IMG/VR virus record: IMGVR_UViG_3300044691_000290
Coordinates: 1 to 58,888 of that record
Length of the DNA: 58,888 nucleotides
Origin: a virus
Direction: 5' to 3' (one strand)
Part shown: positions 1-58,888 of the stretch, in pieces
Position numbering within the stretch: the stretch's first letter is position 1
How the letters are laid out: the number at the start of each line of letters is the position of its first letter
The notes under the pieces: model-generated
Told to the model about the DNA's origin: nothing
What the model saw: the letters and a program-made list of their open reading frames with translations, nothing else
Databases searched by the model: none
Made by a program: the position numbers and the translations under genes

Positions 1-849
1 AGGTCTTGGACAAAGGACGAAGACGCAGAGTGGCAATCCTTGCCTCGCGCCATGCAACAGAAGATCGTTGCACGCGAACAGGAACGCGACTCAGGCACTC
101 GCCGAAGTCAGAACGAAGCCGCTGAAGCTCGAAAGGCTGCACAGGCCCAAGTAGCGCAGGCGGAACAAACACGGCAGCAGTACGAAGGTAAGCTGAAGTC
201 GGTTGTGGAGGTTCTTGAAAAGGAACAGCTACGCGACTTTCCGGAAATTCGCTCGGTCGCGGACCTCGAAAAGATGTCCACCGACATGATGCGACTGGTG
301 GAAACCGACCCGCTGGAGTCCCTGAAATTACAGGCACGCCTCCGAGCTTGGGATACCCACCAGCAGAAGCTCGCAGCGGCGCATCAGGATTTGAAGCAGG
401 CCGACGAGCGCAAGGTGCAGACAGCGCGATCCGACTGGATGAAGTTCGTCCAGGAAGAGAACGCCAAGGCAGCCGAGCACATCCCGGATTTGGCGGACAA
501 AGCCAAGGCAGCAGACCTCACGAACAAAGCGGCGACCAAGCTGCGCGACGTTGGTTTCACCGACGAAGAACTCCAAGGGTTCGAGAAGGGCGAGAAGGTT
601 TCGCTTTTCGATCATCGAGTCCAGCGACTCCTCTTCGATGCAGTGAGATACACGGTCGCGAAAGTAGCGCCCAAGCCCGTTGCCAAGGTTGTTCCTCCCG
701 TACAGCGACCCGGAGTCACCCAGCCTCGCAGCTCGGAAGCTTCCGTCCGTATCCAGACCCTCGACAAACAATTCAACAATTCCGGCAAAGTCGACGATGC
801 CGTTGCGCTACTCCTAGCGCGCCGCAACGCGAGAGCCCGAGCATCCTAA
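1..849 (+). CDS. Phage scaffolding protein, 5' end outside window
   Basis: The frame is open from base 1, so the start lies upstream. The visible 282 residues are very rich in Q, E, K and A and predicted to be largely coiled coil, with a basic C-terminal helix ending in RARAS. An N-terminal stretch reading SWTKDEDAEWQSLP is typical, from memory of the family, of scaffolding proteins in podoviruses with SU10-type capsids. Such proteins nucleate procapsid assembly and leave before packaging is complete. It sits 11 bases before the major capsid gene, the usual order. No protease motif is visible. Confidence 0.75.
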   Translation, partial: RSWTKDEDAEWQSLPRAMQQKIVAREQERDSGTRRSQNEAAEARKAAQAQVAQAEQTRQQYEGKLKSVVEVLEKEQLRDFPEIRSVADLEKMSTDMMRLVETDPLESLKLQARLRAWDTHQQKLAAAHQDLKQADERKVQTARSDWMKFVQEENAKAAEHIPDLADKAKAADLTNKAATKLRDVGFTDEELQGFEKGEKVSLFDHRVQRLLFDAVRYTVAKVAPKPVAKVVPPVQRPGVTQPRSSEASVRIQTLDKQFNNSGKVDDAVALLLARRNARARAS

Positions 850-860
850 GGACCACCTAA

Positions 861-1820
861 ATGGCACTCCCGACCAATACCCTCGCCACCTACGAATCGG
901 TGGGCAACCGCGAAGACCTTTCCGACGTGATCTATCGTATCGATCCCGTCGATACCCCGTTCACGACCGGCGCCGCCAAGGAAAAGGCAACCGCCGTCAA
1001 CCACGAATGGCAAACACAGAATCTCGCTGCTGCCTCCACCGCGAACGCGCAGCTCGAAGGCGACGATCCGACCACGACCGCGACCACTCCGACCGTGCGT
1101 CTCGGCAACATCATGCAAATCTCCTACAAGGTGGCTCGCGTTTCGGGCACCCAGCAGGCGGTTGACCATGCCGGCCGCGACAACGAACTCGCCTATCAGG
1201 AAATGCTCAAGGGCCTCGAACTGAAGCGCGATATGGAGAGCATCCTGCTCACCAACCAGGCCAAGGCAACCGGCTCGGATACGGTCGCACGTACCACTGC
1301 GTCGATTCTGTCGTGGATCAAGTCCAATACCTCGAAGGGCACGGCGGGCGGCGCGGCCGATCCGGCTGCTGCGGACGGCACTGGCACCCGCACGGACGGC
1401 ACGCAGATCGCGTTCACCGAAGCGCGTCTCAAGACCGTTCTGAACTCGATTTGGGTCAACGGCGGCAAGCCAAACAAGGTCATGACCGGCGCCTTCAACA
1501 AGCAGGTGTTTTCGACCTTCACCGGCCGTGCCACCCCGATCGAGGAAGCCAAGTCCAAGAAGATCGTCGCCAGCGTGGACGCTTACGAGTCCGACTTCGG
1601 CCTTCTGAAAGTCCTGGCTAACCGTTTCTCGCGCGCCCGCGACGTGCTGGTGCTCGAAGACGACAAGTGGGCGATTGCCCATCTCAATGGCCGTAACATG
1701 ATCTCGATCCCGCTCGCCAAGACCGGCGACTCGGATCGGCGCCAGATCCTCTCGGAGTATGGCCTGGTCGCGCGCAACGAGAAAAGCTCGGGCGGCGTTT
1801 TTGACAACACAACGAGCTGA
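861..1820 (+). CDS. Major capsid protein, SU10/DUF5309 family
   Basis: A 319-residue shell protein. The N-terminus (MALPTNTLATYESVG, then DVIYRIDPVDTPF) and the following A/T-rich loop match what I recall of DUF5309, the SU10-like major capsid family with an HK97 fold. AGGA lies 9 bases before the ATG. The gene follows the scaffold and is closed by a strong intrinsic terminator, consistent with high, separately limited expression. The family assignment is by recognition of sequence pattern, not by a search. Confidence 0.9.
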   Translation: MALPTNTLATYESVGNREDLSDVIYRIDPVDTPFTTGAAKEKATAVNHEWQTQNLAAASTANAQLEGDDPTTTATTPTVRLGNIMQISYKVARVSGTQQAVDHAGRDNELAYQEMLKGLELKRDMESILLTNQAKATGSDTVARTTASILSWIKSNTSKGTAGGAADPAAADGTGTRTDGTQIAFTEARLKTVLNSIWVNGGKPNKVMTGAFNKQVFSTFTGRATPIEEAKSKKIVASVDAYESDFGLLKVLANRFSRARDVLVLEDDKWAIAHLNGRNMISIPLAKTGDSDRRQILSEYGLVARNEKSSGGVFDNTTS

Positions 1821-1826
1821 TGAACC

Positions 1827-1862
1827 GGGGCGCTTCGTAAGGGGCGCCCCCTCTTTCTTTTT
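1827..1862 (+). terminator. Intrinsic terminator after capsid gene
   Basis: GGGGCGC (1827-1833) pairs with GCGCCCC (1844-1850) around a 10-base loop, followed by CTCTTTCTTTTT. It would separate capsid transcription from the downstream structural genes, or attenuate it. Confidence 0.8.
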
Positions 1863-1889
1863 CCCGTTCGCCCGAGGGGCTCCTGAACC

Positions 1890-2264
1890 ATGTCACTTCC
1901 TGGTCACCACACGCTCAATACAATCGACCAAACGGCATACACGCCGTCATGCGGCACGACTCCCGTTGCGGCGTACCTGCGCTCCCCAATGCGCGGCACG
2001 GTGCGAAAATTCACCGGCATCCTTGGTGGTGTAATCACGGCTGCGGATTGCATCGTGACCGTCGCTAACGTCACGCAGGGTACCACGATTGGTACCTTTG
2101 CCATGACGCAAGCGGGCTCGGCTGCGGGCCTCCTTTTCTCGGGCACGCCTACCACTTTCACCTCTGCCCAAGTCAACGAGGACGACGTGATTTCGCTCAC
2201 GCCGGCCGGCGCGACTGGCACCACCATTCCCGCGCACTTTTGCGTGGCGATTCGGGAAGGCTAA
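1890..2264 (+). CDS. Small virion protein, possible capsid decoration
   Basis: A 124-residue protein rich in T, G, A and V with alternating beta-type hydrophobicity and no charged helix. It directly follows the capsid gene, where decoration or head-stabilising proteins usually sit. GAGGGG lies upstream of the ATG. I do not recognise a named family; the role is inferred from position and composition. Confidence 0.7.
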   Translation: MSLPGHHTLNTIDQTAYTPSCGTTPVAAYLRSPMRGTVRKFTGILGGVITAADCIVTVANVTQGTTIGTFAMTQAGSAAGLLFSGTPTTFTSAQVNEDDVISLTPAGATGTTIPAHFCVAIREG

Positions 2265-2270
2265 AGCCAG

Positions 2271-2579
2271 ATGTCTGGTTTTTCGAAACAGTCCGCCAGC
2301 CGTCAAGGCGCAGTTCAGGCGATTCCGTATACTGCCGCCGCAGCGGCGTTTACGGGCGTCTTTGGCCCCGAGACGTATCAGATTCGTCTCGCATGCACTA
2401 CGGCGTGCCATTACCTCATTTCAGGCGGCAACGCGCAGGCAGCGACAGCGGCAACGCTGGCCAACGGATCGCTGTTGCCCATCAATTGGGTTGAGTACGT
2501 CATCGTCACGCCGGGTCAGACGCTTTCCGTCATTCAGGATTCGGCCGCGGGCACGCTCAACGTCACCGAACTCTCCTAG
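2271..2579 (+). CDS. Small structural protein
   Basis: 102 residues, beta-rich, with an A/T-rich core; it starts 6 bases after the previous gene and resembles it in composition (ITPGQTLSVIQ-type strand at the end). It is probably a virion surface component co-expressed with the flanking small head genes. No specific family is recognised. Confidence 0.65.
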   Translation: MSGFSKQSASRQGAVQAIPYTAAAAAFTGVFGPETYQIRLACTTACHYLISGGNAQAATAATLANGSLLPINWVEYVIVTPGQTLSVIQDSAAGTLNVTELS

Positions 2580-2587
2580 AGGAACAC

Positions 2588-2893
2588 ATGACCGTAACCG
2601 TTACCGATACCACGACCACGTTGACCGCAAATACTCCGGTTCAGATTGCGCCGGTAAGCTCAGGCTGCAATCTGTTCATTATCGCCAATAACGGAACGGG
2701 TTCGTTGGTCTGGAAATGCGGTTCTGCTCCCGCTTCCGCATCCGATGGGACGCCGCTCGATCCTGCCTCTGCGGCCGGTGGTCAAGGCGGCTCTGTTGTT
2801 CTGACTGGAGACGATGCAATCGGCGATGCGATCTATGCGTGGAGCACGGCGGGAACGACCGTCAACGTGAAGCAGGGCGCGAAACGCCCGTGA
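2588..2893 (+). CDS. Small structural protein
   Basis: 101 residues, starting with repeated TVTDTTTTLT strands and ending VNVKQGAKRP. It has a good AGAGGAA ribosome-binding site. Its TGA overlaps the GTG of the following SGNH gene (GTGA), implying coupled translation. Its threonine-rich, all-beta look suggests an adhesin or decoration subunit; function unknown. Confidence 0.65.
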   Translation: MTVTVTDTTTTLTANTPVQIAPVSSGCNLFIIANNGTGSLVWKCGSAPASASDGTPLDPASAAGGQGGSVVLTGDDAIGDAIYAWSTAGTTVNVKQGAKRP

Positions 2894-4653
2894 TCCGCAG
2901 CCCTTCAAGTGGCGCTGGCGCCATCATCAGGCCGGGCGCGCAACGCATCGGCGTGCGCGGCGAGTATCGAGCCGGCGCGAGCCGTATAGGTGGTTATGAC
3001 GGGCTGCTAGGACGTGGGGGAACGGTCTATGTTCCTCCCCTTACCAGCCAAACCAGTGTCTTTGCTGCGTTCTCGCTGCGTCAGTTGGCGCCTCAGTATG
3101 CCGGGCCACTCGTCCGTCTTCAGGCCGCAGATACCATTCAGCAAGATTTCAGCGCGGGGAGCGACGGTTTTGTCAGCGCGTCCGCAATTGCTGCATTCGT
3201 TGCAGCCCACGGGGCGGTCAAAGTTGCAAAATGGTACGATCAGAGTGGCCATGGTCGTGACGTAGCGCAAGCAACGGTCGCTAATCAGCCGACCTTTATA
3301 GCCAACAGGTTTGCAAAACGTCCGTCACTCCAGTTCAACGGAGCCGCTGGTAACGGTCTGACGAATGCCTCCGTCGCCTGGACTGCAAACGATCTCCAGC
3401 TATTTGCTGTTTTGTTCTATTCGGAAGGTGCTGGCGCCAATTGGCGGGGCTTGTTCTCTTTGGGAGTATCGCCCGAATATATCGGGACTTATATCAATAC
3501 TGGCTCCTCGGGCACTGATTGGACGGCAGGGGATGGGCTGGCGTTTGGAAACCAGTCAACTACTGGCGTTCCACCGCGCAGCGCAGTGACCGCGCCGAAT
3601 TTTGGTATAAACGGGTATGTCTCACAGCATGATCTGACCCTTTCCGCCGCTTCCGTCGATTGGGTGCAGGACGGCACAACGAAGGCGCTGCGGACCGCTG
3701 GCACGAGTCAAGTCCCTGCCCATACGGGAATCATGAGTATTTCCCCAGCCAGCGCATTCTTAGGTGCCGTATCGGAAGTCATCGTGTTTAATTCCGTCTA
3801 TGCCCAAAGGACACAACTAAGAGCCAACCAGAAAGCCGCTTGGGTTAGCCTGGGCGTTAACGCCATCGATTGTTGGGGCGACAGTCTGACGGCTGGAGGT
3901 CAAGACGGCACTGCAACCACCTACCCATCCGTGATTGCTTCTAAATTTCTACCGGAGGTCAGACATGTAGCCAATGACGGTGTCGGCGGTCAGACAAGTT
4001 CGCAAATCATTACGCGATTCCAGGCTAAGACCAGCGCGTGGCCCTTAGGAAATATCTTTTGGACAGGTACGAACGGAGGTGATGGCCCCGCGACAATTCT
4101 ATCCAACGTCGCGACCATGACTTCTGACGTGGCCGGGGCAAATGGAAACTACTTTGTGCTATCTCCCCTGACCCCGGTAACATCACCCTCAGGGTCGTCT
4201 GCGTATAATGACGTAATCACCGTCAGTAACGGTTTTGCAAGCGCCTATGGTTCAAAATACATCGATATCCGCTCGATGCTTGTTGCAGCGTACAATCCCG
4301 CTAATCCGGTAGACGTTCTCAACCACGCCGCCGATGTAACCCCGTTCACAATGCGAGCTAAGCTCTCTGGAACTATAACTCCAGCGATTCTAGCAACCGA
4401 TCAAAGCTTTACAACGTCGTTTGTTACCGTATTGGCGGGTTCAGTCCTCCAAGTCGGGACAGAATATATTAACGTCCTTACAGCCACAGGCAACCAAGTC
4501 GTGACCTGTACCCGAGGGTATGCCGGAACGACTGCTGCAAGTTATGCGGCGGGCCAAGCAGCGACAATGACGGATTGGCTTCATCTCGGAGCCAACGGGT
4601 ACACATTCGTCGCCAATGCAATTTATGCCCAAATGCAGGCGCAGGGCTGGTAA
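2890..4653 (+). CDS. Tail protein with SGNH/GDSL hydrolase domain
   Basis: 587 residues from a GTG that overlaps the previous stop; upstream in-frame codons lie inside the preceding gene. Residues about 45-300 resemble the catalytic-like beta-sandwich of arabinofuranosidase B proteins (KWYDQSGHGRD). Residues about 310-587 hold SGNH blocks: WGDSLTAGG (Ser), NDGVGGQT (Gly), TGTNGGDG (Asn) and DWLHLGANGY (Asp-His). SGNH enzymes in phage tails usually deacetylate host surface polysaccharide, so this is likely a receptor-processing fibre or spike. The substrate is not deducible from the sequence. Confidence 0.75.
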   Translation: MIRSPSSGAGAIIRPGAQRIGVRGEYRAGASRIGGYDGLLGRGGTVYVPPLTSQTSVFAAFSLRQLAPQYAGPLVRLQAADTIQQDFSAGSDGFVSASAIAAFVAAHGAVKVAKWYDQSGHGRDVAQATVANQPTFIANRFAKRPSLQFNGAAGNGLTNASVAWTANDLQLFAVLFYSEGAGANWRGLFSLGVSPEYIGTYINTGSSGTDWTAGDGLAFGNQSTTGVPPRSAVTAPNFGINGYVSQHDLTLSAASVDWVQDGTTKALRTAGTSQVPAHTGIMSISPASAFLGAVSEVIVFNSVYAQRTQLRANQKAAWVSLGVNAIDCWGDSLTAGGQDGTATTYPSVIASKFLPEVRHVANDGVGGQTSSQIITRFQAKTSAWPLGNIFWTGTNGGDGPATILSNVATMTSDVAGANGNYFVLSPLTPVTSPSGSSAYNDVITVSNGFASAYGSKYIDIRSMLVAAYNPANPVDVLNHAADVTPFTMRAKLSGTITPAILATDQSFTTSFVTVLAGSVLQVGTEYINVLTATGNQVVTCTRGYAGTTAASYAAGQAATMTDWLHLGANGYTFVANAIYAQMQAQGW

Positions 4654-4672
4654 TGCAAGAAAAGAGCAAGAT

Positions 4673-5203
4673 ATGACTGTTACGTGGAATACCGCAGACA
4701 AGTCTGCAAACATCACCCTGTCGAACAATAACTTCACGGCAACGGCAAGCTCAAGCGCCGTTTGGGCATTAGTGCGGGCCACACAGAGCCAGATAGCGGG
4801 ACTGCGGTACGCCGAGTTCACGATGTCCCCTGCGTCCGGTAGTGGGAATAAGACTGGCATTGGTGTCGCAAACGTCAATGAACTTTTAGACAACGAGTAT
4901 CTCGGAGGAACCAATAATTCAATCGGATACTACAATACGGGGTCTGTTTATCTGAATGGTGCCCTTGTCGCCACTCTTGCATCCTATGCGGCTGGCAATG
5001 TTGGTCGCATGGCCTATGATTTCCTCCACCAAAAAATATGGTTTAGTGTGGATGCAGGTGGATGGAATAATGCCGCGCTAACTAGCCAAGATCCAGCTAA
5101 CAACATAGGCGGCATCAGCACGACGGCGATTGCAGGCGCACTGTTTCCTGCGTTTTGTTGTTGTAGCCTAAGCTCCACAGTTGCGAATTTTGGTGGCACA
5201 TGA
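4673..5203 (+). CDS. SPRY-like (B30.2) domain tail protein
   Basis: 176 residues from the ATG at 4673. The middle (GIGVANVNELL, then GYYNTGSVYLNG and KIWFSVDAGGW) follows the strand pattern of SPRY domains found in phage adhesins. ATGA overlap with the next gene links it to the large fibre protein. Likely a carbohydrate- or protein-binding tail appendage. The cysteine run near the C-terminus is unusual for a virion surface protein. Confidence 0.65.
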   Translation: MTVTWNTADKSANITLSNNNFTATASSSAVWALVRATQSQIAGLRYAEFTMSPASGSGNKTGIGVANVNELLDNEYLGGTNNSIGYYNTGSVYLNGALVATLASYAAGNVGRMAYDFLHQKIWFSVDAGGWNNAALTSQDPANNIGGISTTAIAGALFPAFCCCSLSSTVANFGGT

Positions 5204-7602
5204 CCTACGTGCAGCCAGTTCCAGCAGGCTACACCAATTGGTCAGTCTATGCAGAGATAGTTCCAGCGGGTTATGTCAATTGGTCGGTTACGACTTCATG
5301 GGTTCCTGGACAGCGTCCGTTCGCGGCAACAGCACCGTGTAACCAACCTCTTCCAGCAAATAGTATCCTGACGCCATGCTTGTGGCCTGCCGTAAGCAAC
5401 GCAAACTACTACGCCCAAGCAAAATTCTATATCGATCAGCCAGCAGCCAGTGCGCCCGTTTGCAGCATGACGACGGCAAACGGAGGATGGGGTACTCCTT
5501 CTGGAACTGTAATTAACGTTCCGATGACATCGGGTTTTACCAACACTGGCGACCCCATCGATAAAGAAGCCATATCGGTGATCGGCACTACATGCTGGAG
5601 TTGGTATTATCTTGTTCGGCAAACGGACACGACGGCAGTTCTAGGCACCGTCGGCAGTTGTGATATCCTCAACAGCGACGGGCTTGGGCATTTTAATTCC
5701 ATCCCGCCATTTTACCTGCATGGCGCAGGTGTCGTTGCGACGGGCTCTAGTTGCCTGTTGGGTGCTCTTGTCAAGGAAGAATTCACGGCGGGGGAGATCA
5801 ATCATTGGGTTTCTTTCAGTGGAGGCTACATCGTCAATCAAGGTAGCCCTAATGATTACTTTGGTCCGTGGGCAATCTCCGGTGACGGCCATGTTTACAA
5901 TGGCTTCATCATGGAAGGCATGCTTATGGCCATTCCAAAGACGACCGCAATGCCAAGTGGCCTGTCTACTTACGGCCAGAAAATATTCAGGGCCATGCAA
6001 AACTACGGTGCGTTTTGCAATGATACCAGCGGATCGACCGATTTTTATCTGGCCTACAATTACAACAACCCCGCCACAACATGGACGGCTGGAGATTTAA
6101 CGGCGATTATTGCGGACTCCCATATTCTCTTTCCGTTGATGCAAAAGGTCGGCGGTGTGCTGGATGGTCTTACTTTTGTCATTGGTGCCTATGTGACATG
6201 CGCCCCGCAAGCGCAAAACAGCCTCTATGCTGGCGCCGCAATGCACATCACCCGTGATAGCGACAGCACGGGAACGGATATTGCTTTTGGTGCCGCTCCC
6301 CAATCACTATTGAATACTTCCGCGATCACGTCGTTTTGCTCCGGCACCATCGGGCGCGTCTCGACCTATTACGATCAGCTTCAGGTTCCTACTCCTTACA
6401 TCACTACCAATGGTTATGCTTTTGCCTCGGCCGGTTCGACCGCTCCGATCATCTATCAATCCGGTGCGCTGAAGACAATCAATGGACATCCAGCGATTTC
6501 GTTCGACGGCAGCACAAATTACCTCAAGGCTATGGGTACATCTGGCAATTTCCCTAGTACGACTTCAGGTCAATCAGTCAGTGTCTATATAAATTGGGTC
6601 GGTCAACTTGTTGACTTCGCAGCAAATTACTGCCTCGTCGGGCCGGACACAGCGGGCGGTCTTGAGCTTAGAGTAGACTCGACAACCGGGTTTGTGCGGC
6701 TGCTTAAAAACGGCGGCGCAACCATCGGGGTTACCTCCGTGGCGGCATCATTAACCAGTCCAATGTTTGTTGAAACCTATTACAATCCGGACGGGTCATG
6801 GTCTATTTGGTTTAATGCTACGAATGTAGCGAGCGGAACGGGAGCTGCTCTTGTCGCAGTCAACACTGCGAATATCCAGATTGGTGCTGGTCCGGGCGGA
6901 ACGGAGTTGTTCAAGGGGTTGATTGGATCCTGGTTTATCTGTTCAGATTGGGCCGCCAGCGGCGGTGGCGCGCCGGGGAATGTTCCGCAATATTCGATCC
7001 AGCAATATAACAAAAATCTCTGGGGACCGTTCGGCGCGGTCACTCTGTTGCAAGACGGATTTGTCGGCACCAACGGAGCGGACCTCGCTGCACACACGAT
7101 GACGCGCGGTTCTGGATGGACCGATCAAGTCGGAAGTCACTACATCCAATCGAACTCGGCGCAACCGAACGCACTGGTCGGCAGCGTCGCGATAGCAACA
7201 ACTCCCGGCTACGCCAACGGAACATATTCCTGCACGCTGACGCCCTACTATGACGGATCGTTCGCCCAGTTCGAGCCGGGCATGGTGTTTCGCTACACCG
7301 ACAGCAGCAATTTCCTGTTGCTTCAGCTTGAGGTCACCAACGGAAAGGTTAATTTGTATAGCTGCGTCGCTGGCACGTTCACGGTCCTGGCCACGCTATC
7401 GATGACGCTCGTATCCGGAACGGCCTATGCGATCGCCGTGACATTATCCGGCAACAACGTCAGCTTTACGGTGAACGGCGCAAATCTGACGACGGGAACG
7501 AGCAGCTTCAACAATACCGCTACGCTGGTCGGATTCAGAAGCGGAACGATCGGTTCGCCCGGAATCAAGTGTTCATTCAACACTCTGACGTTCACGACGT
7601 AG
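5200..7602 (+). CDS. Large fibre-like protein with LamG-type domain
   Basis: 800 residues. The N-terminus carries two near-repeats of PAGYxNWSV (about residues 7-12 and 24-29). Residues about 425-590 look like a concanavalin/LamG sandwich (HPAISFDGSTNYLKA, then a long run of strands). The C-terminal third (LLQDGFVGTNGADLAAHT onward) resembles another lectin-like sandwich. Probably a receptor-binding fibre or spike. No catalytic motif is visible. It converges on the minus-strand gene at 7592-7771 with 11 bases of overlap. Confidence 0.7.
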   Translation: MTYVQPVPAGYTNWSVYAEIVPAGYVNWSVTTSWVPGQRPFAATAPCNQPLPANSILTPCLWPAVSNANYYAQAKFYIDQPAASAPVCSMTTANGGWGTPSGTVINVPMTSGFTNTGDPIDKEAISVIGTTCWSWYYLVRQTDTTAVLGTVGSCDILNSDGLGHFNSIPPFYLHGAGVVATGSSCLLGALVKEEFTAGEINHWVSFSGGYIVNQGSPNDYFGPWAISGDGHVYNGFIMEGMLMAIPKTTAMPSGLSTYGQKIFRAMQNYGAFCNDTSGSTDFYLAYNYNNPATTWTAGDLTAIIADSHILFPLMQKVGGVLDGLTFVIGAYVTCAPQAQNSLYAGAAMHITRDSDSTGTDIAFGAAPQSLLNTSAITSFCSGTIGRVSTYYDQLQVPTPYITTNGYAFASAGSTAPIIYQSGALKTINGHPAISFDGSTNYLKAMGTSGNFPSTTSGQSVSVYINWVGQLVDFAANYCLVGPDTAGGLELRVDSTTGFVRLLKNGGATIGVTSVAASLTSPMFVETYYNPDGSWSIWFNATNVASGTGAALVAVNTANIQIGAGPGGTELFKGLIGSWFICSDWAASGGGAPGNVPQYSIQQYNKNLWGPFGAVTLLQDGFVGTNGADLAAHTMTRGSGWTDQVGSHYIQSNSAQPNALVGSVAIATTPGYANGTYSCTLTPYYDGSFAQFEPGMVFRYTDSSNFLLLQLEVTNGKVNLYSCVAGTFTVLATLSMTLVSGTAYAIAVTLSGNNVSFTVNGANLTTGTSSFNNTATLVGFRSGTIGSPGIKCSFNTLTFTT

Positions 7603-7771
7603 GCAATTTTGGCACTATACCCAAAGAGACGCGCTCGCCCGCCTCCATCTGCTCCACAATATCATCATAGAGCACGCGGGCGAGGTAGGCGTCCCCGCAT
7701 TTGATCTCGATGGTGACGGTATCGGCCAGCACGCCGATTTCCACCTTATTTGCTATCAGATCATTTGGCAT
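7592..7771 (-). CDS. Small acidic protein, minus strand in structural block
   Basis: 59 residues (MPNDLIANKVEIGVLADTV...). The chosen start at 7771 has a GGGAGG ribosome-binding site 5 bases upstream; the longer open frame upstream only runs through the promoter element. It is the only gene on this strand for 7.5 kb and is divergent from the promoter at 7842. The short beta-rich sequence resembles small phage regulators, but no family is recognised. Confidence 0.6.
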   Translation of the reverse strand: MPNDLIANKVEIGVLADTVTIEIKCGDAYLARVLYDDIVEQMEAGERVSLGIVPKLPTS

Positions 7772-7841
7772 GCAATCCTCCCATCCGCGCGCACCCCATT
7801 TGTGCCACAAGTGCGCCCTACCAGCAAGTCCCGTCACCCGG

Positions 7842-7870
7842 TTGACTTTCCGCATTAAATCGGCTATCTT
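7842..7870 (+). promoter_or_regulatory. Repeated phage promoter element, copy 1
   Basis: TTGACTTTCCGCATTAAA with -10 TATCTT after a 17-base spacer. It points at the adaptor and tail genes starting at 7939. Confidence 0.8.
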
Positions 7871-7938
7871 GCACGTTCCGCCCCGTCAGAGCGCCCCGCG
7901 CCGGCCCCGGAAACCCCTCCCAGCCGCCCGGACCCGCC

Positions 7939-8277
7939 ATGCTCAACGCACGTATTTACCTTGATTCCAACGGCAAAGACATTGCGATCGAGCATTCGCA
8001 GGACGTAGAACCGATTCTTGAGTGGAACAAGGAAGCGCGCCGGGAGACCCAGCACTCCGATTGGGGACGACATGTCGCGCGCATCCCCAACGTCATTTAT
8101 GTGAAATGGCTGGACGACGAGCACCGCAAGGGCAACACGTCCCTGAAGCTGTTCACGCCCGAGTTTGACGCGATCGTGCATCGCCACCTCGCCGATCCCG
8201 AGTGGGCATATCTCCGTGTGGATCGTCCCGCGCTGCAAGCCGGGTACTATAGCGGCACCAAGTGGGGCAGGTCGTGA
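7939..8277 (+). CDS. Hypothetical virion-module protein
   Basis: 112 residues, first gene after promoter copy 1. The segment RIPNVIYVKWLDDEHRKGNTS and the C-terminal ...DPEWAYLRV resemble a small protein I recall next to head-tail connector genes in several podoviruses, whose role is not established. It immediately precedes the adaptor gene. Confidence 0.65.
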   Translation: MLNARIYLDSNGKDIAIEHSQDVEPILEWNKEARRETQHSDWGRHVARIPNVIYVKWLDDEHRKGNTSLKLFTPEFDAIVHRHLADPEWAYLRVDRPALQAGYYSGTKWGRS

Positions 8278-8311
8278 CCATGATCAGCCAAGACGAGTTT
8301 GCGAGGTTTGC

Positions 8312-8974
8312 ATGACCACGCAGATCGTCGATTACGCCTCGCTACAGAGCGCAGTGATTGAGTGGCTTGGAAGGGACCAGGATACGACGCTGATCGCCCG
8401 CATCCCGACCTTTATCCAGCTCTCGGAAGCCAAGTTCAATCGCGACCTGTTCGTCCGGCAGATGGAGCAGCGCTCTACCGCCCTCACCGATATCACCTCG
8501 CTCGAACCGGAAATGATCGCGCTGCCTGCGGACTTCCAGTCCATGCGCCGGGTGCGCCTCAAAAGCGTGACGGGCAAACCGTGCCTTTCATTCCGGTCAG
8601 CCACCCAGATGGATGAGTTGCGGTTCAACATCCAGAACACGGCTTTGCAGCCGCTCTATTTCACCATTTTCGGCAATGAGCTTGAACTGCTTCCGACGCC
8701 GGACATGGCCTACACGGTCGAGATGGTCTACCGCGCCAATATTCCGCCCCTCGCCTCCGCGGCGGGAGGAACGAACTGGCTCCTGACTCTGGCGCCCGAC
8801 ATTTACCTCTACGGCGCTCTGCTGGAAAGCGCTCCGTACATCAAAGAGGATGCGCGGATCCAGACATGGGGCCTGGGTTTCAAAACCGCGCTCGATGAGC
8901 TCAACGCGCTGGGTCTCACATCAACATTTAATGCCGGGCCAGTCCAGGTCAGAGTATCCGGAGTTACCCCCTAG
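8312..8974 (+). CDS. Head-tail adaptor, SU10-adaptor/gp4-like
   Basis: 220 residues from the ATG at 8312 with GAGG upstream. Helical N-terminus (IPTFIQLSEAKFNRDLFVRQ) followed by a beta domain and a C-terminal helix, the pattern of podovirus adaptors that bind under the portal ring. SU10-type adaptor sequences carry the same IPxFIxLAEAxxNRxLRVRxME line. Fits the SU10-type capsid protein upstream. Confidence 0.8.
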   Translation: MTTQIVDYASLQSAVIEWLGRDQDTTLIARIPTFIQLSEAKFNRDLFVRQMEQRSTALTDITSLEPEMIALPADFQSMRRVRLKSVTGKPCLSFRSATQMDELRFNIQNTALQPLYFTIFGNELELLPTPDMAYTVEMVYRANIPPLASAAGGTNWLLTLAPDIYLYGALLESAPYIKEDARIQTWGLGFKTALDELNALGLTSTFNAGPVQVRVSGVTP

Positions 8975-8992
8975 TGGCACACACTCAGGAAC

Positions 8993-9166
8993 ATGACTGG
9001 CGAGATGCCGGATTTTGTGGACCACGAGAACCGTGTTCGATCTGTCATCAAGACGCACGCGAAATGCATCACAATTTTGCTAGAACAAACGGAGTCGCGT
9101 AAATGGCGGCGTTTAATAAGTTTCAGTGTTTTTGTGGCGATATCGCGCACGCGCTGCACGACATGA
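8993..9166 (+). CDS. Possible 57-residue ORF overlapping next gene
   Basis: ATG at 8993 with CAGGA before it, filling the gap after the adaptor gene and running 64 bases into the next gene in another frame. The N-terminal 38 residues (MTGEMPDFVDHENRVRS...) look protein-like, the overlapping tail less so. It may be spurious. Confidence 0.3.
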   Translation: MTGEMPDFVDHENRVRSVIKTHAKCITILLEQTESRKWRRLISFSVFVAISRTRCTT

Positions 9167-9534
9167 AGACCGGCACTTCGCAGGTGTACAAGGTCTATTT
9201 GACCAACACCGCGCCGTCCGTGTCGAATACCGTTTACAACACGCCGGCCGATCTTGCGACAGCGAACGGGTACACCGCGGGCGGGACCACGATCGGCACC
9301 ATCGCAGGCGCGCAGTCCGGTGGCGTGTTCAAGCTCACTGCAGGAACGCAGCCCTCTTGGACAGCGAGCGGCGGCAGCATCGGACCATTCCAATACGCCG
9401 TGCTCTATAATTCGACTTCAGCCACCACGCCGCTGATCGGCTGGTGGGATAACGGCGCGCCCGTCACGCTGACTTCGGGCAACACCTTCACGGTCACCAC
9501 CGACTTGACCAACGGCATCTTGCAACTGACATGA
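9103..9534 (+). CDS. Structural protein, beta-rich
   Basis: 143 residues, T/S/G/A-rich with many short strands and no charged helices. GGAG lies upstream of the start. ATGA overlap with the following gene. Composition and neighbours point to a tail or fibre component; no family recognised. Confidence 0.7.
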   Translation: MAAFNKFQCFCGDIAHALHDMKTGTSQVYKVYLTNTAPSVSNTVYNTPADLATANGYTAGGTTIGTIAGAQSGGVFKLTAGTQPSWTASGGSIGPFQYAVLYNSTSATTPLIGWWDNGAPVTLTSGNTFTVTTDLTNGILQLT

Positions 9535-10355
9535 GCGCTGGCGGCTATCTCGACGCATGCGGATTTATCGCGACCTCTTCCGGGTCGGGAAACTTTGTCG
9601 TGTCCGCTGCAGTCTTGGGATGTCAGACGCCGGCAAGTGCGGGTGCGGCCAACACCGCCGTCTATTCGTATCGCGCGGAGAGTGCCGACAAGAGCCAGTG
9701 GGAAGAGGGATTTGGCGCATACACCGTATCCGGCACGACCCTGGCACGGACGACCATCACGGCGAACTCTTCCGGCGGCACGAGTGCCATTGTCTTTTCG
9801 ACCGTGCCGAATGTCTACATCACGGCGCTCTCGCAGGACTTAGCCAATGCGTCTCTCCTGACGAGTGGCACGCTGTCCCTCGCGCAGCGCGGCTATACGA
9901 TGCCGGATGCCATTATTGAGGAACAGCAAGCTTCCGGGACTGGCGGTGGCACCAACACAGCAGGTGCGTGGTTCACGCGCGTGCTCAACATGCTCGTGAG
10001 GAACGCCAATTCCATTGCGTCGCTGGCGACCAATCAGGTGACGTTGGGCGCGGGGACATATTACATGGCGTGGTCGTCCCCCTGCGGCTTTTCCGATCAA
10101 CATCAATCGCGTCTTTTCAACGTCACCGATGCCGCGGTGGTTGCGTATGGATCATCCGAATATTCCACAAGCAGCAGTGTCACCGCGGCCACTAGGTCCG
10201 TTGGAGGAACAGTAGTTACGATTGCTGCATCAAAAGCATTCAGAATTGAGCATCGCGTGTTGACATCGTCGCCAAACGTCAACGCGCTCGGCGTTGCCAA
10301 CGCCTTCGGTAATACACAAATCTATTCGCGTCTCGAAATAACGCAGTTGGCATAA
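9531..10355 (+). CDS. Tail fibre-type structural protein
   Basis: 274 residues with a beta-rich N-terminal half (QWEEGFGAYTVSGTTLARTT is a line often seen in phage fibre proteins) and a C-terminal domain ending in LEITQLA. Stop-start spacing to the next gene is zero. Likely part of a fibre; receptor unknown. Confidence 0.7.
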   Translation: MSAGGYLDACGFIATSSGSGNFVVSAAVLGCQTPASAGAANTAVYSYRAESADKSQWEEGFGAYTVSGTTLARTTITANSSGGTSAIVFSTVPNVYITALSQDLANASLLTSGTLSLAQRGYTMPDAIIEEQQASGTGGGTNTAGAWFTRVLNMLVRNANSIASLATNQVTLGAGTYYMAWSSPCGFSDQHQSRLFNVTDAAVVAYGSSEYSTSSSVTAATRSVGGTVVTIAASKAFRIEHRVLTSSPNVNALGVANAFGNTQIYSRLEITQLA

Positions 10356-10910
10356 ATGCCCGGCTTTGGTGCGATAGGCGTTGCCCCGATCGGTATAGGT
10401 CCGACGCAAGCGGCAACCGGGAGCATCATCCTCGTCGGGGCGCAAGGCTCTTTCGTCGAGACCGGAAAAGCGGCGACTTTCCTGGAGTTGCTTGCGGCGG
10501 CGGAAGGCGCCTTCGTTGAGACTGGCAACGCCGTTATGCTGGGGTACGCGCTCAACGGCGCGGAAGCAGCGTTCATCGAGACTGGCAAAGCCGCAACCTT
10601 CCGGGAGGCGCTGACAGCCTCAAAAGGTTCGTTCACCGAGACCGGCTTTACCGTCACGTTTTCCAGTGGCGGCGCCATTTTCGCAACCGGCCACTACACG
10701 TTCACAGGCTTTGCTGCTTCGTTTTATGAAAGCCAACTTGCCGCACTCGGCGGCCAGTACCTATTGACTGGATTCCCTTCGACGTGGTCACGAGACTTCA
10801 ACGCTTGGACCAAGGAAGGCATCCCCGCAGCACCATGGACCGTGGAGGGTGCGCCCACCTCGATCTGGACTCCCGTCAGCGCTCCCGCGCCCATCTGGAT
10901 TCGTGAATAA
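10356..10910 (+). CDS. Repeat-containing tail protein
   Basis: 184 residues. The body is built from about six imperfect repeats of roughly 20-24 residues around the core GxFxETGxAxxF (GSFVETGKAATF, GAFVETGNAVML, AAFIETGKAATF, GSFTETGFTVTF, and two weaker copies). The C-terminus is tryptophan-rich (WTKEGIPAAPWTVEGAP, then SIWTPV, PIWI). The repeats suggest a beta-solenoid or stacked-strand fibre segment. TAATG-type overlap with the next gene. Confidence 0.65.
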   Translation: MPGFGAIGVAPIGIGPTQAATGSIILVGAQGSFVETGKAATFLELLAAAEGAFVETGNAVMLGYALNGAEAAFIETGKAATFREALTASKGSFTETGFTVTFSSGGAIFATGHYTFTGFAASFYESQLAALGGQYLLTGFPSTWSRDFNAWTKEGIPAAPWTVEGAPTSIWTPVSAPAPIWIRE

Positions 10911-12640
10911 TGCCGCTTTTGAAATGGGGAGCATGGAGTCCGGACACCGCCGACTATGAAGGCACTGCGGTACACAACATTCTGAACGTGATCCCGCGTG
11001 GCGATGGCTATGGTCCGTTTCCGTCCCTATCGCCCTACACGGCGGCGCTTCCGGGTCCGTGCCGCGGCGCTTTCTACGCGCTGAAGTCGGACGGATCGGT
11101 CGTCACGTTCGCCGCTACTGCAACGAACCTCTATCAGCTCAACAATACGAACTTCACCTGGATAAACGTATCTCTTTCAGGCGGTCCCTACAGTTCCCTT
11201 TCCACGTCGGCACAGTGGCAGTTTGCACAAACCGGCAATTTTGTCTTCGCGACGCAGGCGAACGTCGTGCTTCAAGTGTTCGATATGTCCAGCCCCACGA
11301 CATTCGTCAACGCGCTGGGCAGCCCGCCGCAAGCCGCCTATATCAGTGTCGTTGGTCGCTTCCTGGTTCTCTCTGGCCTCCTCTCGCAGCCGTACCGTAT
11401 TCAATGGTCCGGTCTCAACAGTTTCAATGCTTCCGCGAGCTGGACATCGGGAGTGAACTCTTCCGACTTCCAGGATTTTCCAGATGGCGGCCTGGTGCGC
11501 GGTGTGGCGGGCGGCGATCAAAGCGGGATCGTGTTCCAGGATCAGGCTATCCGGCGCATGGCTTACGTTCCGGGTTCGCCGATCATTTTCCAGATCGACA
11601 AGATAGCGCACGACAAAGGGCTGTTTGCGCCGTATTCGATCGTCAGAGCGGGCGAAAACATATTCTTCTATGCTGGTCAAGGATTTCACAAGATCCCGCC
11701 CGGCGGCTTTCCCATGCCGATCGGCCGCGAGCGCGTCGACCGTTCGTTCCTGATCGATCTGGACATCGGCAATTTACAACTGTTCATGGGAACGGCCGAT
11801 CCGCGCTCCACGCGCGTTTTTTGGGCTTACAAATCAGCATCGGGCGTCACGGGCGCGTTTGACAAGCTCTTGGGATACGACTTCCAACTGGATAAATTCT
11901 TCCCCGTGGCGAGTGTTGGCGAATATCTGCTCGGCATGTCGCAAACCGGCCTCACGCTGGAGAGCCTGGACGCTATCGCGCCGACGCCGCTGACGGTGAC
12001 GGGAACGGGAGCGGGAACGGGTGGTGTAGTGCGGTTGACACTCTCTGCCGAAAGCGCAGGAACGCCGCCCTACAACGGTTTTACCATCTTGGGGCAGAAC
12101 AGCGTGGAGGTTTACGGGATCGTTGGAACCACGGAAGCCAACGGCAATTTCAAGTTCAACGTGATCGATGGCACGCATATCGACCTGATCGGGACCACAT
12201 ATGCAAACGCCTATGTGAGCGGCGGTGCGATCGGCGGCTCGCTGGACTCGATGACGCTTTCGCTGGACGCCTACGCAACCGCCGTGCAGCCCGAGCTTTC
12301 GCAGTTCTCGTCGGCCCACGCACTTGGCTTCTTCCGCGGTCCTACCCTGGAAGGCACGATGCAGAGCGCCGAGCAAGGCGCGGACGGCGATCGATTGACG
12401 GTCAAGGGCTTCCGTCCGATCACGGATGCGCCTGTCTGTATGGGCAGCATCTCCTACCGTGACACTCAACAGGCGGCGGTAACGGTCGGGCGCGAGGTTG
12501 GCCTTTCGAGCCGCACGGGACGCTGCGACATGATGCGGGACGCTCGCTATGTGCGTTTCCAGACGCGCATTCCCGCCGGAATCGCGTGGACTTTCAGCGC
12601 TGGCGTTGAACCCGATACTGCCACGAACGGAAGCATCTAG
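10910..12640 (+). CDS. Tail nozzle/hub protein, P22 gp10-like
   Basis: 576 residues of repeating strands, as in a beta-propeller. Segments such as the N-terminal HNILNVIPRGDGYGPFPSLS and the DQAIRRMAYVPG...HDKGLFAPYS block are typical of podovirus stabilisation/nozzle proteins that close the portal-adaptor channel and bind fibres. It lies just downstream of the adaptor module. Residues about 360-450 contain a GTGAGTGG-rich insert that may be an extra surface domain. Confidence 0.7.
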   Translation: MPLLKWGAWSPDTADYEGTAVHNILNVIPRGDGYGPFPSLSPYTAALPGPCRGAFYALKSDGSVVTFAATATNLYQLNNTNFTWINVSLSGGPYSSLSTSAQWQFAQTGNFVFATQANVVLQVFDMSSPTTFVNALGSPPQAAYISVVGRFLVLSGLLSQPYRIQWSGLNSFNASASWTSGVNSSDFQDFPDGGLVRGVAGGDQSGIVFQDQAIRRMAYVPGSPIIFQIDKIAHDKGLFAPYSIVRAGENIFFYAGQGFHKIPPGGFPMPIGRERVDRSFLIDLDIGNLQLFMGTADPRSTRVFWAYKSASGVTGAFDKLLGYDFQLDKFFPVASVGEYLLGMSQTGLTLESLDAIAPTPLTVTGTGAGTGGVVRLTLSAESAGTPPYNGFTILGQNSVEVYGIVGTTEANGNFKFNVIDGTHIDLIGTTYANAYVSGGAIGGSLDSMTLSLDAYATAVQPELSQFSSAHALGFFRGPTLEGTMQSAEQGADGDRLTVKGFRPITDAPVCMGSISYRDTQQAAVTVGREVGLSSRTGRCDMMRDARYVRFQTRIPAGIAWTFSAGVEPDTATNGSI

Positions 12641-12963
12641 TGACAGTCTACGTTCCCGGCACAACGGAAACCGATCTGACCAAGATCATCTTGGCCATAC
12701 AGCAGATCGCGGCGGGACGGTCGAACGCAACGGGCACAGTGACCCTGAGCACGGGCGCGACCTCGACCGTGGTGACGACGAAGCAGGCTGGCGTGATTGC
12801 GGTGGGATCAACGCCGCTCCTGACGCCCAACACGGCGGCGGCGGCAACCGAGGCAGCAAGCGGAAATATGTACGTGTCGGCGGTCGCGAATGGATCTTTC
12901 ACCATCAGCCATACCAACAGCGCGACGGCGGGGCGGACGTTCCTTTGGGCGATCTTGGGATGA
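12640..12963 (+). CDS. Small beta-rich virion protein
   Basis: 107 residues from a GTG overlapping the previous TAG. The N-terminal helix (TKIILAIQQIAAGR) is followed by a strand-rich domain ending SATAGRTFLWAILG. Proteins of this length and pattern are common after podovirus nozzle genes; role unknown. Confidence 0.7.
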   Translation: MTVYVPGTTETDLTKIILAIQQIAAGRSNATGTVTLSTGATSTVVTTKQAGVIAVGSTPLLTPNTAAAATEAASGNMYVSAVANGSFTISHTNSATAGRTFLWAILG

Positions 12964-13367
12964 CGCAGCCGGAACTGCTCTGCATCCCACCGGGTCGTGT
13001 GCGGGAAGTTTGGCCACATGTCGAACCGCTTCTCAGGTCTGCACTCGACGCCACGGGCCTCGGCAAGTTTCAGGATGTTGAAGACGACATTCTCTTTGGC
13101 AACGCCCTAGTGTGGGTCGCATGGTCGTCGCGGGGAATAGAAGCCGCTGCAAGCACGGCGCTCGTGGCGACCGATGCGGGCCTTGTGTGCCTCATCACGG
13201 CATGCGGCGGGACGGACCTGCACCGATGGCTCCCGCTGTTGAGACGCATCGAGGACTACGCCAAAGCCGAAGGCTGCAAGCGTACACGGATCATCGGACG
13301 CAAAGGGTGGATGCGCGTCCTGGACGGCTACCACTCGGATTATGTAATTCTGGACAAGTCGCTGTAG
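12960..13367 (+). CDS. GNAT-fold-like phage protein
   Basis: 135 residues, ATGA overlap with the previous gene. The layout (two helices, ALVWVAWSS strand, AAASTALV, LHRWLPLLRRIEDYAKAEGCKRTRIIGRKGWMR, then YVILDKSL) looks like a minimal GNAT acetyltransferase fold often encoded beside phage internal-virion genes. A clear acetyl-CoA loop is missing, so enzymatic activity is uncertain. Confidence 0.55.
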   Translation: MTQPELLCIPPGRVREVWPHVEPLLRSALDATGLGKFQDVEDDILFGNALVWVAWSSRGIEAAASTALVATDAGLVCLITACGGTDLHRWLPLLRRIEDYAKAEGCKRTRIIGRKGWMRVLDGYHSDYVILDKSL

Positions 13368-13382
13368 CGCGCTGCGCAAAAG

Positions 13383-13410
13383 TTGACTTTCCGCACTAGA
13401 AGGAAATTTG
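13383..13410 (+). promoter_or_regulatory. Degenerate copy 2 of phage promoter element
   Basis: TTGACTTTCCGCACTA is intact, but the -10 position (AATTTG) does not fit TAnnnT, and the start codon follows within 5 bases. It may be weak, or need an activator. Confidence 0.5.
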
Positions 13411-13414
13411 AGAA

Positions 13415-14356
13415 ATGGGCTCTAGCTCACAGGATACTAAGCAGTCACAGCAGTCGACCACGTCGCCTTGGGCGGAATCTAGTGGGACCACTAGCGGCCT
13501 TTTCGGCGCGTTGAACCCGCTCATTGGCAATTCGGGCCTCACAGGCGCGGAAAGCGGCGCGATCAACGGCATCACGAACATGGCTGCGGGCGGCAATCCC
13601 TATGCCTCGCAAATCGGGGCGAATGCATCCAGCCTCCTTGCAGGCGGCGGTGCGCAGAACCAGGCCGGCGCGGTGAACCAGAACTATCAGAACTACCAGG
13701 CGCAGACACAGCCGCTCGCCTCGAACACGAACTATGACCCGAATCAGAATCCGGGAACAGCGGCCCTTCTGGCGCAAATCCAAGGTGACGTGGGCAATTC
13801 CGTGAACAGCCAGTTTGCGGGGGCCGGCCGTGATATGTCGGGCGCTAACCAGATGGCCTACGGTCGCGGCATCGCGCAGGGCGAAGCTCCCGTGCTGTTC
13901 AATCAGTACAACGCCAACCGAACCGCGCAGCAGGGCGCCGCTGGCAATCTCTACAACGCCGGCAACACGAATGCGGGCATCCTGTCAGGCATGCAGCAGC
14001 AGGCGAACGCCAACACGCAAGTTGGAACGCAAGCCGCGACCGATGCGTGGAACGCGCAACTCCTGCCGTACCAGACCCAGCTTCAGGCGCAGCAAATGGG
14101 CCAGCAAATCCCGGCGCAGAATTTGGGAATGCTGGCGCAGATCGGAATTCCGCTGGCGGGGTTGGGACGCACGAGCAGCGGAAGCGGCACGTCAAATACG
14201 ACGAACAATCCCTCCTTGCTTACGCAAATCGGACAGGGTGTGGGAATCGCGGGAAGCCTTTTCGGTGCGCCCGCTGGCGGCACGTCGGCTGCGGCGGGCA
14301 TGGGACAAGCCGCCTCCGGCGGTCTCGGCGCGCTCGCGGGCCTCTTCGGACTCTAG
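13415..14356 (+). CDS. Internal virion protein 1, Q/N/G/A-rich
   Basis: 313 residues, extremely rich in Q, N, G, A and S, with an AAGGAA ribosome-binding site. Low-complexity, helix-compatible sequence (NQNYQNYQAQTQ, QQQANANTQVGTQAA) is typical of podovirus ejection proteins stored in the capsid and expelled with the DNA. It is the first of three consecutive large proteins of this kind followed by a transglycosylase, the usual ejection-protein cluster. Confidence 0.65.
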   Translation: MGSSSQDTKQSQQSTTSPWAESSGTTSGLFGALNPLIGNSGLTGAESGAINGITNMAAGGNPYASQIGANASSLLAGGGAQNQAGAVNQNYQNYQAQTQPLASNTNYDPNQNPGTAALLAQIQGDVGNSVNSQFAGAGRDMSGANQMAYGRGIAQGEAPVLFNQYNANRTAQQGAAGNLYNAGNTNAGILSGMQQQANANTQVGTQAATDAWNAQLLPYQTQLQAQQMGQQIPAQNLGMLAQIGIPLAGLGRTSSGSGTSNTTNNPSLLTQIGQGVGIAGSLFGAPAGGTSAAAGMGQAASGGLGALAGLFGL

Positions 14357-14365
14357 GAAAATACA

Positions 14366-15955
14366 ATGGCTGGACTCCTCGATTCACTTTTCGGCAGCGG
14401 TAGTGACGCCAATAAGGGGTTGCTGGACTTCTTGCGCGGGAACGCGATGAACCAGCAGATGCCCTCGGGATTGCCCTCGGATACGGCGCAGTACGGTCCC
14501 TCGGCGGGGGCGCAGCCACCCGTCTTTGCGCCGCAAGCCGCCCCATCAGTTACGCCGCAGTTCAACCCGCAGCCGAGTCCGATGGACAATGCTCAGTGGC
14601 CTACTGGCCCCGTGGGTGCGCCGTCACAGGCTAACGCGCAGATACAGCCGCCCGTGCCGCAGCAGCCTCCCGCCGTCATCCCCGCGCAACCGGCACAGCC
14701 CGCTCCTGCTCCCGAACACCGTATATCTGATGCTCTAGCCAGTATCTCACACGGCGGTTCACTTTTAGGCGCCGTCCGTGGTCAGTATGATGACCCCCGA
14801 GCACAAGCCGCGCAAGTCGCGAGCATGACCGAGAAAGCGCTGATCGCCAAGGGTGTTGACCCGAGCGTCGCGCGTGCTGCCGTACAGCCTGGCAACGGCG
14901 AAGCGTTAAAGGAGTTGTTCAAGACCGCACTTACGGGGGGAACACACTCGCAGGAGACGGACAAAGACGGTAACGTATGGGATATCAACAAACAAACCGG
15001 CCAGAGAACAATTGCGCTCGCCGCGAGGGACGATAAATTCCAGCACTACGTGGTCAAGAACCCTGATGGCAGCGAAACAGAGAGAAGTTTCAACACCAAA
15101 ACGGGAGAGACTACCGGCGCACCGCCCCCACCACAGGGAAGATACGCGGTTGATCCAGAACTAACGGGTCCAGCACGACTCGATGCACTCAAGAAAGTCG
15201 ATCCAGACTATGCTCGGAGAATTGAGAGCATGGTCAATGGCGACATTCCGCTACCCACGGGAGTTGCCGCGCTAAAGCCCAACGCTGATCGAATGATCAA
15301 AGACGTGCTTGCCGTGGACGGCGCCGTCAGTGCCTCTGACTTTGCCACACGCGCGGCGACGCGAAGAGACTATGCGTCGGGCATGGCGTCACGCGTTACC
15401 AAATCACTTAATACCACCATCGAACACGCCGCCAATTTGGACGGTGCGATCGACAAACTCAAAAACTATTCGTATTTTCCGAGCCTCGCAAACTATGTTC
15501 ACGATAAAGTTGCGAACAACACCGACCCCGAATATCAAAAAGCAAGATCTCAATTCGAATCTGCGAAAGAGGCGTTCGTTAAAGAACTCGACTTTACGCT
15601 TTCCGGTGGCCATTCATCGGTCTCTGGTTCGGCTCAGTTGCGCGACAATATTCGCCGCGCCGATTCTCCGGAGGCATTGCATGCCGCTGTCCAGGAGGAT
15701 TTGCACCTCTTGAGCGCACGACTCAACTCTCACGCTAAGGGATTCGCGGAGGGCACCAAGTCGCAACGCGACGGACAAGACTTCCTTTATCCGAAGAACA
15801 AGGCCACGTTCAATCGATTGATGGGTTCACAGGACACAAGCACGGGACAACCCGTTCCGGGTGTTTCCGCAGAGCCCGCACCCGCTGCGGCTCCAGCCCT
15901 TCAACCCGGTCAGTCGACCAACATCGGCGGCATTTCCATTAAGCGGGTGAACTAG
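14366..15955 (+). CDS. Internal virion protein 2
   Basis: 529 residues. Residues about 35-125 are P/Q/A-rich and probably disordered; the C-terminal part (about 280-480) is helical with many charged residues. It overlaps the next gene by one base (TAGTG). Placement in the ejection cluster suggests an inner-capsid protein. No enzymatic motif is visible. Confidence 0.65.
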   Translation: MAGLLDSLFGSGSDANKGLLDFLRGNAMNQQMPSGLPSDTAQYGPSAGAQPPVFAPQAAPSVTPQFNPQPSPMDNAQWPTGPVGAPSQANAQIQPPVPQQPPAVIPAQPAQPAPAPEHRISDALASISHGGSLLGAVRGQYDDPRAQAAQVASMTEKALIAKGVDPSVARAAVQPGNGEALKELFKTALTGGTHSQETDKDGNVWDINKQTGQRTIALAARDDKFQHYVVKNPDGSETERSFNTKTGETTGAPPPPQGRYAVDPELTGPARLDALKKVDPDYARRIESMVNGDIPLPTGVAALKPNADRMIKDVLAVDGAVSASDFATRAATRRDYASGMASRVTKSLNTTIEHAANLDGAIDKLKNYSYFPSLANYVHDKVANNTDPEYQKARSQFESAKEAFVKELDFTLSGGHSSVSGSAQLRDNIRRADSPEALHAAVQEDLHLLSARLNSHAKGFAEGTKSQRDGQDFLYPKNKATFNRLMGSQDTSTGQPVPGVSAEPAPAAAPALQPGQSTNIGGISIKRVN

Positions 15956-18042
15956 TGGCTACTTTTGAACTCACCGGGCCGGACGGCGGCACGTATCACG
16001 TTGATGCGCCGGACGAGCATGCGGCCGTCGCGGCGTTCTCTGCGTTCCATGGTGCAAAGGCACCTGCCGCTGCTGCGCCCGCCGCGCCGCCGCCCGACAA
16101 ATATCAGCAAGCCGCGATCGATGAGCAAGCGAACCTAAAAGCGGCAGGCGGCGACGAAGGCGCCGGTTTCACGCGCAGGTTAGCGCACGGTGCGACGCTC
16201 GGCGCGGATAGCACAATCCTTGCCGGGCTACAGACGCCCTTGGAGATGATCAAGCGCGGCGTTGGTCCTGGTGAAGGCTACAACTACGCCAAGGCCCGAG
16301 AAGATCAGATCATGGGCGACGCCCGCAAGAATACGGGCGCGCTCGGAACGGGTGCGGAAATTCTAGGTGGCGGCATTGCGGGCGCGGGCTTGGCCAATGC
16401 CGGCGTGACCGCAGGACGCCTCCTCGCACCAGAGGCCGGCTTGCTGGCCCGCTCTGCTGCTTCTGCGGCGGATGCCGGTGCGCTCGGTGGTGTCTCAGGC
16501 GCCATGGAAGGCAACGGGTTGCAAGAGCGTGCGACGAATGCCCTCAAGGGCGCGGCGTTAGGTGGTGCCGTTGGCGGTGTGTTGCCGGGTACGCTCGCCC
16601 TCGCCGGAGGTGCTGTGAAACCAATCGCGAGCAATCTCAGGGCATGGCACAATCCCGAAGGCGTTGCACAGTCGCAAATTGCCCGCGCTGTTTCAGAGAG
16701 TGGTCAGACTCCCGCCGCCCTTGGCCAACAGGTTGCCGACGCAAACGCAGCCGGACAGCCGTTCACGCTCGCCGATGCCATGGGCAACCCTGGTCAACGC
16801 ATGTTGTCGGCGGTCACGCGCGCCCCCGGCGAAGGTCGTACCGCCGCAGTACAGTTCCTTGAGAAGCGGCAGGCAGGGCAAGGTGAACGTGTCGGAGATA
16901 TTGTTGACCAAGGCTTGGGCGCGGGTAACACCGCACGCCAAACAACGGATCAACTTACGCAAACTGCACGCAATGAATCTGCACCGTTCTATCAAAAGGC
17001 GCTCAACAACAAGCCGGTATGGAACGACAGAATTCAGCAATTCTTCGATGATCCAGTCACTACAGGTGGTTTGCGCGAAGGCGTAGCGGTGCAGCGCTTG
17101 GAGTCGCTGGCGGCCGGAAAGAAATTCGACCCGAACGATTATGCAATCACGCATTTCAATGAAGCAGGCGACCCCGTTCTCGGTGCGGTCCCGAACATGC
17201 GCACCATCAACCTTATCAAAAAGGGTTGGGATAATCAGTTAGAGGGATACAGGGATAGCACGACTGGCAAGTTGATGCTTGACGAAAAGGGACGCGCACT
17301 CGATGCAGTTCGTCGCTCTTTCCTCAAAGAAGTGGACGCGGTCAACCCCGACTATGCGACAGCTCGGGCTCTATACGCTGGTCCTGCTCAGGTACGCGAT
17401 GCAGTGACGGCAGGAGGCAAAGCGGCAACGCGTGGTCGTGCAGCGGATAACATCGCGCGCTTCAAAGCCCTGACCGATCCAAGTCAGCAGGGTTTTCGTG
17501 GAGGATATGCGGATACGCTCGCTGGTCAGATCGAAGGTGCCTCGCCCGGCAGGAACAAGGTTATGCCGCTATCCTCCCCCAAGCGCACGGACGAACTCGC
17601 GGCGTTGTCTCTGCATCAAGGTCCGGTACAGCCCGGCGCGTTGGATCCAATGGCGCAGCGCTTGGCGCGCGAGCAAACGATGTTCGAAACGCGCAACGCC
17701 GCGCTCGGAGGTTCAAAGACGGCAGACAACCTAAATGACCATGCTGCGATGGGCGTCGATCCCCACTTGGTTGGTCAAATTGTCACAGGCAACTGGCATG
17801 GCGCAGTGCGCTCTGTGCTCTCCGCTGGTCATACCGCAATGACAGGCAACACGCCCGCAGTCCGCGAGGCTGTGGGGCGGATGTTGCTTGACCAAGGGGT
17901 GACGCCCGCAGCATTGCAGGATGCAATCGGCAAGACGGTGGCACGCATCCAATTCGTGCAGAACATCGCGCGCAACATGGGCCGCGGCGCGGCTGGCGGT
18001 TTGGCTGTGACAGGACCGGGACAGCAACGCTCGGGACGCTAG
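15955..18042 (+). CDS. Internal virion protein 3, large
   Basis: 695 residues from GTG. The N-terminal 35 residues (FELTGPDGGTYHVDAPDEHAAVAAF) form a short conserved module that I recall at the N-terminus of large phage ejection or tail proteins. Residues about 120-225 are Gly/Ala-rich and could cross a membrane (GAEILGGGIAGAGLANAG, then GAVGGVLPGTLALAGGA). The rest is helical. Likely forms part of the periplasm-spanning DNA channel with its neighbours. Confidence 0.65.
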   Translation: MATFELTGPDGGTYHVDAPDEHAAVAAFSAFHGAKAPAAAAPAAPPPDKYQQAAIDEQANLKAAGGDEGAGFTRRLAHGATLGADSTILAGLQTPLEMIKRGVGPGEGYNYAKAREDQIMGDARKNTGALGTGAEILGGGIAGAGLANAGVTAGRLLAPEAGLLARSAASAADAGALGGVSGAMEGNGLQERATNALKGAALGGAVGGVLPGTLALAGGAVKPIASNLRAWHNPEGVAQSQIARAVSESGQTPAALGQQVADANAAGQPFTLADAMGNPGQRMLSAVTRAPGEGRTAAVQFLEKRQAGQGERVGDIVDQGLGAGNTARQTTDQLTQTARNESAPFYQKALNNKPVWNDRIQQFFDDPVTTGGLREGVAVQRLESLAAGKKFDPNDYAITHFNEAGDPVLGAVPNMRTINLIKKGWDNQLEGYRDSTTGKLMLDEKGRALDAVRRSFLKEVDAVNPDYATARALYAGPAQVRDAVTAGGKAATRGRAADNIARFKALTDPSQQGFRGGYADTLAGQIEGASPGRNKVMPLSSPKRTDELAALSLHQGPVQPGALDPMAQRLAREQTMFETRNAALGGSKTADNLNDHAAMGVDPHLVGQIVTGNWHGAVRSVLSAGHTAMTGNTPAVREAVGRMLLDQGVTPAALQDAIGKTVARIQFVQNIARNMGRGAAGGLAVTGPGQQRSGR

Positions 18043-18203
18043 TGATGAATTGCCCAATAAATGACTGAGACCGTAAAGAGCCAACCCACCGCGTAAGCGA
18101 GAGCGCCGGGAAGTCCGGGACCAAAGATCGGTTCTTTTGGCTTCGGACGTTCCGACTTCCAATCTCGCGGTAATAACTCAATTTCAGGACGCATACGCTT
18201 CAT
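18039..18203 (-). CDS. Small membrane protein, minus strand
   Basis: 54 residues with a basic, proline-rich N-terminus and one C-terminal membrane segment (ALAYAVGWLFTVSVIYWAI). AGAGG lies upstream. It occupies the otherwise empty 159 bases between two plus-strand genes, and its ATG shares the CATG palindrome with the transglycosylase start on the other strand. Function unknown. Confidence 0.65.
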   Translation of the reverse strand: MKRMRPEIELLPRDWKSERPKPKEPIFGPGLPGALAYAVGWLFTVSVIYWAIHH

Positions 18204-18945
18204 GTCTACCTCTGACTCAATCATATCCGCCGAATCGGGCGGCAACCCGAACGCCACCAACCCGAACAGCACAGCCACGGGTCCGGGCCAGTTCCTGTCC
18301 AGCACGTGGCTTGACACGCTCGCCAAGCACCGCCCGGACATCCAGGGGACGCCCGAGCAGCTTCTTGCCCTCCGTAACGACCCCGCACTTTCGCGGGATA
18401 TGACCGCTGCATATGCATCGGACAATCAAGGCACGCTAGCAAAGGCGGGGCTGCCTGTCACCCCCGGAACGACCTATCTCGCCCACTTCGCCGGCCCCGG
18501 TGGCGCTCTTAAGGTGCTCCAAGCGGATCCGGGTACGCCTGTGGAGTCGCTGCTGGGCGCGGAAGCGGTGGCTGCAAATCCATTCCTGAAGGGCATGACG
18601 GCGCAGGGCTTGCAGGCTTGGGCCGCGAAGAAGATGGGCACCACGAGCCCGGCAGCGGGGCCTCAGGGCGCGCCTACCGCCGCGGGGGCGCCATCCGGTC
18701 CGCAAACGCTTCCAGCGGGCGCGACTGCCAGCGCAGCGCCGCCCCTGCCCGCTCCGGGGCAAGCTCCTATTTTCGCTGGTCAGCCACAACAGGCGCCGCA
18801 AGGGCAGCAGATGGCGCAAGCCGCTCCCGCCGCGGCTCCCATGGCACCAATCTTCGCACCCGAGCCCGCGCCTGTCGACCTTTCGGGGCTGCGGGCCGCA
18901 CTGGCCGCGCGCCGGGCGCCTCCGCTTTTTGCACGTCGCGGTTGA
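18202..18945 (+). CDS. Virion-associated lytic transglycosylase
   Basis: 247 residues. The first 140 form an SLT-type lysozyme fold: IISAESGGNPNAxNPNSTATGPGQF contains the catalytic Glu and the GPGQF loop, followed by YLAHFAGPGGALKVL. It cuts peptidoglycan locally during DNA ejection. The C-terminal 100 residues are P/A/Q-rich linker ending RRAPPLFARRG. Its stop codon is the TGA of the next promoter. Confidence 0.85.
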   Translation: MSTSDSIISAESGGNPNATNPNSTATGPGQFLSSTWLDTLAKHRPDIQGTPEQLLALRNDPALSRDMTAAYASDNQGTLAKAGLPVTPGTTYLAHFAGPGGALKVLQADPGTPVESLLGAEAVAANPFLKGMTAQGLQAWAAKKMGTTSPAAGPQGAPTAAGAPSGPQTLPAGATASAAPPLPAPGQAPIFAGQPQQAPQGQQMAQAAPAAAPMAPIFAPEPAPVDLSGLRAALAARRAPPLFARRG

Positions 18946-18971
18946 CTTTCCGCATTAGAACGAATTAGAAT
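18942..18971 (+). promoter_or_regulatory. Phage promoter element, copy 3
   Basis: TTGACTTTCCGCATTAGAA with TAGAAT 18 bases after the -35. It overlaps the stop of the transglycosylase gene and drives the collar fibre gene. Confidence 0.75.
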
Positions 18972-18983
18972 GAGGACTTAACA

Positions 18984-19955
18984 ATGGCTTTTTGGTCTTG
19001 GTCGCGCGTTGCCAATAACAATGCAACCGCCGACACAACGATTAACTACCAGGAGGGTCAGGCGCCTTCCTCTCTCAACGACTCGGCTCGTGCCGCCATG
19101 GCACGTTTGGCCGAATATCGCGATGATATCAGCGGTGCGATCGTCACAGCCGGCACTTCGACTGCGTACACCGTCGCGTCTTATCAGGGGTTCGATACTC
19201 TCGCCCACACGGACAAGCAGATAATCGCCTTTACGCCGCATGTGACTAATGGCGACACGGTGACACTAACGACCGATGCGCTAGGTACCAAACCGCTGCG
19301 CTCGGCGCCTAGTGTCGAATTGATCTCCGGAACGATGGTGCAGGGTACGCCTTACACCGCGCTCTATAACAACACAGACGGCGCTTGGTATCTGCACGCC
19401 TTTTATTCCAGCCCGTACAATGTTCCGTTTCTGGGTGGCCTCGATTATTGGGATACGGTAACCCCGAACAGCACGTTCATTTTTCCGGCGGGGCAGGCGA
19501 TCTCGCGATTGATCTATTCGCGAGCCTTCGCGCGGTGGGGAACGACGTTCGGCATAGGTGACGGCTCCACCACTTTCAACGTCCCGGACAAGACGGAGCG
19601 TGTTTCCGTGATGAAGGCCGCGGCGGCGGCGCGGCTAACGTCCACCTATTTCGGCGGCAACTCAACGGTAATCGGAGCGGTGGGCGGCGGCCAGACTTCG
19701 GCGCTGACCTCGGTCAATCAGATGCCACCCTATACGCCATCGGGCGGACTTGTCGGCGGTACGAACCAGATACCGACGACGCCGATTGGCGTCAGCACAA
19801 CTTCCAATAACGTACCCGTTTGGCAAGCCAGTGGCTACGGTAGCGTCCCAATCCTCAGTGAACCGACATTCCAAGGCACGCCCGTTGGCGCAAGCGCCCC
19901 GTTTGGCGTCGTGCCGCCTACCATCGTCTGCAATTATATACTCCGCATTATCTAG
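18984..19955 (+). CDS. Tail fibre with phage collar domain
   Basis: 323 residues. The N-terminal 50 resemble a fibre-attachment motif (WSRVANNNATADTTINYQEGQAPSSLND). Residues about 180-205 carry the phage Tail-Collar signature (RAFARWGTTFGIGDGSTTFNVPD). The C-terminus is Gly/Thr/Pro-rich, as in fibre tips. GAGGA precedes the ATG. Likely binds the host receptor. Confidence 0.8.
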   Translation: MAFWSWSRVANNNATADTTINYQEGQAPSSLNDSARAAMARLAEYRDDISGAIVTAGTSTAYTVASYQGFDTLAHTDKQIIAFTPHVTNGDTVTLTTDALGTKPLRSAPSVELISGTMVQGTPYTALYNNTDGAWYLHAFYSSPYNVPFLGGLDYWDTVTPNSTFIFPAGQAISRLIYSRAFARWGTTFGIGDGSTTFNVPDKTERVSVMKAAAAARLTSTYFGGNSTVIGAVGGGQTSALTSVNQMPPYTPSGGLVGGTNQIPTTPIGVSTTSNNVPVWQASGYGSVPILSEPTFQGTPVGASAPFGVVPPTIVCNYILRII

Positions 19956-20165
19956 CGGAGCACCCATTTGTTGGGCGCTCCATACCGGCCCATCAAGATC
20001 GGAGGCGCTGAAAGATGGCTGCGATTTGCGCCATCCGTCCACGATCAAAATTAGGACTTCTACCGATCTTGCCCACTTCTTTTCGGCATAGAGACCTGTG
20101 GTTGCGTCCCTTAATTCGGCACGGAGAACATTAACGAGAATATCGACTTCGGCGGCGTCAATCAT
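19662..20165 (-). CDS. Possible minus-strand hypothetical protein
   Basis: 167-residue frame. The first 70 residues (VDILVNVLRAELRDATTGLYAEKKW, then EVLILIVDGW) look like a real folded protein and fill the only gap without a plus-strand gene; the remainder is antisense to the collar fibre gene and looks less natural. It could be a real overlapping gene or a short gene whose stop has been lost. Confidence 0.4.
   Translation of the reverse strand: MIDAAEVDILVNVLRAELRDATTGLYAEKKWARSVEVLILIVDGWRKSQPSFSASDLDGPVWSAQQMGAPLDNAEYIIADDGRRHDAKRGACANGRALECRFTEDWDATVATGLPNGYVIGSCADANRRRRYLVRTADKSARWRIGWHLIDRGQRRSLAAAHRSDYR
19957..19981 (+). terminator. Hairpin after collar fibre gene
   Basis: GGAGC-A-CCC pairs with GGG-C-GCTCC around ATTTGTT, with one A/C mismatch. 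There is no T-tract, so termination strength is doubtful. The same bases encode part of the minus-strand ORF. Confidence 0.4.
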
Positions 20166-20235
20166 TCCATCATTCCCATTCCAATTGCCGCGCGAACTCT
20201 ACACCCCACAACACCGACGCGCAAGCGCCACATTG

Positions 20236-20264
20236 TTGACTTTCCGCATTAAAACGGCTAAGGT
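20236..20264 (+). promoter_or_regulatory. Phage promoter element, copy 4 (lysis cassette)
   Basis: TTGACTTTCCGCATTAAAA, 17-base spacer, TAAGGT. The start codon of the holin-like gene follows 9 bases after the -10 box. Confidence 0.85.
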
Positions 20265-20272
20265 ACATTCAA

Positions 20273-20491
20273 ATGCATCTAATCCCCAACGTTCGCGCCG
20301 ACATTCACCGTCTTTGGACCATTCGCGTCGCCTTGTTTTTCGGGGTGCTGAATGGCGCCGTGCTGGGTTTGGCGGCCTTCGTGGACGTGTTCAATCCGTG
20401 GCTATTCATGGGGCTTAACGTGTTCGGGTACGCGTTGCTGGCCAGCGTGCGGCTCCTGAAGCAGGTAGACCCTGTGGGGGAAGCCAAGTGA
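20273..20491 (+). CDS. Holin-like membrane protein
   Basis: 72 residues with two membrane segments (ALFFGVLNGAVLGLAAFV and PWLFMGLNVFGYALLASV) and short charged ends. Length, topology and position directly before the endolysin fit a class II holin; the line IHRLWTIRxALF matches a holin-like family I recall from alphaproteobacterial phages. The TGA overlaps the endolysin GTG. Confidence 0.75.
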   Translation: MHLIPNVRADIHRLWTIRVALFFGVLNGAVLGLAAFVDVFNPWLFMGLNVFGYALLASVRLLKQVDPVGEAK

Positions 20492-21084
20492 CCGTCCGCA
20501 AAAGCACCATCACATTCGCCAGTGCCGCAGCTCTTGCATGCGCGCTTCCGATCACCAAGGCGTGCGAGGGCTATTGGCCAACTGCCAAGGTCGACACGAT
20601 CGGCACCGGCCGACCCTGTACGGGTGGATACGGTGAAACCGAACACGTTAAATGTGGCGAAAGCCACCCCGAGAAGTATTGGGCCGACCTGTTGGTGGTA
20701 AAGCTCAAGCGATACGACGCCGAGATTGGTCACTGTATCCACGTCGAACTACCGGACCAGACCCGCGCTGCCGTGGTTATTTTCGCTTATAACGTCGGTT
20801 CTGCTGGTGCCTGCCGTTCCACCACCATCCGCAAAATGAATGATGGTGATATTCGCGGCGGCTGCGATGCGTTGATGCAGTGGACGCGGGCGCAGGGCCA
20901 TGTGGTGCCCGGCCTCGTCAATCGCCGCGCCAAAGAACGCAAACTTTGCTTGGCGGGGTTGGACGCGCCCAAAGTGGTTCCCATTCCCGCGCCGGCGCCA
21001 GGCTATCCCTGCGGCAAGTTCCATTGCGAACCGCCCGTCGTTCCGTCCTTCTGGCAACACTGGTTCGGATGGATGTTCAAATGA
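20488..21084 (+). CDS. Endolysin, GH24 lysozyme
   Basis: 198 residues. A hydrophobic N-terminus (TFASAAALACALPITKA) could act as a signal or signal-arrest-release segment. The catalytic Glu lies in KACEGYWPTAKVD, and the GYGET motif provides the usual Thr of the E-D-T triad of T4/P21-type lysozymes. Later helices (AAVVIFAYNVG, MQWTRAQGHVVPGLVNRR) are typical of GH24. The C-terminal 45 residues are Pro-rich. It degrades peptidoglycan at lysis. Confidence 0.9.
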   Translation: MTVRKSTITFASAAALACALPITKACEGYWPTAKVDTIGTGRPCTGGYGETEHVKCGESHPEKYWADLLVVKLKRYDAEIGHCIHVELPDQTRAAVVIFAYNVGSAGACRSTTIRKMNDGDIRGGCDALMQWTRAQGHVVPGLVNRRAKERKLCLAGLDAPKVVPIPAPAPGYPCGKFHCEPPVVPSFWQHWFGWMFK

Positions 21085-21164
21085 CCATGTGGTGGCCCCT
21101 CTACTGCTGGCTCGTGTTCTTCCTCGTGATGGGCCTGATTTGCCTTGCGGAGCCTGCTGAATGA
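21081..21164 (+). CDS. 27-residue membrane peptide in lysis cassette
   Basis: MTMWWPLYCWLVFFLVMGLICLAEPAE: one membrane segment, ATGA-overlapping both neighbours. The perfect fit between overlapping stop and start codons supports translation. Possibly an antiholin or lysis regulator; no direct evidence. Confidence 0.6.
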   Translation: MTMWWPLYCWLVFFLVMGLICLAEPAE

Positions 21165-21634
21165 TCACGCTCACCTGGATACTCGGTATTGTCAGCACAC
21201 TTGGAATTGGCGGCGTCATCGCTGCGTACTTCCTGCTCCCGGCCGCCGCGCCCCTGATCACGAGCGCCGTGCGCGCGCTGCTTCGCTGCCGCCCCTGCCT
21301 ATACGCCCTCGCCATCCTCGCCGCCCTTCTCGCGGCTTTCTGGAGTGGCCACCACGTTGCCGTGGTCGCGTGCCGCGCCGATGAGATGGCAGCAGAACTG
21401 GCCAATAAGCAAGCCGATCTGGACAACGCCGTCCAAGCCAAGAACGACGCCGCCAAGCGAGCCGCACTCATAGAGGCCACAGCCAATGACCAGCAGACCA
21501 AAGACGCGAAGTACATCGCTTCGCTCAAGAAGCGCCCTAATGCCGCTTGCGCTCTTGATGATAGCGACATCGGGACTGGCGGGATGCGTAACCACGGGTT
21601 CAACCTCCCGCACGCTACCCCCGGCGCCCGCTAA
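21161..21634 (+). CDS. Inner-membrane spanin (Rz-like)
   Basis: 157 residues with two N-terminal hydrophobic segments, then a periplasmic coiled coil (ADEMAAELANKQADLDNAVQ...). The Rz1-like lipoprotein gene is embedded near its 3' end in another frame, the classical nested spanin arrangement. Two membrane segments rather than one is atypical for Rz. It disrupts the outer membrane together with Rz1. Confidence 0.75.
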   Translation: MITLTWILGIVSTLGIGGVIAAYFLLPAAAPLITSAVRALLRCRPCLYALAILAALLAAFWSGHHVAVVACRADEMAAELANKQADLDNAVQAKNDAAKRAALIEATANDQQTKDAKYIASLKKRPNAACALDDSDIGTGGMRNHGFNLPHATPGAR

Positions 21635-21797
21635 TCTGATGGCGCCCGTGACAGTGCCAGTGCTTCACCGAGGACAGGACGCGCGGGCCGCGCTGCGGCT
21701 GACGCGCTCGGCACTGTTTCAGGCCAACTCGCGCCTTCTGGCATCGGACGGCTGGTATGAGTCCGTGCGAAAAACCTATCTCAGGGGAGCAAAATGA
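21486..21797 (+). CDS. Outer-membrane spanin lipoprotein (Rz1-like)
   Basis: 103 residues, beginning inside the Rz-like gene in the +1 frame. Basic N-terminus, hydrophobic core and lipobox LAGC, followed by a Pro-containing region (RTLPPAPANLMAP). A start at the internal ATG at 21540 would give a shorter, equally good signal peptide. The C-terminal extension beyond the usual Rz1 length is helical. Confidence 0.75.
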   Translation: MTSRPKTRSTSLRSRSALMPLALLMIATSGLAGCVTTGSTSRTLPPAPANLMAPVTVPVLHRGQDARAALRLTRSALFQANSRLLASDGWYESVRKTYLRGAK

Positions 21798-21892
21798 AAG
21801 CCTCAGCAGCCGCCACCTTCGAATACATCGTCGCCTTTGGCCTCGTCATCGGGACACTTGAACTCTTCCTGTGGACAGTAGGGTTATTGTGA
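21794..21892 (+). CDS. 32-residue membrane peptide
   Basis: MKASAAATFEYIVAFGLVIG... with one membrane segment. Starts on ATGA of the Rz1 stop and its own TGA overlaps the following GTG. AGGGGAGC lies upstream. Likely real because of coupling on both sides; function unknown. Confidence 0.6.
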   Translation: MKASAAATFEYIVAFGLVIGTLELFLWTVGLL

Positions 21893-22191
21893 ACGCACTG
21901 GAATGGACCGCTCTCGGCGTTACCGTGACGATTTTGTCCACGATCATCGGGCTTGTCGTGCGGCTGATGGATCGTATCAACCAAGGCGAATCCAAAGCGG
22001 ACGCTGCAGGGAAACAAGCCAGTACCGCACTTTCGCGGGTTATCGATGCTGAAAAAGGACTGGTGGATATTCGCGTAGAAGTAGCCAAGGAGTACGTTTC
22101 CAAAGACACTCTGGCCTCTCTGGAAAACCGCATTGTCCAAGCGATCAACAATCTCGGCGATCGTTTAGACAAGCTGTTGCAGACGCGCTGA
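21889..22191 (+). CDS. Membrane-anchored coiled-coil protein
   Basis: 100 residues from GTG 21889 (GTGA overlap). One N-terminal membrane segment (ALGVTVTILSTIIGLVVRLMD) followed by a long helix with heptad character (SKADAAGKQASTALSRVIDAEKGLVDIRVEVA). It resembles small phage inner-membrane proteins next to lysis genes; may be an additional holin or lysis modulator. Confidence 0.65.
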   Translation: MNALEWTALGVTVTILSTIIGLVVRLMDRINQGESKADAAGKQASTALSRVIDAEKGLVDIRVEVAKEYVSKDTLASLENRIVQAINNLGDRLDKLLQTR

Positions 22192-23426
22192 TGGCGATCA
22201 ACAGCCCCACCGACGAGTCGCTACGGGCTGCGGTGGACATGCTCAAGGAGTGCGGCGGTAACAAATCCCACGCTGCCATTGCGCTGAAGCTGGACAGGGG
22301 CACGTTTCGGTCCCGGTTGGAACAGGCCGCGTGCCGGGGCTTGATGCTGGATGCCGCCCCCGCGATGCCGGGGTTCGAAATCTCCAAGGTGACAACCGCT
22401 CCGGACGGCGGTCAGCACGTCACGCAGAAACAAGAGCACGGCGACGTGTTCGAAATGCCGGGGACACATCTACTCGGTAAGGTGACGATGCACCTCGACG
22501 CCCAAGGGCGCACGGTGCAGAGCTGGCCCCGGCTTATGCCCGACGCAGCAGCGCGCGACGCCGCGATGCGTGCCACTGTCGACGCACTCAAGGAAGAGTT
22601 GCCCCGCGCTGAGTCTGTCCCGGCCCCAGCCGCTTCCAATCCAGCACTGCTCAATCAGTACACTGTCACCGATCTTCATTTCGGCATGCTCGCCTGGAAA
22701 GAAGAAACCGGCGCCGATTATGATTTGAAGATCGCGGAACAGCTTCTCCTAGATTGGTTTGCTGCCGCAATCAGGCAGTCCCCCGACGCGTCGACCGCTA
22801 TCCTCTGCCAGCTCGGCGACTTGCTGCACCACGATTCGCACGACAGCGTGACACCGCTGCACCGGAACGTCCTGGATGCCGACAGCCGCCTCCAGAAGAT
22901 GATTCGCGTGGTTATCCGCACCATGCGGCGCATCGTGACCATGCTCCTAGAGAAACATCAAGTCGTCCATATCATCATGGCGGATGCCAATCACGACCCG
23001 GCCAGCGGCGCGTGGTTGCGCGAGATGTTCGCGGCATTTTACGAAAACGAACCGCGCGTGACCGTCGATAGCAGCGCGAGCACCTATTACGTCTATGAAC
23101 ATGGCGAAACGTCGCTGTTCTATCACCACGGGCACAAGCGGAAGATCAACACCGTTGATTCGGTGTTCGCCGGCAAATTCCGCGAGACCTACGGGCGCAC
23201 CAAATTCTCCTACGCCCACATTGGCCACCTGCATTCCGACGAATTGAAATCCACCAATCTCATGAAGGTGGAGCGCCACGAAACGCTCGCCTCGCCTGAC
23301 GCTTATGCGGCCAACGGCGGCTGGCTTAGCGGGAGGTCGGCGAAGGTCATCACGTACAGCAAGAGTTTCGGCGAGGTGGGGCGCATCACGCTCACGCCCG
23401 AGATGGTCTCCTCTGTAGGATGTTGA
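22191..23426 (+). CDS. Metallophosphoesterase with N-terminal HTH
   Basis: 411 residues. The first 45 form a helix-turn-helix (AAVDMLKECGGNKSHAAIALKLDRGTFRSRL). A calcineurin-like phosphoesterase follows with its metal ligands in order: TDLHFG, LGDLLHHD, NHDP, YHHGHKR and GHLHSD. Phage enzymes of this family are uncharacterised here; DNA, RNA or nucleotide phosphoester cleavage are all possible. Its stop is the TGA of promoter copy 5. Confidence 0.8.
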   Translation: MAINSPTDESLRAAVDMLKECGGNKSHAAIALKLDRGTFRSRLEQAACRGLMLDAAPAMPGFEISKVTTAPDGGQHVTQKQEHGDVFEMPGTHLLGKVTMHLDAQGRTVQSWPRLMPDAAARDAAMRATVDALKEELPRAESVPAPAASNPALLNQYTVTDLHFGMLAWKEETGADYDLKIAEQLLLDWFAAAIRQSPDASTAILCQLGDLLHHDSHDSVTPLHRNVLDADSRLQKMIRVVIRTMRRIVTMLLEKHQVVHIIMADANHDPASGAWLREMFAAFYENEPRVTVDSSASTYYVYEHGETSLFYHHGHKRKINTVDSVFAGKFRETYGRTKFSYAHIGHLHSDELKSTNLMKVERHETLASPDAYAANGGWLSGRSAKVITYSKSFGEVGRITLTPEMVSSVGC

Positions 23427-23450
23427 CTTTCCGCATTAGAACGGTAGAGT
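23423..23450 (+). promoter_or_regulatory. Phage promoter element, copy 5
   Basis: TTGACTTTCCGCATTAGAA, 16-base spacer, TAGAGT; the ATG of the next gene follows 8 bases later, so the leader is nearly absent. Confidence 0.85.
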
Positions 23451-23457
23451 AACGCGC

Positions 23458-23688
23458 ATGTACCAATCCGATCTTGACATGCCGAACCAGTTGCGCCTCG
23501 CCGCGCAAAACGAACGTGATGAACTGGTCCGTTTCAAATTGCATGAAGCGGCGGACGGTATCGTCACTGCACTGAGAGCGTTCCGCTTGATGCCCAGCGG
23601 CGACAACCTGACCCGTCTCCAGTGTGTTTGGGCTTCCGGCGTGCGGGCACTCGGCAACGCCGGCAAGAATGTACACCTACACATATAG
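23458..23688 (+). CDS. Hypothetical protein
   Basis: 76 residues, helical, first gene after promoter copy 5 with an almost leaderless start. No family recognised. It is followed after 10 bases by the nucleotide pyrophosphohydrolase-like gene and probably co-transcribed with it. Confidence 0.6.
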   Translation: MYQSDLDMPNQLRLAAQNERDELVRFKLHEAADGIVTALRAFRLMPSGDNLTRLQCVWASGVRALGNAGKNVHLHI

Positions 23689-23698
23689 GAGCGATTAC

Positions 23699-24202
23699 AT
23701 GGCGTGGCCAAAGACCGATCGCGAATGGGCGCGCAACGCCCTAGAGGGCCACTTCGGCTGCAACGTGACGGCATGTCCGAAGAGAGAGTGTCGCAATAGC
23801 GGAGATTGTGCCCTGCAAGCACTTGCTCGTGCACACGTCGATATTGCGCAGCGGCACGAGCCCAAGATGCGCGTTTTCACAACCGGCGCGAACCGTGACT
23901 TGGACGACTCCAAGCTCGACTTCGACGGTTTTCTATCCCCACTAGTCATTGAGCGGTTTGCTCAGTACATGCACAAGAATCGCCACACCGCGAACGGCCT
24001 CCGCGATTCCGACAACTGGCAAAAGGGAATTCCGGTCGACGTGTATCGGAAGTCCGGCTGGCGTCATTGGTTCGAGTGCTGGCAACTAGGGCGTTCTGGA
24101 GCGACCAGCGACGCCCTGGAAGAGGCGCTGTGCGCGCTCCTGTTCAATGTCCAGGGTTGGTTGCACGAGATCATCAAAGCGCGCAGCACGGGCGCTCGCT
24201 AG
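23699..24202 (+). CDS. dATP/dGTP pyrophosphohydrolase-like (DUF5664)
   Basis: 167 residues, TAGGAG ribosome-binding site. The block TTGANRDLDDSKLDFDGFLSP, followed by YMHKNR, LRDSDNWQKGIP and ALCALLFNVQGWLHEI, is the signature of the DUF5664 / dATP-dGTP diphosphohydrolase N-terminal family, which is MazG-related. Such enzymes hydrolyse purine dNTPs and in some phages feed base-modified DNA synthesis. An N-terminal C(x4)C(x3)C(x5)C cluster (residues about 21-36) may bind a metal and is unusual. Confidence 0.75.
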   Translation: MAWPKTDREWARNALEGHFGCNVTACPKRECRNSGDCALQALARAHVDIAQRHEPKMRVFTTGANRDLDDSKLDFDGFLSPLVIERFAQYMHKNRHTANGLRDSDNWQKGIPVDVYRKSGWRHWFECWQLGRSGATSDALEEALCALLFNVQGWLHEIIKARSTGAR

Positions 24203-24241
24203 CCCCCGCCGAGTAATTTTTATTCAAATTAGAGCGAAAAG

Positions 24242-24257
24242 TGGTCAAATTTGACCA
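24242..24257. promoter_or_regulatory. 16-base perfect palindrome, probable operator
   Basis: TGGTCAAATTTGACCA lies in the 112-base gap before the 24315 gene. The GGTCAA half-site recurs within the inverted repeat near 24992. It is a plausible binding site for the XRE regulator at 25099. Confidence 0.55.
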
Positions 24258-24314
24258 TACGACGCAACCTGAACGCGCTAAACGTGACATGGGTCTGGCA
24301 AACAGGAGGCACCC

Positions 24315-24503
24315 ATGACAAGACGCCCTCGCCAAATAGCCGCAGGAAGCGAGGGCGCGTCCCGGCAAGAGATCATCAACATGCTTTGGAACGGCGAGAT
24401 CGGCGACGCCGATTTTGTTGAACTTGGCCTTACGGAAGGTATGACGGTTGAACAGGTCGGCCATGTCTTAATGGCCATTCGCGTCAAGGATGGGACGCTA
24501 TGA
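24315..24503 (+). CDS. Small hypothetical protein
   Basis: 62 residues with a strong AGGAGG ribosome-binding site. Two short helices (SRQEIINMLWNGEIGDADFVELG and TVEQVGHVLMAIR) resemble a small UBA- or HTH-like fold. Lies behind the palindromic operator and overlaps the next gene by ATGA. Confidence 0.65.
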   Translation: MTRRPRQIAAGSEGASRQEIINMLWNGEIGDADFVELGLTEGMTVEQVGHVLMAIRVKDGTL

Positions 24504-24655
24504 CCAAGGGACCAAAGCGACGATCCCAAGGCTTTCAACTCTTTTTTGAGCGCATCAACTGGCGGCTTACTTTCGTCGATGGTGTCGTGGTCTCAGTACT
24601 TCTATGGTGTGGCGTCTACCTGGCGATTGTTTCGCTTTGGATGCTGTGGGCTTAG
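24500..24655 (+). CDS. 51-residue membrane protein
   Basis: Basic N-terminus (MTKGPKRRSQGF) and one membrane segment (VVVSVLLWCGVYLAIVSLWML). ATGA overlap with the previous gene. In the lysogeny region, small membrane proteins often act in superinfection exclusion, but this is only inference. Confidence 0.6.
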   Translation: MTKGPKRRSQGFQLFFERINWRLTFVDGVVVSVLLWCGVYLAIVSLWMLWA

Positions 24656-24737
24656 AATCAAAAAGCAGCATTTGCGCTGCAAAAGGTCGGTACCAATAAT
24701 ATACCAGCGAAATTTTAAGATCGCGCCCCCACGCGCT

Positions 24738-24953
24738 TTAGTCTAACAACTTCGTTGCTTCGAACGCTGATGTTACGCTTACCCCTGCCGACACTGCGAG
24801 CGTCTGAAAGATGACGCACGCACGATCCATGTTTCGCTTACCTTCTGCCATTTCAACAGCCATTGACATGATAAGGCGAGTAGTCAGTCCGTCGTCTTTA
24901 TTTTTCTTGCCACGCACTTCCCAATTCCCCTGCACGTTCCGCGGTTGCGACAT
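24738..24953 (-). CDS. Hypothetical protein divergent from XRE regulator
   Basis: 71 residues, helical (LTTRLIMSMAVEMAEGKRNMDRACVIFQTLAVS). A minus-strand TTGACC with 17-base spacing to TAGCTA would place its transcription start about 8 bases upstream of the ATG, within the inverted repeat region. Divergent from the XRE gene, so it may be the partner gene of the lysogeny switch. Family unknown. Confidence 0.55.
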   Translation of the reverse strand: MSQPRNVQGNWEVRGKKNKDDGLTTRLIMSMAVEMAEGKRNMDRACVIFQTLAVSAGVSVTSAFEATKLLD

Positions 24954-24978
24954 TGCCGCCGCACCACCTAGCTACGCC

Positions 24979-25018
24979 TTGAACAAAATACGGTCAAGTA
25001 AGAACCGCATTTGTTCAA
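24979..25018. repeat. Imperfect 40-base inverted repeat, operator candidate
   Basis: TTGAACAAAATACGGT (24979-24994) faces ACCGCATTTGTTCAA (25004-25018), with one substitution and one indel. It is followed at 25020 by TATAAT. It sits between the divergent 24953 and 25099 starts, where a repressor operator is expected. Confidence 0.65.
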
Positions 25019-25098
25019 ATATAATTTACCTGTGGTATTTCGCGTAAAACCCCGTAAACATACGATTATTCCGATGGAACTTTTGTATTGGTGTGGGA

Positions 25099-25413
25099 AT
25101 GATCGAAGCGCTGACGGCCTGTCAGGCACGAGGGGCGCGAGCGATGCTGACGTGGTCAGTTCGCCAATTGGCCAAAAGGTCCCGAATATCGGAAAGTTCC
25201 ATTCGCCGCGTCGAAGTCGGGTTCGGCGTGCCCGAAAACGTGTCGCTCGATCTGCGAGTGAAGCTCCAGACGTACTTTGAGTCGAGAGGGTTCACCTTCA
25301 AATGGTCGGAAGAGTTAGGCGCCGGCGTCCACTGGCGCAAACCGGGGCGAACGGAACGGCGTTCGGGCAAGGATCGGCGGGGCGCGGGGGAAGTGCCATC
25401 GGAGCCGTTTTAG
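25099..25413 (+). CDS. XRE-family transcriptional regulator
   Basis: 104 residues from ATG 25099; a GTG two codons upstream is an alternative. Residues about 5-60 form an XRE helix-turn-helix (QARGARAMLTWSVRQLAKRSRISESSIRRVEVG), the type widespread as small repressors in alphaproteobacteria. The C-terminus is basic and probably disordered. Located between the operator repeat and attP, it is the best candidate for the lysogeny repressor, although it lacks a peptidase domain for SOS cleavage. Confidence 0.75.
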   Translation: MIEALTACQARGARAMLTWSVRQLAKRSRISESSIRRVEVGFGVPENVSLDLRVKLQTYFESRGFTFKWSEELGAGVHWRKPGRTERRSGKDRRGAGEVPSEPF

Positions 25414-25439
25414 CGTCCCCGCGCACTCGCGTTCCCCAT

Positions 25440-25463
25440 CCATTCTTTGGCCCATTCTTTGGC
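25440..25463. repeat. Tandem 12-base direct repeat beside attP
   Basis: CCATTCTTTGGC occurs twice without a gap, 28 bases before the tRNA-like attP core. Tandem repeats flanking a core are typical of integrase arm-type sites. Confidence 0.6.
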
Positions 25464-25490
25464 GAACGCACCTCGGAAATTCAAGTTATG

Positions 25491-25550
25491 TGGTAGGCGG
25501 TGACGGATTCGAACCGCCGACCCTCTCGGTGTAAACGAGAGCGCCTTACC
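25491..25550 (-). other. attP core: 3' part of tRNA-Val(UAC)
   Basis: Read on the minus strand, the 60 bases give an anticodon stem TCTCG/CGAGA with loop TTTACAC (anticodon UAC), variable loop, T arm GGCGG-TTCGAAT-CCGTC, acceptor strand ACCGCCT, discriminator A and CCA. The 5' acceptor strand and most of the D arm are missing, so this is not a functional tRNA but a copy of its 3' end. It begins directly after the integrase stop. Integration would restore the host tRNA gene. Confidence 0.8.
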
Positions 25551-26744
25551 TTAGATATCAATGTTTACGGGCGTTTCTGGTACTCTCTGATCGGTTGAAA
25601 TCGTCCTTTGTTCGCTCTTATCTTTGGCGGTTCGTTGGCGGTGCGCTCTAAACGCGCTGTGAACTTCCGCCGAATGGTCCGGGTGGTGATGTCCATAAGT
25701 CGAGATCAGCACCTTCACATCCATGGCCAAGTAGTCGGCCGCTTTCCATGGATCGGCGCCAGCCTGCATCATCCACGTGGCCAAGGAATGCCGCCACGTG
25801 TGCTGCGTTACACCGTCGAGCCCTGCGGCAAAGACGGCCTCCTGGTGCGCCCGCTTGACCTTGGCAACTGGCTTGCCTGCGCGCTCCACGACGAACCGCT
25901 GCCCGTTCGCTCGCCAGCGGCGAAGGTGCGCCAGCAACTCAGGTGGCACTCGCACCGTCTGCTTTCGTTTGGTAGTCTCGCGCTCGCCCGTGGGGCGTCC
26001 ATAGAAGACGCCGTTGGTCAAATCAATCCAAGCGCGGTCTTTTGGTCGCTTCGGTTCAATCGATGCCGATGCGATGACCGACGCGCGGGATCCCATATAG
26101 CGCGCCACCACCATGAATCGCGCCACGTGTCGCCGTGGCCGCTTATTGGTCACAACCCCGTCCCGCACTTCCCGGTCCCGCCAAGCTCCTAGAATGAGCC
26201 GCGCGGCCTCGCCCTTGGTCATCCAGCGTTCCCGCGGCAGCGACTTGTCAGGTAAGACTACGGACACGATTCGATCGTGCAACCCTTCCTTCCGATGGTG
26301 ATTGATGGCCGATCGTAAGTCCTCCAGCTCGCGGCGCGCGGCGGCATCGCTGCCCCGCTGGCGAGCATAGGCGCGGCATTCCGGACCCGTTACCTTGTCC
26401 AGGGTCTTGCCTGACCAGAATGCATCGAGGAACCCGATTCGGCTGTCGGTCTTTTTAGGGTCGGCGTGGTTCGGTGCGACATCACGCGCATAGAGTGCGA
26501 GCACGTCGTCGACCAGGATGGCGGCGGGGTCCCGCGTGGTGGCTGTGGCCGTCTTGGTATGCTTAGAACCTAAATGCTTGCCGAGGGCTTTTTCTGCGCC
26601 CGCAAGGTCGCTCGCGCTGCAGCCAGTTCCGATTTGGCGAGCGCCGTCGAGGACAAGCCAAGTTGATTCATGGGTGATTCGGCCGGCGCTATCCCGGCGC
26701 GTCGGTCGGAGCCACAGTCTCGGACCTTTGGAACGACGCGACAT
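25551..26744 (-). CDS. int: Tyrosine site-specific integrase
   Basis: 397 residues. The C-terminal catalytic domain shows the first Arg in YMGSRAS, a KRKQTVRVP beta-hairpin Lys, HTWRHSLATWM (HxxR), and the nucleophile Tyr in ISTYGHHHPDH. The usual LGH before the Tyr is replaced by YLAMD, as in many Hyphomicrobiales integrases. The N-terminus (MSRRSKGPRLWLRPTRRD) is an arm-binding type. The 5' end overlaps the excisionase-like gene by about 175 bases, and the stop abuts attP. Confidence 0.9.
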   Translation of the reverse strand: MSRRSKGPRLWLRPTRRDSAGRITHESTWLVLDGARQIGTGCSASDLAGAEKALGKHLGSKHTKTATATTRDPAAILVDDVLALYARDVAPNHADPKKTDSRIGFLDAFWSGKTLDKVTGPECRAYARQRGSDAAARRELEDLRSAINHHRKEGLHDRIVSVVLPDKSLPRERWMTKGEAARLILGAWRDREVRDGVVTNKRPRRHVARFMVVARYMGSRASVIASASIEPKRPKDRAWIDLTNGVFYGRPTGERETTKRKQTVRVPPELLAHLRRWRANGQRFVVERAGKPVAKVKRAHQEAVFAAGLDGVTQHTWRHSLATWMMQAGADPWKAADYLAMDVKVLISTYGHHHPDHSAEVHSAFRAHRQRTAKDKSEQRTISTDQRVPETPVNIDI

Positions 26745-26902
26745 GCGCGAATGGCTTCCTGTACGTCAGCCGCCGTGGTCAAATAGGCTTTGCCGGGGCG
26801 GTACGTCACAAGCTTACCCCGACGCGCGAGGCGCTTCAAGCTGTCGCGGGTGGCACCAGGGATAAGTGCGGCGGCCTGGTCGAGGGTGAGGAGTTCATCC
26901 AC
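26570..26902 (-). CDS. Excisionase-like HTH protein
   Basis: 110 residues from GTG 26902; GTG 26911 is an alternative. The MerR/Xis-type winged helix reads LTLDQAAALIPGATRDSLKRLARRGKLVTYRPGKAYLT, with the tail C-terminal half encoded inside the start of int in another frame. Small HTH genes overlapping integrase in this order usually encode the recombination directionality factor. The start overlaps the methyltransferase stop. Confidence 0.7.
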   Translation of the reverse strand: MDELLTLDQAAALIPGATRDSLKRLARRGKLVTYRPGKAYLTTAADVQEAIRACRVVPKVRDCGSDRRAGIAPAESPMNQLGLSSTALAKSELAAARATLRAQKKPSASI

Positions 26903-27776
26903 AGCGGGCACGCAACCGGGACTGCAAGGCGTGGATGACTGGCACCAAGGCCATTTCGCGCCGAAAGAGGGAAATGTCCAGAACGTTGCGAGTGGGGCGT
27001 GCTTCGTGGATGCGGCGCTGGGCAATAGCGAAATATGTCGGGTCGCGTTCGATGCCGATGAAGCGGCGGTTGGAGAGGGCCGCGGCGACTCCGGTGGTGC
27101 CGCTACCGAGAAACGGGTCAAGCACCACGTCATCTGGGTTTGACCAACTGGCTATGTGGTCGACGGCGATAGCGAGCGGAAACATGGCCGGGTGGCCATA
27201 GCGCTTGCTTTGCTTCTCGGTCGGAATCAACCAATAATTTAGGCGCGATCCAAAATCCTTAACGACGCGGCCAGTCGTGTTTCGGATTGCTGCCATAGGC
27301 TTTGTGCTGCCGTCTGCCGCTCTATCTGTTCCGTGAACAGCAACGCCTGCGTGCTTATTAGCCTTGTCGGCTATGATGTTGATGGTCTTAGGTTGTCCCT
27401 TGCTCCACACAAACATAAACTCAAACGCTTGACTGTATCGAACGGGCGTCGGGAAAGGTGTACCATCTTTCCCCCAAATCATCGTGTCGTGCAGACGAAA
27501 GCCACATGCAATGGCGTGAAGCGCTTGACGGAAACTCGTTCCGGTTTCACTTCCATTCGCGGTCGCGTCACCAACCACCCACACGACAACGCCGCCGTCT
27601 TTGGTCACGCGATACAATTCTGCGATGATCGCTTGCCACTTCGTAGCGTTCCAGTCGTTCAGGCTATCGTTGTATGTCCGCAGATTGTCGTAAGGCGGAC
27701 TCGTGACGGTCAGATCGACCGATGCCGCCGGAAGCGTGGCCATCACTTCCAAGCAGTCCCCGCAGTGGAGCGTCAC
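26895..27776 (-). CDS. DNA methyltransferase, TSPPY type
   Basis: 293 residues. Motif IV (TSPPYDNLRTY, residues about 29-39) precedes motif I (DPFLGSGTTG, about 215-224), the beta-class order of N6-adenine or N4-cytosine enzymes. TSPPY occurs in both N4mC and some N6mA methylases. No restriction partner is nearby, so it is probably an orphan protecting phage DNA. The C-terminal tail (FRREMALVPVIHALQSRLR) matches that of its neighbour. Confidence 0.85.
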   Translation of the reverse strand: MTLHCGDCLEVMATLPAASVDLTVTSPPYDNLRTYNDSLNDWNATKWQAIIAELYRVTKDGGVVVWVVGDATANGSETGTSFRQALHAIACGFRLHDTMIWGKDGTPFPTPVRYSQAFEFMFVWSKGQPKTINIIADKANKHAGVAVHGTDRAADGSTKPMAAIRNTTGRVVKDFGSRLNYWLIPTEKQSKRYGHPAMFPLAIAVDHIASWSNPDDVVLDPFLGSGTTGVAAALSNRRFIGIERDPTYFAIAQRRIHEARPTRNVLDISLFRREMALVPVIHALQSRLRARCG

Positions 27777-29179
27777 AGCGCCACCCTCCCCCGGCGCAAC
27801 CGGGACTGCAAGGCGCGTACCTCTTCCAGTAGGGCCGCTTCGCGGCGGAAGGTGGCGAGGTCTATGATGGGGCGTTGGGGGCGATCTAAGCGTCGCGCCA
27901 CCGTCCCGTCTTGTCCCGATTTGTCAGCAAAGGTTCCATAGATTCTTCGACCGGGCGCCGTGGGCGTGTCGCGCACCGAACCGTCAAACCTTGCCTTGAT
28001 GTCCGCGACGTATTCCACTTCCCTCTCGCACAGCACTACGCGAAAGCCGCGGCGCGTGGCTGCAATGCCCGTGGTCCCCGAGCCGGCGAACGGGTCCAGC
28101 ACGGTCCCACCGGGCGGCGTGATCAGCGTGGCAAGCCATTCCATGAGGGCGATGGGCTTGACGGTCGGATGGCGACTTCCTGCTCGATCGGCTTTGCTCG
28201 CTTTTGCTGAGTAGTGGAAGGAGCGCTCCGTTTCGTCGGGTGGGCACGATTTGAAAAACCGGGCTGCCGAACCCGTCGACGCGCCGTGGTTGGTCAAGGA
28301 CCGTTTGCCGAATTTGCCATAGACTTCGCCGTTTCGATCGCCCGCCGTAGGGACGCCGCTGCTCGTATGCGGAAATGCCGCAATTACTTCCGCTTCGCCT
28401 GAGTGCACCACGTTGGCGGGCCAGCGTCCGAGCGCAGCGCGCCCCTCTGCGTCGTCGGGCATCCCAACGAGACTCATGTTGTAACTGTTGCCGCCAGCCT
28501 TGTTTCCGGCGGGAGCATTGACGCGCGCCTCATTGCCAACCCTACTAGCCCCAATATTCAGCGCCCCCGTCCGCCACCGCAGCACGTTCGCGGCGACAGT
28601 CGGCTCGGAGAGCGGCTTGCGCGCCAGTACGATCGGCTCGAATGCTGGTTTCAGGGCGGTGCCCCAGCCTTCCCATTCTTTTGCGGCGGGAGTGGCGGCC
28701 TTGGTTACGGTCGGTACGAATTCGCGACCGTCGTCTTTTATCCATCCATCTTTATTCTGATCAGCACCGGGGATCATGCGCTTCTGCAGTGCGCCTTGCG
28801 ATACTATCTCGCGCTCGGCGCCGAACATCTTGTCGATTCCCTTTGATACATCGTGACTTTTCGGAAACCCCGTGCCATACACCCACATCAACGAATCGCG
28901 AATCTCAAATCCCGCATCCTCGATCGCGCACGCCATACGGTGATATTGCCTGCTCGCGCCGAATGCGGCGACAAACGCGCCGGGCTTCAGCACGCGATAC
29001 ACTTCGGCCCAAAAAACGGCATCCATCGCCACTTCCGACGTGTCCCACGCTTTGCCCATGAAATTGAGATTGTACGGCGGATCCGTGCAGCACGAGTCCA
29101 ACGAATCGGATGGCAGCCCCCGCAACGCCTCGCGGCAATCGGCGTGAAACAGCGTCGCGTCGGGAGAGAGACGGATCAT
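27773..29179 (-). CDS. DNA methyltransferase, DPPY type
   Basis: 468 residues from ATG 29179, which overlaps the previous stop (ATGA). Motif IV is TDPPYNLNFMGKAWD, and motif I is DPFAGSGTTG near residue 370; the order is again beta class, most often N6-adenine. A long insert between them (about residues 90-330), which includes a zinc-free, Gly/Ala-rich stretch, may be the target-recognition region. Overlaps the second methylase by 4 bases. Confidence 0.85.
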   Translation of the reverse strand: MIRLSPDATLFHADCREALRGLPSDSLDSCCTDPPYNLNFMGKAWDTSEVAMDAVFWAEVYRVLKPGAFVAAFGASRQYHRMACAIEDAGFEIRDSLMWVYGTGFPKSHDVSKGIDKMFGAEREIVSQGALQKRMIPGADQNKDGWIKDDGREFVPTVTKAATPAAKEWEGWGTALKPAFEPIVLARKPLSEPTVAANVLRWRTGALNIGASRVGNEARVNAPAGNKAGGNSYNMSLVGMPDDAEGRAALGRWPANVVHSGEAEVIAAFPHTSSGVPTAGDRNGEVYGKFGKRSLTNHGASTGSAARFFKSCPPDETERSFHYSAKASKADRAGSRHPTVKPIALMEWLATLITPPGGTVLDPFAGSGTTGIAATRRGFRVVLCEREVEYVADIKARFDGSVRDTPTAPGRRIYGTFADKSGQDGTVARRLDRPQRPIIDLATFRREAALLEEVRALQSRLRRGRVAL

Positions 29180-29364
29180 GCGGGCAGCCCGACTGCAGCG
29201 TTGTGGTCGGCACAAGCCCACCCAGCAGCTTCCATGCGCTCGAACAGTGCGACGCGAACCTGATGCCGCCCATCAACGTAGCGCTTACCATCCGGCGCGG
29301 GACCGTCGCGGATGATGATGACTTCGCACAAGTTGAAGCCGTTTTGGTGCCAGCGCTCGTTCAC
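29176..29364 (-). CDS. Small hypothetical protein
   Basis: 62 residues (MNERWHQNGFNLCEVIIIRDGPAPDGKRYVDG...), ATGA-coupled on both sides in the methyltransferase operon. A beta-rich short protein; family unknown. Confidence 0.65.
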   Translation of the reverse strand: MNERWHQNGFNLCEVIIIRDGPAPDGKRYVDGRHQVRVALFERMEAAGWACADHNAAVGLPA

Positions 29365-29615
29365 AGTCCGAGCGCCTTCCGAATTTCTGCGCGTGCCGTA
29401 TAGTCGCCAGACGACGCAGCCGCGTGCATCAAGTGAATCAGTTTGTCAAAATCATGCCGCTGCTCTGGTAGTTCAAAACGAAACTCTGGATAGTGTTTGC
29501 CGATTGGACATACGTGCACCAGGTTCGCCGTATCAGTCTCGGCAGCAATGCTGTCGTGTTCGCCGTCGCGCCAATATGAGATTCGGCAACCGTGAAGAAT
29601 ACTAGAATGATTCAC
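29361..29615 (-). CDS. Hypothetical protein
   Basis: 84 residues, His- and acidic-rich with a C-terminal helical part (DFDKLIHLMHAAASSGDYTARAEIRKALGL). ATGA-coupled to both neighbours. No family recognised. Confidence 0.65.
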   Translation of the reverse strand: MNHSSILHGCRISYWRDGEHDSIAAETDTANLVHVCPIGKHYPEFRFELPEQRHDFDKLIHLMHAAASSGDYTARAEIRKALGL

Positions 29616-29953
29616 AGCACCCGCTCCACCGACACACGCCCCACCCCGCGCCCAACCAACCCAATCGCGACCGCCGCCCCGCGCGAGAGGTCAAGCGACC
29701 GCCCCTTGATGAACGGTCCCCTATCCGTAACCACCACATTCACACACCCCCGCAGACACACGCGCAGACGCGTACCAAACGGCAGCGTCCTGGAGGCCGC
29801 CGTCATTCCTTCCGGCCTAAAGCGCGCACCCGATGCAGTCCGCGTTCCGGACTCGGCGCCGTAGTAGGAGGCCACCATTTCCGAGCCGTGTGCGGCCCCG
29901 CACGCAAGGAGCAGCACGCCGAGAGCAAGGGCGCACCAGAGAGTGCGGATCAT
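29612..29953 (-). CDS. RlpA-like double-psi beta-barrel lipoprotein
   Basis: 113 residues. Signal peptide with lipobox LLAC near residue 18, then a compact RlpA/DPBB domain: ASYYGAESGTRTASGARF, TLPFGTRLRV, VVVTDRGPFIKGRSLDLSRGAAVAIG. RlpA proteins bind and cleave denuded glycan strands at the outer membrane side. In phages such proteins are rare in an early/replication operon; a role in superinfection or envelope alteration is inference. Confidence 0.8.
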   Translation of the reverse strand: MIRTLWCALALGVLLLACGAAHGSEMVASYYGAESGTRTASGARFRPEGMTAASRTLPFGTRLRVCLRGCVNVVVTDRGPFIKGRSLDLSRGAAVAIGLVGRGVGRVSVERVL

Positions 29954-30231
29954 GCGGCCACCTCATCATCTACTGTGGTAAATCGCTTCTCAGTCGCTTC
30001 CATTTCGTCGGCGTATTCCTCAAGGCTTTTGATGAAAGCCCGCAGCGAATGAGTGCCTACTGAGAATCTGAAATGGTCCATCTGACGTTGCCGGATCATT
30101 TCGCCAGCGGGACTAATCGTATATGTCGGTTCACTGACAACCACGATCAATTCAGACTGTGCGCGATAATTACCGTCTTCTAGTTTGATCAAAGAAATAT
30201 TGATCGAATTGCCCATGTACTCTTTCATCAC
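29950..30231 (-). CDS. Hypothetical protein
   Basis: 93 residues, mixed alpha/beta with a C-terminal acidic helix (RAFIKSLEEYADEMEATEKRF). ATGA-coupled on both sides. No family recognised. Confidence 0.65.
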   Translation of the reverse strand: MMKEYMGNSINISLIKLEDGNYRAQSELIVVVSEPTYTISPAGEMIRQRQMDHFRFSVGTHSLRAFIKSLEEYADEMEATEKRFTTVDDEVAA

Positions 30232-30542
30232 GCCGCAATCCCTGCAGCAGGGGCCGCGCCCGTGCGCTCCAGCCGATAACCATGGCTGCGGCGGTGGACA
30301 ACGCGTTGACCGACCGACGCCAACTTACGGTTCAACACATGGAGTTGGACATAGACCGACTGGCGGGCACAAAGCGGGCCGCCGTCTTTTACGCCAATGT
30401 AAACCTGATTGGTCAAAGCTGGCCCCGGAATTCCATCCTTGGCATGACGCACGATCTCAAAAATGCGACGTTGCATCATTGATAGCGGAACCGGCGCGGA
30501 AGTCTCATACTGGCCGGTACCGTCGCAGCAGGGGCACTTCAT
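30228..30542 (-). CDS. Zinc-ribbon/winged-helix protein
   Basis: 104 residues. CPCCDGTG at the N-terminus is half of a DnaJ-type zinc motif; residues about 20-95 resemble an OmpR-like winged helix (QRRIFEIVRHAKDGIPGPALTNQVYIG, then SVYVQLHVLNRKLASVGQRVV, HGYRL). Likely a DNA-binding regulator in the early operon. Confidence 0.6.
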   Translation of the reverse strand: MKCPCCDGTGQYETSAPVPLSMMQRRIFEIVRHAKDGIPGPALTNQVYIGVKDGGPLCARQSVYVQLHVLNRKLASVGQRVVHRRSHGYRLERTGAAPAAGIAA

Positions 30543-30856
30543 GCGTCACGTCCCGACAGCGTATTGCGCAGCGTGTAGCCTTCGAGCGCCCAAATCTTTT
30601 GCCGGGCGTTGTCACGCGCAATGCGGCGGCCGATCGCGGGGTCGAAGTTCTCGGGCGAAGCGGCAGCGCTCTCGCCGACCACGACAAAACCGTTGCGCAA
30701 AGAAAGCGCGCAAATGGTCATCGTTGTACCGGGGAATATATGATACGCCTCGCCGACGATCTGAACGTCGATCAGATGCGGCGAAAGGCGCGGGGCATTT
30801 AGGCCCTTGGTGACGAGTTCGGCTTCGATCGAAGCTTCAGAGGCGGAAAGTGTCAT
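30539..30856 (-). CDS. Gp49-family phage protein
   Basis: 105 residues. TTMTICALSLRNGFVVVGESAAASPENFDPAIGRRIARDNARQKIWALEGY is the standard line of the Gp49-like family found across siphoviruses and podoviruses. Function of the family is not established. ATGA-coupled downstream. Confidence 0.8.
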   Translation of the reverse strand: MTLSASEASIEAELVTKGLNAPRLSPHLIDVQIVGEAYHIFPGTTMTICALSLRNGFVVVGESAAASPENFDPAIGRRIARDNARQKIWALEGYTLRNTLSGRDA

Positions 30857-30857
30857 T

Positions 30858-31094
30858 TCAAACCTCCAAGAGCGGGCTGATGCGCGAGGCGCCGCTGCTG
30901 AGAAAAGTCCCCGGCAATGAGCCTTTCAGATCGTGCAGGGACTTGAGAAGCCGCTCGGCTTTTTCGATGCGCCGATCCAGCAATTCGCCGACTGTGAACT
31001 CGCCAGTGAGTCCGACGCAGCCGGTTTGCCCTTGATTGAGTGCATTCTGCACGCCGAGCTGTTTCAGAGCAGCGGCATCTAGTTGGTGTGCCAT
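30858..31094 (-). CDS. Small coiled-coil protein
   Basis: 78 residues, first gene after the minus-strand promoter at 31150, with AGAGGA as ribosome-binding site. Central helix (VGELLDRRIEKAERLLKSLHDLKGSL) predicts dimerisation. Heads the long operon that ends with the integrase. Confidence 0.65.
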   Translation of the reverse strand: MAHQLDAAALKQLGVQNALNQGQTGCVGLTGEFTVGELLDRRIEKAERLLKSLHDLKGSLPGTFLSSGASRISPLLEV

Positions 31095-31121
31095 TCAGTG
31101 ATCCTCTGTGGGTGTGGATGC

Positions 31122-31150
31122 AACGTATCGCCTCTAAAGCGGAAAGTCAA
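31122..31150 (-). promoter_or_regulatory. Phage promoter element, minus copy A
   Basis: TTGACTTTCCGCTTTAGA, 17-base spacer, TACGTT. Drives the 31094 to 25551 operon. The TGA of its -35 box is also the stop of the VRR-NUC gene. Confidence 0.85.
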
Positions 31151-31518
31151 CATAAAACTAAACGCCAGCGCCGCAAGACTTCCTTGGCTCCTTCCAACGA
31201 ATCGCACGTCACACATGCGACCATTCCTGCAGCAAGCAATCGTGGATGCATCAACCTTTGCGCGGGGTTCAAAACGCCGCCAGGCCGCTTCATTTCCAAG
31301 CCGTAGAGACCGCCCCAAAGGAAAAGCAAATCCGGAATCCCCGCCTTGACACCCTGTTGTTTCAAAACCTTTCCTTGAAACGCCGATCTCCCCTCGCCGC
31401 TATTCGGCGTATGCCAATAGACGACACCCGGCAGGAGCGCAGGCGATTGCGTGCTGTGCCCATCGAGCCAGAGGCATAGCGCACGCTGAATGTCGGCCTC
31501 GTCGGGAGCGCGGGCCAC
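31147..31518 (-). CDS. VRR-NUC nuclease
   Basis: 123 residues from GTG 31518, overlapping the polymerase stop by one base. The core WHTPNSGEG, GIPDLLFLWGGLYGLEMKRPGG and LNPAQRLMHPRLLAAG contains the D...ExK catalytic line of VRR-NUC (PD-(D/E)XK) enzymes. These cut branched DNA and act in replication or resolution of packaging intermediates. Confidence 0.85.
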   Translation of the reverse strand: MARAPDEADIQRALCLWLDGHSTQSPALLPGVVYWHTPNSGEGRSAFQGKVLKQQGVKAGIPDLLFLWGGLYGLEMKRPGGVLNPAQRLMHPRLLAAGMVACVTCDSLEGAKEVLRRWRLVLC

Positions 31519-33509
31519 TACGCAATCACCAGCTTTTTCGCAGCCGCGACATACCAGTCGTAATTGACGTTGCTCCAATCGAAGTCCGACGCCCTGTTGC
31601 ACTCCTGCACGAGGAAGCCAGATTCGATCGACATCTCTCTTGTCTCATATTTGCTCTTGTTCTTAGTGTGCCAGCGCGGATCCCATTCGGCCGGCGCTTG
31701 CGACCACTCAAAGTCGCTGAGACCACTGCGCCGCTTGTACGTCCCTTCCACACCAATCGGCGGGCTGACCTTCTTCATCGCCCCACCGTCGTTGGCGACG
31801 TAGTAGCGGCAAATGCGCTGCGTCTGCTGCTGCCCGATCCAGAGGCTAGATGCGCGATCGACCTTGGCGCGGCACATAAAATCGAACTTGTCGGCGTGTC
31901 CGTACACGAACTCCTCCACACCAACACCCGTGACCATATGCTTGACGGCGGCCATGGTGGCAACTTGCGCCGAAAAATCCTTGTGCCATGCTGGGGGCGA
32001 ACTGTTCGAAATGTCATCGGGGAATTTGCGCGGAAACCAGAATGCGCCCTTCTGCTTCAGCTTCCCGTCCGTGGTCTCCGAGATATACGAATTCACGTCC
32101 CTGATCCACATGCGGGAGTACGAGACCGACTCCAGGTCCAGGAGCGTGTAGCGCTCCCACGCGGTCTGCATCGCCCTCGCCGCCGCAAGGTGCTTGCGCC
32201 TGACACGATATGTGATGCCGTCCGTGTTGATCGCAATGAGCGACAAGGAAGGCACGGTCAGCAACCACTCGGCGAGCATGCACAACAGCAGTTGTCCGTT
32301 GATGGTAATGGTCATAGTGAACTTCGGATCGTAGAAGACCGAATAGCGATTGTTCGAATTGCCATAGGTGCCGTTCGCCGCCAACTTGAACGCCGCGTTT
32401 TCCACGGTGCCTTTCTTATGACGGGCGCGTTCCAGCGGCAATTTCGCGTACTCTTCGACGAACCGTTCCCCAAGGTGTTCGGGCGCCAGTCTGTTCTTAA
32501 TGGCAATTGCAGGATACAATCCCGCCACGTCGATATCCTCGATCGTCCACTCGCTGTCGCTCTGGAACCTCTGGCTCGTCACGCTGCCGTGAATGCCGCC
32601 CGTTCCGAAATGGAAATCGATTCCACCCACGTTCGCCGACACGCCAGTAAAGACACCCTTGGTCTTGATGTTTTCCGTCACCTCGTCGGCGCTGAGCACC
32701 TGGTCGCGCATCCACGTCAGAATGCAGTTGAACTCTGCATTGCGGAATTGGATGTACGGGAAGATGATGCTGGCGAGAGGGATGCGCTCGCGTGGTGTCT
32801 GCCGCGGCTGGTTGCCGTCGTAACAGATGTCACGGCCTAGTCGCTGTTCGAGGATCTTGGACCCGATTTTGGAATCGTTGAAGTTGAGGCAATCCCCACG
32901 CAGCGTTTCGGATAGGCCCACGCGAAACTTAATCGCGTCCATGATCAGGTGCGCAAACTTCTTGGTCTCCTTTACGTCGTGTTTATTGTAGGGGATCAGA
33001 TCGCGGTCAATCTGATCGCGTGTGAGCGGCGTTCCGAACGGGATCGGCATCTCCATGACCGACTCGGAGCGCATGTTGACTTCAAGCGCCTTCAGGCTGG
33101 TCGACTTGGCGAAATTGTCAAAGTGGCAGATTTTGAAAAGATCGATCTGCGGCGCGAAACGGTCGTCTGCAAACACCTGTCCGCCGTATTTGCCGAACGC
33201 GCCGCGAATAAGGGACATGGCAAATTGATAGATATCCTCCACGCTCGCGTGGGGGTTCTGCCACAGAAAATGGAGGACAGGGTAGTCGAAGGCGATCGAG
33301 TTGTAGCCAACCATCGGCGTTTCCGTGACGCTCCAATGGTCGAACCAAGCCAAGAGCTGGTTGCGGTGGTCCCTCCCCTGTCCGTCCGTGGGGTTCGATA
33401 TCTCGAACGTCATGTCCAGGTCGGAGTGCAGCCCGAGCACGTTCAGGGTAAACACGTTTGGAAAAGTTTCCAAATCGTATACCACTGTATGGTCGAGGCA
33501 GATGGTCAA
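31518..33509 (-). CDS. Family B-type DNA polymerase with 3'-5' exonuclease
   Basis: 663 residues. Start is TTG at 33509, chosen because GAGGT lies 6 bases upstream and no ATG is near. Exonuclease motifs: YDLETF (Exo I), GYNSIAFDYP (Exo II), YNKHDVKET (Exo III). Polymerase motifs: DVAGLYPAIAI (A), AAFKLAANGTYGNSNN (B), INTDGITY (C, with NTDG in place of the usual DTD). It replicates the phage genome. The Asp substitution in motif C is characteristic of some phage subfamilies and is not evidence of inactivity. Confidence 0.9.
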   Translation of the reverse strand: MTICLDHTVVYDLETFPNVFTLNVLGLHSDLDMTFEISNPTDGQGRDHRNQLLAWFDHWSVTETPMVGYNSIAFDYPVLHFLWQNPHASVEDIYQFAMSLIRGAFGKYGGQVFADDRFAPQIDLFKICHFDNFAKSTSLKALEVNMRSESVMEMPIPFGTPLTRDQIDRDLIPYNKHDVKETKKFAHLIMDAIKFRVGLSETLRGDCLNFNDSKIGSKILEQRLGRDICYDGNQPRQTPRERIPLASIIFPYIQFRNAEFNCILTWMRDQVLSADEVTENIKTKGVFTGVSANVGGIDFHFGTGGIHGSVTSQRFQSDSEWTIEDIDVAGLYPAIAIKNRLAPEHLGERFVEEYAKLPLERARHKKGTVENAAFKLAANGTYGNSNNRYSVFYDPKFTMTITINGQLLLCMLAEWLLTVPSLSLIAINTDGITYRVRRKHLAAARAMQTAWERYTLLDLESVSYSRMWIRDVNSYISETTDGKLKQKGAFWFPRKFPDDISNSSPPAWHKDFSAQVATMAAVKHMVTGVGVEEFVYGHADKFDFMCRAKVDRASSLWIGQQQTQRICRYYVANDGGAMKKVSPPIGVEGTYKRRSGLSDFEWSQAPAEWDPRWHTKNKSKYETREMSIESGFLVQECNRASDFDWSNVNYDWYVAAAKKLVIA

Positions 33510-33518
33510 CGGGACACC

Positions 33519-33557
33519 TCAAAAAGAGGCGGCGGTGCAGTTTCCCACACCGCCGCC
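33519..33557 (-). terminator. Intrinsic terminator between ssb and polymerase
   Basis: On the minus strand GGCGGCGGTG and CACCGCCGCC form a perfect 10-base stem around a 10-base loop, then TCTTTTT. It should attenuate polymerase expression relative to the single-strand binding protein. The polymerase ribosome-binding site begins right after the T-tract. Confidence 0.85.
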
Positions 33558-33588
33558 ATGTCACGCGGTACGCAAAACCAAGCCGCGG

Positions 33589-34455
33589 TTAGCGAGGAGC
33601 CGGAAACGCCGGCAGCGGGGCCATGCCGGGAGACATCGGCGGGGCTGGAGGAGCTGCATAGGTAGGTGCAGCCGGTGCCACGGGCGCGGGCGACATTGGC
33701 GCAGCCGGTCCCGGTAGCGGAAGCGTATCCGCTCCATATTGTGCAGCCGCCATGACCGGCGACATGCCCTGTTGAATGTATTGCTGCGCCTGTGGTGGCA
33801 TCACTTCCTTAGGAACTACCACAGCACCGAACATCTGCGACGCGCTACGTGGACCACCCGCTCCGATCAGTTCGCCCGGCTTGGTATAGAGCACGCCTTC
33901 ATAGCCGAAGTTGACGCCGAAGGTTTTGTTCTGAAACGTGTACGCGTTGAGCGATACATACCCGTAATCGCCCGACTTGTAGAGCTGCTGGCCCGCGACG
34001 ACCTTTGCGGGAATCTCCTGCGCAACGCCATTCTGCAACACGCACACGCGCGGGCCGAGATCAAGATTGGTGGACACCTCCACAACCCAACACCCCTTGC
34101 GCCACTTGTTCTTTTCCGCCTGCTGCTCCGGTGTGAGCGGTACAACGCCGGGTTTCGGCTTCGACGTATGCGGCACGTCTCCGTCCTGGATCGGCCACTT
34201 GCCCCCCTGCGGGAACGAGCCCCATGCTTTGTTGGCGGCTTCCATGCAGAGCCCGGCGAGCTTGGTGTAGTTGGCACACTGCGCTGGATCTTGGGAGAGT
34301 TTTGGAACGAGGACGACGCAATCATTCCGGGGCTTGTCGAGCGGATCGCCGCCGGCCGACATGGTGCGCTTCTCCTGATGGAACGGGAAAGCGATACGGG
34401 CTTCACCAATCAGCGCCGTCTCCGAACGCTGCGACTTATGCTTAATTTCAGTCAT
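33589..34455 (-). CDS. Single-stranded DNA-binding protein (DUF2815)
   Basis: 288 residues. Residues about 35-215 resemble DUF2815 phage ssDNA-binding proteins, an OB-fold family related in role to T7 gp2.5 (KWRKGCWVVEVSTNLDLGPRVCV, SGDYGYVSLNAYTF, GVLYTKPGELIG). The C-terminal 70 residues are Pro/Ala/Met-rich and disordered, ending PAFPAPR rather than the usual acidic tip. Ribosome-binding site AAGGAG. Driven by the promoter at 34516. Confidence 0.8.
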   Translation of the reverse strand: MTEIKHKSQRSETALIGEARIAFPFHQEKRTMSAGGDPLDKPRNDCVVLVPKLSQDPAQCANYTKLAGLCMEAANKAWGSFPQGGKWPIQDGDVPHTSKPKPGVVPLTPEQQAEKNKWRKGCWVVEVSTNLDLGPRVCVLQNGVAQEIPAKVVAGQQLYKSGDYGYVSLNAYTFQNKTFGVNFGYEGVLYTKPGELIGAGGPRSASQMFGAVVVPKEVMPPQAQQYIQQGMSPVMAAAQYGADTLPLPGPAAPMSPAPVAPAAPTYAAPPAPPMSPGMAPLPAFPAPR

Positions 34456-34488
34456 TTCTAACTCCTTTTGCTACGACGTAATAGAGAC

Positions 34489-34516
34489 ACTGTACCGCAT
34501 TAAAACGGAAAGTCAA
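34489..34516 (-). promoter_or_regulatory. Phage promoter element, minus copy B
   Basis: TTGACTTTCCGTTTTAAT, 16-base spacer, TACAGT. Directs transcription of the ssb-polymerase genes; its TGA is the stop of the 34513-34713 gene. Confidence 0.85.
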
Positions 34517-34713
34517 CTGGATTTTGGGGTCTCGCGCTGTGCCGGAGACAGCGCGGCGCGCCTGTTTTTCAAATCCTTGTAGGCGTCATGTAGTTCGCGC
34601 CACGCGCGATTGGCGGCGTACATGGTCGGAAGATCGCCGTTTGCCTTGGCGAGGCACGACAGCGCATTCACTTCAAGCATCGCCCGATCTAGTTGAGCGT
34701 CTATCGTGCTCAT
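34513..34713 (-). CDS. Small helical protein
   Basis: 66 residues from ATG 34713 with GGAG upstream. Helix-rich (LDRAMLEVNALSCLAKANGDLPTMYAANRAWRELHDAYKDLKN). Overlaps the preceding gene by 41 bases. Function unknown. Confidence 0.6.
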   Translation of the reverse strand: MSTIDAQLDRAMLEVNALSCLAKANGDLPTMYAANRAWRELHDAYKDLKNRRAALSPAQRETPKSS

Positions 34714-35281
34714 GTCGCATCTCCCCGGTGGAGCCCTCATAGGCCCGCAGCTTTTCTTTGTAGTCGCGGGCAATTGTGATGGCGTTGTCCAATTGCGTGA
34801 GGACGCCGATCAATTCGGGCAACGGCTTCCAATCTGGATTGTGCGGAAAATGCTCGGCAACGAAATGCTCCAGTAGCCGAGTTGCATAGCCAAGCTCATC
34901 GGGGTTCGGCGCTGATTGGGCAACACCACTGCGGCGCTGCTCAACCAGCCATGCAATCAACTTGGCCTGCGCCTCGATCAAGTCGGCATATTTCTGCCGA
35001 TGGTGATCGTCGATATAGGACATCCAATTGCGAATATGTTTGACGGCATCGGCCACGTCGATTTTGGTCGCGGCAGCGAATAGTTCTTTTTCCTCTGCTG
35101 TCGCAGGTACTTGGGCAACATCGGGGACAGGCCCCAACTTCTCAAAAGTCTTCTTGGCATCATTCCAGCCAGCGCGGAATCCTTCTTCAAAGTCCGTTTG
35201 GCTGGGGACGCCGCGCCCGCACGAATGGCAGTACCATCCGGCCTCATGCTCAATTCCAGGAGAACACTTGGGAGAGGTCAT
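34673..35281 (-). CDS. Hypothetical protein with N-terminal zinc ribbon
   Basis: 202 residues. The N-terminal C...WYCHSCGRG pair, then an FEEGFRAGWNDAKKTFEK helix seen in several phage early proteins, and a helical remainder. ATGA-coupled to the upstream lipoprotein gene. Role unknown. Confidence 0.65.
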   Translation of the reverse strand: MTSPKCSPGIEHEAGWYCHSCGRGVPSQTDFEEGFRAGWNDAKKTFEKLGPVPDVAQVPATAEEKELFAAATKIDVADAVKHIRNWMSYIDDHHRQKYADLIEAQAKLIAWLVEQRRSGVAQSAPNPDELGYATRLLEHFVAEHFPHNPDWKPLPELIGVLTQLDNAITIARDYKEKLRAYEGSTGEMRHEHDRRSTRSGDA

Positions 35282-35487
35282 AGGCGCTTCTCCAGAGCAT
35301 CGACCCGAACCTCAAGCGCCTTTATGCGCTGCTCATAATCGAACATGTCGAGTTCGGTTCGCCGGATTGTCGCGTCGCGCTTCTCATTTTCATGATATTC
35401 GGTCGCGCTTTCACCGCATCCGGTAAGCGTCAGCGCGGCTAGCAGGAGCGCTACGGTAGTTCCAGGAGAACAGAGAGTATCAGTCAT
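35278..35487 (-). CDS. Small lipoprotein with coiled coil
   Basis: 69 residues from ATG 35487 (overlap of 8 bases with the previous gene). Signal peptide with lipobox LTGC near residue 24, then a heptad helix (MFDYEQRIKALEVRVDALEKRL). Looks like a Lpp-like outer-membrane lipoprotein in the early operon; possibly an exclusion factor. Confidence 0.65.
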   Translation of the reverse strand: MTDTLCSPGTTVALLLAALTLTGCGESATEYHENEKRDATIRRTELDMFDYEQRIKALEVRVDALEKRL

Positions 35488-35662
35488 AACCCCTCCCGCG
35501 TTCATATTCTGCCCAATCTTCCTTGGTGACCATCACGCCCTGCCTATCGACATGCCCCGCTGATACAGATGGCGCGGGCGGACGAAACCTCGGGTTGCCG
35601 CCGAGATGGCCGAGCTGATCTCGGGTTACTTCGCGCGGGAAAAAGAAATCGAGGATGCTCAT
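35480..35662 (-). CDS. Small hypothetical protein
   Basis: 60 residues from ATG 35662, which overlaps the DUF2800 stop. N-terminal MSILDFFFPREVTR and C-terminal VTKEDWAEYERGRGYD. No family recognised. Confidence 0.65.
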   Translation of the reverse strand: MSILDFFFPREVTRDQLGHLGGNPRFRPPAPSVSAGHVDRQGVMVTKEDWAEYERGRGYD

Positions 35663-36735
35663 GCGCCCGGCCCCGTCACGCCCGCGAACATCTCCGCGGC
35701 GCTCTTGGGCGTCCACGGTTTCCTTTTATCCGATGCAAACGCCAACACGGGACCACCTTCGGGCCGCGGTGCCATCGCGTTCACGTCCGCTTCTGAAATG
35801 CCACGCTCGATCGCTTGTGCTGGCGTCGGCACATCCATGGCGTCCGGTCCCAGCTTCTCCAGCACCATGTGCCGCGCCGCTACTTCGTCTTTCCACGTCC
35901 TGTGGCGCGTGGTCGTGACGATCGCCATTCCGGGCGCGACTGCACCACTCAGAGCGCGCTTCAATTGCACTTTGTCCAAGGTTTTGAAAAAATCCGCGAT
36001 AGGCTTTTCCAGTGCCTTGAACGGCGCCACCTGTTCGGGCCGCACCTCTTCCGCCGACAGACACATGACCGCGGCGAGTTGTGCGAGCAAATCAGAAGAG
36101 GCGGGGCACTTGCCGAAAACGGGGCAGTATTTGCACTGCTCGCCGGCAACAAACGTGAGCGGGCCGGCTGGGATCGCCGCAATGCGCTCTGACCACATAA
36201 GAAGGTCCGCAGCGGGCTCCATCCACTGCTTCACGCGCGGACCCGGACGGAAGTCGTTCGGTTGCACAATAACGTAGCGGATCCAGTTGGCTGCAAGGCG
36301 GTGTGTCAGCAGAGAAGCCGCGGCATAGATTCGGAGCTGTTCGTTTTCCTCCACATCGACGCCGACAAATCCATCTTTCAAGTCGAGCACTGTGAGGGTT
36401 TCGCTGGGGGCGTCCCAATGCGCCACGTCACAGCGGCCCCAAATCTGGTCAGTGAGGTGCACACGCTGCTCCACCCACATCTTTCCCGGCGGTAGGCCGC
36501 GCAGATAGGCGAGCGCAAGCGCGACAGCATAGGCGGATGCGTGGTCGGAGTCGGGCTCGGCTCCCGCTAGGCAGCGTTCCAGTTCTTCATGCGCCGCGGT
36601 GCCTTTCTTGGCAGCGTCGCCCTCTTCCTGTTGTGGAAGCGCGGCGATGGCTTGCGCCGAAGCGGTGCAAACAGTCCAGCGGTGTGCCGAGCTGGGGGCG
36701 TAGGTGGCGTGAAGGCTCGTGGGGTGGGCGTTCAT
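35659..36735 (-). CDS. DUF2800 family exonuclease
   Basis: 358 residues from ATG 36735 with GGAGG upstream. AHRWTVCTASAQAI near the N-terminus, GTAAHEELERCL, VLDLKDGFVGVDVEENEQLRIYAAA (PD-(D/E)XK D...K line) and the four-Cys end of a Cas4/RecB-type nuclease (CKYCPVFGKCP). Family members are probably exonucleases used in phage recombination with an SSB or annealase. Confidence 0.8.
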   Translation of the reverse strand: MNAHPTSLHATYAPSSAHRWTVCTASAQAIAALPQQEEGDAAKKGTAAHEELERCLAGAEPDSDHASAYAVALALAYLRGLPPGKMWVEQRVHLTDQIWGRCDVAHWDAPSETLTVLDLKDGFVGVDVEENEQLRIYAAASLLTHRLAANWIRYVIVQPNDFRPGPRVKQWMEPAADLLMWSERIAAIPAGPLTFVAGEQCKYCPVFGKCPASSDLLAQLAAVMCLSAEEVRPEQVAPFKALEKPIADFFKTLDKVQLKRALSGAVAPGMAIVTTTRHRTWKDEVAARHMVLEKLGPDAMDVPTPAQAIERGISEADVNAMAPRPEGGPVLAFASDKRKPWTPKSAAEMFAGVTGPGA

Positions 36736-37172
36736 GCTGCCCTCCGAGCACGACGGCGCGGCATTTCCTGCGCCTCGCCGCCTGTCTCTTCCGCCGCTAC
36801 TGCTTCCGGCGGGATGTTCGAAGCGATCTCTTCCCAATTGAAATCGATCGCGTTGTTGATCTGCTCGACGCAGTAACCGGCGCCCGTCGCCTGACGGCGA
36901 AATTCTGCGGTGTCGATCTCACCACTCAAAAGAAGGTCAAGGAGATATTCCCACGCCTCGTCCTCGACGTGCGGCGATGGCTTGAGCATATCGGCGCGGA
37001 GCCAAGAGCTAGGAGCGCCATCGTCCCACTGAACGAGAACCCGGCCTGCAACGTCGCTTCCGGCCTTGGTTTCAAGAACCGTTCCGATGTCGCGCTGACA
37101 GTCGCTAGCCATCACGCGGTCGCCGGGATTGAAGTCAGTCCAAATCTTGAGTGCTTGGCGGGTCTTTGCCAT
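36732..37172 (-). CDS. Hypothetical early protein
   Basis: 146 residues with GGGAG before the start. The N-terminal half (FNPGDRVMASDCQRDIGTVLETKAG, then VLVQWDDGAPSSWLRADMLKP) is an SH3-like domain. The C-terminal 20 residues share the segment EAVAAEETGGEA with the next gene upstream in the operon. Role unknown. Confidence 0.65.
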   Translation of the reverse strand: MAKTRQALKIWTDFNPGDRVMASDCQRDIGTVLETKAGSDVAGRVLVQWDDGAPSSWLRADMLKPSPHVEDEAWEYLLDLLLSGEIDTAEFRRQATGAGYCVEQINNAIDFNWEEIASNIPPEAVAAEETGGEAQEMPRRRARRAA

Positions 37173-37199
37173 CTGGTCTCTCCCGTTGTTGATGTCGCT

Positions 37200-37227
37200 A
37201 CATTATCGTTCTAAAACGGAGAGTCAA
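37200..37227 (-). promoter_or_regulatory. Phage promoter element, minus copy C
   Basis: TTGACTCTCCGTTTTAGA (one difference from consensus), 16-base spacer, TAATGT; drives the 37172-34513 genes. Confidence 0.8.
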
Positions 37228-37284
37228 CAACTATTTTCGTCCGCAGCGGGCCACCCCGGATCGGATGGCCCCTTCCCTCTCATC

Positions 37285-37962
37285 TCAGAGACCCAACGGC
37301 CCCAATAGCCCAGCCACTTTGGCATCGCCGAGCTGATGCAGGACAGCCACCGCCTCGTCGAACGATGCGCCGGGCACCACGAAGCCGCCCGTTGCAGGAT
37401 GCGCCAGCCATGTCACGAGCGCCTGCCCGCCGTCTGGTGCGCCAGTTGCGCGTTTGGTCAGTTCGGCGACGACCTTGGCAGTCACCGGGCCGGATACGGG
37501 TGGCGCGACCGGCGGGCTCGGGGGTGCGGGAGGAGCCGGGGTGCGGGCTAGGAATGCTGGAATGCCTTCGTCTGCTGCGGCTGGCGCTGCGGGAGCGGCT
37601 GGGGGCGGTGTCGGCGGGCTCGGAGGAGCGGATGGCGCGCTTGGCACCGGGAGCGGCGCAGGCGCTACCGCTTCGACAGCCTTGGGCTTACGGCCCGGCT
37701 TGGCCTTGGGCGCTTCGGGTGCCGCTTCCGCAGTCGCCTCGCCGCCTGTCTCTTCTGCCGCTACCGCTTCCGCGAAATCGATCTTGGCCAATATGGAGCC
37801 ACCGAAAATTCTTGTCAGCTCGGTATCTTCATCGGCGAAGACGGCCACTGCTTCTTTGATCGAACCAGTTTCGAAATGCAACTCCACGCCAGGTGAAGAC
37901 ACGCTGACATTATCGAGTTGCTGGGTCTGCGCCGCACGCAGTATCTTCCAATTGAACGTCAT
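37285..37962 (-). CDS. Early protein with Pro/Ala-rich linker
   Basis: 225 residues from ATG 37962 with AGAGGA upstream. Residues 1-70 are folded (FNWKILRAAQTQQLDNVSVSSPGVELHF), 75-170 are Pro/Ala-rich with AT-hook-like KPGRKPK, 170-225 form another helical domain. Two-domain linker proteins of this kind often bind DNA, but no family is recognised. Confidence 0.6.
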   Translation of the reverse strand: MTFNWKILRAAQTQQLDNVSVSSPGVELHFETGSIKEAVAVFADEDTELTRIFGGSILAKIDFAEAVAAEETGGEATAEAAPEAPKAKPGRKPKAVEAVAPAPLPVPSAPSAPPSPPTPPPAAPAAPAAADEGIPAFLARTPAPPAPPSPPVAPPVSGPVTAKVVAELTKRATGAPDGGQALVTWLAHPATGGFVVPGASFDEAVAVLHQLGDAKVAGLLGPLGL

Positions 37963-38008
37963 GTAATAGGGTTCCTCTGCCCGTGTGTGATACCTTGGTG
38001 TACGCGCA

Positions 38009-38036
38009 GTCATATCGCATCAAAACGGAAAGTCAA
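38009..38036 (-). promoter_or_regulatory. Phage promoter element, minus copy D
   Basis: TTGACTTTCCGTTTTGATG, 16-base spacer, TATGAC; first promoter of the minus-strand early block. Confidence 0.8.
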
Positions 38037-38136
38037 CAAGAAAAGAAAGCCGCCCCGCCGCTCTAGTGCGATTCGCCCGCAAAGCGCGGTACGGTAGACA
38101 CATTCCGAATCAAAGCATGGTCTGTATTGCTCACTT

Positions 38137-38165
38137 TTGAAAATATGCGGAAAGTCAAATAAATT
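38137..38165 (+). promoter_or_regulatory. Sigma70-like promoter for the arm-domain gene
   Basis: TTGAAA, 17-base spacer, TAAATT. The spacer contains a reversed partial copy of the repeated element (GCGGAAAGTCAAA), so whatever binds that element could control this promoter. The leader to the GTG at 38256 is about 84 bases. Confidence 0.6.
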
Positions 38166-38255
38166 TCGCGAGGCGGCAAAAGATTTTTATTGCGGAACCG
38201 TCGCATTAGTCCTAGAAAGGGACATTAGCGCGCCAACGTGCACAGGAGGTATTCA

Positions 38256-38693
38256 GTGAGAAAGCGAACTCTCAGGCCGAATGAGCCCAGCCAGATTACA
38301 GAAAAGGTCTTAGTCCGTATTGCGGAGGATCTGAAGGCGGGCAAGCCGCCGTTGCCGAAACTGGCAGTTGTCGACGACATGGTTCCGGGGTTGCGATTCA
38401 TCATCTATAAGAATGGCGAGATCGCGATTCACGCATCATACGTCGTCGGCGAACGTCGTCCTTTCTTGAAATTAGGAGTGCTTAAAGCCAGTCCTGATCG
38501 TCGTCAGGAGGGACTTCCCCCGCAAGAACTCTCTTTGGCTGAGGCCCGCCAACTGGTCAGAGACATAAAATCGATCGGCTTGCGCGGGATCGATATCCAA
38601 GAGGGCCTAGTTACACGCCTATTGGCGGAACTAAAAAGGGATGGCGCGGCATGGCGCCCCGCAATGAGTCCGCCGGCATCACGCAAGGGCTAG
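38256..38693 (+). CDS. Stand-alone integrase-type arm DNA-binding domain
   Basis: 145 residues from GTG 38256 with AGGAGG 5 bases upstream. The core DDMVPGLRFIIYKNGEIAIHASYVVGERRPFLKLGVL, followed by LSLAEARQLVRDIKSIGLRGIDIQEG, matches the N-terminal arm-binding (DUF4102-like) domain of tyrosine integrases (typically D..vpGLr.rv...G...f...Y...G..r...lG, then sLaeAR). There is no catalytic domain and no room for one. It may compete for or assist at attP arm sites, or act as a regulator. Confidence 0.6.
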   Translation: MRKRTLRPNEPSQITEKVLVRIAEDLKAGKPPLPKLAVVDDMVPGLRFIIYKNGEIAIHASYVVGERRPFLKLGVLKASPDRRQEGLPPQELSLAEARQLVRDIKSIGLRGIDIQEGLVTRLLAELKRDGAAWRPAMSPPASRKG

Positions 38694-38718
38694 TGGTAGG
38701 GCGTGCGGCGCCCCGCTA

Positions 38719-39159
38719 CTAGCGCCACGGCTTCTTCACCTTATGCCGTTCCAATTCTGGCTCCGGGCCAGGATCAAACCATCGCGCTCCCGCCGCTAAC
38801 CATTCGATACGACTTGGTTTCCCGCTCTTGAGGCTACCCGCTGCTTTCGGGCGCCGAGAAGCAATTCCCTGACATTGAACCGAGCAGAACTTCCTCGCTC
38901 CCGTATTCCACTTGTCCAGAGTTGGACGCCCGCATTGCTGACACGATATCGTCGCGCGAGACTTCACTGCGGCCAATCCTGCACATTTGGAAGAACAGAA
39001 TCGCTGTACTGTGTTCCACCGGAGAGGGAACGTCTCACCACAATGTTCGCACGCCTTGGTGGGGAGAGCGTCCGTGCGGCACGAAGTAGAGCAAAAACGT
39101 TGATTAGGATGGGCGAGAGGATCGCCGCAGTGTCGACAAGCTTTCATGGGTAGTACCAT
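38719..39159 (-). CDS. Protein with three zinc fingers
   Basis: 146 residues carrying three CxxC(x~10-17)C(x3-4)C fingers: CRHCG...FCSTSC, CEHCG...FCSSKC, CQQCG...FCSVQC. Basic tail with Trp. Convergent with the arm-domain gene. Resembles zinc-finger proteins of the HNH-associated kind but has no HNH. Start uncertain (39159 or 39147). Confidence 0.7.
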   Translation of the reverse strand: MVLPMKACRHCGDPLAHPNQRFCSTSCRTDALPTKACEHCGETFPLRWNTVQRFCSSKCAGLAAVKSRATISCQQCGRPTLDKWNTGARKFCSVQCQGIASRRPKAAGSLKSGKPSRIEWLAAGARWFDPGPEPELERHKVKKPWR

Positions 39160-39189
39160 AACGGGAGCAGCACGCTAGGTCTAGTCGTG

Positions 39190-39217
39190 TTGACTTTCCG
39201 CATTAATGGGGTACATT
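39190..39217 (+). promoter_or_regulatory. Phage promoter element, copy 6
   Basis: TTGACTTTCCGCATTAAT, 16-base spacer, TACATT. Predicted start about 4 bases before the ATG of the 39228 gene. Confidence 0.85.
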
Positions 39218-39227
39218 GCCCCTCCCC

Positions 39228-39413
39228 ATGCAAAATATCCCCGAACTTCTCAACGCGCAGTGTTCCCACTCGCTGTCCCTCGTACGCGTGTCGGGCGGCT
39301 GGCAAGCGTCCCTAGAGGTGCGCACCGGATCGTTCCGCGTCCGCCACGGCGCCACGCCGAGTGAGGCGCTTTTGGACGTGCTGGGCGCGTCTGCGCCCCC
39401 GCCGCCGTACTGA
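39228..39413 (+). CDS. Small protein ending -PPY
   Basis: 61 residues (MQNIPELLNAQCSHSLSLVRVSGGWQASLE...). Almost leaderless behind copy 6. The C-terminus is ASAPPPPY, the motif shared with the primase-helicase translated next (TGATG overlap). Possibly a small partner of the primase; function unknown. Confidence 0.65.
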   Translation: MQNIPELLNAQCSHSLSLVRVSGGWQASLEVRTGSFRVRHGATPSEALLDVLGASAPPPPY

Positions 39414-42085
39414 TGTCGTCCCCAGTGCTCACGCAAGATGCCCTAGACTACTACGCGCGCCACTCTTGCGCCTTGTTTCCGATTCCGGCCGGGCAGAAGT
39501 TCGGACACCTCGTCGCATCCTTTGCCCATGATTGGAGCCGGGACCCCGCACAGTGGGCGCGCTGGCAGGCAGAGCATCCCGGCTGCAACTTTGGGATGGT
39601 CGCTGGACCGTCCAAACTCATTGTCGCAGACATTGACATTGTAAAGGATGAAAAGGCTTGGGATAACTATTGCTACTTCTGGACTTCTCGCGGGCTGACC
39701 GTTCCTGTGCCGCAGGTGCGTTCTGCGCGCGGCGGATATCATGTTCTCTTCGCGGTCCCCGAAGATTTTGACACGGGCAATCTTCGCCAGGTGCCTTTGC
39801 TTCTCAATGTCGATATTCGAATCAACAACGGCTATGTTGTTGCAGCTGGGTCTTATTATGACGGGACTCAGAAAGGTGAAGCGTCCGGTCACTATCAGCT
39901 CATAAAGGATGCTTTTCCCCCTCACACGGACTCGGCGTGGTTCGCCGCACTGTTTGAAGTTCTACAAAAGAAAGCTGTTGTTTCAAAAGAAAACCTTCCG
40001 CCGCCCTCAATCGAAGAAATGCGGGAACGGTTGGTTCTGTTGCGCGACAAGGGTCTAGGTCGACGCGAAGGCGATAAATGGATCGCCGATTCTACAATTC
40101 TCGACGATATGCCGGATGGTCGCGAAAAAGAAGAAAAACGCGAAGTCGGTTTTTTTGCCCAGCATGATCAATGGTATAAAGCCGTTTTCGCGCTCCGTCG
40201 CGCATATGGACAACAAGGCTTCGAATTAGCGCAATCGATCAGTAAATATCGGGAAGAAAAGCTAGTCGCGGTATGGGGACAATCAGAAAGTACGACAGAT
40301 AATCCCGCCACAATCGGGACATTAATAAGAGCGTCGAACGATCTCGGATATCGCGGAGAAAAAGTAATCCGTGAAATGGCCGCCGCAGTCGGCGCGCGAC
40401 TGTCGTCTGCTGGTCCAATGCCGCTCATGGACACTCAGTATTTCGTTGCAGCCCTGGGTCAGGGTTACTTGGACAATTTCCTCGCCGGTACGAAAGACGC
40501 GCCTGGCCGACATGGCGGGGATCATCCCACACTTCCTGACAATCAGAACACCCATCCGCTTTACGAACAAATGTGCGCGGCAATCGAGCGCATCATGACA
40601 ATGACGGACGGGGGAGCCAAAGTATTCAGGCAAGATCGGGTGTTCAACGTTCTAAAAGTGCTACACCACATGCACCCGCCGACATGCATCAGTCTTTGTC
40701 AGCGAATCACATCGCTTCCGGGCTGCGTTATCACGCCTGGTAAACTAGATTCGGCGATTAAGAATTTTGAATGGGAAGTTCGATCGGAGCAGAACACACA
40801 GGCCGGATTCATCACGGACAGCAAGGGCAATCCTGCTCCCGAGAACTCAGACAACGTAAGGGCATTTGCGCGGCAGCGCGCCGTCGCACTACGTTACAAT
40901 GTCTGGAGGGAACAGGTTGAAGTGTCAGACGGAGGAGATTTCCTACAACTCACAGATCACATTTTTGGAGACTTACTCATGGACGCGAAGAACAGCGCAT
41001 TCAATTATCACCCGTCAGAGAGTCTGTTCCGCCGCGGAATGGTAAGCATCGCGCGCCGCAACCAGTTCGACCCTATCGTGGAAAAATTGGACACTCTCGC
41101 CGCTGCATGGGATGGAAGCGCGCGCCTCGACACCTGGATTTCCAAATGTTGCGGGACGCTGGACGACGCCTATCACACAGCCGTCTCGCGTAATCTTATA
41201 GGTGGCCTCGTGCGGCGAGCGCGGCATCCCGGTTGCGAGCAATCGGAGACAGTCATATTCATTAGCCCCACGCAGGGGACGGGTAAATCAACGCTTTGCA
41301 AGATCCTCGCGCTTGACTCAGCCTGGCACACGGACTCATTCAAATTCGAAGGTTCCGCACAAAACACTATACCACAGCTTGCAGGAAAGTGGCTGATCGA
41401 ATTGAGTGAGCTAACGGGCCTTGCGCAAAAAGATGTGGAGCACGTCAAAAGCTTCCTGTCCGCCACAAGTGACAACTTTACGCGTAAATATGAGGCTTTC
41501 GCCACGGACCACCCGCGCCGCTGCTGCTTTGTCGGCACCTCGAACTCGCGCCGGCCGCTCCAGGACAGTTCGGGAAACAGGCGCTTCCTTCCCGTCCAGG
41601 TCCAGGGTGAGGTTAACACAGATTGGCTGCGCGCCAACGTGGAGCAGATCATGGGAGAATGTGCAACGCGAGAAGCGCAAGGGGAAATCTTTGCTATCCC
41701 ACGGAGCGTATGGGAAGCGGCTGGGAAGCATCAAGAGGCGGCCCGCGCCATGTCTGCCACGGAGGAACTTTGCCAAGAATGGTTTGATCGCCCGGCTGCC
41801 CCTTGGGGGTACTACATCACCGCAACAGACATTGGCCGCGCGCTCAAGATGGCGGGACAGTCACAGCACGCACGCTATGCGTCGTTCCTAGACAAGATGG
41901 AATGGCGCAACGAGAATTTGATCGTGCCCGGCACTGGGCGCAAGGCTAGAGTGTGGGTGCGGCACGCGAACAACCAACTCGATCAGTGCGCGCATCTGGA
42001 ACCGCTTCAAAGGCAAGTGAACGCCACGGTCGAGATGCGTTTAACGATGCCGGCAACCAAGGGGCTTCCAACTCCACCATATTGA
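39413..42085 (+). CDS. Bifunctional primase-polymerase / VirE-type helicase
   Basis: 890 residues. The N-terminal 190 form a PrimPol domain: DYYARHSCALFPIPAGQK, VADIDIV (metal-binding DxD), RGGYHVLFAVP. The C-terminal half is a VirE/VapE SF3-like helicase with Walker A (SPTQGTGKSTL), Walker B-type IELSEL, and the arginine-finger region GTSNSRRPLQDSSGNRRFLPV. It primes and unwinds at the origin. Sits immediately upstream of a repeat-rich gene-free segment that could be that origin. Ends -GLPTPPY. Confidence 0.85.
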   Translation: MSSPVLTQDALDYYARHSCALFPIPAGQKFGHLVASFAHDWSRDPAQWARWQAEHPGCNFGMVAGPSKLIVADIDIVKDEKAWDNYCYFWTSRGLTVPVPQVRSARGGYHVLFAVPEDFDTGNLRQVPLLLNVDIRINNGYVVAAGSYYDGTQKGEASGHYQLIKDAFPPHTDSAWFAALFEVLQKKAVVSKENLPPPSIEEMRERLVLLRDKGLGRREGDKWIADSTILDDMPDGREKEEKREVGFFAQHDQWYKAVFALRRAYGQQGFELAQSISKYREEKLVAVWGQSESTTDNPATIGTLIRASNDLGYRGEKVIREMAAAVGARLSSAGPMPLMDTQYFVAALGQGYLDNFLAGTKDAPGRHGGDHPTLPDNQNTHPLYEQMCAAIERIMTMTDGGAKVFRQDRVFNVLKVLHHMHPPTCISLCQRITSLPGCVITPGKLDSAIKNFEWEVRSEQNTQAGFITDSKGNPAPENSDNVRAFARQRAVALRYNVWREQVEVSDGGDFLQLTDHIFGDLLMDAKNSAFNYHPSESLFRRGMVSIARRNQFDPIVEKLDTLAAAWDGSARLDTWISKCCGTLDDAYHTAVSRNLIGGLVRRARHPGCEQSETVIFISPTQGTGKSTLCKILALDSAWHTDSFKFEGSAQNTIPQLAGKWLIELSELTGLAQKDVEHVKSFLSATSDNFTRKYEAFATDHPRRCCFVGTSNSRRPLQDSSGNRRFLPVQVQGEVNTDWLRANVEQIMGECATREAQGEIFAIPRSVWEAAGKHQEAARAMSATEELCQEWFDRPAAPWGYYITATDIGRALKMAGQSQHARYASFLDKMEWRNENLIVPGTGRKARVWVRHANNQLDQCAHLEPLQRQVNATVEMRLTMPATKGLPTPPY

Positions 42086-42087
42086 AG

Positions 42088-42115
42088 TTGACTTTCCGCA
42101 TTAGAACGGTAAACA
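42088..42115 (+). promoter_or_regulatory. Phage promoter element, copy 7
   Basis: TTGACTTTCCGCATTAGAA, 16-base spacer, TAAACA. Confidence 0.75.
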
Positions 42116-42143
42116 TACGCTCCGAAACCGGAGACCCCCACCT

Positions 42144-42845
42144 ATGGCTAAAGTCACATTAGACGGCAGAGAGTTCCGCACGGTAGGGGAGGCGAAACAA
42201 TTTCTTCAAACCAAAATGAAGGGATACGCTCTAAATCAACCTGTTCCGGACGAAGATTGTCCGATTTGGTTTAGTTATCTCCAAAAACACGAATGGTTCG
42301 AGAAGTATGTCGAATTCGGCATTCATCGATTTGTCTTTGTAAAAAACGAGAAATTCCCAACAAGCGGAATGGCCGTTGAGAATCGATCGGGAGAAAGATG
42401 GCCGTTTAGCTATCACAAATATCTCGACGGAAAGCCGCTAACGAAGTTGACCAGGGTCAAAGTGGCCCTTCGTATGGAGATCACGTCGCAGATCGACGAA
42501 TTCAGAAACAAGATTTTTGAAGGTAATCCGATCGTTCCGTGCGCACTCACCGGCCAACTATTGAACATGGGCCAGTGCGATGTGCATCACAGCGGCAAGC
42601 CGTTCGTACAAATAGCGGACGAATTTCTTGAAATGAACAGACACGTTTGGTGCGGGATAGAGACGGAGTCTGTCGGCAAGACCGGACATCGTTTGCTCGA
42701 TCGGAACATTGCTGCCGCGTGGGCAGACTTCCATCGAGCCAATTCGGTTCTTCAAATCACCTCACGAAAAGTGAACCAAAAAATCGGCTCCGGCGGATAT
42801 CGGATGCTGTTCGAGGAGCCTATTCCGATTCCGCCGCCATATTGA
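42144..42845 (+). CDS. DUF3223 HNH-like protein ending -PPY
   Basis: 233 residues. The N-terminal segment (VTLDGREFRTVGEAKQFLQTKM) and the LDVHH-like core CALTGQLLNMGQCDVHHSGKPFVQIADEFLE match the DUF3223 family, which I recall as HNH-endonuclease-like. Central Cys...TG...DVHH provides possible metal/catalytic residues. May nick near the origin, or be a homing/recombination nuclease. Base use is more AT-rich than its neighbours, suggesting transfer. Ends -IPIPPPY. Confidence 0.7.
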   Translation: MAKVTLDGREFRTVGEAKQFLQTKMKGYALNQPVPDEDCPIWFSYLQKHEWFEKYVEFGIHRFVFVKNEKFPTSGMAVENRSGERWPFSYHKYLDGKPLTKLTRVKVALRMEITSQIDEFRNKIFEGNPIVPCALTGQLLNMGQCDVHHSGKPFVQIADEFLEMNRHVWCGIETESVGKTGHRLLDRNIAAAWADFHRANSVLQITSRKVNQKIGSGGYRMLFEEPIPIPPPY

Positions 42846-42870
42846 AAACTTATATGTTGAATTTACGACG

Positions 42871-42900
42871 AGCCGCTCCGAGATGGGCGGCTTTTTCTTT
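42871..42900 (+). terminator. Intrinsic terminator after DUF3223 gene
   Basis: AGCCGC (42871-42876) pairs with GCGGCT (42887-42892), then TTTTCTTT. Perfect 6-base stem with a 10-base loop. Confidence 0.8.
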
Positions 42901-43261
42901 GGCTGCCGGCAGTATGCGTTTTGCAACCCATGTGAGGTATACATGATGATATGCCTCCCACTGGTTGTCAACATTTCCGTTTTTGGCTGTCAACATGTAT
43001 TTGGTGTTCCGTCGTTTCCTTTGTGATTTCAATGCTTTGGACGTCTGGACACCTAGAACGTCTATTTCCTAAGGAGGCCCAGCCACGGGGCGATATGTAC
43101 CCCCTAGTACAGAACTATTTCTACTCCCATAAACTTCTATAGAAAAGGTGGTTCTAGGTGTTCTAGACGTCCAACCCACTGAATGGAAAAAGGAATTCGG
43201 TGGACACCTAGCAGAATCTAGCCGTTCCAGGCGTTCCGGCCCTCCGAAGCAAACTTACCTG
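42901..43261. other. Gene-free repeat-rich segment, possible replication origin
   Basis: No credible gene. TGTCAACAT occurs at 42966 and 42988, 22 bases apart, around a TTTCCGTTTTTGG that resembles the promoter element. TTGGACGTCT...CACCTAGAAC (43037-43059) is inverted at 43151-43174 with about 20 matches of 23. GGACACCTAG recurs directly at 43047 and 43202. The stretch is more AT-rich than the surroundings and lies downstream of the primase-helicase. Confidence 0.5.
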
Positions 43262-43289
43262 TTGACTTTCCGTTTCGGCGCGATAAAGT
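43262..43289 (+). promoter_or_regulatory. Phage promoter element, copy 8
   Basis: TTGACTTTCCGTTTCGG, 16-base spacer, TAAAGT; divergent in its middle from consensus but with intact ends. Confidence 0.75.
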
Positions 43290-43320
43290 CCCACTAGGTT
43301 CACAGAGGAGGCACCAGGCC

Positions 43321-43512
43321 ATGGTATGCGACACATGCGAAGCATACACCGCTAACCCCGAAGACGAGTATGGCGAGCACATCTGCGACAACTGTGCACA
43401 GAACGCCGCCGAGCGTGCATGGGAGCGCCACTGCGAAGATTTCCACGACGGGGGCGCGTCAGGGTGGCGCACGCTGGCCGAGCGGCAGGCAGACGCTAGG
43501 AGGCTGAAGTGA
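43321..43512 (+). CDS. Zinc-ribbon small protein
   Basis: 63 residues with CDTC...CDNC (residues about 3-24) and a basic helix (NAAERAWERHCEDFHDGG). Strong AGAGGAGG. First gene of the small-gene train; GTGA-coupled to the next. Confidence 0.65.
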   Translation: MVCDTCEAYTANPEDEYGEHICDNCAQNAAERAWERHCEDFHDGGASGWRTLAERQADARRLK

Positions 43513-44000
43513 CGCCCCCCGAACTCGCCCAGCGCCTCGCCGCCCTAGACTGGTCCAACACGAGCCTGCAGCACCAGCTCGCTGTGGCGTGCGCAATCTC
43601 TAGCCTCAAAGGAATGCCCCATGACGATTCGCTACGAGATCAATACGAAACAGCGCAGCGGGAAGAGGGTCGCGCCATGACCGCAACCATCCTGCCCTTC
43701 CCCTCTCGAGTGCCCCAGCCCGCGCGTCCCAGCTTCCCCCCTCCCCTCGCCGTGCCCCGCCCTCGCACTGTCACCCTCCTGACCTTGGAGGGCGCCCCGT
43801 TCGCCAGCGCCGGCTTCCTGCCTGGCGATCCCGGCGCCCCGTGGGCATGGATCCAGAGCGTGGTGGCGGAACAGTGGGGCGTCGAGGAGGACGCTGTGGG
43901 CACGTTGGAGTCGGAAGAGGGGGACTTTGTGACGGTCGACGGGCTGCCGATGTATCGGGTGGCGCTGCCCGCCCCTGCCGCCCCCAACCTTTCCTGTTGA
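43509..44000 (+). CDS. Hypothetical protein, Pro-rich middle
   Basis: 163 residues. Helical N-terminus (LAQRLAALDWSNTSLQHQLAVACAI), disordered Pro-rich segment (residues about 60-90), then an acidic folded C-terminus. Two internal Met starts could mean the C-terminal domain is also made separately. Stop is the TGA of promoter copy 9. Confidence 0.55.
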   Translation: MTPPELAQRLAALDWSNTSLQHQLAVACAISSLKGMPHDDSLRDQYETAQREEGRAMTATILPFPSRVPQPARPSFPPPLAVPRPRTVTLLTLEGAPFASAGFLPGDPGAPWAWIQSVVAEQWGVEEDAVGTLESEEGDFVTVDGLPMYRVALPAPAAPNLSC

Positions 44001-44024
44001 CTTTCCGCATTAATGCGATACAAC
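43997..44024 (+). promoter_or_regulatory. Phage promoter element, copy 9
   Basis: TTGACTTTCCGCATTAAT, 16-base spacer, TACAAC. Confidence 0.8.
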
Positions 44025-44047
44025 CTTTCCAAACCTAAGGAACGACC

Positions 44048-44866
44048 ATGCAAATCACGATAGAAGTAGCGCGCAAGGTACTTGAAATCATAGACGCTGG
44101 CCTCGTGCGCGGTGTCGGCGATCCCCGCCCCGGCGCCATGTGTGTCGAGGCAGCGGTTTGTTTCGCTCTCGATTTGCCGCATGGTGACGATCCGCAGTGT
44201 GTATCGCGCGCCCTCCGAGCGCTCAAGATCAAACTCAACGATTCGAACTGGTCATCGCCGGGCGCGCGAGCCAAAGGGTTGCGCCGACTCGCAGTTGCGC
44301 AGCTCGGTTCGCGTGACGCGCTTGACGATCGGGAATTTACGAAGCGGGTCGCAAAACTCGCTATCCAAACGAGTGTGCCGATTGCGCTTCGGGCTGCGGC
44401 ATCGATTCACAAAAACCCGATTCATGCGCAAGCACTGCGCGATGCGGCGAATGTATGCGAGCGTGAAGGGACGCGCGATTCAGTTTTAGCGGCAAAGAAA
44501 ATCACCAACGCCGCCTACGCCGACGCCGCCGCCGCCTACGCCGACGCCGCCGCCGCCTACGCCGACGCCGCCGCCGCCTACGCCGACGCCGCCGCCGCCG
44601 CCTACGACGCCGCCGCCGCCTACGCCGCCGCCGCCGCCGCCGCCTACGACGCCGCCGCCGCCTACGCCGACGCCGCCGACGCCGCCTACGACGCCGCCGC
44701 CGCCTACGCCGCCGCCGCCGCCTACGCCGCCGACGCCGCCGACGCCGCCTACGCCAACACACGCGACAAGCACCTTAGCGAATTCGCAGAAGGCGTCGTG
44801 CAAATCCTGATCGAAATGAAAGTGCCGGGCTGTCAGTGGTTGCCACTAACGGAGGTTGCGGCGTGA
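44048..44866 (+). CDS. Helical protein with Ala/Tyr/Asp repeat array
   Basis: 272 residues. Residues 1-150 are helical and ordinary. Residues 155-236 consist almost entirely of A, Y and D in AAAYAD and AAYDAAAAYA units; a 35-residue helical tail follows (DKHLSEFAEGVVQILIEMKVPG). The long Ala helix could form a rod, with Tyr every six or so residues on one face. Whether the array has a function is unclear; similar arrays occur in phage proteins of unknown role. Confidence 0.65.
   Translation: MQITIEVARKVLEIIDAGLVRGVGDPRPGAMCVEAAVCFALDLPHGDDPQCVSRALRALKIKLNDSNWSSPGARAKGLRRLAVAQLGSRDALDDREFTKRVAKLAIQTSVPIALRAAASIHKNPIHAQALRDAANVCEREGTRDSVLAAKKITNAAYADAAAAYADAAAAYADAAAAYADAAAAAYDAAAAYAAAAAAAYDAAAAYADAADAAYDAAAAYAAAAAYAADAADAAYANTRDKHLSEFAEGVVQILIEMKVPGCQWLPLTEVAA
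44510..44755 (+). repeat. Coding tandem repeat, GCC/TAC/GAC codons only
   Basis: 82 consecutive codons are GCC (Ala), TAC (Tyr) or GAC (Asp) with no synonymous alternatives. An 18-base unit GCCGCCGCCTACGCCGAC recurs with length variants. The lack of codon drift means recent slippage expansion. Confidence 0.9.
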
Positions 44867-45045
44867 CCAGCCAACAGCAAGCCGACGAAATGCTCGCCGA
44901 GCACCGCGCTCGCAGGGAGGCCGTCATCGCAACCGTGATGCGCACCGGCATCACCTGCTACCCAAGTGGCTACGCCAACAAGGAAGGCTGTCTGCTGTGC
45001 CGGAAGGGACCGTGCCGCGGACCTGTGGAGAAGTACGAGTCGTGA
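44863..45045 (+). CDS. Small Cys-containing protein
   Basis: 60 residues from GTG (GTGA overlap). Helical start (SQQQADEMLAEHRARREAVIATVMR) followed by CYPSGYANKEGCLLCRKGPC, a possible zinc knuckle. GTGA-coupled to the next gene. Confidence 0.6.
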   Translation: MTSQQQADEMLAEHRARREAVIATVMRTGITCYPSGYANKEGCLLCRKGPCRGPVEKYES

Positions 45046-45224
45046 CGCTTCATCAGCTCCGAGAATTGGTGGCTATTCAGGCCGAAGATGAAGCGTTGTG
45101 GGCGCCAGCCGCACGGATTGAAACGGGATACGCGCAACAAGCCTTGCGCTATCTCACTCGCGCCATTGAGGGCGAATGGACGTTTGAACAGACACGAGAC
45201 GCAATTCGGGAGATGATGCCATGA
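45042..45224 (+). CDS. Small helical protein
   Basis: 60 residues (VTLHQLRELVAIQAEDEALWAPAARIE...), mostly helical. Coupled to both neighbours. Unknown. Confidence 0.6.
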   Translation: MTLHQLRELVAIQAEDEALWAPAARIETGYAQQALRYLTRAIEGEWTFEQTRDAIREMMP

Positions 45225-45448
45225 CACGAGATGAAGCACTAAAGCGGGCGCGCTCGCGCGGATTTACCAGTAGCGCAAATGATTGGATCGGCCTTTTTGA
45301 AGACCTCGGTATGCTCGAACTGGAGGATCCAGTCGAGAAGAGGCTGATCACGATAATCCGCGATAATCCGCGACTCGACCACATCGCGCCGGTTGATGTA
45401 TTGAACGCGATCGCGTTGGCTGGTCTCAAACTGGTGGACGCGAAGTGA
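45221..45448 (+). CDS. Small hypothetical protein
   Basis: 75 residues, helical and acidic (DWIGLFEDLGMLELEDPVEKRLITIIRDN). ATGA/GTGA-coupled. Unknown. Confidence 0.6.
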   Translation: MTRDEALKRARSRGFTSSANDWIGLFEDLGMLELEDPVEKRLITIIRDNPRLDHIAPVDVLNAIALAGLKLVDAK

Positions 45449-45843
45449 CCCCCGGCCGACGCGGTTGGATCGTTCTCGCCCTCCTCGCCTTTGCCGCCAC
45501 TGGCGCGGCATGGGGCCACGACCACGAGCACCCGGAGCTTGATGCGTGGTACGCCGGCCTGATGCAACCGGATCAGCCGCTTGTGTCGTGCTGCGGCGCT
45601 GCAGACGCCTATTGGGCGGACGAGATTCACGTTCGCGACGGGAAGACGTTTGCAGTGATTACGGACGACCGGGAAGACGCGCCGCTCGGAAGGCCACACG
45701 TCGACGTGGGGACGGAAGTCGAGATTCCGAATTACAAGCTGAAGTTCGATCGGGGTAATCCTACGGGTCACGGCGTGCTGTTCATGCGCCATGGCATCTA
45801 TGGCGACTACGTATTCTGTTTTGTGCAAGCGGGAGGTGTGTAG
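45445..45843 (+). CDS. Secreted periplasmic protein
   Basis: 132 residues. Signal peptide (GRRGWIVLALLAFAATGAAWG), then HDHEHPELDAWYAGLMQPDQPLVSCCGAADAYWADE and a C-terminal FVQAGGV. The pattern HPELDxWYxxL...CC matches a family of exported proteins common in Hyphomicrobiales genomes and their phages. Function unknown; the paired Cys suggest metal or disulfide. Confidence 0.7.
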   Translation: MTPGRRGWIVLALLAFAATGAAWGHDHEHPELDAWYAGLMQPDQPLVSCCGAADAYWADEIHVRDGKTFAVITDDREDAPLGRPHVDVGTEVEIPNYKLKFDRGNPTGHGVLFMRHGIYGDYVFCFVQAGGV

Positions 45844-45845
45844 CC

Positions 45846-45974
45846 GTGCTGACATGGGCATTCGTCTGGTACATGGTCAAAACCAGTAGCCACAGCTCAA
45901 TGGGGCACATCATCCCCATGGGCTGCGACGTGGCCATTTTCTATTACATCGCATGTGCGGCGGGGCACACGTGA
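45846..45974 (+). CDS. 42-residue membrane-associated peptide
   Basis: MLTWAFVWYMVKTSSHSSMG... followed by CDVAIFYYIACAAGHT. Two short hydrophobic segments. GTG start; GTGA overlap with the next gene supports translation. Confidence 0.5.
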   Translation: MLTWAFVWYMVKTSSHSSMGHIIPMGCDVAIFYYIACAAGHT

Positions 45975-46219
45975 CACCACCTCTCTCTCCCACCCAAACC
46001 GCCTTCCTCGCTTTCCACACCCAGCCACCCGAAGCGTGGCGCTGGCACTTTCTTGGCACGCAGCTCCGTGCGTCCCGTGCTGGCGCCTCTGCCACGATCT
46101 GGCATGGCGACCTGGAGCACCTGGTCCGGCTGGGCCTGATGACGTTCGGCTTGGGCTGTGCCGACGTTCACCTGACGCAACGTGGTGCGGATACGCTGCA
46201 CGAGATGGAGGAAGCGTGA
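45971..46219 (+). CDS. Small winged-helix-like protein
   Basis: 82 residues from GTG 45971. Pattern (IWHGDLEHLVRLGLMTFGLGCADVHLTQRGADTLHEME) resembles the wing and recognition helix of a MarR-like domain. Possibly a transcription regulator. Coupled to both neighbours. Confidence 0.55.
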   Translation: MTPPLSPTQTAFLAFHTQPPEAWRWHFLGTQLRASRAGASATIWHGDLEHLVRLGLMTFGLGCADVHLTQRGADTLHEMEEA

Positions 46220-46401
46220 CACGAATCAAACGAGTCACTCTGAAGAATCGGAGCGATGCGGTTGCGCCGATTTGCTTTCGCGGCGTTATTGAAGACGGCG
46301 ATTTGGGCATGGCTGAGTTTCGCTTTGAGAGACTTATTTACATATTTGAGCGGGACGGCTCGACTTCTGCCTATCCGCAGTACGTGAGGGCCGATGCGTA
46401 G
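46216..46401 (+). CDS. Small beta-rich protein
   Basis: 61 residues (RIKRVTLKNRSDAVAPICFRGVIEDGDLGMAEFRFERLIYIFERDG). Four or five strands, SH3-like. Unknown. Confidence 0.55.
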   Translation: MTRIKRVTLKNRSDAVAPICFRGVIEDGDLGMAEFRFERLIYIFERDGSTSAYPQYVRADA

Positions 46402-46639
46402 CCCTCTACGCGCGTTCATCGATGCTGTTGAATTGCCAAACCACGAAACTGCGATTCGCAATCTGGACTACTCAAATCCGCGTTTGAGGATCGAGCGACC
46501 CGGCGGCATCGTGTACGTCCGCGCGATGCCTCTCGAATGGTTGCGACAGAATAATCCATTGTATCGGTCGCTGCTCGCTAGAAGCGTACCCAACCGCCTC
46601 TACGGCACAACCCTAACCGACGAAGGTGAAGCGATATGA
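46394..46639 (+). CDS. Small hypothetical protein ending EGEAI
   Basis: 81 residues, beginning 8 bases before the previous stop. The last codons (DEGEAI) and stop region repeat those of the next gene (see the junction repeat). Unknown function. Confidence 0.55.
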   Translation: MRSPLRAFIDAVELPNHETAIRNLDYSNPRLRIERPGGIVYVRAMPLEWLRQNNPLYRSLLARSVPNRLYGTTLTDEGEAI

Positions 46640-46824
46640 CCCCCGAACCCGTTTGGGAAATAGTAACTACTGCTGCGGATGCACCACATACCACGCGACT
46701 CCCCGTTCCCGGTGGCTGGTTGTATGTGATCGGCTATGGCAAACCAACCGTGTGTTTCGTTCCGCGTCCGCCCGAACGCTTGTTCCATTTCAAAAGCAAG
46801 TTCGACGAAGGTGAAGCGATCTAA
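46636..46824 (+). CDS. Small hypothetical protein ending KSKFDEGEAI
   Basis: 62 residues, ATGA-coupled. Central strand WLYVIGYGKPTVCFVPRP. The C-terminal FHFKSKFD is repeated in the gene ending at 49125. Unknown function. Confidence 0.55.
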   Translation: MTPEPVWEIVTTAADAPHTTRLPVPGGWLYVIGYGKPTVCFVPRPPERLFHFKSKFDEGEAI

Positions 46825-47198
46825 TGGACAAACTGCGCGCTCATAGTCTCGTATATCTGGCAAGCCCCTACACCAAATACCCTGCCGGATTTCACATGGC
46901 GGCGGTCGACGCGGCATGCATCGCAGCGAATCTGATGCGCGAAGGCGTCAAGATATATTCGCCGATCGCACACACTCACCCGTTGGCGCTTTACGGCAAT
47001 CTAGACCCGCTTGACCATTCCATATGGCTGCCGTTCGACGAGACAATCATGAACCTGGCCGATGCTTGTTGCGTCGCTGCGGATATGACCGGATGGGAAA
47101 CAAGCTTCGGCGTTGGGCACGAGATTTCGCATTTTTGGAAACGAGAAAAGCCGGTCTATCGCCTGTGCGGAGGTGTCGTTTCGATTCACGCTAAATAG
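46824..47198 (+). CDS. DUF1937 / deoxyribosyltransferase-like protein
   Basis: 124 residues. VYLASPYTKYPAGFHMAAVDAACIAANLMREGVKIYSPIAHTHPLA, then DETIMNLADACCVAADMTGWETSFGVGHEI, follow the nucleoside 2-deoxyribosyltransferase-like Rossmann pattern of DUF1937. In phages, such proteins may act in nucleotide salvage or modification. The usual catalytic Glu could be the one in GVGHEI. Confidence 0.75.
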   Translation: MDKLRAHSLVYLASPYTKYPAGFHMAAVDAACIAANLMREGVKIYSPIAHTHPLALYGNLDPLDHSIWLPFDETIMNLADACCVAADMTGWETSFGVGHEISHFWKREKPVYRLCGGVVSIHAK

Positions 47199-47201
47199 TT
47201 G

Positions 47202-47229
47202 TTGACTTTCCGTTTTAATACGGTACGTT
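47202..47229 (+). promoter_or_regulatory. Phage promoter element, copy 10
   Basis: TTGACTTTCCGTTTTAAT, 16-base spacer, TACGTT. Confidence 0.85.
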
Positions 47230-47260
47230 CGAAACGACACCGCAACCCTCGGAGGCTCCC

Positions 47261-47338
47261 ATGAACTGGCCACTGATTGACGCTCTCGTGCTGAACGCGG
47301 CGGTTTGGTTCGTCGTGGTGTGGTGGGTGACGGCATGA
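47261..47338 (+). CDS. 25-residue membrane peptide
   Basis: MNWPLIDALVLNAAVWFVVVWWVTA: one membrane segment, good GGAGG ribosome-binding site, ATGA-coupled to the exonuclease gene. Function unknown. Confidence 0.6.
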   Translation: MNWPLIDALVLNAAVWFVVVWWVTA

Positions 47339-47901
47339 CCCACATCATGTGCGACATAGAGACCTTGGGCACACGCCCCGGCGCGATCATCCTTTCCTGC
47401 GCGTTTGTCCGCTTCTCCGACGAGGCGCATACGACGCTGAACCTGTCTGTGCCCGACCAGGAGGCGTTGGGCCTGACTCGCGATCCCAGCACCGAAGCAT
47501 GGTGGGCGCAGCAGGATCCCGCTGCGTGGGCACACGCGACGCAAGGAGCGGTCCCGCTCCGCGACGCGCTACAGCACTTCGCAACGTGGCTCGCTTGGGC
47601 CGCGCCGGCAGGAGACGCGCTGATCTGGTGCCACGGCGCAGGCTTCGACGCGCCGCTCTTGGAGGCCGTCTACCGCGCTGCGTCTCTACCGTGCCCGTGG
47701 AAGTTTTGGGGCGTGCGCGACACACGAACGCTGTACGACCTCGCCGGCATCAACGTGAAAGACTACGCGGTCCCGCCGCCGCATGTCGCGCTCAATGACG
47801 CGATCGGACAGACGCGGGCTGCGAATGCGGCACTGGCTGTGTTGGCTGGCAAGAGAGGCTTGGTTTGGTGGTCGCATGAACGCTTACAACATGGGTGTTG
47901 A
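47335..47901 (+). CDS. DnaQ-like 3'-5' exonuclease
   Basis: 188 residues from ATG 47335. Exonuclease motifs: CDIETLG (DxE), WCHGAGFDAPLLEAVY (ExoII), HVALNDAIGQTRAANA (HxxxxD). This is a stand-alone DEDDh exonuclease, of the DUF5051/ExoX type, for processing or proofreading. Its 3' end overlaps a small membrane peptide gene. Confidence 0.85.
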   Translation: MTHIMCDIETLGTRPGAIILSCAFVRFSDEAHTTLNLSVPDQEALGLTRDPSTEAWWAQQDPAAWAHATQGAVPLRDALQHFATWLAWAAPAGDALIWCHGAGFDAPLLEAVYRAASLPCPWKFWGVRDTRTLYDLAGINVKDYAVPPPHVALNDAIGQTRAANAALAVLAGKRGLVWWSHERLQHGC

Positions 47902-47992
47902 TTTGGAAATGTTCGACGTGGTGGCGATTGGCGGCCTCGTGGCTCTTTTTCTCCTCGCCGTACTGGTACTCTTATGGGGGCTACGTGGCTGA
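47876..47992 (+). CDS. 38-residue membrane peptide
   Basis: MNAYNMGVDLEMFDVVAIGG... with one membrane segment (ALFLLAVLVLLWGL). Overlaps both neighbours out of frame. Probably real because of the clean transmembrane profile. Confidence 0.5.
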   Translation: MNAYNMGVDLEMFDVVAIGGLVALFLLAVLVLLWGLRG

Positions 47993-48140
47993 TTGCAGCG
48001 CCAGAGCGACACAAGACGGCTACCGCTGCGAGCGGTGCAATATCCGCTGGGATCGGGATGACGCGCGCGAGTGCGTGCTGGTGGAAGCGGCGCTGCCCTA
48101 CAAGAGCGCGCTGGCGCCGGATTGGAGTCGCCCGGCATGA
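47985..48140 (+). CDS. Small CxxC protein
   Basis: 51 residues from GTG. CSARATQDGYRCERCNIRWDRDDARECVL: four Cys that may bind one zinc. ATGA-coupled downstream. Confidence 0.5.
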   Translation: MADCSARATQDGYRCERCNIRWDRDDARECVLVEAALPYKSALAPDWSRPA

Positions 48141-48370
48141 CACGCGGCTACATGCAAATCGTCGAAGGTGATTGGATCGAGCCGGCGCAGGAAGGTTTCG
48201 TTGACCAATGCTGCGATTGCGGGCTCGTGCATGTGATTGACTTTGCCGTGATCGATAAGCGGACGCGAAAGCGTGTGCCATATGTCCAGGTGCAATTCAA
48301 ATTACACGTTGACCGTCGAAAGACCGCAGCGTCGCGTCGGAAGCTGAAATTTAGTAAGGAGCGGGAATGA
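48137..48370 (+). CDS. Small zinc-binding protein
   Basis: 77 residues. CCDCGLVHVIDF plus a basic C-terminal region (LHVDRRKTAASRRKLKF). Resembles small phage zinc-ribbon proteins with a nucleic-acid-binding tail. Confidence 0.6.
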   Translation: MTRGYMQIVEGDWIEPAQEGFVDQCCDCGLVHVIDFAVIDKRTRKRVPYVQVQFKLHVDRRKTAASRRKLKFSKERE

Positions 48371-48373
48371 AAA

Positions 48374-48952
48374 ATGGCACGCATCTTAAGTGAGCGAGAT
48401 AGCGCCAATTGCACGCATGGCATTTCATTCTCAGAGAGATGCGGTCAATGCGTGACTGAGACAGAGCGCCGCTATCCGAATATGAACAAGCCCGATTCGC
48501 CATACACCATCCAAGAGGTGGACGCGACTCGGCCCGAGTATGCTGCGGCAATCCACGCCTTCAACGCCCTTTTCCCCGATGACTTCGTACCGCTCCAGCC
48601 GCGTCACCTTGGCGCTGGCACGTATTGGTGGCTGGTCACGGTTGGCCCCGCGATCATCGCATTCGCAGGCATGGTGCCGTTTGAGCCATTCCCGCGGTGC
48701 GGCTACCTGAAGCGCGCGGCTGTGCTGCCGGCGTACCGTGGCAAGGGGCTGCAGGGACGCCTGATGGCTGCGCGTCTCACCCGCGCGGCAGAGGCCACGG
48801 ACTGGACGCATATCGTATCAGAATGCGCCGTGACGAACGTCGCGAGCGCTAACAACTTCATTCGCGCCGGGTTTCGCCTCGTCGAGCCCGAACGTGTTTG
48901 GGACAAGGAAAATCTGGTGTGGAGCCGGGCGGTGGATCGGGGTGCGACATGA
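48374..48952 (+). CDS. GNAT-family acetyltransferase
   Basis: 192 residues with AAGGAG before the start. After about 45 residues (including CTHGISFSERCGQC, a possible zinc ribbon) a full GNAT domain follows: IIAFAGMVPFEP, the acetyl-CoA loop AAVLPAYRGKGLQGRLM, and the ANNFIRAGFRLVEP end. The fusion of a Cys cluster to GNAT is unusual. Target unknown; a host protein or small molecule are both possible. Confidence 0.8.
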   Translation: MARILSERDSANCTHGISFSERCGQCVTETERRYPNMNKPDSPYTIQEVDATRPEYAAAIHAFNALFPDDFVPLQPRHLGAGTYWWLVTVGPAIIAFAGMVPFEPFPRCGYLKRAAVLPAYRGKGLQGRLMAARLTRAAEATDWTHIVSECAVTNVASANNFIRAGFRLVEPERVWDKENLVWSRAVDRGAT

Positions 48953-49125
48953 CCATGCCATATTTATACAACGGACAAGAGTTCGTCGATTTGAGCGCGG
49001 ATGAATTCAGGCGAGTAAACAGGGCCGCGAATAATCTCGGTTTGATGGCGTTCGTCACGATGATTCGCGAAAGGGACGAAGGCAAACTGATTTCGTTCCA
49101 TCTCAAAAGCAAGTTCGACGCATGA
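48949..49125 (+). CDS. Small helical protein ending KSKFDA
   Basis: 58 residues (MTMPYLYNGQEFVDLSADEFRRVNRAANNLGLMAFVTMI...). Its last codons are the junction repeat found elsewhere. ATGA-coupled downstream. Confidence 0.55.
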   Translation: MTMPYLYNGQEFVDLSADEFRRVNRAANNLGLMAFVTMIRERDEGKLISFHLKSKFDA

Positions 49126-49316
49126 CGCCCCTAACGCACCGCACCTGCTCAACGTGCGGCCATTGGCGCTACCCAGCGCCCGCCACCGCGCCGGACGAGG
49201 ATACCGTGAACGCGCTTTGCTCCATCCAGAACGTGCTTAAGAGAGGCGGCGACAAGTGCAGCAAGTGGACCAAAGTGGAGCCGGAGCCGGTCGAGACGTG
49301 GGAGACCTGGCTTTAG
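49122..49316 (+). CDS. Small zinc-ribbon protein
   Basis: 64 residues: CSTCGHWRYP...CSIQ...GGDKCSKWT, a compact four-Cys ribbon. Ends ETWETWL. Unknown. Confidence 0.6.
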   Translation: MTPLTHRTCSTCGHWRYPAPATAPDEDTVNALCSIQNVLKRGGDKCSKWTKVEPEPVETWETWL

Positions 49317-49429
49317 CGGCCGGAGCCACGGTGCTGGGCGACCCTCCGCACTACCTCCTGACGGCCGAGCAGCTTGCTGCGTTCGTGGTTTTGGTGGCGC
49401 CCCTGGCCGTCCCTGCGCCTCCATATTGA
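49298..49429 (+). CDS. 43-residue protein ending -PAPPY
   Basis: Reading frame from GTG 49298 with GGAG upstream, overlapping the previous gene by 19 bases. Sequence (VGDLALAAGATVLGDPPHYLLTAEQLAAFVVLVAPLAVPAPPY) has an internal PPHY and the -PPY C-terminus. Supported mainly by that motif and by filling the gap to 49448. Could begin later at GTG 49331. Confidence 0.45.
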   Translation: MGDLALAAGATVLGDPPHYLLTAEQLAAFVVLVAPLAVPAPPY

Positions 49430-49447
49430 CCGAACATTGAGGATACC

Positions 49448-49729
49448 ATGGACAATATACGGCGAGCCTGCCTTCTTATTTCCCGTTCGAACGGTGGCAT
49501 AAATCGCGACCGAAGCGAATCAAGGGTGCTGCGCGAGATGCAGCATTTTCTTGATCTATGCGCCTACCGAGACGAATTGCCAGCCATTGATGCTTGGCTT
49601 GGCACCTTAGGAGCAGAACAATTCGAAACGGTCTGCGACGGCGAAATGTCGGAGGCGGACGCGATCTTGACGAGCGCGCCGCCCTTCACGAACACTTTGC
49701 TGAATGACTACTTCGAAGAAGTTTGCTGA
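49448..49729 (+). CDS. Small helical protein
   Basis: 93 residues, helical and acidic (VLREMQHFLDLCAYRDELPAIDAWLG). No family recognised. Confidence 0.6.
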   Translation: MDNIRRACLLISRSNGGINRDRSESRVLREMQHFLDLCAYRDELPAIDAWLGTLGAEQFETVCDGEMSEADAILTSAPPFTNTLLNDYFEEVC

Positions 49730-49775
49730 TCAGCGGTCTCAAAAGCAAGTTCGACGCATAAACCGAGGAGCGAAA

Positions 49776-49946
49776 ATGGATGACGAATATTTAGAACTTC
49801 GCGCGGCTGTGAAACGGCTTTACTATGCCGCTTATTGGACGCCGGACCGCCCCTGCGATGAAGTAAAACTGTGGGAGGATGTGCGGGAAGCCGCTGGATT
49901 TACTCCCGGAGAGACGCGCAAGCGCCTTGGGGCTACCCGGTCTTGA
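49776..49946 (+). CDS. Small hypothetical protein
   Basis: 56 residues with GAGGAGC upstream. Helix (EYLELRAAVKRLYYAAYWTPD). The junction repeat lies just before its ribosome-binding site, here as non-coding DNA. Confidence 0.6.
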   Translation: MDDEYLELRAAVKRLYYAAYWTPDRPCDEVKLWEDVREAAGFTPGETRKRLGATRS

Positions 49947-49966
49947 TCAGAAACCAAGGATACAAA

Positions 49967-50143
49967 ATGATGGACCCGACCCTCCGAGGCGAATGCGATC
50001 ATGAACTTACACTTTTGCGCCGTCCCGTGACAACCGCGCCTCCCAGGTTCGACCGCTTCTCTTGCAGTAAGTGCCTGGCGGTTTTATGGGTGCCTATAGA
50101 GCATCCTCAGTTCATACACGCTTCGGACAAAATTAGCTGTTGA
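49967..50143 (+). CDS. Small protein with CxxC
   Basis: 58 residues, AAGGA upstream; CDHELT...FSCSKCLAVLW is a possible zinc ribbon. Its TGA lies in promoter copy 11. Confidence 0.55.
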   Translation: MMDPTLRGECDHELTLLRRPVTTAPPRFDRFSCSKCLAVLWVPIEHPQFIHASDKISC

Positions 50144-50167
50144 CTTTCCGTTTTGGTGCGGTAATGT
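50140..50167 (+). promoter_or_regulatory. Phage promoter element, copy 11
   Basis: TTGACTTTCCGTTTTGG, 16-base spacer, TAATGT. Preceded by CTTCGGACAAAATTAG, a segment repeated before copy 12. Confidence 0.85.
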
Positions 50168-50190
50168 TGCGGCGGAAACGGGAGAGCGAC

Positions 50191-50364
50191 ATGACCAAGA
50201 CGCGCAAGAGCACCCCAAAATACGAAGTTTATCACACTGACGGGCTGGTGATTCTGAGCGGCATTTCCCATACTGAAGCCACCAATTTCGCTCGCCAGAT
50301 GGACGAAGGCTCGAAGAAAAAGCGCTTCGCAGTGCGGCCCGTAGAGCGGCAGGCTGCAGCGTGA
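50191..50364 (+). CDS. Small basic protein
   Basis: 57 residues (MTKTRKSTPKYEVYHTDGLVILSGISHTEATNFARQMDEG...). GGGAGAGCGAC ribosome-binding region identical to that at 50900. GTGA-coupled downstream. Confidence 0.6.
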   Translation: MTKTRKSTPKYEVYHTDGLVILSGISHTEATNFARQMDEGSKKKRFAVRPVERQAAA

Positions 50365-50741
50365 CATTCAGAGGCACACAAGACGAGATCGCGTCGCTAA
50401 ATATCGGTGACACGCTCTATCATTTCGACGGCAACCGGCGCGTCTACCATCCTGACCGCCACAGTGGACCGATTTACGAAAGGCATTTCGAACTTGTCGT
50501 GATTATCGGCGAAACCAAATTATCTTGGATAATGGATCGTTACAAAAATAAGGTGAACAAGAAGACGCTAGAATCCGCTTGCCAGTTCGCGGAGCGCGGC
50601 TACTTCACCAAAGCAGGTATGGATGCCGATATCTGGAGCCATGACCATCGTCACAAAATTATCGATGGGGTCCGACACGTTGATACAGAGCGATTAAAGG
50701 AAATCGCGCGAATCCTTGGCTACGACGCGACGCGCCCGTGA
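50361..50741 (+). CDS. Hypothetical protein
   Basis: 126 residues, beta-rich N-terminal half (SLNIGDTLYHFDGNRRVYHPDRHSGPIYERHFELVVIIGETKLSW), helical C-terminus. Coupled to the helicase remnant that follows. Unknown. Confidence 0.6.
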   Translation: MTFRGTQDEIASLNIGDTLYHFDGNRRVYHPDRHSGPIYERHFELVVIIGETKLSWIMDRYKNKVNKKTLESACQFAERGYFTKAGMDADIWSHDHRHKIIDGVRHVDTERLKEIARILGYDATRP

Positions 50742-50854
50742 CCGTCCAACTCCGTCCCAACCAAATCGAAGCGGCCGACGCCGTGGAGGACGCCTTCCGG
50801 GCCGGCATCAACCGCCCCTTGGTCGACTCCTGCGTCGGCTTCGGACAAAATTAG
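50738..50854 (+). pseudogene. Truncated copy of SF2 helicase 5' end
   Basis: 38 codons from GTG reading VTVQLRPNQIEAADAVEDAFRAG then ...NRPLVDSCVGFGQN-stop. It matches the first 37 residues of the intact helicase at 51094, but the Walker A CVGSGKS is replaced by CVGFGQN and a stop. The break coincides with the repeat CTTCGGACAAAATTAG. DNA identity to the intact copy is about 90 percent over 65 bases. Confidence 0.75.
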
Positions 50855-50857
50855 TTG

Positions 50858-50885
50858 TTGACTTTCCGTTTTGGTGCGGTAGGTT
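50858..50885 (+). promoter_or_regulatory. Phage promoter element, copy 12
   Basis: TTGACTTTCCGTTTTGG, 16-base spacer, TAGGTT; nearly identical to copy 11 including 17 bases upstream. Confidence 0.85.
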
Positions 50886-50911
50886 CGCTTTACCAGCAAC
50901 GGGAGAGCGAC

Positions 50912-51097
50912 ATGAGGCTAAAAACAGCAACGGCACGGTTTGAGGGTGATAGCGTCGCAGTCGATACCAGCGAGCGACGCTGCGTTTATATGGCGTCCCC
51001 TCTCGCAGGAATGCGAAGCCCCGTGGAGCGCGCCAATATGTATTTGCGCTCGTTACGTCCGCTTGGTTATGACGTGACGTTACTGGATGAGGTATGA
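50912..51097 (+). CDS. Small deoxyribosyltransferase-like protein
   Basis: 61 residues. RRCVYMASPLAGMRSPVERANMYLRSLRPLGYDVTLLDEV has the first strand and helix of the nucleoside deoxyribosyltransferase-like fold (compare the 46824 gene), but no catalytic half. ATGA-coupled to the helicase. Confidence 0.55.
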   Translation: MRLKTATARFEGDSVAVDTSERRCVYMASPLAGMRSPVERANMYLRSLRPLGYDVTLLDEV

Positions 51098-52710
51098 CCC
51101 TAACCCTCCGTCCTAACCAGCTAGCCGCAGCCGATGCGGTCGAGGACGCCTTCCGGGCCGGTATCAACCGGCCCTTGGTGGACTCCTGCGTCGGCTCGGG
51201 TAAGTCGCTGATCATGGCGGAACTGGCGCGCCGCGCCATAGAGCGCGGCGAGCGCGTCATCATCGGCGCCCATACTCGCGAGCTGGTCGAGCAGAACGCC
51301 GCGGCCTGCCGCTCGTTGGGCCTGCAGTGCGGTATCAACGCCGCCAGCCTTGGCGAGCGCACCTGGCGCGCTCCGGTCATCTCAGCCGCGATCCAATCCG
51401 TTTACAAGTCCGCGCAAAGCTTCGGTCCGATCGGCATGTTCCTTGGGGACGAGGCGCATCTCTGGCCCCACTCCGAGGCTGGCATGTACCGCGCGCTGGT
51501 GCGCGACCTTGGCAACCCGCGCGCAGCCGGCTTCTCGGGCACTGTGTTCCGCTTGCAGGGCGGCAGCCTGGTCGAGGGCGAAGGCGCCCCATTCGATCGC
51601 GTGGTGTATCGCTACGGCATTGTTGACGGGATCCGCGACGGCTATCTCGTGCCTGCGTTCAGTGTCACGGCCGACGACAAGATCGACCCGACCAAGCTCA
51701 AGACGCGGCAGGGCGAGTTCACAGGGGACTCGCAGGACGCGCAAATGCTTGACCTGATGGACAACCATTTGGCGCAGATGTGCCACCACGGACGCGCCCG
51801 CCGCGCATGGCTGGTGTTCGAGGCATCGACCAAGGCAGCTCGGGCGATGGCGGAACGTTGCAACGAGTGGGGCGTGCCCACGGGCCTAGTGCTTGGCGAG
51901 ACGCCAGCGGGAGAGCGGGCGCGCACCATTAGCGACTACCGAGCGGGGCGCCTCAAATGCTTGGTCAACGTCGCAGCGCTTACTACGGGTTTCGACGTGC
52001 AGCAGTGCGATATGCTTGTGATGCGGCGTCGTACCAAGTCGCTCGGGCTGTACCTGCAGATGACCGGCCGCATCCTCCGCACGATCGGCGGCAATATCGA
52101 AGCTTCCATCGCGGCCGGCAAGCCCGACGCCATCGTTTTGGATTTTGCCGGCAACATCGACGCGCACGGCCCGCTTGATTTTATAAGGCCAAAAGACACC
52201 GCAGCGCGGCTGGTGAGTTGCGAGGAGTGTGGCAAGCGCAACGCAGCGGCGGCCATGAAATGCTGGTCCTGCGACGAGCCCATGACGAAACTGTGCCCGG
52301 CGTGCCTCGTGGCCGTGCAGAAAGGCATACTGGATTGCCCCGGATGCGGGTATGACATGCGCGTCGGTGGCGGGGCGGAAGGGGGGAGGCCGGCGCAGAA
52401 GCTTCTGGACACGCCTAGCGGTGCGGCTTTGATTAGTTCCTACAAGCCTGCGAGTGAGAGGGCTGGCGGTTGGTTGCCCGTGCGGCGGGTATGGGAACGG
52501 GACGGCGTGGTGACGGTGGCGACGGCGGACGAGACGTGGGAACTGCCCGAAGCACTCCGGGACGTGGCACAGGATGCGCGATACGTGCGCGTCGGCGTGG
52601 GGCTGTTGGTGCCAAATGGTCTGAATCGCAACAGTATACGACAGTACGGTCCAGACGGCGCAATGCTTTTGGTTCCGATGCCGTCCGCCGCTCCCGAAAC
52701 TATTGGTTGA
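51094..52710 (+). CDS. SF2 DEAH helicase with C-terminal zinc fingers
   Basis: 538 residues. Walker A CVGSGKS, motif II GDEAH, motif III GFSGT, motif V TTGFDVQQCD, motif VI QMTGRILRT. Then a four-Cys/four-Cys zinc array (CEECGKRNAAAAMKCWSC; CPACLVAV...DCPGCGYD). UvsW/RecG-like or type III restriction-like in layout; a branch-migration or remodelling role in replication is most likely. Ends near the DNA repeat with copy 13. Confidence 0.85.
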   Translation: MTLTLRPNQLAAADAVEDAFRAGINRPLVDSCVGSGKSLIMAELARRAIERGERVIIGAHTRELVEQNAAACRSLGLQCGINAASLGERTWRAPVISAAIQSVYKSAQSFGPIGMFLGDEAHLWPHSEAGMYRALVRDLGNPRAAGFSGTVFRLQGGSLVEGEGAPFDRVVYRYGIVDGIRDGYLVPAFSVTADDKIDPTKLKTRQGEFTGDSQDAQMLDLMDNHLAQMCHHGRARRAWLVFEASTKAARAMAERCNEWGVPTGLVLGETPAGERARTISDYRAGRLKCLVNVAALTTGFDVQQCDMLVMRRRTKSLGLYLQMTGRILRTIGGNIEASIAAGKPDAIVLDFAGNIDAHGPLDFIRPKDTAARLVSCEECGKRNAAAAMKCWSCDEPMTKLCPACLVAVQKGILDCPGCGYDMRVGGGAEGGRPAQKLLDTPSGAALISSYKPASERAGGWLPVRRVWERDGVVTVATADETWELPEALRDVAQDARYVRVGVGLLVPNGLNRNSIRQYGPDGAMLLVPMPSAAPETIG

Positions 52711-52734
52711 CTTTCCGAATTGATGCGGTAGTGT
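52707..52734 (+). promoter_or_regulatory. Phage promoter element, copy 13
   Basis: TTGACTTTCCGAATTGAT, 16-base spacer, TAGTGT; its TGA is the helicase stop codon. Confidence 0.8.
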
Positions 52735-52755
52735 GCCGCAAGAGGAGCTTACACA

Positions 52756-53199
52756 ATGAAGTGCTACCTGTTCGACATTGATGGCACGGTTGCAGACCTG
52801 TCACATCGTCTTCACCACATTCAAGGGGAAAAGAAAGACTGGCCGGCATTCTTTGCCGATTGTCACGGCGATGCGCCGATCCCACACATAATAAAACTGG
52901 CACATGATTTGGCGCTAGAAACAGATATAGTTTTCGTTTCTGGTCGTTCAGATCAGGTACGAGAGCAAACGCTGGCGTGGCTTCAAACACATTTTGGCGA
53001 CTTGATTCATTCGCCCGGCATTTACATGCGTCGCGAAGGCGATCACAGGCCCGATAACTTGGTCAAAGCCGAACTGCTCGACCGCATTCTAAAAGATGGG
53101 TACGAGCCTATCATGGCTTTCGACGATCGCGATCAAGTTGTGAAAATGTGGCGCGAGCGCGGCATACCGTGTGCTCAGGTAGCCGAAGGCGCTTTCTGA
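52756..53199 (+). CDS. HAD phosphatase, PNK-type
   Basis: 147 residues. FDIDGTVADLSHR (motif I DxD), VFVSGRSDQVREQT (motif II), then the LVKAELLDRIL and MAFDDRDQVVKMWRERGI (motif III) pattern of the T4 polynucleotide-kinase 3'-phosphatase domain. The kinase half is absent. Likely dephosphorylates DNA/RNA 3' ends or nucleotides. Confidence 0.85.
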   Translation: MKCYLFDIDGTVADLSHRLHHIQGEKKDWPAFFADCHGDAPIPHIIKLAHDLALETDIVFVSGRSDQVREQTLAWLQTHFGDLIHSPGIYMRREGDHRPDNLVKAELLDRILKDGYEPIMAFDDRDQVVKMWRERGIPCAQVAEGAF

Positions 53200-53223
53200 T
53201 TCACCCAACCCCCACGAGGTACC

Positions 53224-53532
53224 ATGTCCAAACCCACCTTCCAACGCCCCCCGCTCACCCTCCCCGCCGACCGCGCCCCGGCCCCCGCTGTGCCCCTCCC
53301 ACCCCTCCTACTCCAATTTCCCACGCCCTGGATCGTCGGCGCCTATGGCGACATTTGGGTCGCGGCGGACATGGAGCGCGCGCCCTCGGAGCCGTCCAGC
53401 TGGCGTGCCATCTCTCCGATGCCGCGGCTTGTGATGGAGTGCTCGCTATGGGAAGATAAGATGCTGCCGGGGCTCGCGGAACTGATCGTCGAGGCTGTGA
53501 ATACCTTGGGCGCAGCGCGTCCCCCATACTGA
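53224..53532 (+). CDS. Hypothetical protein ending -RPPY
   Basis: 102 residues. Pro-rich N-terminal third (residues about 5-35), a WIVGAYGDIWVAAD segment, a helical end (LPGLAELIVEAVNTLGAARPPY). One of six proteins with the -PPY end. Unknown. Confidence 0.65.
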   Translation: MSKPTFQRPPLTLPADRAPAPAVPLPPLLLQFPTPWIVGAYGDIWVAADMERAPSEPSSWRAISPMPRLVMECSLWEDKMLPGLAELIVEAVNTLGAARPPY

Positions 53533-53558
53533 GCCCCAAGGCCCCGAGGAGCGCTGAG

Positions 53559-53639
53559 ATGCCCTGCGTCGAAACAACTCTATTGCGGTTCGCGTTTTTG
53601 CTTGCGATGTTTACGCTAATTGTGAATTGGCTCGGATAG
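53559..53639 (+). CDS. 26-residue membrane peptide
   Basis: MPCVETTLLRFAFLLAMFTLIVNWLG with CGAGGAG upstream and the next gene 4 bases later. One membrane segment. Confidence 0.55.
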   Translation: MPCVETTLLRFAFLLAMFTLIVNWLG

Positions 53640-53643
53640 ACGC

Positions 53644-53922
53644 GTGACTGACGCCGCCCAAATACTCTCGCTCTGCGACGCTGGCGAAACCCCGGCCGCG
53701 ATCGCTGCTGCCCTGTCCCTGCCACCGGGCCGCGTCTATGCCATCCTGCGGCGGGAGCGGCCCAACCGCACCCGCGCCCCTCGCAGTCCCACGTCGGACA
53801 AGCCGCGAATGATGCGGGGCTTGGCGGCTGCGGGCATTGCGCCGAAGCGGATCGCGGTTTTGCTGGAGGTGGCGCCGGCGTATGTCTACCGGGTATTGGC
53901 GCAGAATGGAGACCGAGCATGA
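53644..53922 (+). CDS. Double helix-turn-helix protein
   Basis: 92 residues from GTG. Two HTH-like repeats: QILSLCDAGETPAAIAAALSLPPGRVYAILRRERPN and MRGLAAAGIAPKRIAVLLEVAPAYVYRVLAQNG, separated by a basic linker. Candidate DNA-binding regulator, possibly of the promoter network. ATGA-coupled downstream. Confidence 0.7.
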   Translation: MTDAAQILSLCDAGETPAAIAAALSLPPGRVYAILRRERPNRTRAPRSPTSDKPRMMRGLAAAGIAPKRIAVLLEVAPAYVYRVLAQNGDRA

Positions 53923-54140
53923 GCCGCGAATTCAAAGTCACGCTTACGCCAGCCGATGAAGCCCTGTTCAAGTTCGACGCCGAAAACAACGTCGAGCCAG
54001 CGCGGACGATTGCGGAGCGGCTTGCTCTGAAATGGAGCACCTATCTCCGGCCCGAAATGGTTGACGACATCGCGTGCGCGATCGAGGATGCCAGAAATTT
54101 AGGAGAACGCCGCGGTATCTTCACCGCCCCGCTCTCCTGA
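53919..54140 (+). CDS. Small hypothetical protein
   Basis: 73 residues (MSREFKVTLTPADEALFKFDAENNVEPARTIAERLALKW...). Helical middle; coupled to the HTH protein gene, so perhaps its partner. Confidence 0.6.
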   Translation: MSREFKVTLTPADEALFKFDAENNVEPARTIAERLALKWSTYLRPEMVDDIACAIEDARNLGERRGIFTAPLS

Positions 54141-54156
54141 GCGCTTCAAGTAGTTG

Positions 54157-54184
54157 TTGACTTTCCGCATTAGAGCGGTACACT
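54157..54184 (+). promoter_or_regulatory. Phage promoter element, copy 14
   Basis: TTGACTTTCCGCATTAGAG, 16-base spacer, TACACT, followed by a CT run and AAAGGA. Confidence 0.85.
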
Positions 54185-54206
54185 CTCTCTCTCTCTAAAG
54201 GACACC

Positions 54207-54446
54207 ATGACGCAGCCCCACCCTGCCACAACTGATTGCTTCTCCAAGGCCGGCGCTTCTCAGCTCGCCGAGACCATCACAACGTACTGGCACAGCCGCG
54301 GCTATCCGTGGGTAGCAGTCGAGCGCTACGTGCTGCCGGATCGCCCGAGCATGTGGGGCGTGCGGTCGAACCTGGTGGACGGCTTGCCGCCGACGCGCCG
54401 GCCCGGCAGGACGCTACGGGAGAGAAGAATGGAGTTTTTGAGGTGA
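54207..54446 (+). CDS. Small hypothetical protein
   Basis: 79 residues (KAGASQLAETITTYWHSRGYPWVAVERYVLP then MWGVRSNLVDGLPP). This resembles short phage proteins with the W...G..vRSnl.nG.P pattern; function unknown. GTGA-coupled downstream. Confidence 0.65.
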   Translation: MTQPHPATTDCFSKAGASQLAETITTYWHSRGYPWVAVERYVLPDRPSMWGVRSNLVDGLPPTRRPGRTLRERRMEFLR

Positions 54447-54673
54447 GCGGCATCTACGTGTACACCTGCGCCTTTGGCGAGGTGCGGCTCCCTGAAGCGA
54501 CCACGGTTCGCATGAACAAGAACGGCTGGCCCGATCGTCGGTTCGCCGAAGGACGACGGTATACGGCGTACTTACGTCATATCGACAAAAAGGCGGAACG
54601 AGAGTTTCTTGCGGGACGTTACCTCGAAAGCGCACCACCGTATAGCACTTGGAAATGGAGCGATGCGTCGTGA
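54443..54673 (+). CDS. Small hypothetical protein
   Basis: 76 residues from GTG (VSGIYVYTCAFGEVRLPEATTVRMNKNGWPDRRFAEG...). Beta-rich with basic charge; coupled to the next GTG. Contains an internal APPY close to the C-terminus. Unknown. Confidence 0.6.
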   Translation: MSGIYVYTCAFGEVRLPEATTVRMNKNGWPDRRFAEGRRYTAYLRHIDKKAEREFLAGRYLESAPPYSTWKWSDAS

Positions 54674-54834
54674 AAATATTCCCTCGGGATCAATGGGGGC
54701 GAATCCCCGCGATATGCGCGCCCCGCTGGACGCTCACATGGTCGTGGCCACGCGGGAAAGTGGCTTGGTTCTTTTGGAATTTGGGTGGAATGTATCGCAT
54801 CGGTCCAATTACGCTTTGGTTGGGCAGCAAGTGA
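54670..54834 (+). CDS. Trp-rich small protein
   Basis: 54 residues from GTG 54670. Seven Trp in VKIFPRDQWGRIP...RWTLTWSWPRGKVAWFFWNLGGMYRIGPITLWLG. Coupled by GTGA on both sides, which supports translation. Possibly membrane-active. Confidence 0.55.
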   Translation: MKIFPRDQWGRIPAICAPRWTLTWSWPRGKVAWFFWNLGGMYRIGPITLWLGSK

Positions 54835-55085
54835 GCGGGCCAAAGAAAATCGATCCAAACTTCGCTCCGGGCTCGCATGGCTGTCACGAAGCCCTGCACA
54901 TGACGAGCTTTCTAATCAGCGCGATCGACAACGAGCTTTGCGAGCACGAAGCCATAAAGGCCAATAAAGAATGGCGCAAGCTGGCTGTTCTAGCCGCCGA
55001 ATCCTTGGAGAGGCTGTATAGCGCAATCGGCAAGGATCATATTAGGTCAGCTTCCGAAACGCAGAGCGTTGACTTTCCGCACTAA
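54831..55085 (+). CDS. Small helical protein
   Basis: 84 residues from GTG 54831 (VSGPKKIDPNFAPGSHGCHEALHMTSFLISAIDNELCEHEA...). Helix-rich; the line GCHEALHMTSFLIxxIDxELxEH..I..N.EW..LA..A...L..LYQ is seen in phage proteins of unknown role. It reads through promoter copy 15, ending SVDFPH. Confidence 0.65.
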   Translation: MSGPKKIDPNFAPGSHGCHEALHMTSFLISAIDNELCEHEAIKANKEWRKLAVLAAESLERLYSAIGKDHIRSASETQSVDFPH

Positions 55086-55096
55086 AACGACGTGTT
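55069..55096 (+). promoter_or_regulatory. Copy 15 of promoter element, -10 lost
   Basis: TTGACTTTCCGCACTAAAA is intact but the -10 position reads CGTGTT. A consensus promoter starts one base earlier than its end, so the element may act as an upstream binding site. Confidence 0.6.
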
Positions 55097-55123
55097 GACA
55101 AACCCCGTCCCTCCTGCTAGAAT
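55095..55123 (+). promoter_or_regulatory. Near-consensus sigma70 promoter
   Basis: TTGACA, exactly 17 bases, TAGAAT. The best match to consensus in the window. It would start transcription near 55130, just before the 55133 gene and the structured region. Confidence 0.8.
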
Positions 55124-55132
55124 GGAACCACA

Positions 55133-55327
55133 ATGAAAGCTTTTCTGTTCGTCATGATTCTGATGACCCCTGACGGCAAGCTGCCTCCGCAACAGGAGCC
55201 GATGGACACCATGGAAGCCTGCGTGGCCCGCGTCGCGGAGATGCAGACCAAAATGGCTGCCGTGAATGAGAATTTCGGCTTTCAGACGACATGCGTCCAA
55301 ATGTCCAAGAAGGCCGATCCGGCTTAA
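55133..55327 (+). CDS. Small secreted or membrane protein
   Basis: 64 residues. MKAFLFVMILM start, then DGKLPPQQEPMDTMEACVARVAEMQTKMAAVNENFGFQTTCVQM. The pattern of a small exported phage protein with two Cys. Start lies about 3 bases after the predicted +1, so translation may be leaderless. Confidence 0.6.
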   Translation: MKAFLFVMILMTPDGKLPPQQEPMDTMEACVARVAEMQTKMAAVNENFGFQTTCVQMSKKADPA

Positions 55328-55870
55328 GCCTAAAGCGTTCCTGTGCGCCGCTCACCAAGTCAGTATAGTCCCCGTGGGGATAGAGCGGCGTTCAAGAGTG
55401 CTAACGTAATTCGGAGCGGGTACCGGCCGGTAAACCCACGCGCCGCCCTTCGCCACAGAGGGCGCTCCGGATACGCGGCGGCTATCCCTCTGCGGAGGCG
55501 AACCGTAACGTCGGGCATCCTGTGGTCCCGACCGCCGCGTTTTCAATCTAAACCCCCTCGGGGGTCACGCGGCGACCAGCGCGGAACGTAGAATGACGAT
55601 CACGCGAGGCGGGGCCTGACTACACGGGGATGTCCCGGTCACGGAATCACCGCACGATAACCAAAGGTCGCCGTGTGCGGCTCGCTGGCGCCGCGTTTTC
55701 AATCAGGTGGGGAAGTCGGAAGTAAGCGCAGGGGAATCCCCAACCCTGCTACGAAGGCGGATGGGTGCTCGAATTGACGAGACAGCACGGCTAAGGCGGT
55801 GACTGCTGCCAAGACGTAACCCACCTGATGCTCACTCTAGCTTCCGCGGAGGCGGCTAACAGCGCGCCCC
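55328..55870 (+). ncRNA. 543-base structured non-coding region, candidate large RNA
   Basis: No credible ORF. Many perfect stems: GGGTACCGGCCGGTAAACCC (55420-55439), GTCGGG/CCCGAC (around 55511-55530), ACCCCC-TC-GGGGGT (55552-55565), GCAGGG/CCCTGC, CTCG-AATTGA-CGAG, and a long-range TCAGGTGGG/CCCACCTGA enclosing about 110 bases. CGCCGCGTTTTCAATC occurs twice (55533-55548 and 55689-55704). Placed between a consensus promoter and the small terminase gene. The class is unknown; large ornate phage RNAs such as GOLLD, ROOL or skipping-rope are candidates. Confidence 0.6.
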
Positions 55871-56314
55871 ATGGCGACAACCCTAACAGACGAGCAGCGC
55901 GCCTTCATCATCTGGTCGATCGCGCACTGCAAAGAGCCTGAACATATCGTCTACAGTTTCAACGAGCGGTGGAAAGCGAAGCCACCTTGCACCATCGGCG
56001 ATGTCGGTGCTTGTGATCCCAAACGCTTGACCGGCGAGTGGCTGGCCTATTTCAACGAAGAGCGCGAGACGTTTCTAGCAGCGCCAACCACAGACAAGCG
56101 CATTCGTATGGCGCTGCTTAATCGCGTTATCATGGACCTGGAAAGCCGCGGCATGTACCGGACGGACCCGAAAGGGTTCCTTCAAGCCGTCGAGCTGATG
56201 GCCAAGGAGGATGCTGGGTTCTTTGCGCCCAAGGCTCTGCCGGGGGCGAAGGCGTCGGGCCGCATCGAGTTTAGCTTCGAGGCGGATCCGCTGCCGCCTG
56301 TGCCGCCTTACTGA
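55871..56314 (+). CDS. Small terminase subunit (DUF2280-like), -PPY end
   Basis: 147 residues. HTH-type N-terminus and a DUF2280-like line (EQRAFIIWSIAHCKEPEHIVYSFNERW, VGACDPKRLTGEWLAYFNEERETFLA, RIRMALLNRVIMDLESRGM, LLxxAAKE-type AVELMAKEDAG). Binds the packaging start site and regulates the large terminase. No good ribosome-binding site is within 20 bases of the ATG, so upstream RNA structure may control translation. Ends -PPVPPY. Confidence 0.7.
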   Translation: MATTLTDEQRAFIIWSIAHCKEPEHIVYSFNERWKAKPPCTIGDVGACDPKRLTGEWLAYFNEERETFLAAPTTDKRIRMALLNRVIMDLESRGMYRTDPKGFLQAVELMAKEDAGFFAPKALPGAKASGRIEFSFEADPLPPVPPY

Positions 56315-56320
56315 TTCGTG

Positions 56321-56349
56321 TTGACTTTCCGCATTAAAGCGGGTAGGGT
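56321..56349 (+). promoter_or_regulatory. Phage promoter element, copy 16
   Basis: TTGACTTTCCGCATTAAAG, 17-base spacer, TAGGGT; drives the genes leading to the large terminase. Confidence 0.85.
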
Positions 56350-56402
56350 GCACGCTTCCCGTACCGGGGATCGGGACCGGACTAACTTTTCACAGGGGCC
56401 AC

Positions 56403-56603
56403 ATGCCCGATCCGAGCGAATATCGCATCGTTGTGATGAAGGACAAAGTGTCGCTGTTCATGCGGACGCTTCGCATTTGGCCCGCCGAACTACAGGCCAC
56501 GGAACATAAAGGTATGCAAATCGGTATGGAATTGGCACGAGACGCCATTCACCACGCTGGTTTGTGGGACTCTTTCGAGACGCAGAGAAAGAAACCAACG
56601 TGA
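56403..56603 (+). CDS. Small hypothetical protein
   Basis: 66 residues (YRIVVMKDKVSLFMRTLRIWPAELQATEHKGMQIGMELARDAIHHAGLW...). Overlaps the next gene by GTGA. Unknown. Confidence 0.6.
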   Translation: MPDPSEYRIVVMKDKVSLFMRTLRIWPAELQATEHKGMQIGMELARDAIHHAGLWDSFETQRKKPT

Positions 56604-56803
56604 CCAAACTCACCGCTGGCAAACGCGCCAAGATGCCGAAAAAGGATTTTGCAGGTCCCGGTAAGTCGTTTCCCGATTCGGACAAGGTTCACGCCCGGCT
56701 CGCCATTTCAGGCGCCACGCGCTCCGAGCGCGCCGGCAACATTTCACTGGCAGAAGCCGTCAAGATCAAGGCCAAAGCGCGGGCCAAACTCGCTTCCTAG
56801 TGC
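56600..56803 (+). CDS. Small basic protein, FAGPGKSFP family
   Basis: 66 residues from GTG. KLTAGKRAKMPKKDFAGPGKSFPDSDKVHARLAISGATRS then a basic helix. I recall this line (L...FAGP.rSFPvpD..HAR.ALsr) in phage and prophage proteins near terminase genes, of unknown function. The stop lies at the overlap with the next GTG. Confidence 0.65.
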
Positions 56804-57318
56804 CCGTCACACAAAACGACCTCGATTGGATCGCCGCAAGGCTGCTCCCTGACATTTACGACATAAACCAGGCGTGGCGCCGAGAGCAGATGGGCATTCA
56901 CGAACTACAAACGTCCTTACGCCAGAGCGGAACGCCCGGTGCCGAATCGCTGACGATGCAATACGGCCCCGCCGGGGTTCAAAACTTCATCATGGGCGAC
57001 GTAAACGTGACGTTGCCCCCGAACGCCAGCGAGGCGGACATCTTGGCCGCCCTTTCCAATCCTTTCCTGTACAACGCGAGCCCCCCGAACATGTCAATTA
57101 CTGGTTTCCAGCCTGGCGCAATCAAAGCGGCGATCGATGCTGCAAAGGCGAAAGCCAAGGCGGACATGGAAGCGGCCATGGGCAAGCTTGCGGCGGCGTC
57201 CGCCAAGTCGGCCACGGTCCCCGACGCAATCGCGCAGGTAGCCGCTTCGATGGAGAAGGAAGCGGACGACGCGCTGCAGGAATTGGCAACCTTCACGAAC
57301 GGCGGCCCTGCGCTCTAG
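56800..57318 (+). CDS. Hypothetical protein upstream of terminase
   Basis: 172 residues from GTG 56800. Mixed beta N-terminal half (GVQNFIMGDVNVTLPPNASEADIL) and a long Ala/Lys helix (AAIDAAKAKAKADMEAAMGKLAAASAKSA). Position suggests a role in packaging or capsid; no family recognised. Confidence 0.6.
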   Translation: MPVTQNDLDWIAARLLPDIYDINQAWRREQMGIHELQTSLRQSGTPGAESLTMQYGPAGVQNFIMGDVNVTLPPNASEADILAALSNPFLYNASPPNMSITGFQPGAIKAAIDAAKAKAKADMEAAMGKLAAASAKSATVPDAIAQVAASMEKEADDALQELATFTNGGPAL

Positions 57319-57343
57319 CCCCGTTTCATTTTGAGGAGTACCT

Positions 57344-57688
57344 ATGGACGAAGTTATTGCTGCGATTGCCAAAGTTTGCCATGAGGTTAACCGCGCCTAC
57401 TGTGCGAGCATCGGAGACCACTCCCAACCGACTTGGGAAAATGCACCGGAATGGCAGCGCGCGAGCGCCATCAACGGTGTGAAGTTTACCCGAGCAAATC
57501 CCGACGCGCCGCCTTCAGCATCGCACGAAAGCTGGCTGGAAGAGAAACGCCGCGATGGGTGGAAGTATGGTCCCCTGAAAAACCCTGATGCGAAAGAGCA
57601 TCCTTGTTTCGTTTCTTACGATGAACTTCCGATCGAACAGCGTACAAAAGACTATCTGTTTCAGGCAGTCGTGCGTTCCATAGCGTAG
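57344..57688 (+). CDS. RyR-domain protein
   Basis: 114 residues, TTGAGGAG upstream. CHEVNRAYCASIGDHSQPTWENAPEWQRASAI, SHESWLEEKRRDGWKYGPLKNPDAKEHPCFVSYDELPIEQRTKDYLF is the standard Ryanodine-receptor (RyR) domain seen in many phages. Phage role is not established. Confidence 0.85.
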   Translation: MDEVIAAIAKVCHEVNRAYCASIGDHSQPTWENAPEWQRASAINGVKFTRANPDAPPSASHESWLEEKRRDGWKYGPLKNPDAKEHPCFVSYDELPIEQRTKDYLFQAVVRSIA

Positions 57689-57689
57689 C

Positions 57690-58888
57690 GTGACCTCTCT
57701 TGTAATCCCCTATTTGCCGCGCGAGCAGTTCAAGCCCTACCACGCGCGAAAAGAACGTTTTGCCAAGATCGTGGCGCATCGCCGGTTTGGTAAGGCACTG
57801 GACGTTGATACGCTAATTCCGATCTATTGCGGCGGCTTTAAGCGAATGGGCGATCTTGTGGTCGGAGATTGTATCTTCGATGAAACCGGCGCACCTACGA
57901 AAGTGCTTGAAGTGCACGAGGTTCAAATCGGACGCCCTTGCTACGCGGTAAGATTCGATGACGGATCGGAAGTTGTTTGTGACGAAGATCATCTTTGGGT
58001 CACACAGACGAAAGCGGATCGCACCCGTCGCCGTGGACGATACGTTTTAGGTGCGGGACGCGAAGGAACGCGGGTGGTAGGCGTTCAGCAGCGACGACAA
58101 GGCAAAATAAAGACCACGCTTGAAATCGCGCAGACACTCAAATCACGCGGAGAAAATAACCATTCGATCGGGTTTAGCGGCCCTCTTCAATACCCACCGC
58201 AGCGTCAGCCAATCGATCCTTATATTTTAGGACTTTGGTTAGGTGACGGTCATTCGAGAGTGCCGCATTTCACGACAATGGATGAAGAAATCGTTGTTGA
58301 GTTGAAGCGATACGCTGATGCAATTGGCTGTACGTTTCAGAAAATCGAAAGTTCAAACGCGGGCCGAGCGACGACATATTCGATAACCGCATCTAAAAAG
58401 GATGTGCCATTTTCGCGCACACTCAATCAGTGCGGTTTGATCAACAACAAGCACATTCCATCGTGCTATCTCTACGGCTCTAAAGAGCAGCGAATGGCGC
58501 TTCTTCAGGGGTTGATGGATACGGACGGGTCTATTACTCCGAAGGGACGTGCTTGTGAGATTACGCAGAAACGGCGCGGACTTGCCGAGCAGATAGTACA
58601 ACTTATCGTAAGTTTGGGCGAGAAAGCGAATCTAACAGAGAAGGTCATAAACGGACGCTCGTATTGGCGCATTACCTTTTGTCCAGCATTTAATCCATTC
58701 CGTCTGCAACGCAAAGCGGGTCTGTTTAAGGAACCAAAAGAAACGGCATTCGGTAGGGCGCGACGTATCGTTGCTGTTGATCCGGTAGAGACAAGGCCAG
58801 TTCGTTGCATCACGGTGGACAGTCCGAGTCGGCTTTATCTCGCGAGCGAACGATTAATTCCAACACACAATACGGTAGGTTGCATCAC
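57690..58888 (+). CDS. Large terminase, split by an intein; 3' end outside window
   Basis: GTG start one base after the previous stop. Extein residues 1-35 are the terminase N-terminus (LVIPYLPREQFKPYHARKERF then AHRRFGK). Walker A HRRFGK-T is interrupted between Lys35 and Thr395 by 359 intein residues, and TVGCI begins the second extein when the window ends. Without splicing the ATPase motif would be broken. The mature enzyme packages DNA into the procapsid. Confidence 0.85.
   Translation, partial: MTSLVIPYLPREQFKPYHARKERFAKIVAHRRFGKALDVDTLIPIYCGGFKRMGDLVVGDCIFDETGAPTKVLEVHEVQIGRPCYAVRFDDGSEVVCDEDHLWVTQTKADRTRRRGRYVLGAGREGTRVVGVQQRRQGKIKTTLEIAQTLKSRGENNHSIGFSGPLQYPPQRQPIDPYILGLWLGDGHSRVPHFTTMDEEIVVELKRYADAIGCTFQKIESSNAGRATTYSITASKKDVPFSRTLNQCGLINNKHIPSCYLYGSKEQRMALLQGLMDTDGSITPKGRACEITQKRRGLAEQIVQLIVSLGEKANLTEKVINGRSYWRITFCPAFNPFRLQRKAGLFKEPKETAFGRARRIVAVDPVETRPVRCITVDSPSRLYLASERLIPTHNTVGCI
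57795..58871 (+). other. Intein with LAGLIDADG endonuclease, class 3 type
   Basis: Residues 36-394. It begins with Ala (ALDVDTLIPI), so the usual Cys/Ser1 is absent. Block B is CDEDHLWVT (His101, Trp103), block F is VRCITVD (Cys373), block G is IPTHN (Thr392, His393, Asn394), then extein Thr395. Trp-Cys-Thr at these places is the hallmark of class 3 inteins. The endonuclease motifs LGLWLGDG (180-187) and LQGLMDTDG (272-280) are intact with their Asp residues. Confidence 0.85.

Follow-up and report, generated by a model that had tools for sequence, protein, structure and literature searches.

GOLLD and ROOL are large, non-coding and elaborately folded phage RNAs of unknown function (PMC12286853, PMC7567579), and the ICP1 RNA is an abundant phage RNA of ~800 nt (PMC7567579, PMC12286853). 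The putRNA of HK022 is an antitermination element in phage early transcripts (PMC9378689). Here we describe a conserved RNA core from the late genes of a phage. Like GOLLD and ROOL it is non-coding, folded and phage-encoded, but those RNAs are several times longer, have other sequences and often lie near tRNA islands; no tRNA is present in the window analysed. The core shares with the HK022 putRNA that it would be a structured RNA in a phage transcript which might influence RNA polymerase in cis, yet it is larger, contains a kink-turn, is closed by a 14-bp stem (P1) and belongs to late genes (a sequence link was examined via Rfam only). The SAM-I riboswitch is built as a four-helix junction with a kink-turn in its second arm, and so is the core. 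However, unlike SAM-I and other kink-turn riboswitches, the core has no Rfam riboswitch match to E = 10, no expression platform is evident by eye, and P1 seems too stable for an ordinary switch. The phi29 pRNA is also a phage RNA near packaging genes, but the phages carrying the core, in contrast to phi29, have terS and terL, the core has no Rfam match, and one copy (L255, see below) is not beside the terminase. Few structured phage RNAs have a proven fold and no assigned job; the core would add a compact one, common to phages that differ in terminase and coat protein and small enough to probe, crystallise or delete.

The window spans a full IMG/VR record (58,888 bases), which may be incomplete. 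Phage ppBeUSDA76-2 and Bradyrhizobium prophages carry relatives of its coat protein (61-85% identity), which makes Bradyrhizobium or kin the most likely host. On the + strand, the late genes follow the order 64-aa ORF, gap, terS-like gene, small ORFs, a gene with a RyR domain and TerL from 57690, while the opposite end carries an ORF of ~282 aa, taken for the scaffold, and then the coat gene (861-1820). The features around the gap are:

55095-55123, + strand: best sigma70-like promoter, TTGACA-17-TAGAAT, a consensus match only
55133-55327, + strand: 64-aa ORF between the promoter and the RNA, its ATG ~10 nt past the -10 box
55328-55870, + strand: non-coding gap between the 64-aa ORF and the terS-like gene, from codon scores and the lack of an Rfam match
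55871-56314, + strand: terS-like ORF of 147 aa (DUF2280 and phrog_546, both weak)
57690-58886, + strand: N-terminus of TerL, interrupted by an intein with a LAGLIDADG domain which splits Walker A (RRFGK^TVGCI), running off the contig

The initial annotation had read this 543-base gap as a candidate for a large, ornately folded non-coding RNA, preceded by the strongest sigma70 promoter and followed by the small terminase gene. The absence of a plausible gene was borne out, as all six frames had negative scores against the codon usage of the window phage itself (-0.15 to -0.21) and 5-8 stops each; both flanking ORFs scored +0.16 to +0.24 and two other nearby ORFs only 0.01 and 0.06. The promoter is indeed the best sigma70-type match in the whole window (11/12), although the small 64-aa ORF comes first and the RNA after it. 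A small terminase downstream is plausible, but its support is weak, with a DUF2280 match below the Pfam cut-off (E 0.0015) and a phrog_546 match at E 1.7e-4. A pattern search with this terS found no relatives among viral or genome contigs. The many perfect stems that had been noted proved modestly enriched as 8-mer inverted repeats (11 against 4.0 expected, a number reached in 20/1000 shuffles), while exact 9-bp ones were within chance (3 against 1.1, reached in 146/1000). Nor did ornate folding distinguish the gap: its whole-length folding z was -1.5 on the + strand and -2.3 on the - strand, and 120-nt windows averaged z +0.2 in the gap versus -0.1 in the remainder of the genome. As the folding energy of the gap is not special, counting perfect stems in GC-rich DNA is weak evidence for a structured RNA.

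The evidence for a structured RNA came instead from covariation across homologs. A DNA search of the gap against 266 Bradyrhizobium genomes returned one strong match (84% over 83 bp, E 5.8e-19), in a prophage locus (L193, the same as L198 and L205) also recorded as IMGVR_UViG_2561511129_000001. There the core lies inside a non-coding gap of ~510 nt immediately 5' of terS and then terL, and the terminases belong to other families than those of the window (TerL phrog_38, TerS phrog_15261). Two IMG/VR fragments, L255 and L256, were recovered with a pattern of the unpaired joiner (CACCGCACGATAA, gap, CAAAGG); a covariance model built from the window and L193 sequences alone scored them at 57.6 bits (E 4e-15) and 56.4 bits (E 9e-15). 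The L256 copy starts a few bases past a stop codon and ends 21 bases before a 33-aa ORF, beyond which come an 86-aa ORF, terS and a terL of PBSX-like type. It is three genes ahead of terL, and relatives of the 86-aa ORF and of TerL occur in phages of Bradyrhizobium type. The L255 copy comes after terL and portal, with a head scaffold gene on one side and a coat gene of P22 type on the other, and the position before terS described for the window, which L193 shares, is thus not general. All copies (4/4) are in sense orientation to head or packaging genes (terS or coat).

The four-row alignment (A4) of these members gives a fold with P1, the joiner CGGAAC, P2, a kink-turn, P3, P4, the joiner CACGATAA...CCAAA and P6; the unpaired conserved segments are CGGAAC and CACGAUAA...CCAAA. 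The core spans ~130 bases in the window and 114-147 nt among members, with the following parts:

55567-55696, + strand: conserved core RNA, a four-helix junction (P1, P2-kink-turn-P3, P4, P6) with homologs L193, L255 and L256 and models R1-R3
55567-55581, + strand: P1 5' strand ACGCGGCGACCAGCG, with a bulged A at 55575; 14 pairs kept in 4/4 members, 7 of them changed on both sides
55588-55598, + strand: bulged strand of the kink-turn, with C-stem GUAG, bulge AAU, GA (55595-55596), C and NC-stem G; the C-stem covaries (UA/CG, AU/GC) and UGACG is invariant
55615-55623, + strand: other strand of the kink-turn, with NC-stem CC, Y, GA (55618-55619) and C-stem CUAC, from the alignment
55625-55652, + strand: P4 hairpin CGG-G-GAU ... 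AUC-A-CCG, two pairs changed on both sides (AU/CG/UA; UA/GC/CG)
55653-55665, + strand: single-stranded joiner CACGATAA-CCAAA, invariant in 4/4 rows of A4, with a hairpin insert in L193
55666-55682, + strand: P6 hairpin GGUCGC...GCGGCU, from alignment and fold
55683-55696, + strand: P1 3' strand CGCTGGCGCCGCGT, from the four-row pair count

Pairing was kept in 98.3% of 120 cells counted as standard pairs (30 pairs in four rows), and 11 of the 30 pairs changed on both sides, numbers which lean toward the chosen structure since A4 served both to choose it and to count pairs. None of 500 shuffled alignments matched the real one in pair conservation and two-sided changes together, and slid controls kept 30-42% of pairs with at most 2 two-sided changes. 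The covariation of P1 was first seen with two members only, the window and L193, in which the closing stem differs in sequence with 14/14 pairs kept and five changed on both sides, and it then held in L255 and L256. P2 occurs as GUAG/CUAC, GCAG/CUGC or GCGG/CCGC, and the inner two pairs of P4 are A-U and U-A, C-G and G-C, or U-A and C-G, depending on the member; earlier models of P2 and P4 were dropped in favour of the four-member alignment. Next to P2 lies a bulge of three bases, the last of them U; beyond it GA faces GA, C faces Y, and a G-C pair comes after. The kink-turn consensus consists of a C-stem, a 3-nt bulge, tandem G.A/A.G pairs and an NC-stem, and at sequence level all four members conform to it, with an imperfect NC stem (A.C mismatch) in the window. 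L255 has the consensus fold as its minimum-energy fold, and for L256 it is within 1.1 kcal/mol of the minimum. Across the family (models R1-R3), P1, P2 and P4 covary and the joiner is invariant. Judged from this comparison, the core is almost certainly a real conserved RNA fold. P1 contains G.U pairs in L193 and L256, and one-sided changes pass via G.U, a pattern which fits an RNA better than a DNA cruciform.

Rfam 15 contains no match for any member (the window was searched at the gathering threshold and the region to E = 10 with cmscan), in line with the earlier statement that no known RNA class was evident, and blastn of the gap and of the homologs against named phages and plasmids gave nothing significant. 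No published description turned up in the literature searched. The core thus defines a previously uncatalogued family with four known distinct members. Its distribution is patchy: it is present in 1/266 Bradyrhizobium genomes, which places one member in a genome of that genus, it was not found in the scanned relatives of the coat gene (from 80 viral and 27 genome loci), and models R1 and R2 found no further member in Bradyrhizobium or in samples of the family, order, class and phylum of the lineage of G150, the Bradyrhizobium genome that carries L193. The family may be larger, since records close to that of the window may be absent from the collections searched.

In the window, other elements surround the core:

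55334-55404, + strand: Domain A hairpin, z -3.8, window only
55473-55541, + strand: Domain C hairpin, closed by ACGCGGCGG/CCGCCGCGT, its outer strands the same as those of core P1, from the fold, window only
55540-55548, + strand: inter-domain linker TTTTCAATC, copy 1, from the repeat search
55696-55704, + strand: inter-domain linker TTTTCAATC, copy 2; CAATC is also found 3' of P1 in L193 and is absent from L255 and L256
55703-55828, + strand: Domain E, closed by TCAGGTGGG/CCCACCTGA, z -3.1 (sub-domain 55703-55830); L193 has a different stem there

Domain A is the best-folding sub-domain of the gap, followed by Domain E. The long-range pairing reported for the gap was located as the 9-bp stem which closes Domain E (TCAGGTGGG at 55703-55711, CCCACCTGA at 55820-55828), and the two reported copies of CGCCGCGTTTTCAATC lie at 55533-55548 and 55689-55704, an exact 16-base repeat beyond chance (a 16-mer repeats in 0/1000 dinucleotide shuffles). 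The outer strands of P1 (ACGCGGCG and CGCCGCGT) are identical to those of the preceding hairpin at 55473-55541, and TTTTCAATC follows each 3' strand, so that the like stems, sharing 3' strand and linker, account for the two copies of CGCCGCGTTTTCAATC.

These surroundings could be taken for a 500+ nt RNA of the GOLLD/ROOL kind in which the core is one domain, a reading which we regard as improbable. The core is accompanied by closed flanking domains in the gaps of both the window (~545 nt) and L193 (~510 nt), CAATC linkers stand 3' of P1 in both, and the whole gap of L193 has a z of -3.3; against this, beyond the core the alignment of the window with its nearest homolog is poor and the flanking domains have no sequence homology, L255 and L256 consist of the core only, and folding across the window is not unusual. 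Compared directly with GOLLD and ROOL, the gap does not match their covariance models and its conserved unit is 114-147 nt and not several hundred, which leaves a giant RNA of that kind at the gap unsupported. The size originally proposed (543 nt) is consequently not supported either, the conserved unit being ~114-147 nt and two of four members being the core alone, near genes. L193 has linkers CACCAAAATC and CACCAATC and another stem directly after, like the AGGTGGG stem of the window, but this common layout is suggestive only and is absent from L255 and L256. We propose that the hairpins around the window core are additions of the window phage and not conserved parts.

For the window copy, energy models, which ignore the kink-turn, rank another fold best: in it the P1 5' strand forms 11 bp with GGUCGCCGUGU, and the consensus fold is less favourable by 12.8 kcal/mol; this copy may be decayed, decaying or bistable. 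The whole-gap minimum-energy fold swaps partners among the strands shared by P1 and Domain C. Strands ACGCGGCG/CGCCGCGT occur at 55473-55480, 55533-55541, 55567-55574 and 55689-55696 in the order a-b-a-b, which allows two exclusive pairings and makes a conformational switch possible, in the window copy only.

As to function, we consider it somewhat probable that the core represents an undescribed small family of structured RNAs and is a late-operon module which works either in cis or, once excised, as an RNP. The core would be transcribed within the late-operon message, P1 would insulate it so that it folds on its own, and the kink-turn and joiner may bind a protein or RNA polymerase; it could then act in cis on the late transcript, through antitermination or stability, or alternatively be cut out as a small RNP. 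A cis mechanism on the late message alone is quite possible, if short of an even chance, and the HK022 putRNA would be its nearest working analogue. An effect on late transcription would make the core a regulator of phage head genes that consists of RNA only, and formation of an RNP would point to a kink-turn-binding partner in alphaproteobacteria.

It is rather unlikely that the core is a trans-acting or structural small RNA, released from the late message by cleavage, for instance by RNase III within the long P1, and then acting, free or as an RNP, on targets in the host or the phage. Every member is closed by the 14-bp P1, genes border the core directly in the two compact ones, as if it were the whole unit, and the unlike phages, with no single gene family tied to the core, are as expected of self-contained cargo, but no promoter or terminator of its own is evident and 4/4 copies are sense-oriented inside operons. 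The ICP1 RNA of ~800 nt, together with GOLLD and ROOL, would be the nearest analogues of such a free phage RNA.

A small mobile, MITE-like element with inverted termini (TCTGACTG...CAGTCAGA), hopping between phages with the fold as a by-product of its terminal repeats, might explain why TCTGACTG termini are common to three members scattered in unlike phages. We find this highly improbable: the termini of the window differ yet stay complementary, no target-site duplication was seen at L193, L255 or L256, the internal P2, P4 and kink-turn are conserved, and only one core copy was found per record.

The position of the element also raises the possibility of a packaging role, either for an RNA resembling pRNA or for a cos/pac site in the DNA just upstream of terS, given that terS-proximal DNA often holds cos sites, that the window and L193 copies are directly before terS and that the L256 copy is three genes before terL. 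What makes such a role less likely is that the terminases of these phages differ and that L255, placed after terL and portal and flanked by the scaffold and coat genes, is away from the terminase; furthermore, most phages of the same coat family lack the core, and covariation that preserves G.U pairs speaks against a DNA-only site. We therefore give packaging very little weight and favour a late-operon module. We tentatively suggest a new class of kink-turn junction RNAs, an exchangeable module of unrelated phages of Bradyrhizobium and kin which would act on late-gene transcription or form a phage RNP, with a possible second fold in the window copy.

Several other candidates were rejected. R1 matches L201-L204 were about the chance number over 392 genomes, and L201 and L202 overlap ORFs; L199 is coding DNA, and L197 had an R1 score at chance. 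CGCCGCGTTTTCAATC alone gave 27 matches in IMG/VR, approximately chance by estimate, and the two-copy GTTTTCAATC pattern gave 13, among which L146, at first promising, lies in coding and antisense-coding DNA. L197 has at ~1000-1560 an apparently non-coding region with GGGGATGACCCGGTCACGG within a GCGTATCCAAGG/CCTTGGATACGC stem and no R1 or R2 match. Unannotated gaps also precede terS in Rhizobium phage RHph_I3_18 (MN988542.1; L254:2328-3070 and L253:1-197; ~940 nt), with a long domain closed by GTTGGGCGG/CGCCCAAC (z -2.4) that is not homologous per R1, and in Synechococcus phage Ssp-JY39 (PP438429.1; L252:1813-2742; ~930 nt), a phage with a terS related to the one in L193.

The RyR-domain protein (PF02026; 57344-57688, + strand) lies immediately 5' of TerL, where coat-family relatives have a terS of ~80 aa; its relatives are spread over many unlike phages, and the gene, being mobile, was useless as a synteny anchor. 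Relatives of TerL read RRFGKTVGC at the Walker A site where the LAGLIDADG intein of the window sits, and the splice residues form an unusual pair, with Ala as the first residue of this intein and Thr after its end. Elsewhere in the window, two neighbouring genes for N6/N4-type DNA methyltransferases (PF01555; 26895-29221, - strand) are adjoined by a tyrosine integrase-like gene (25551-26744).
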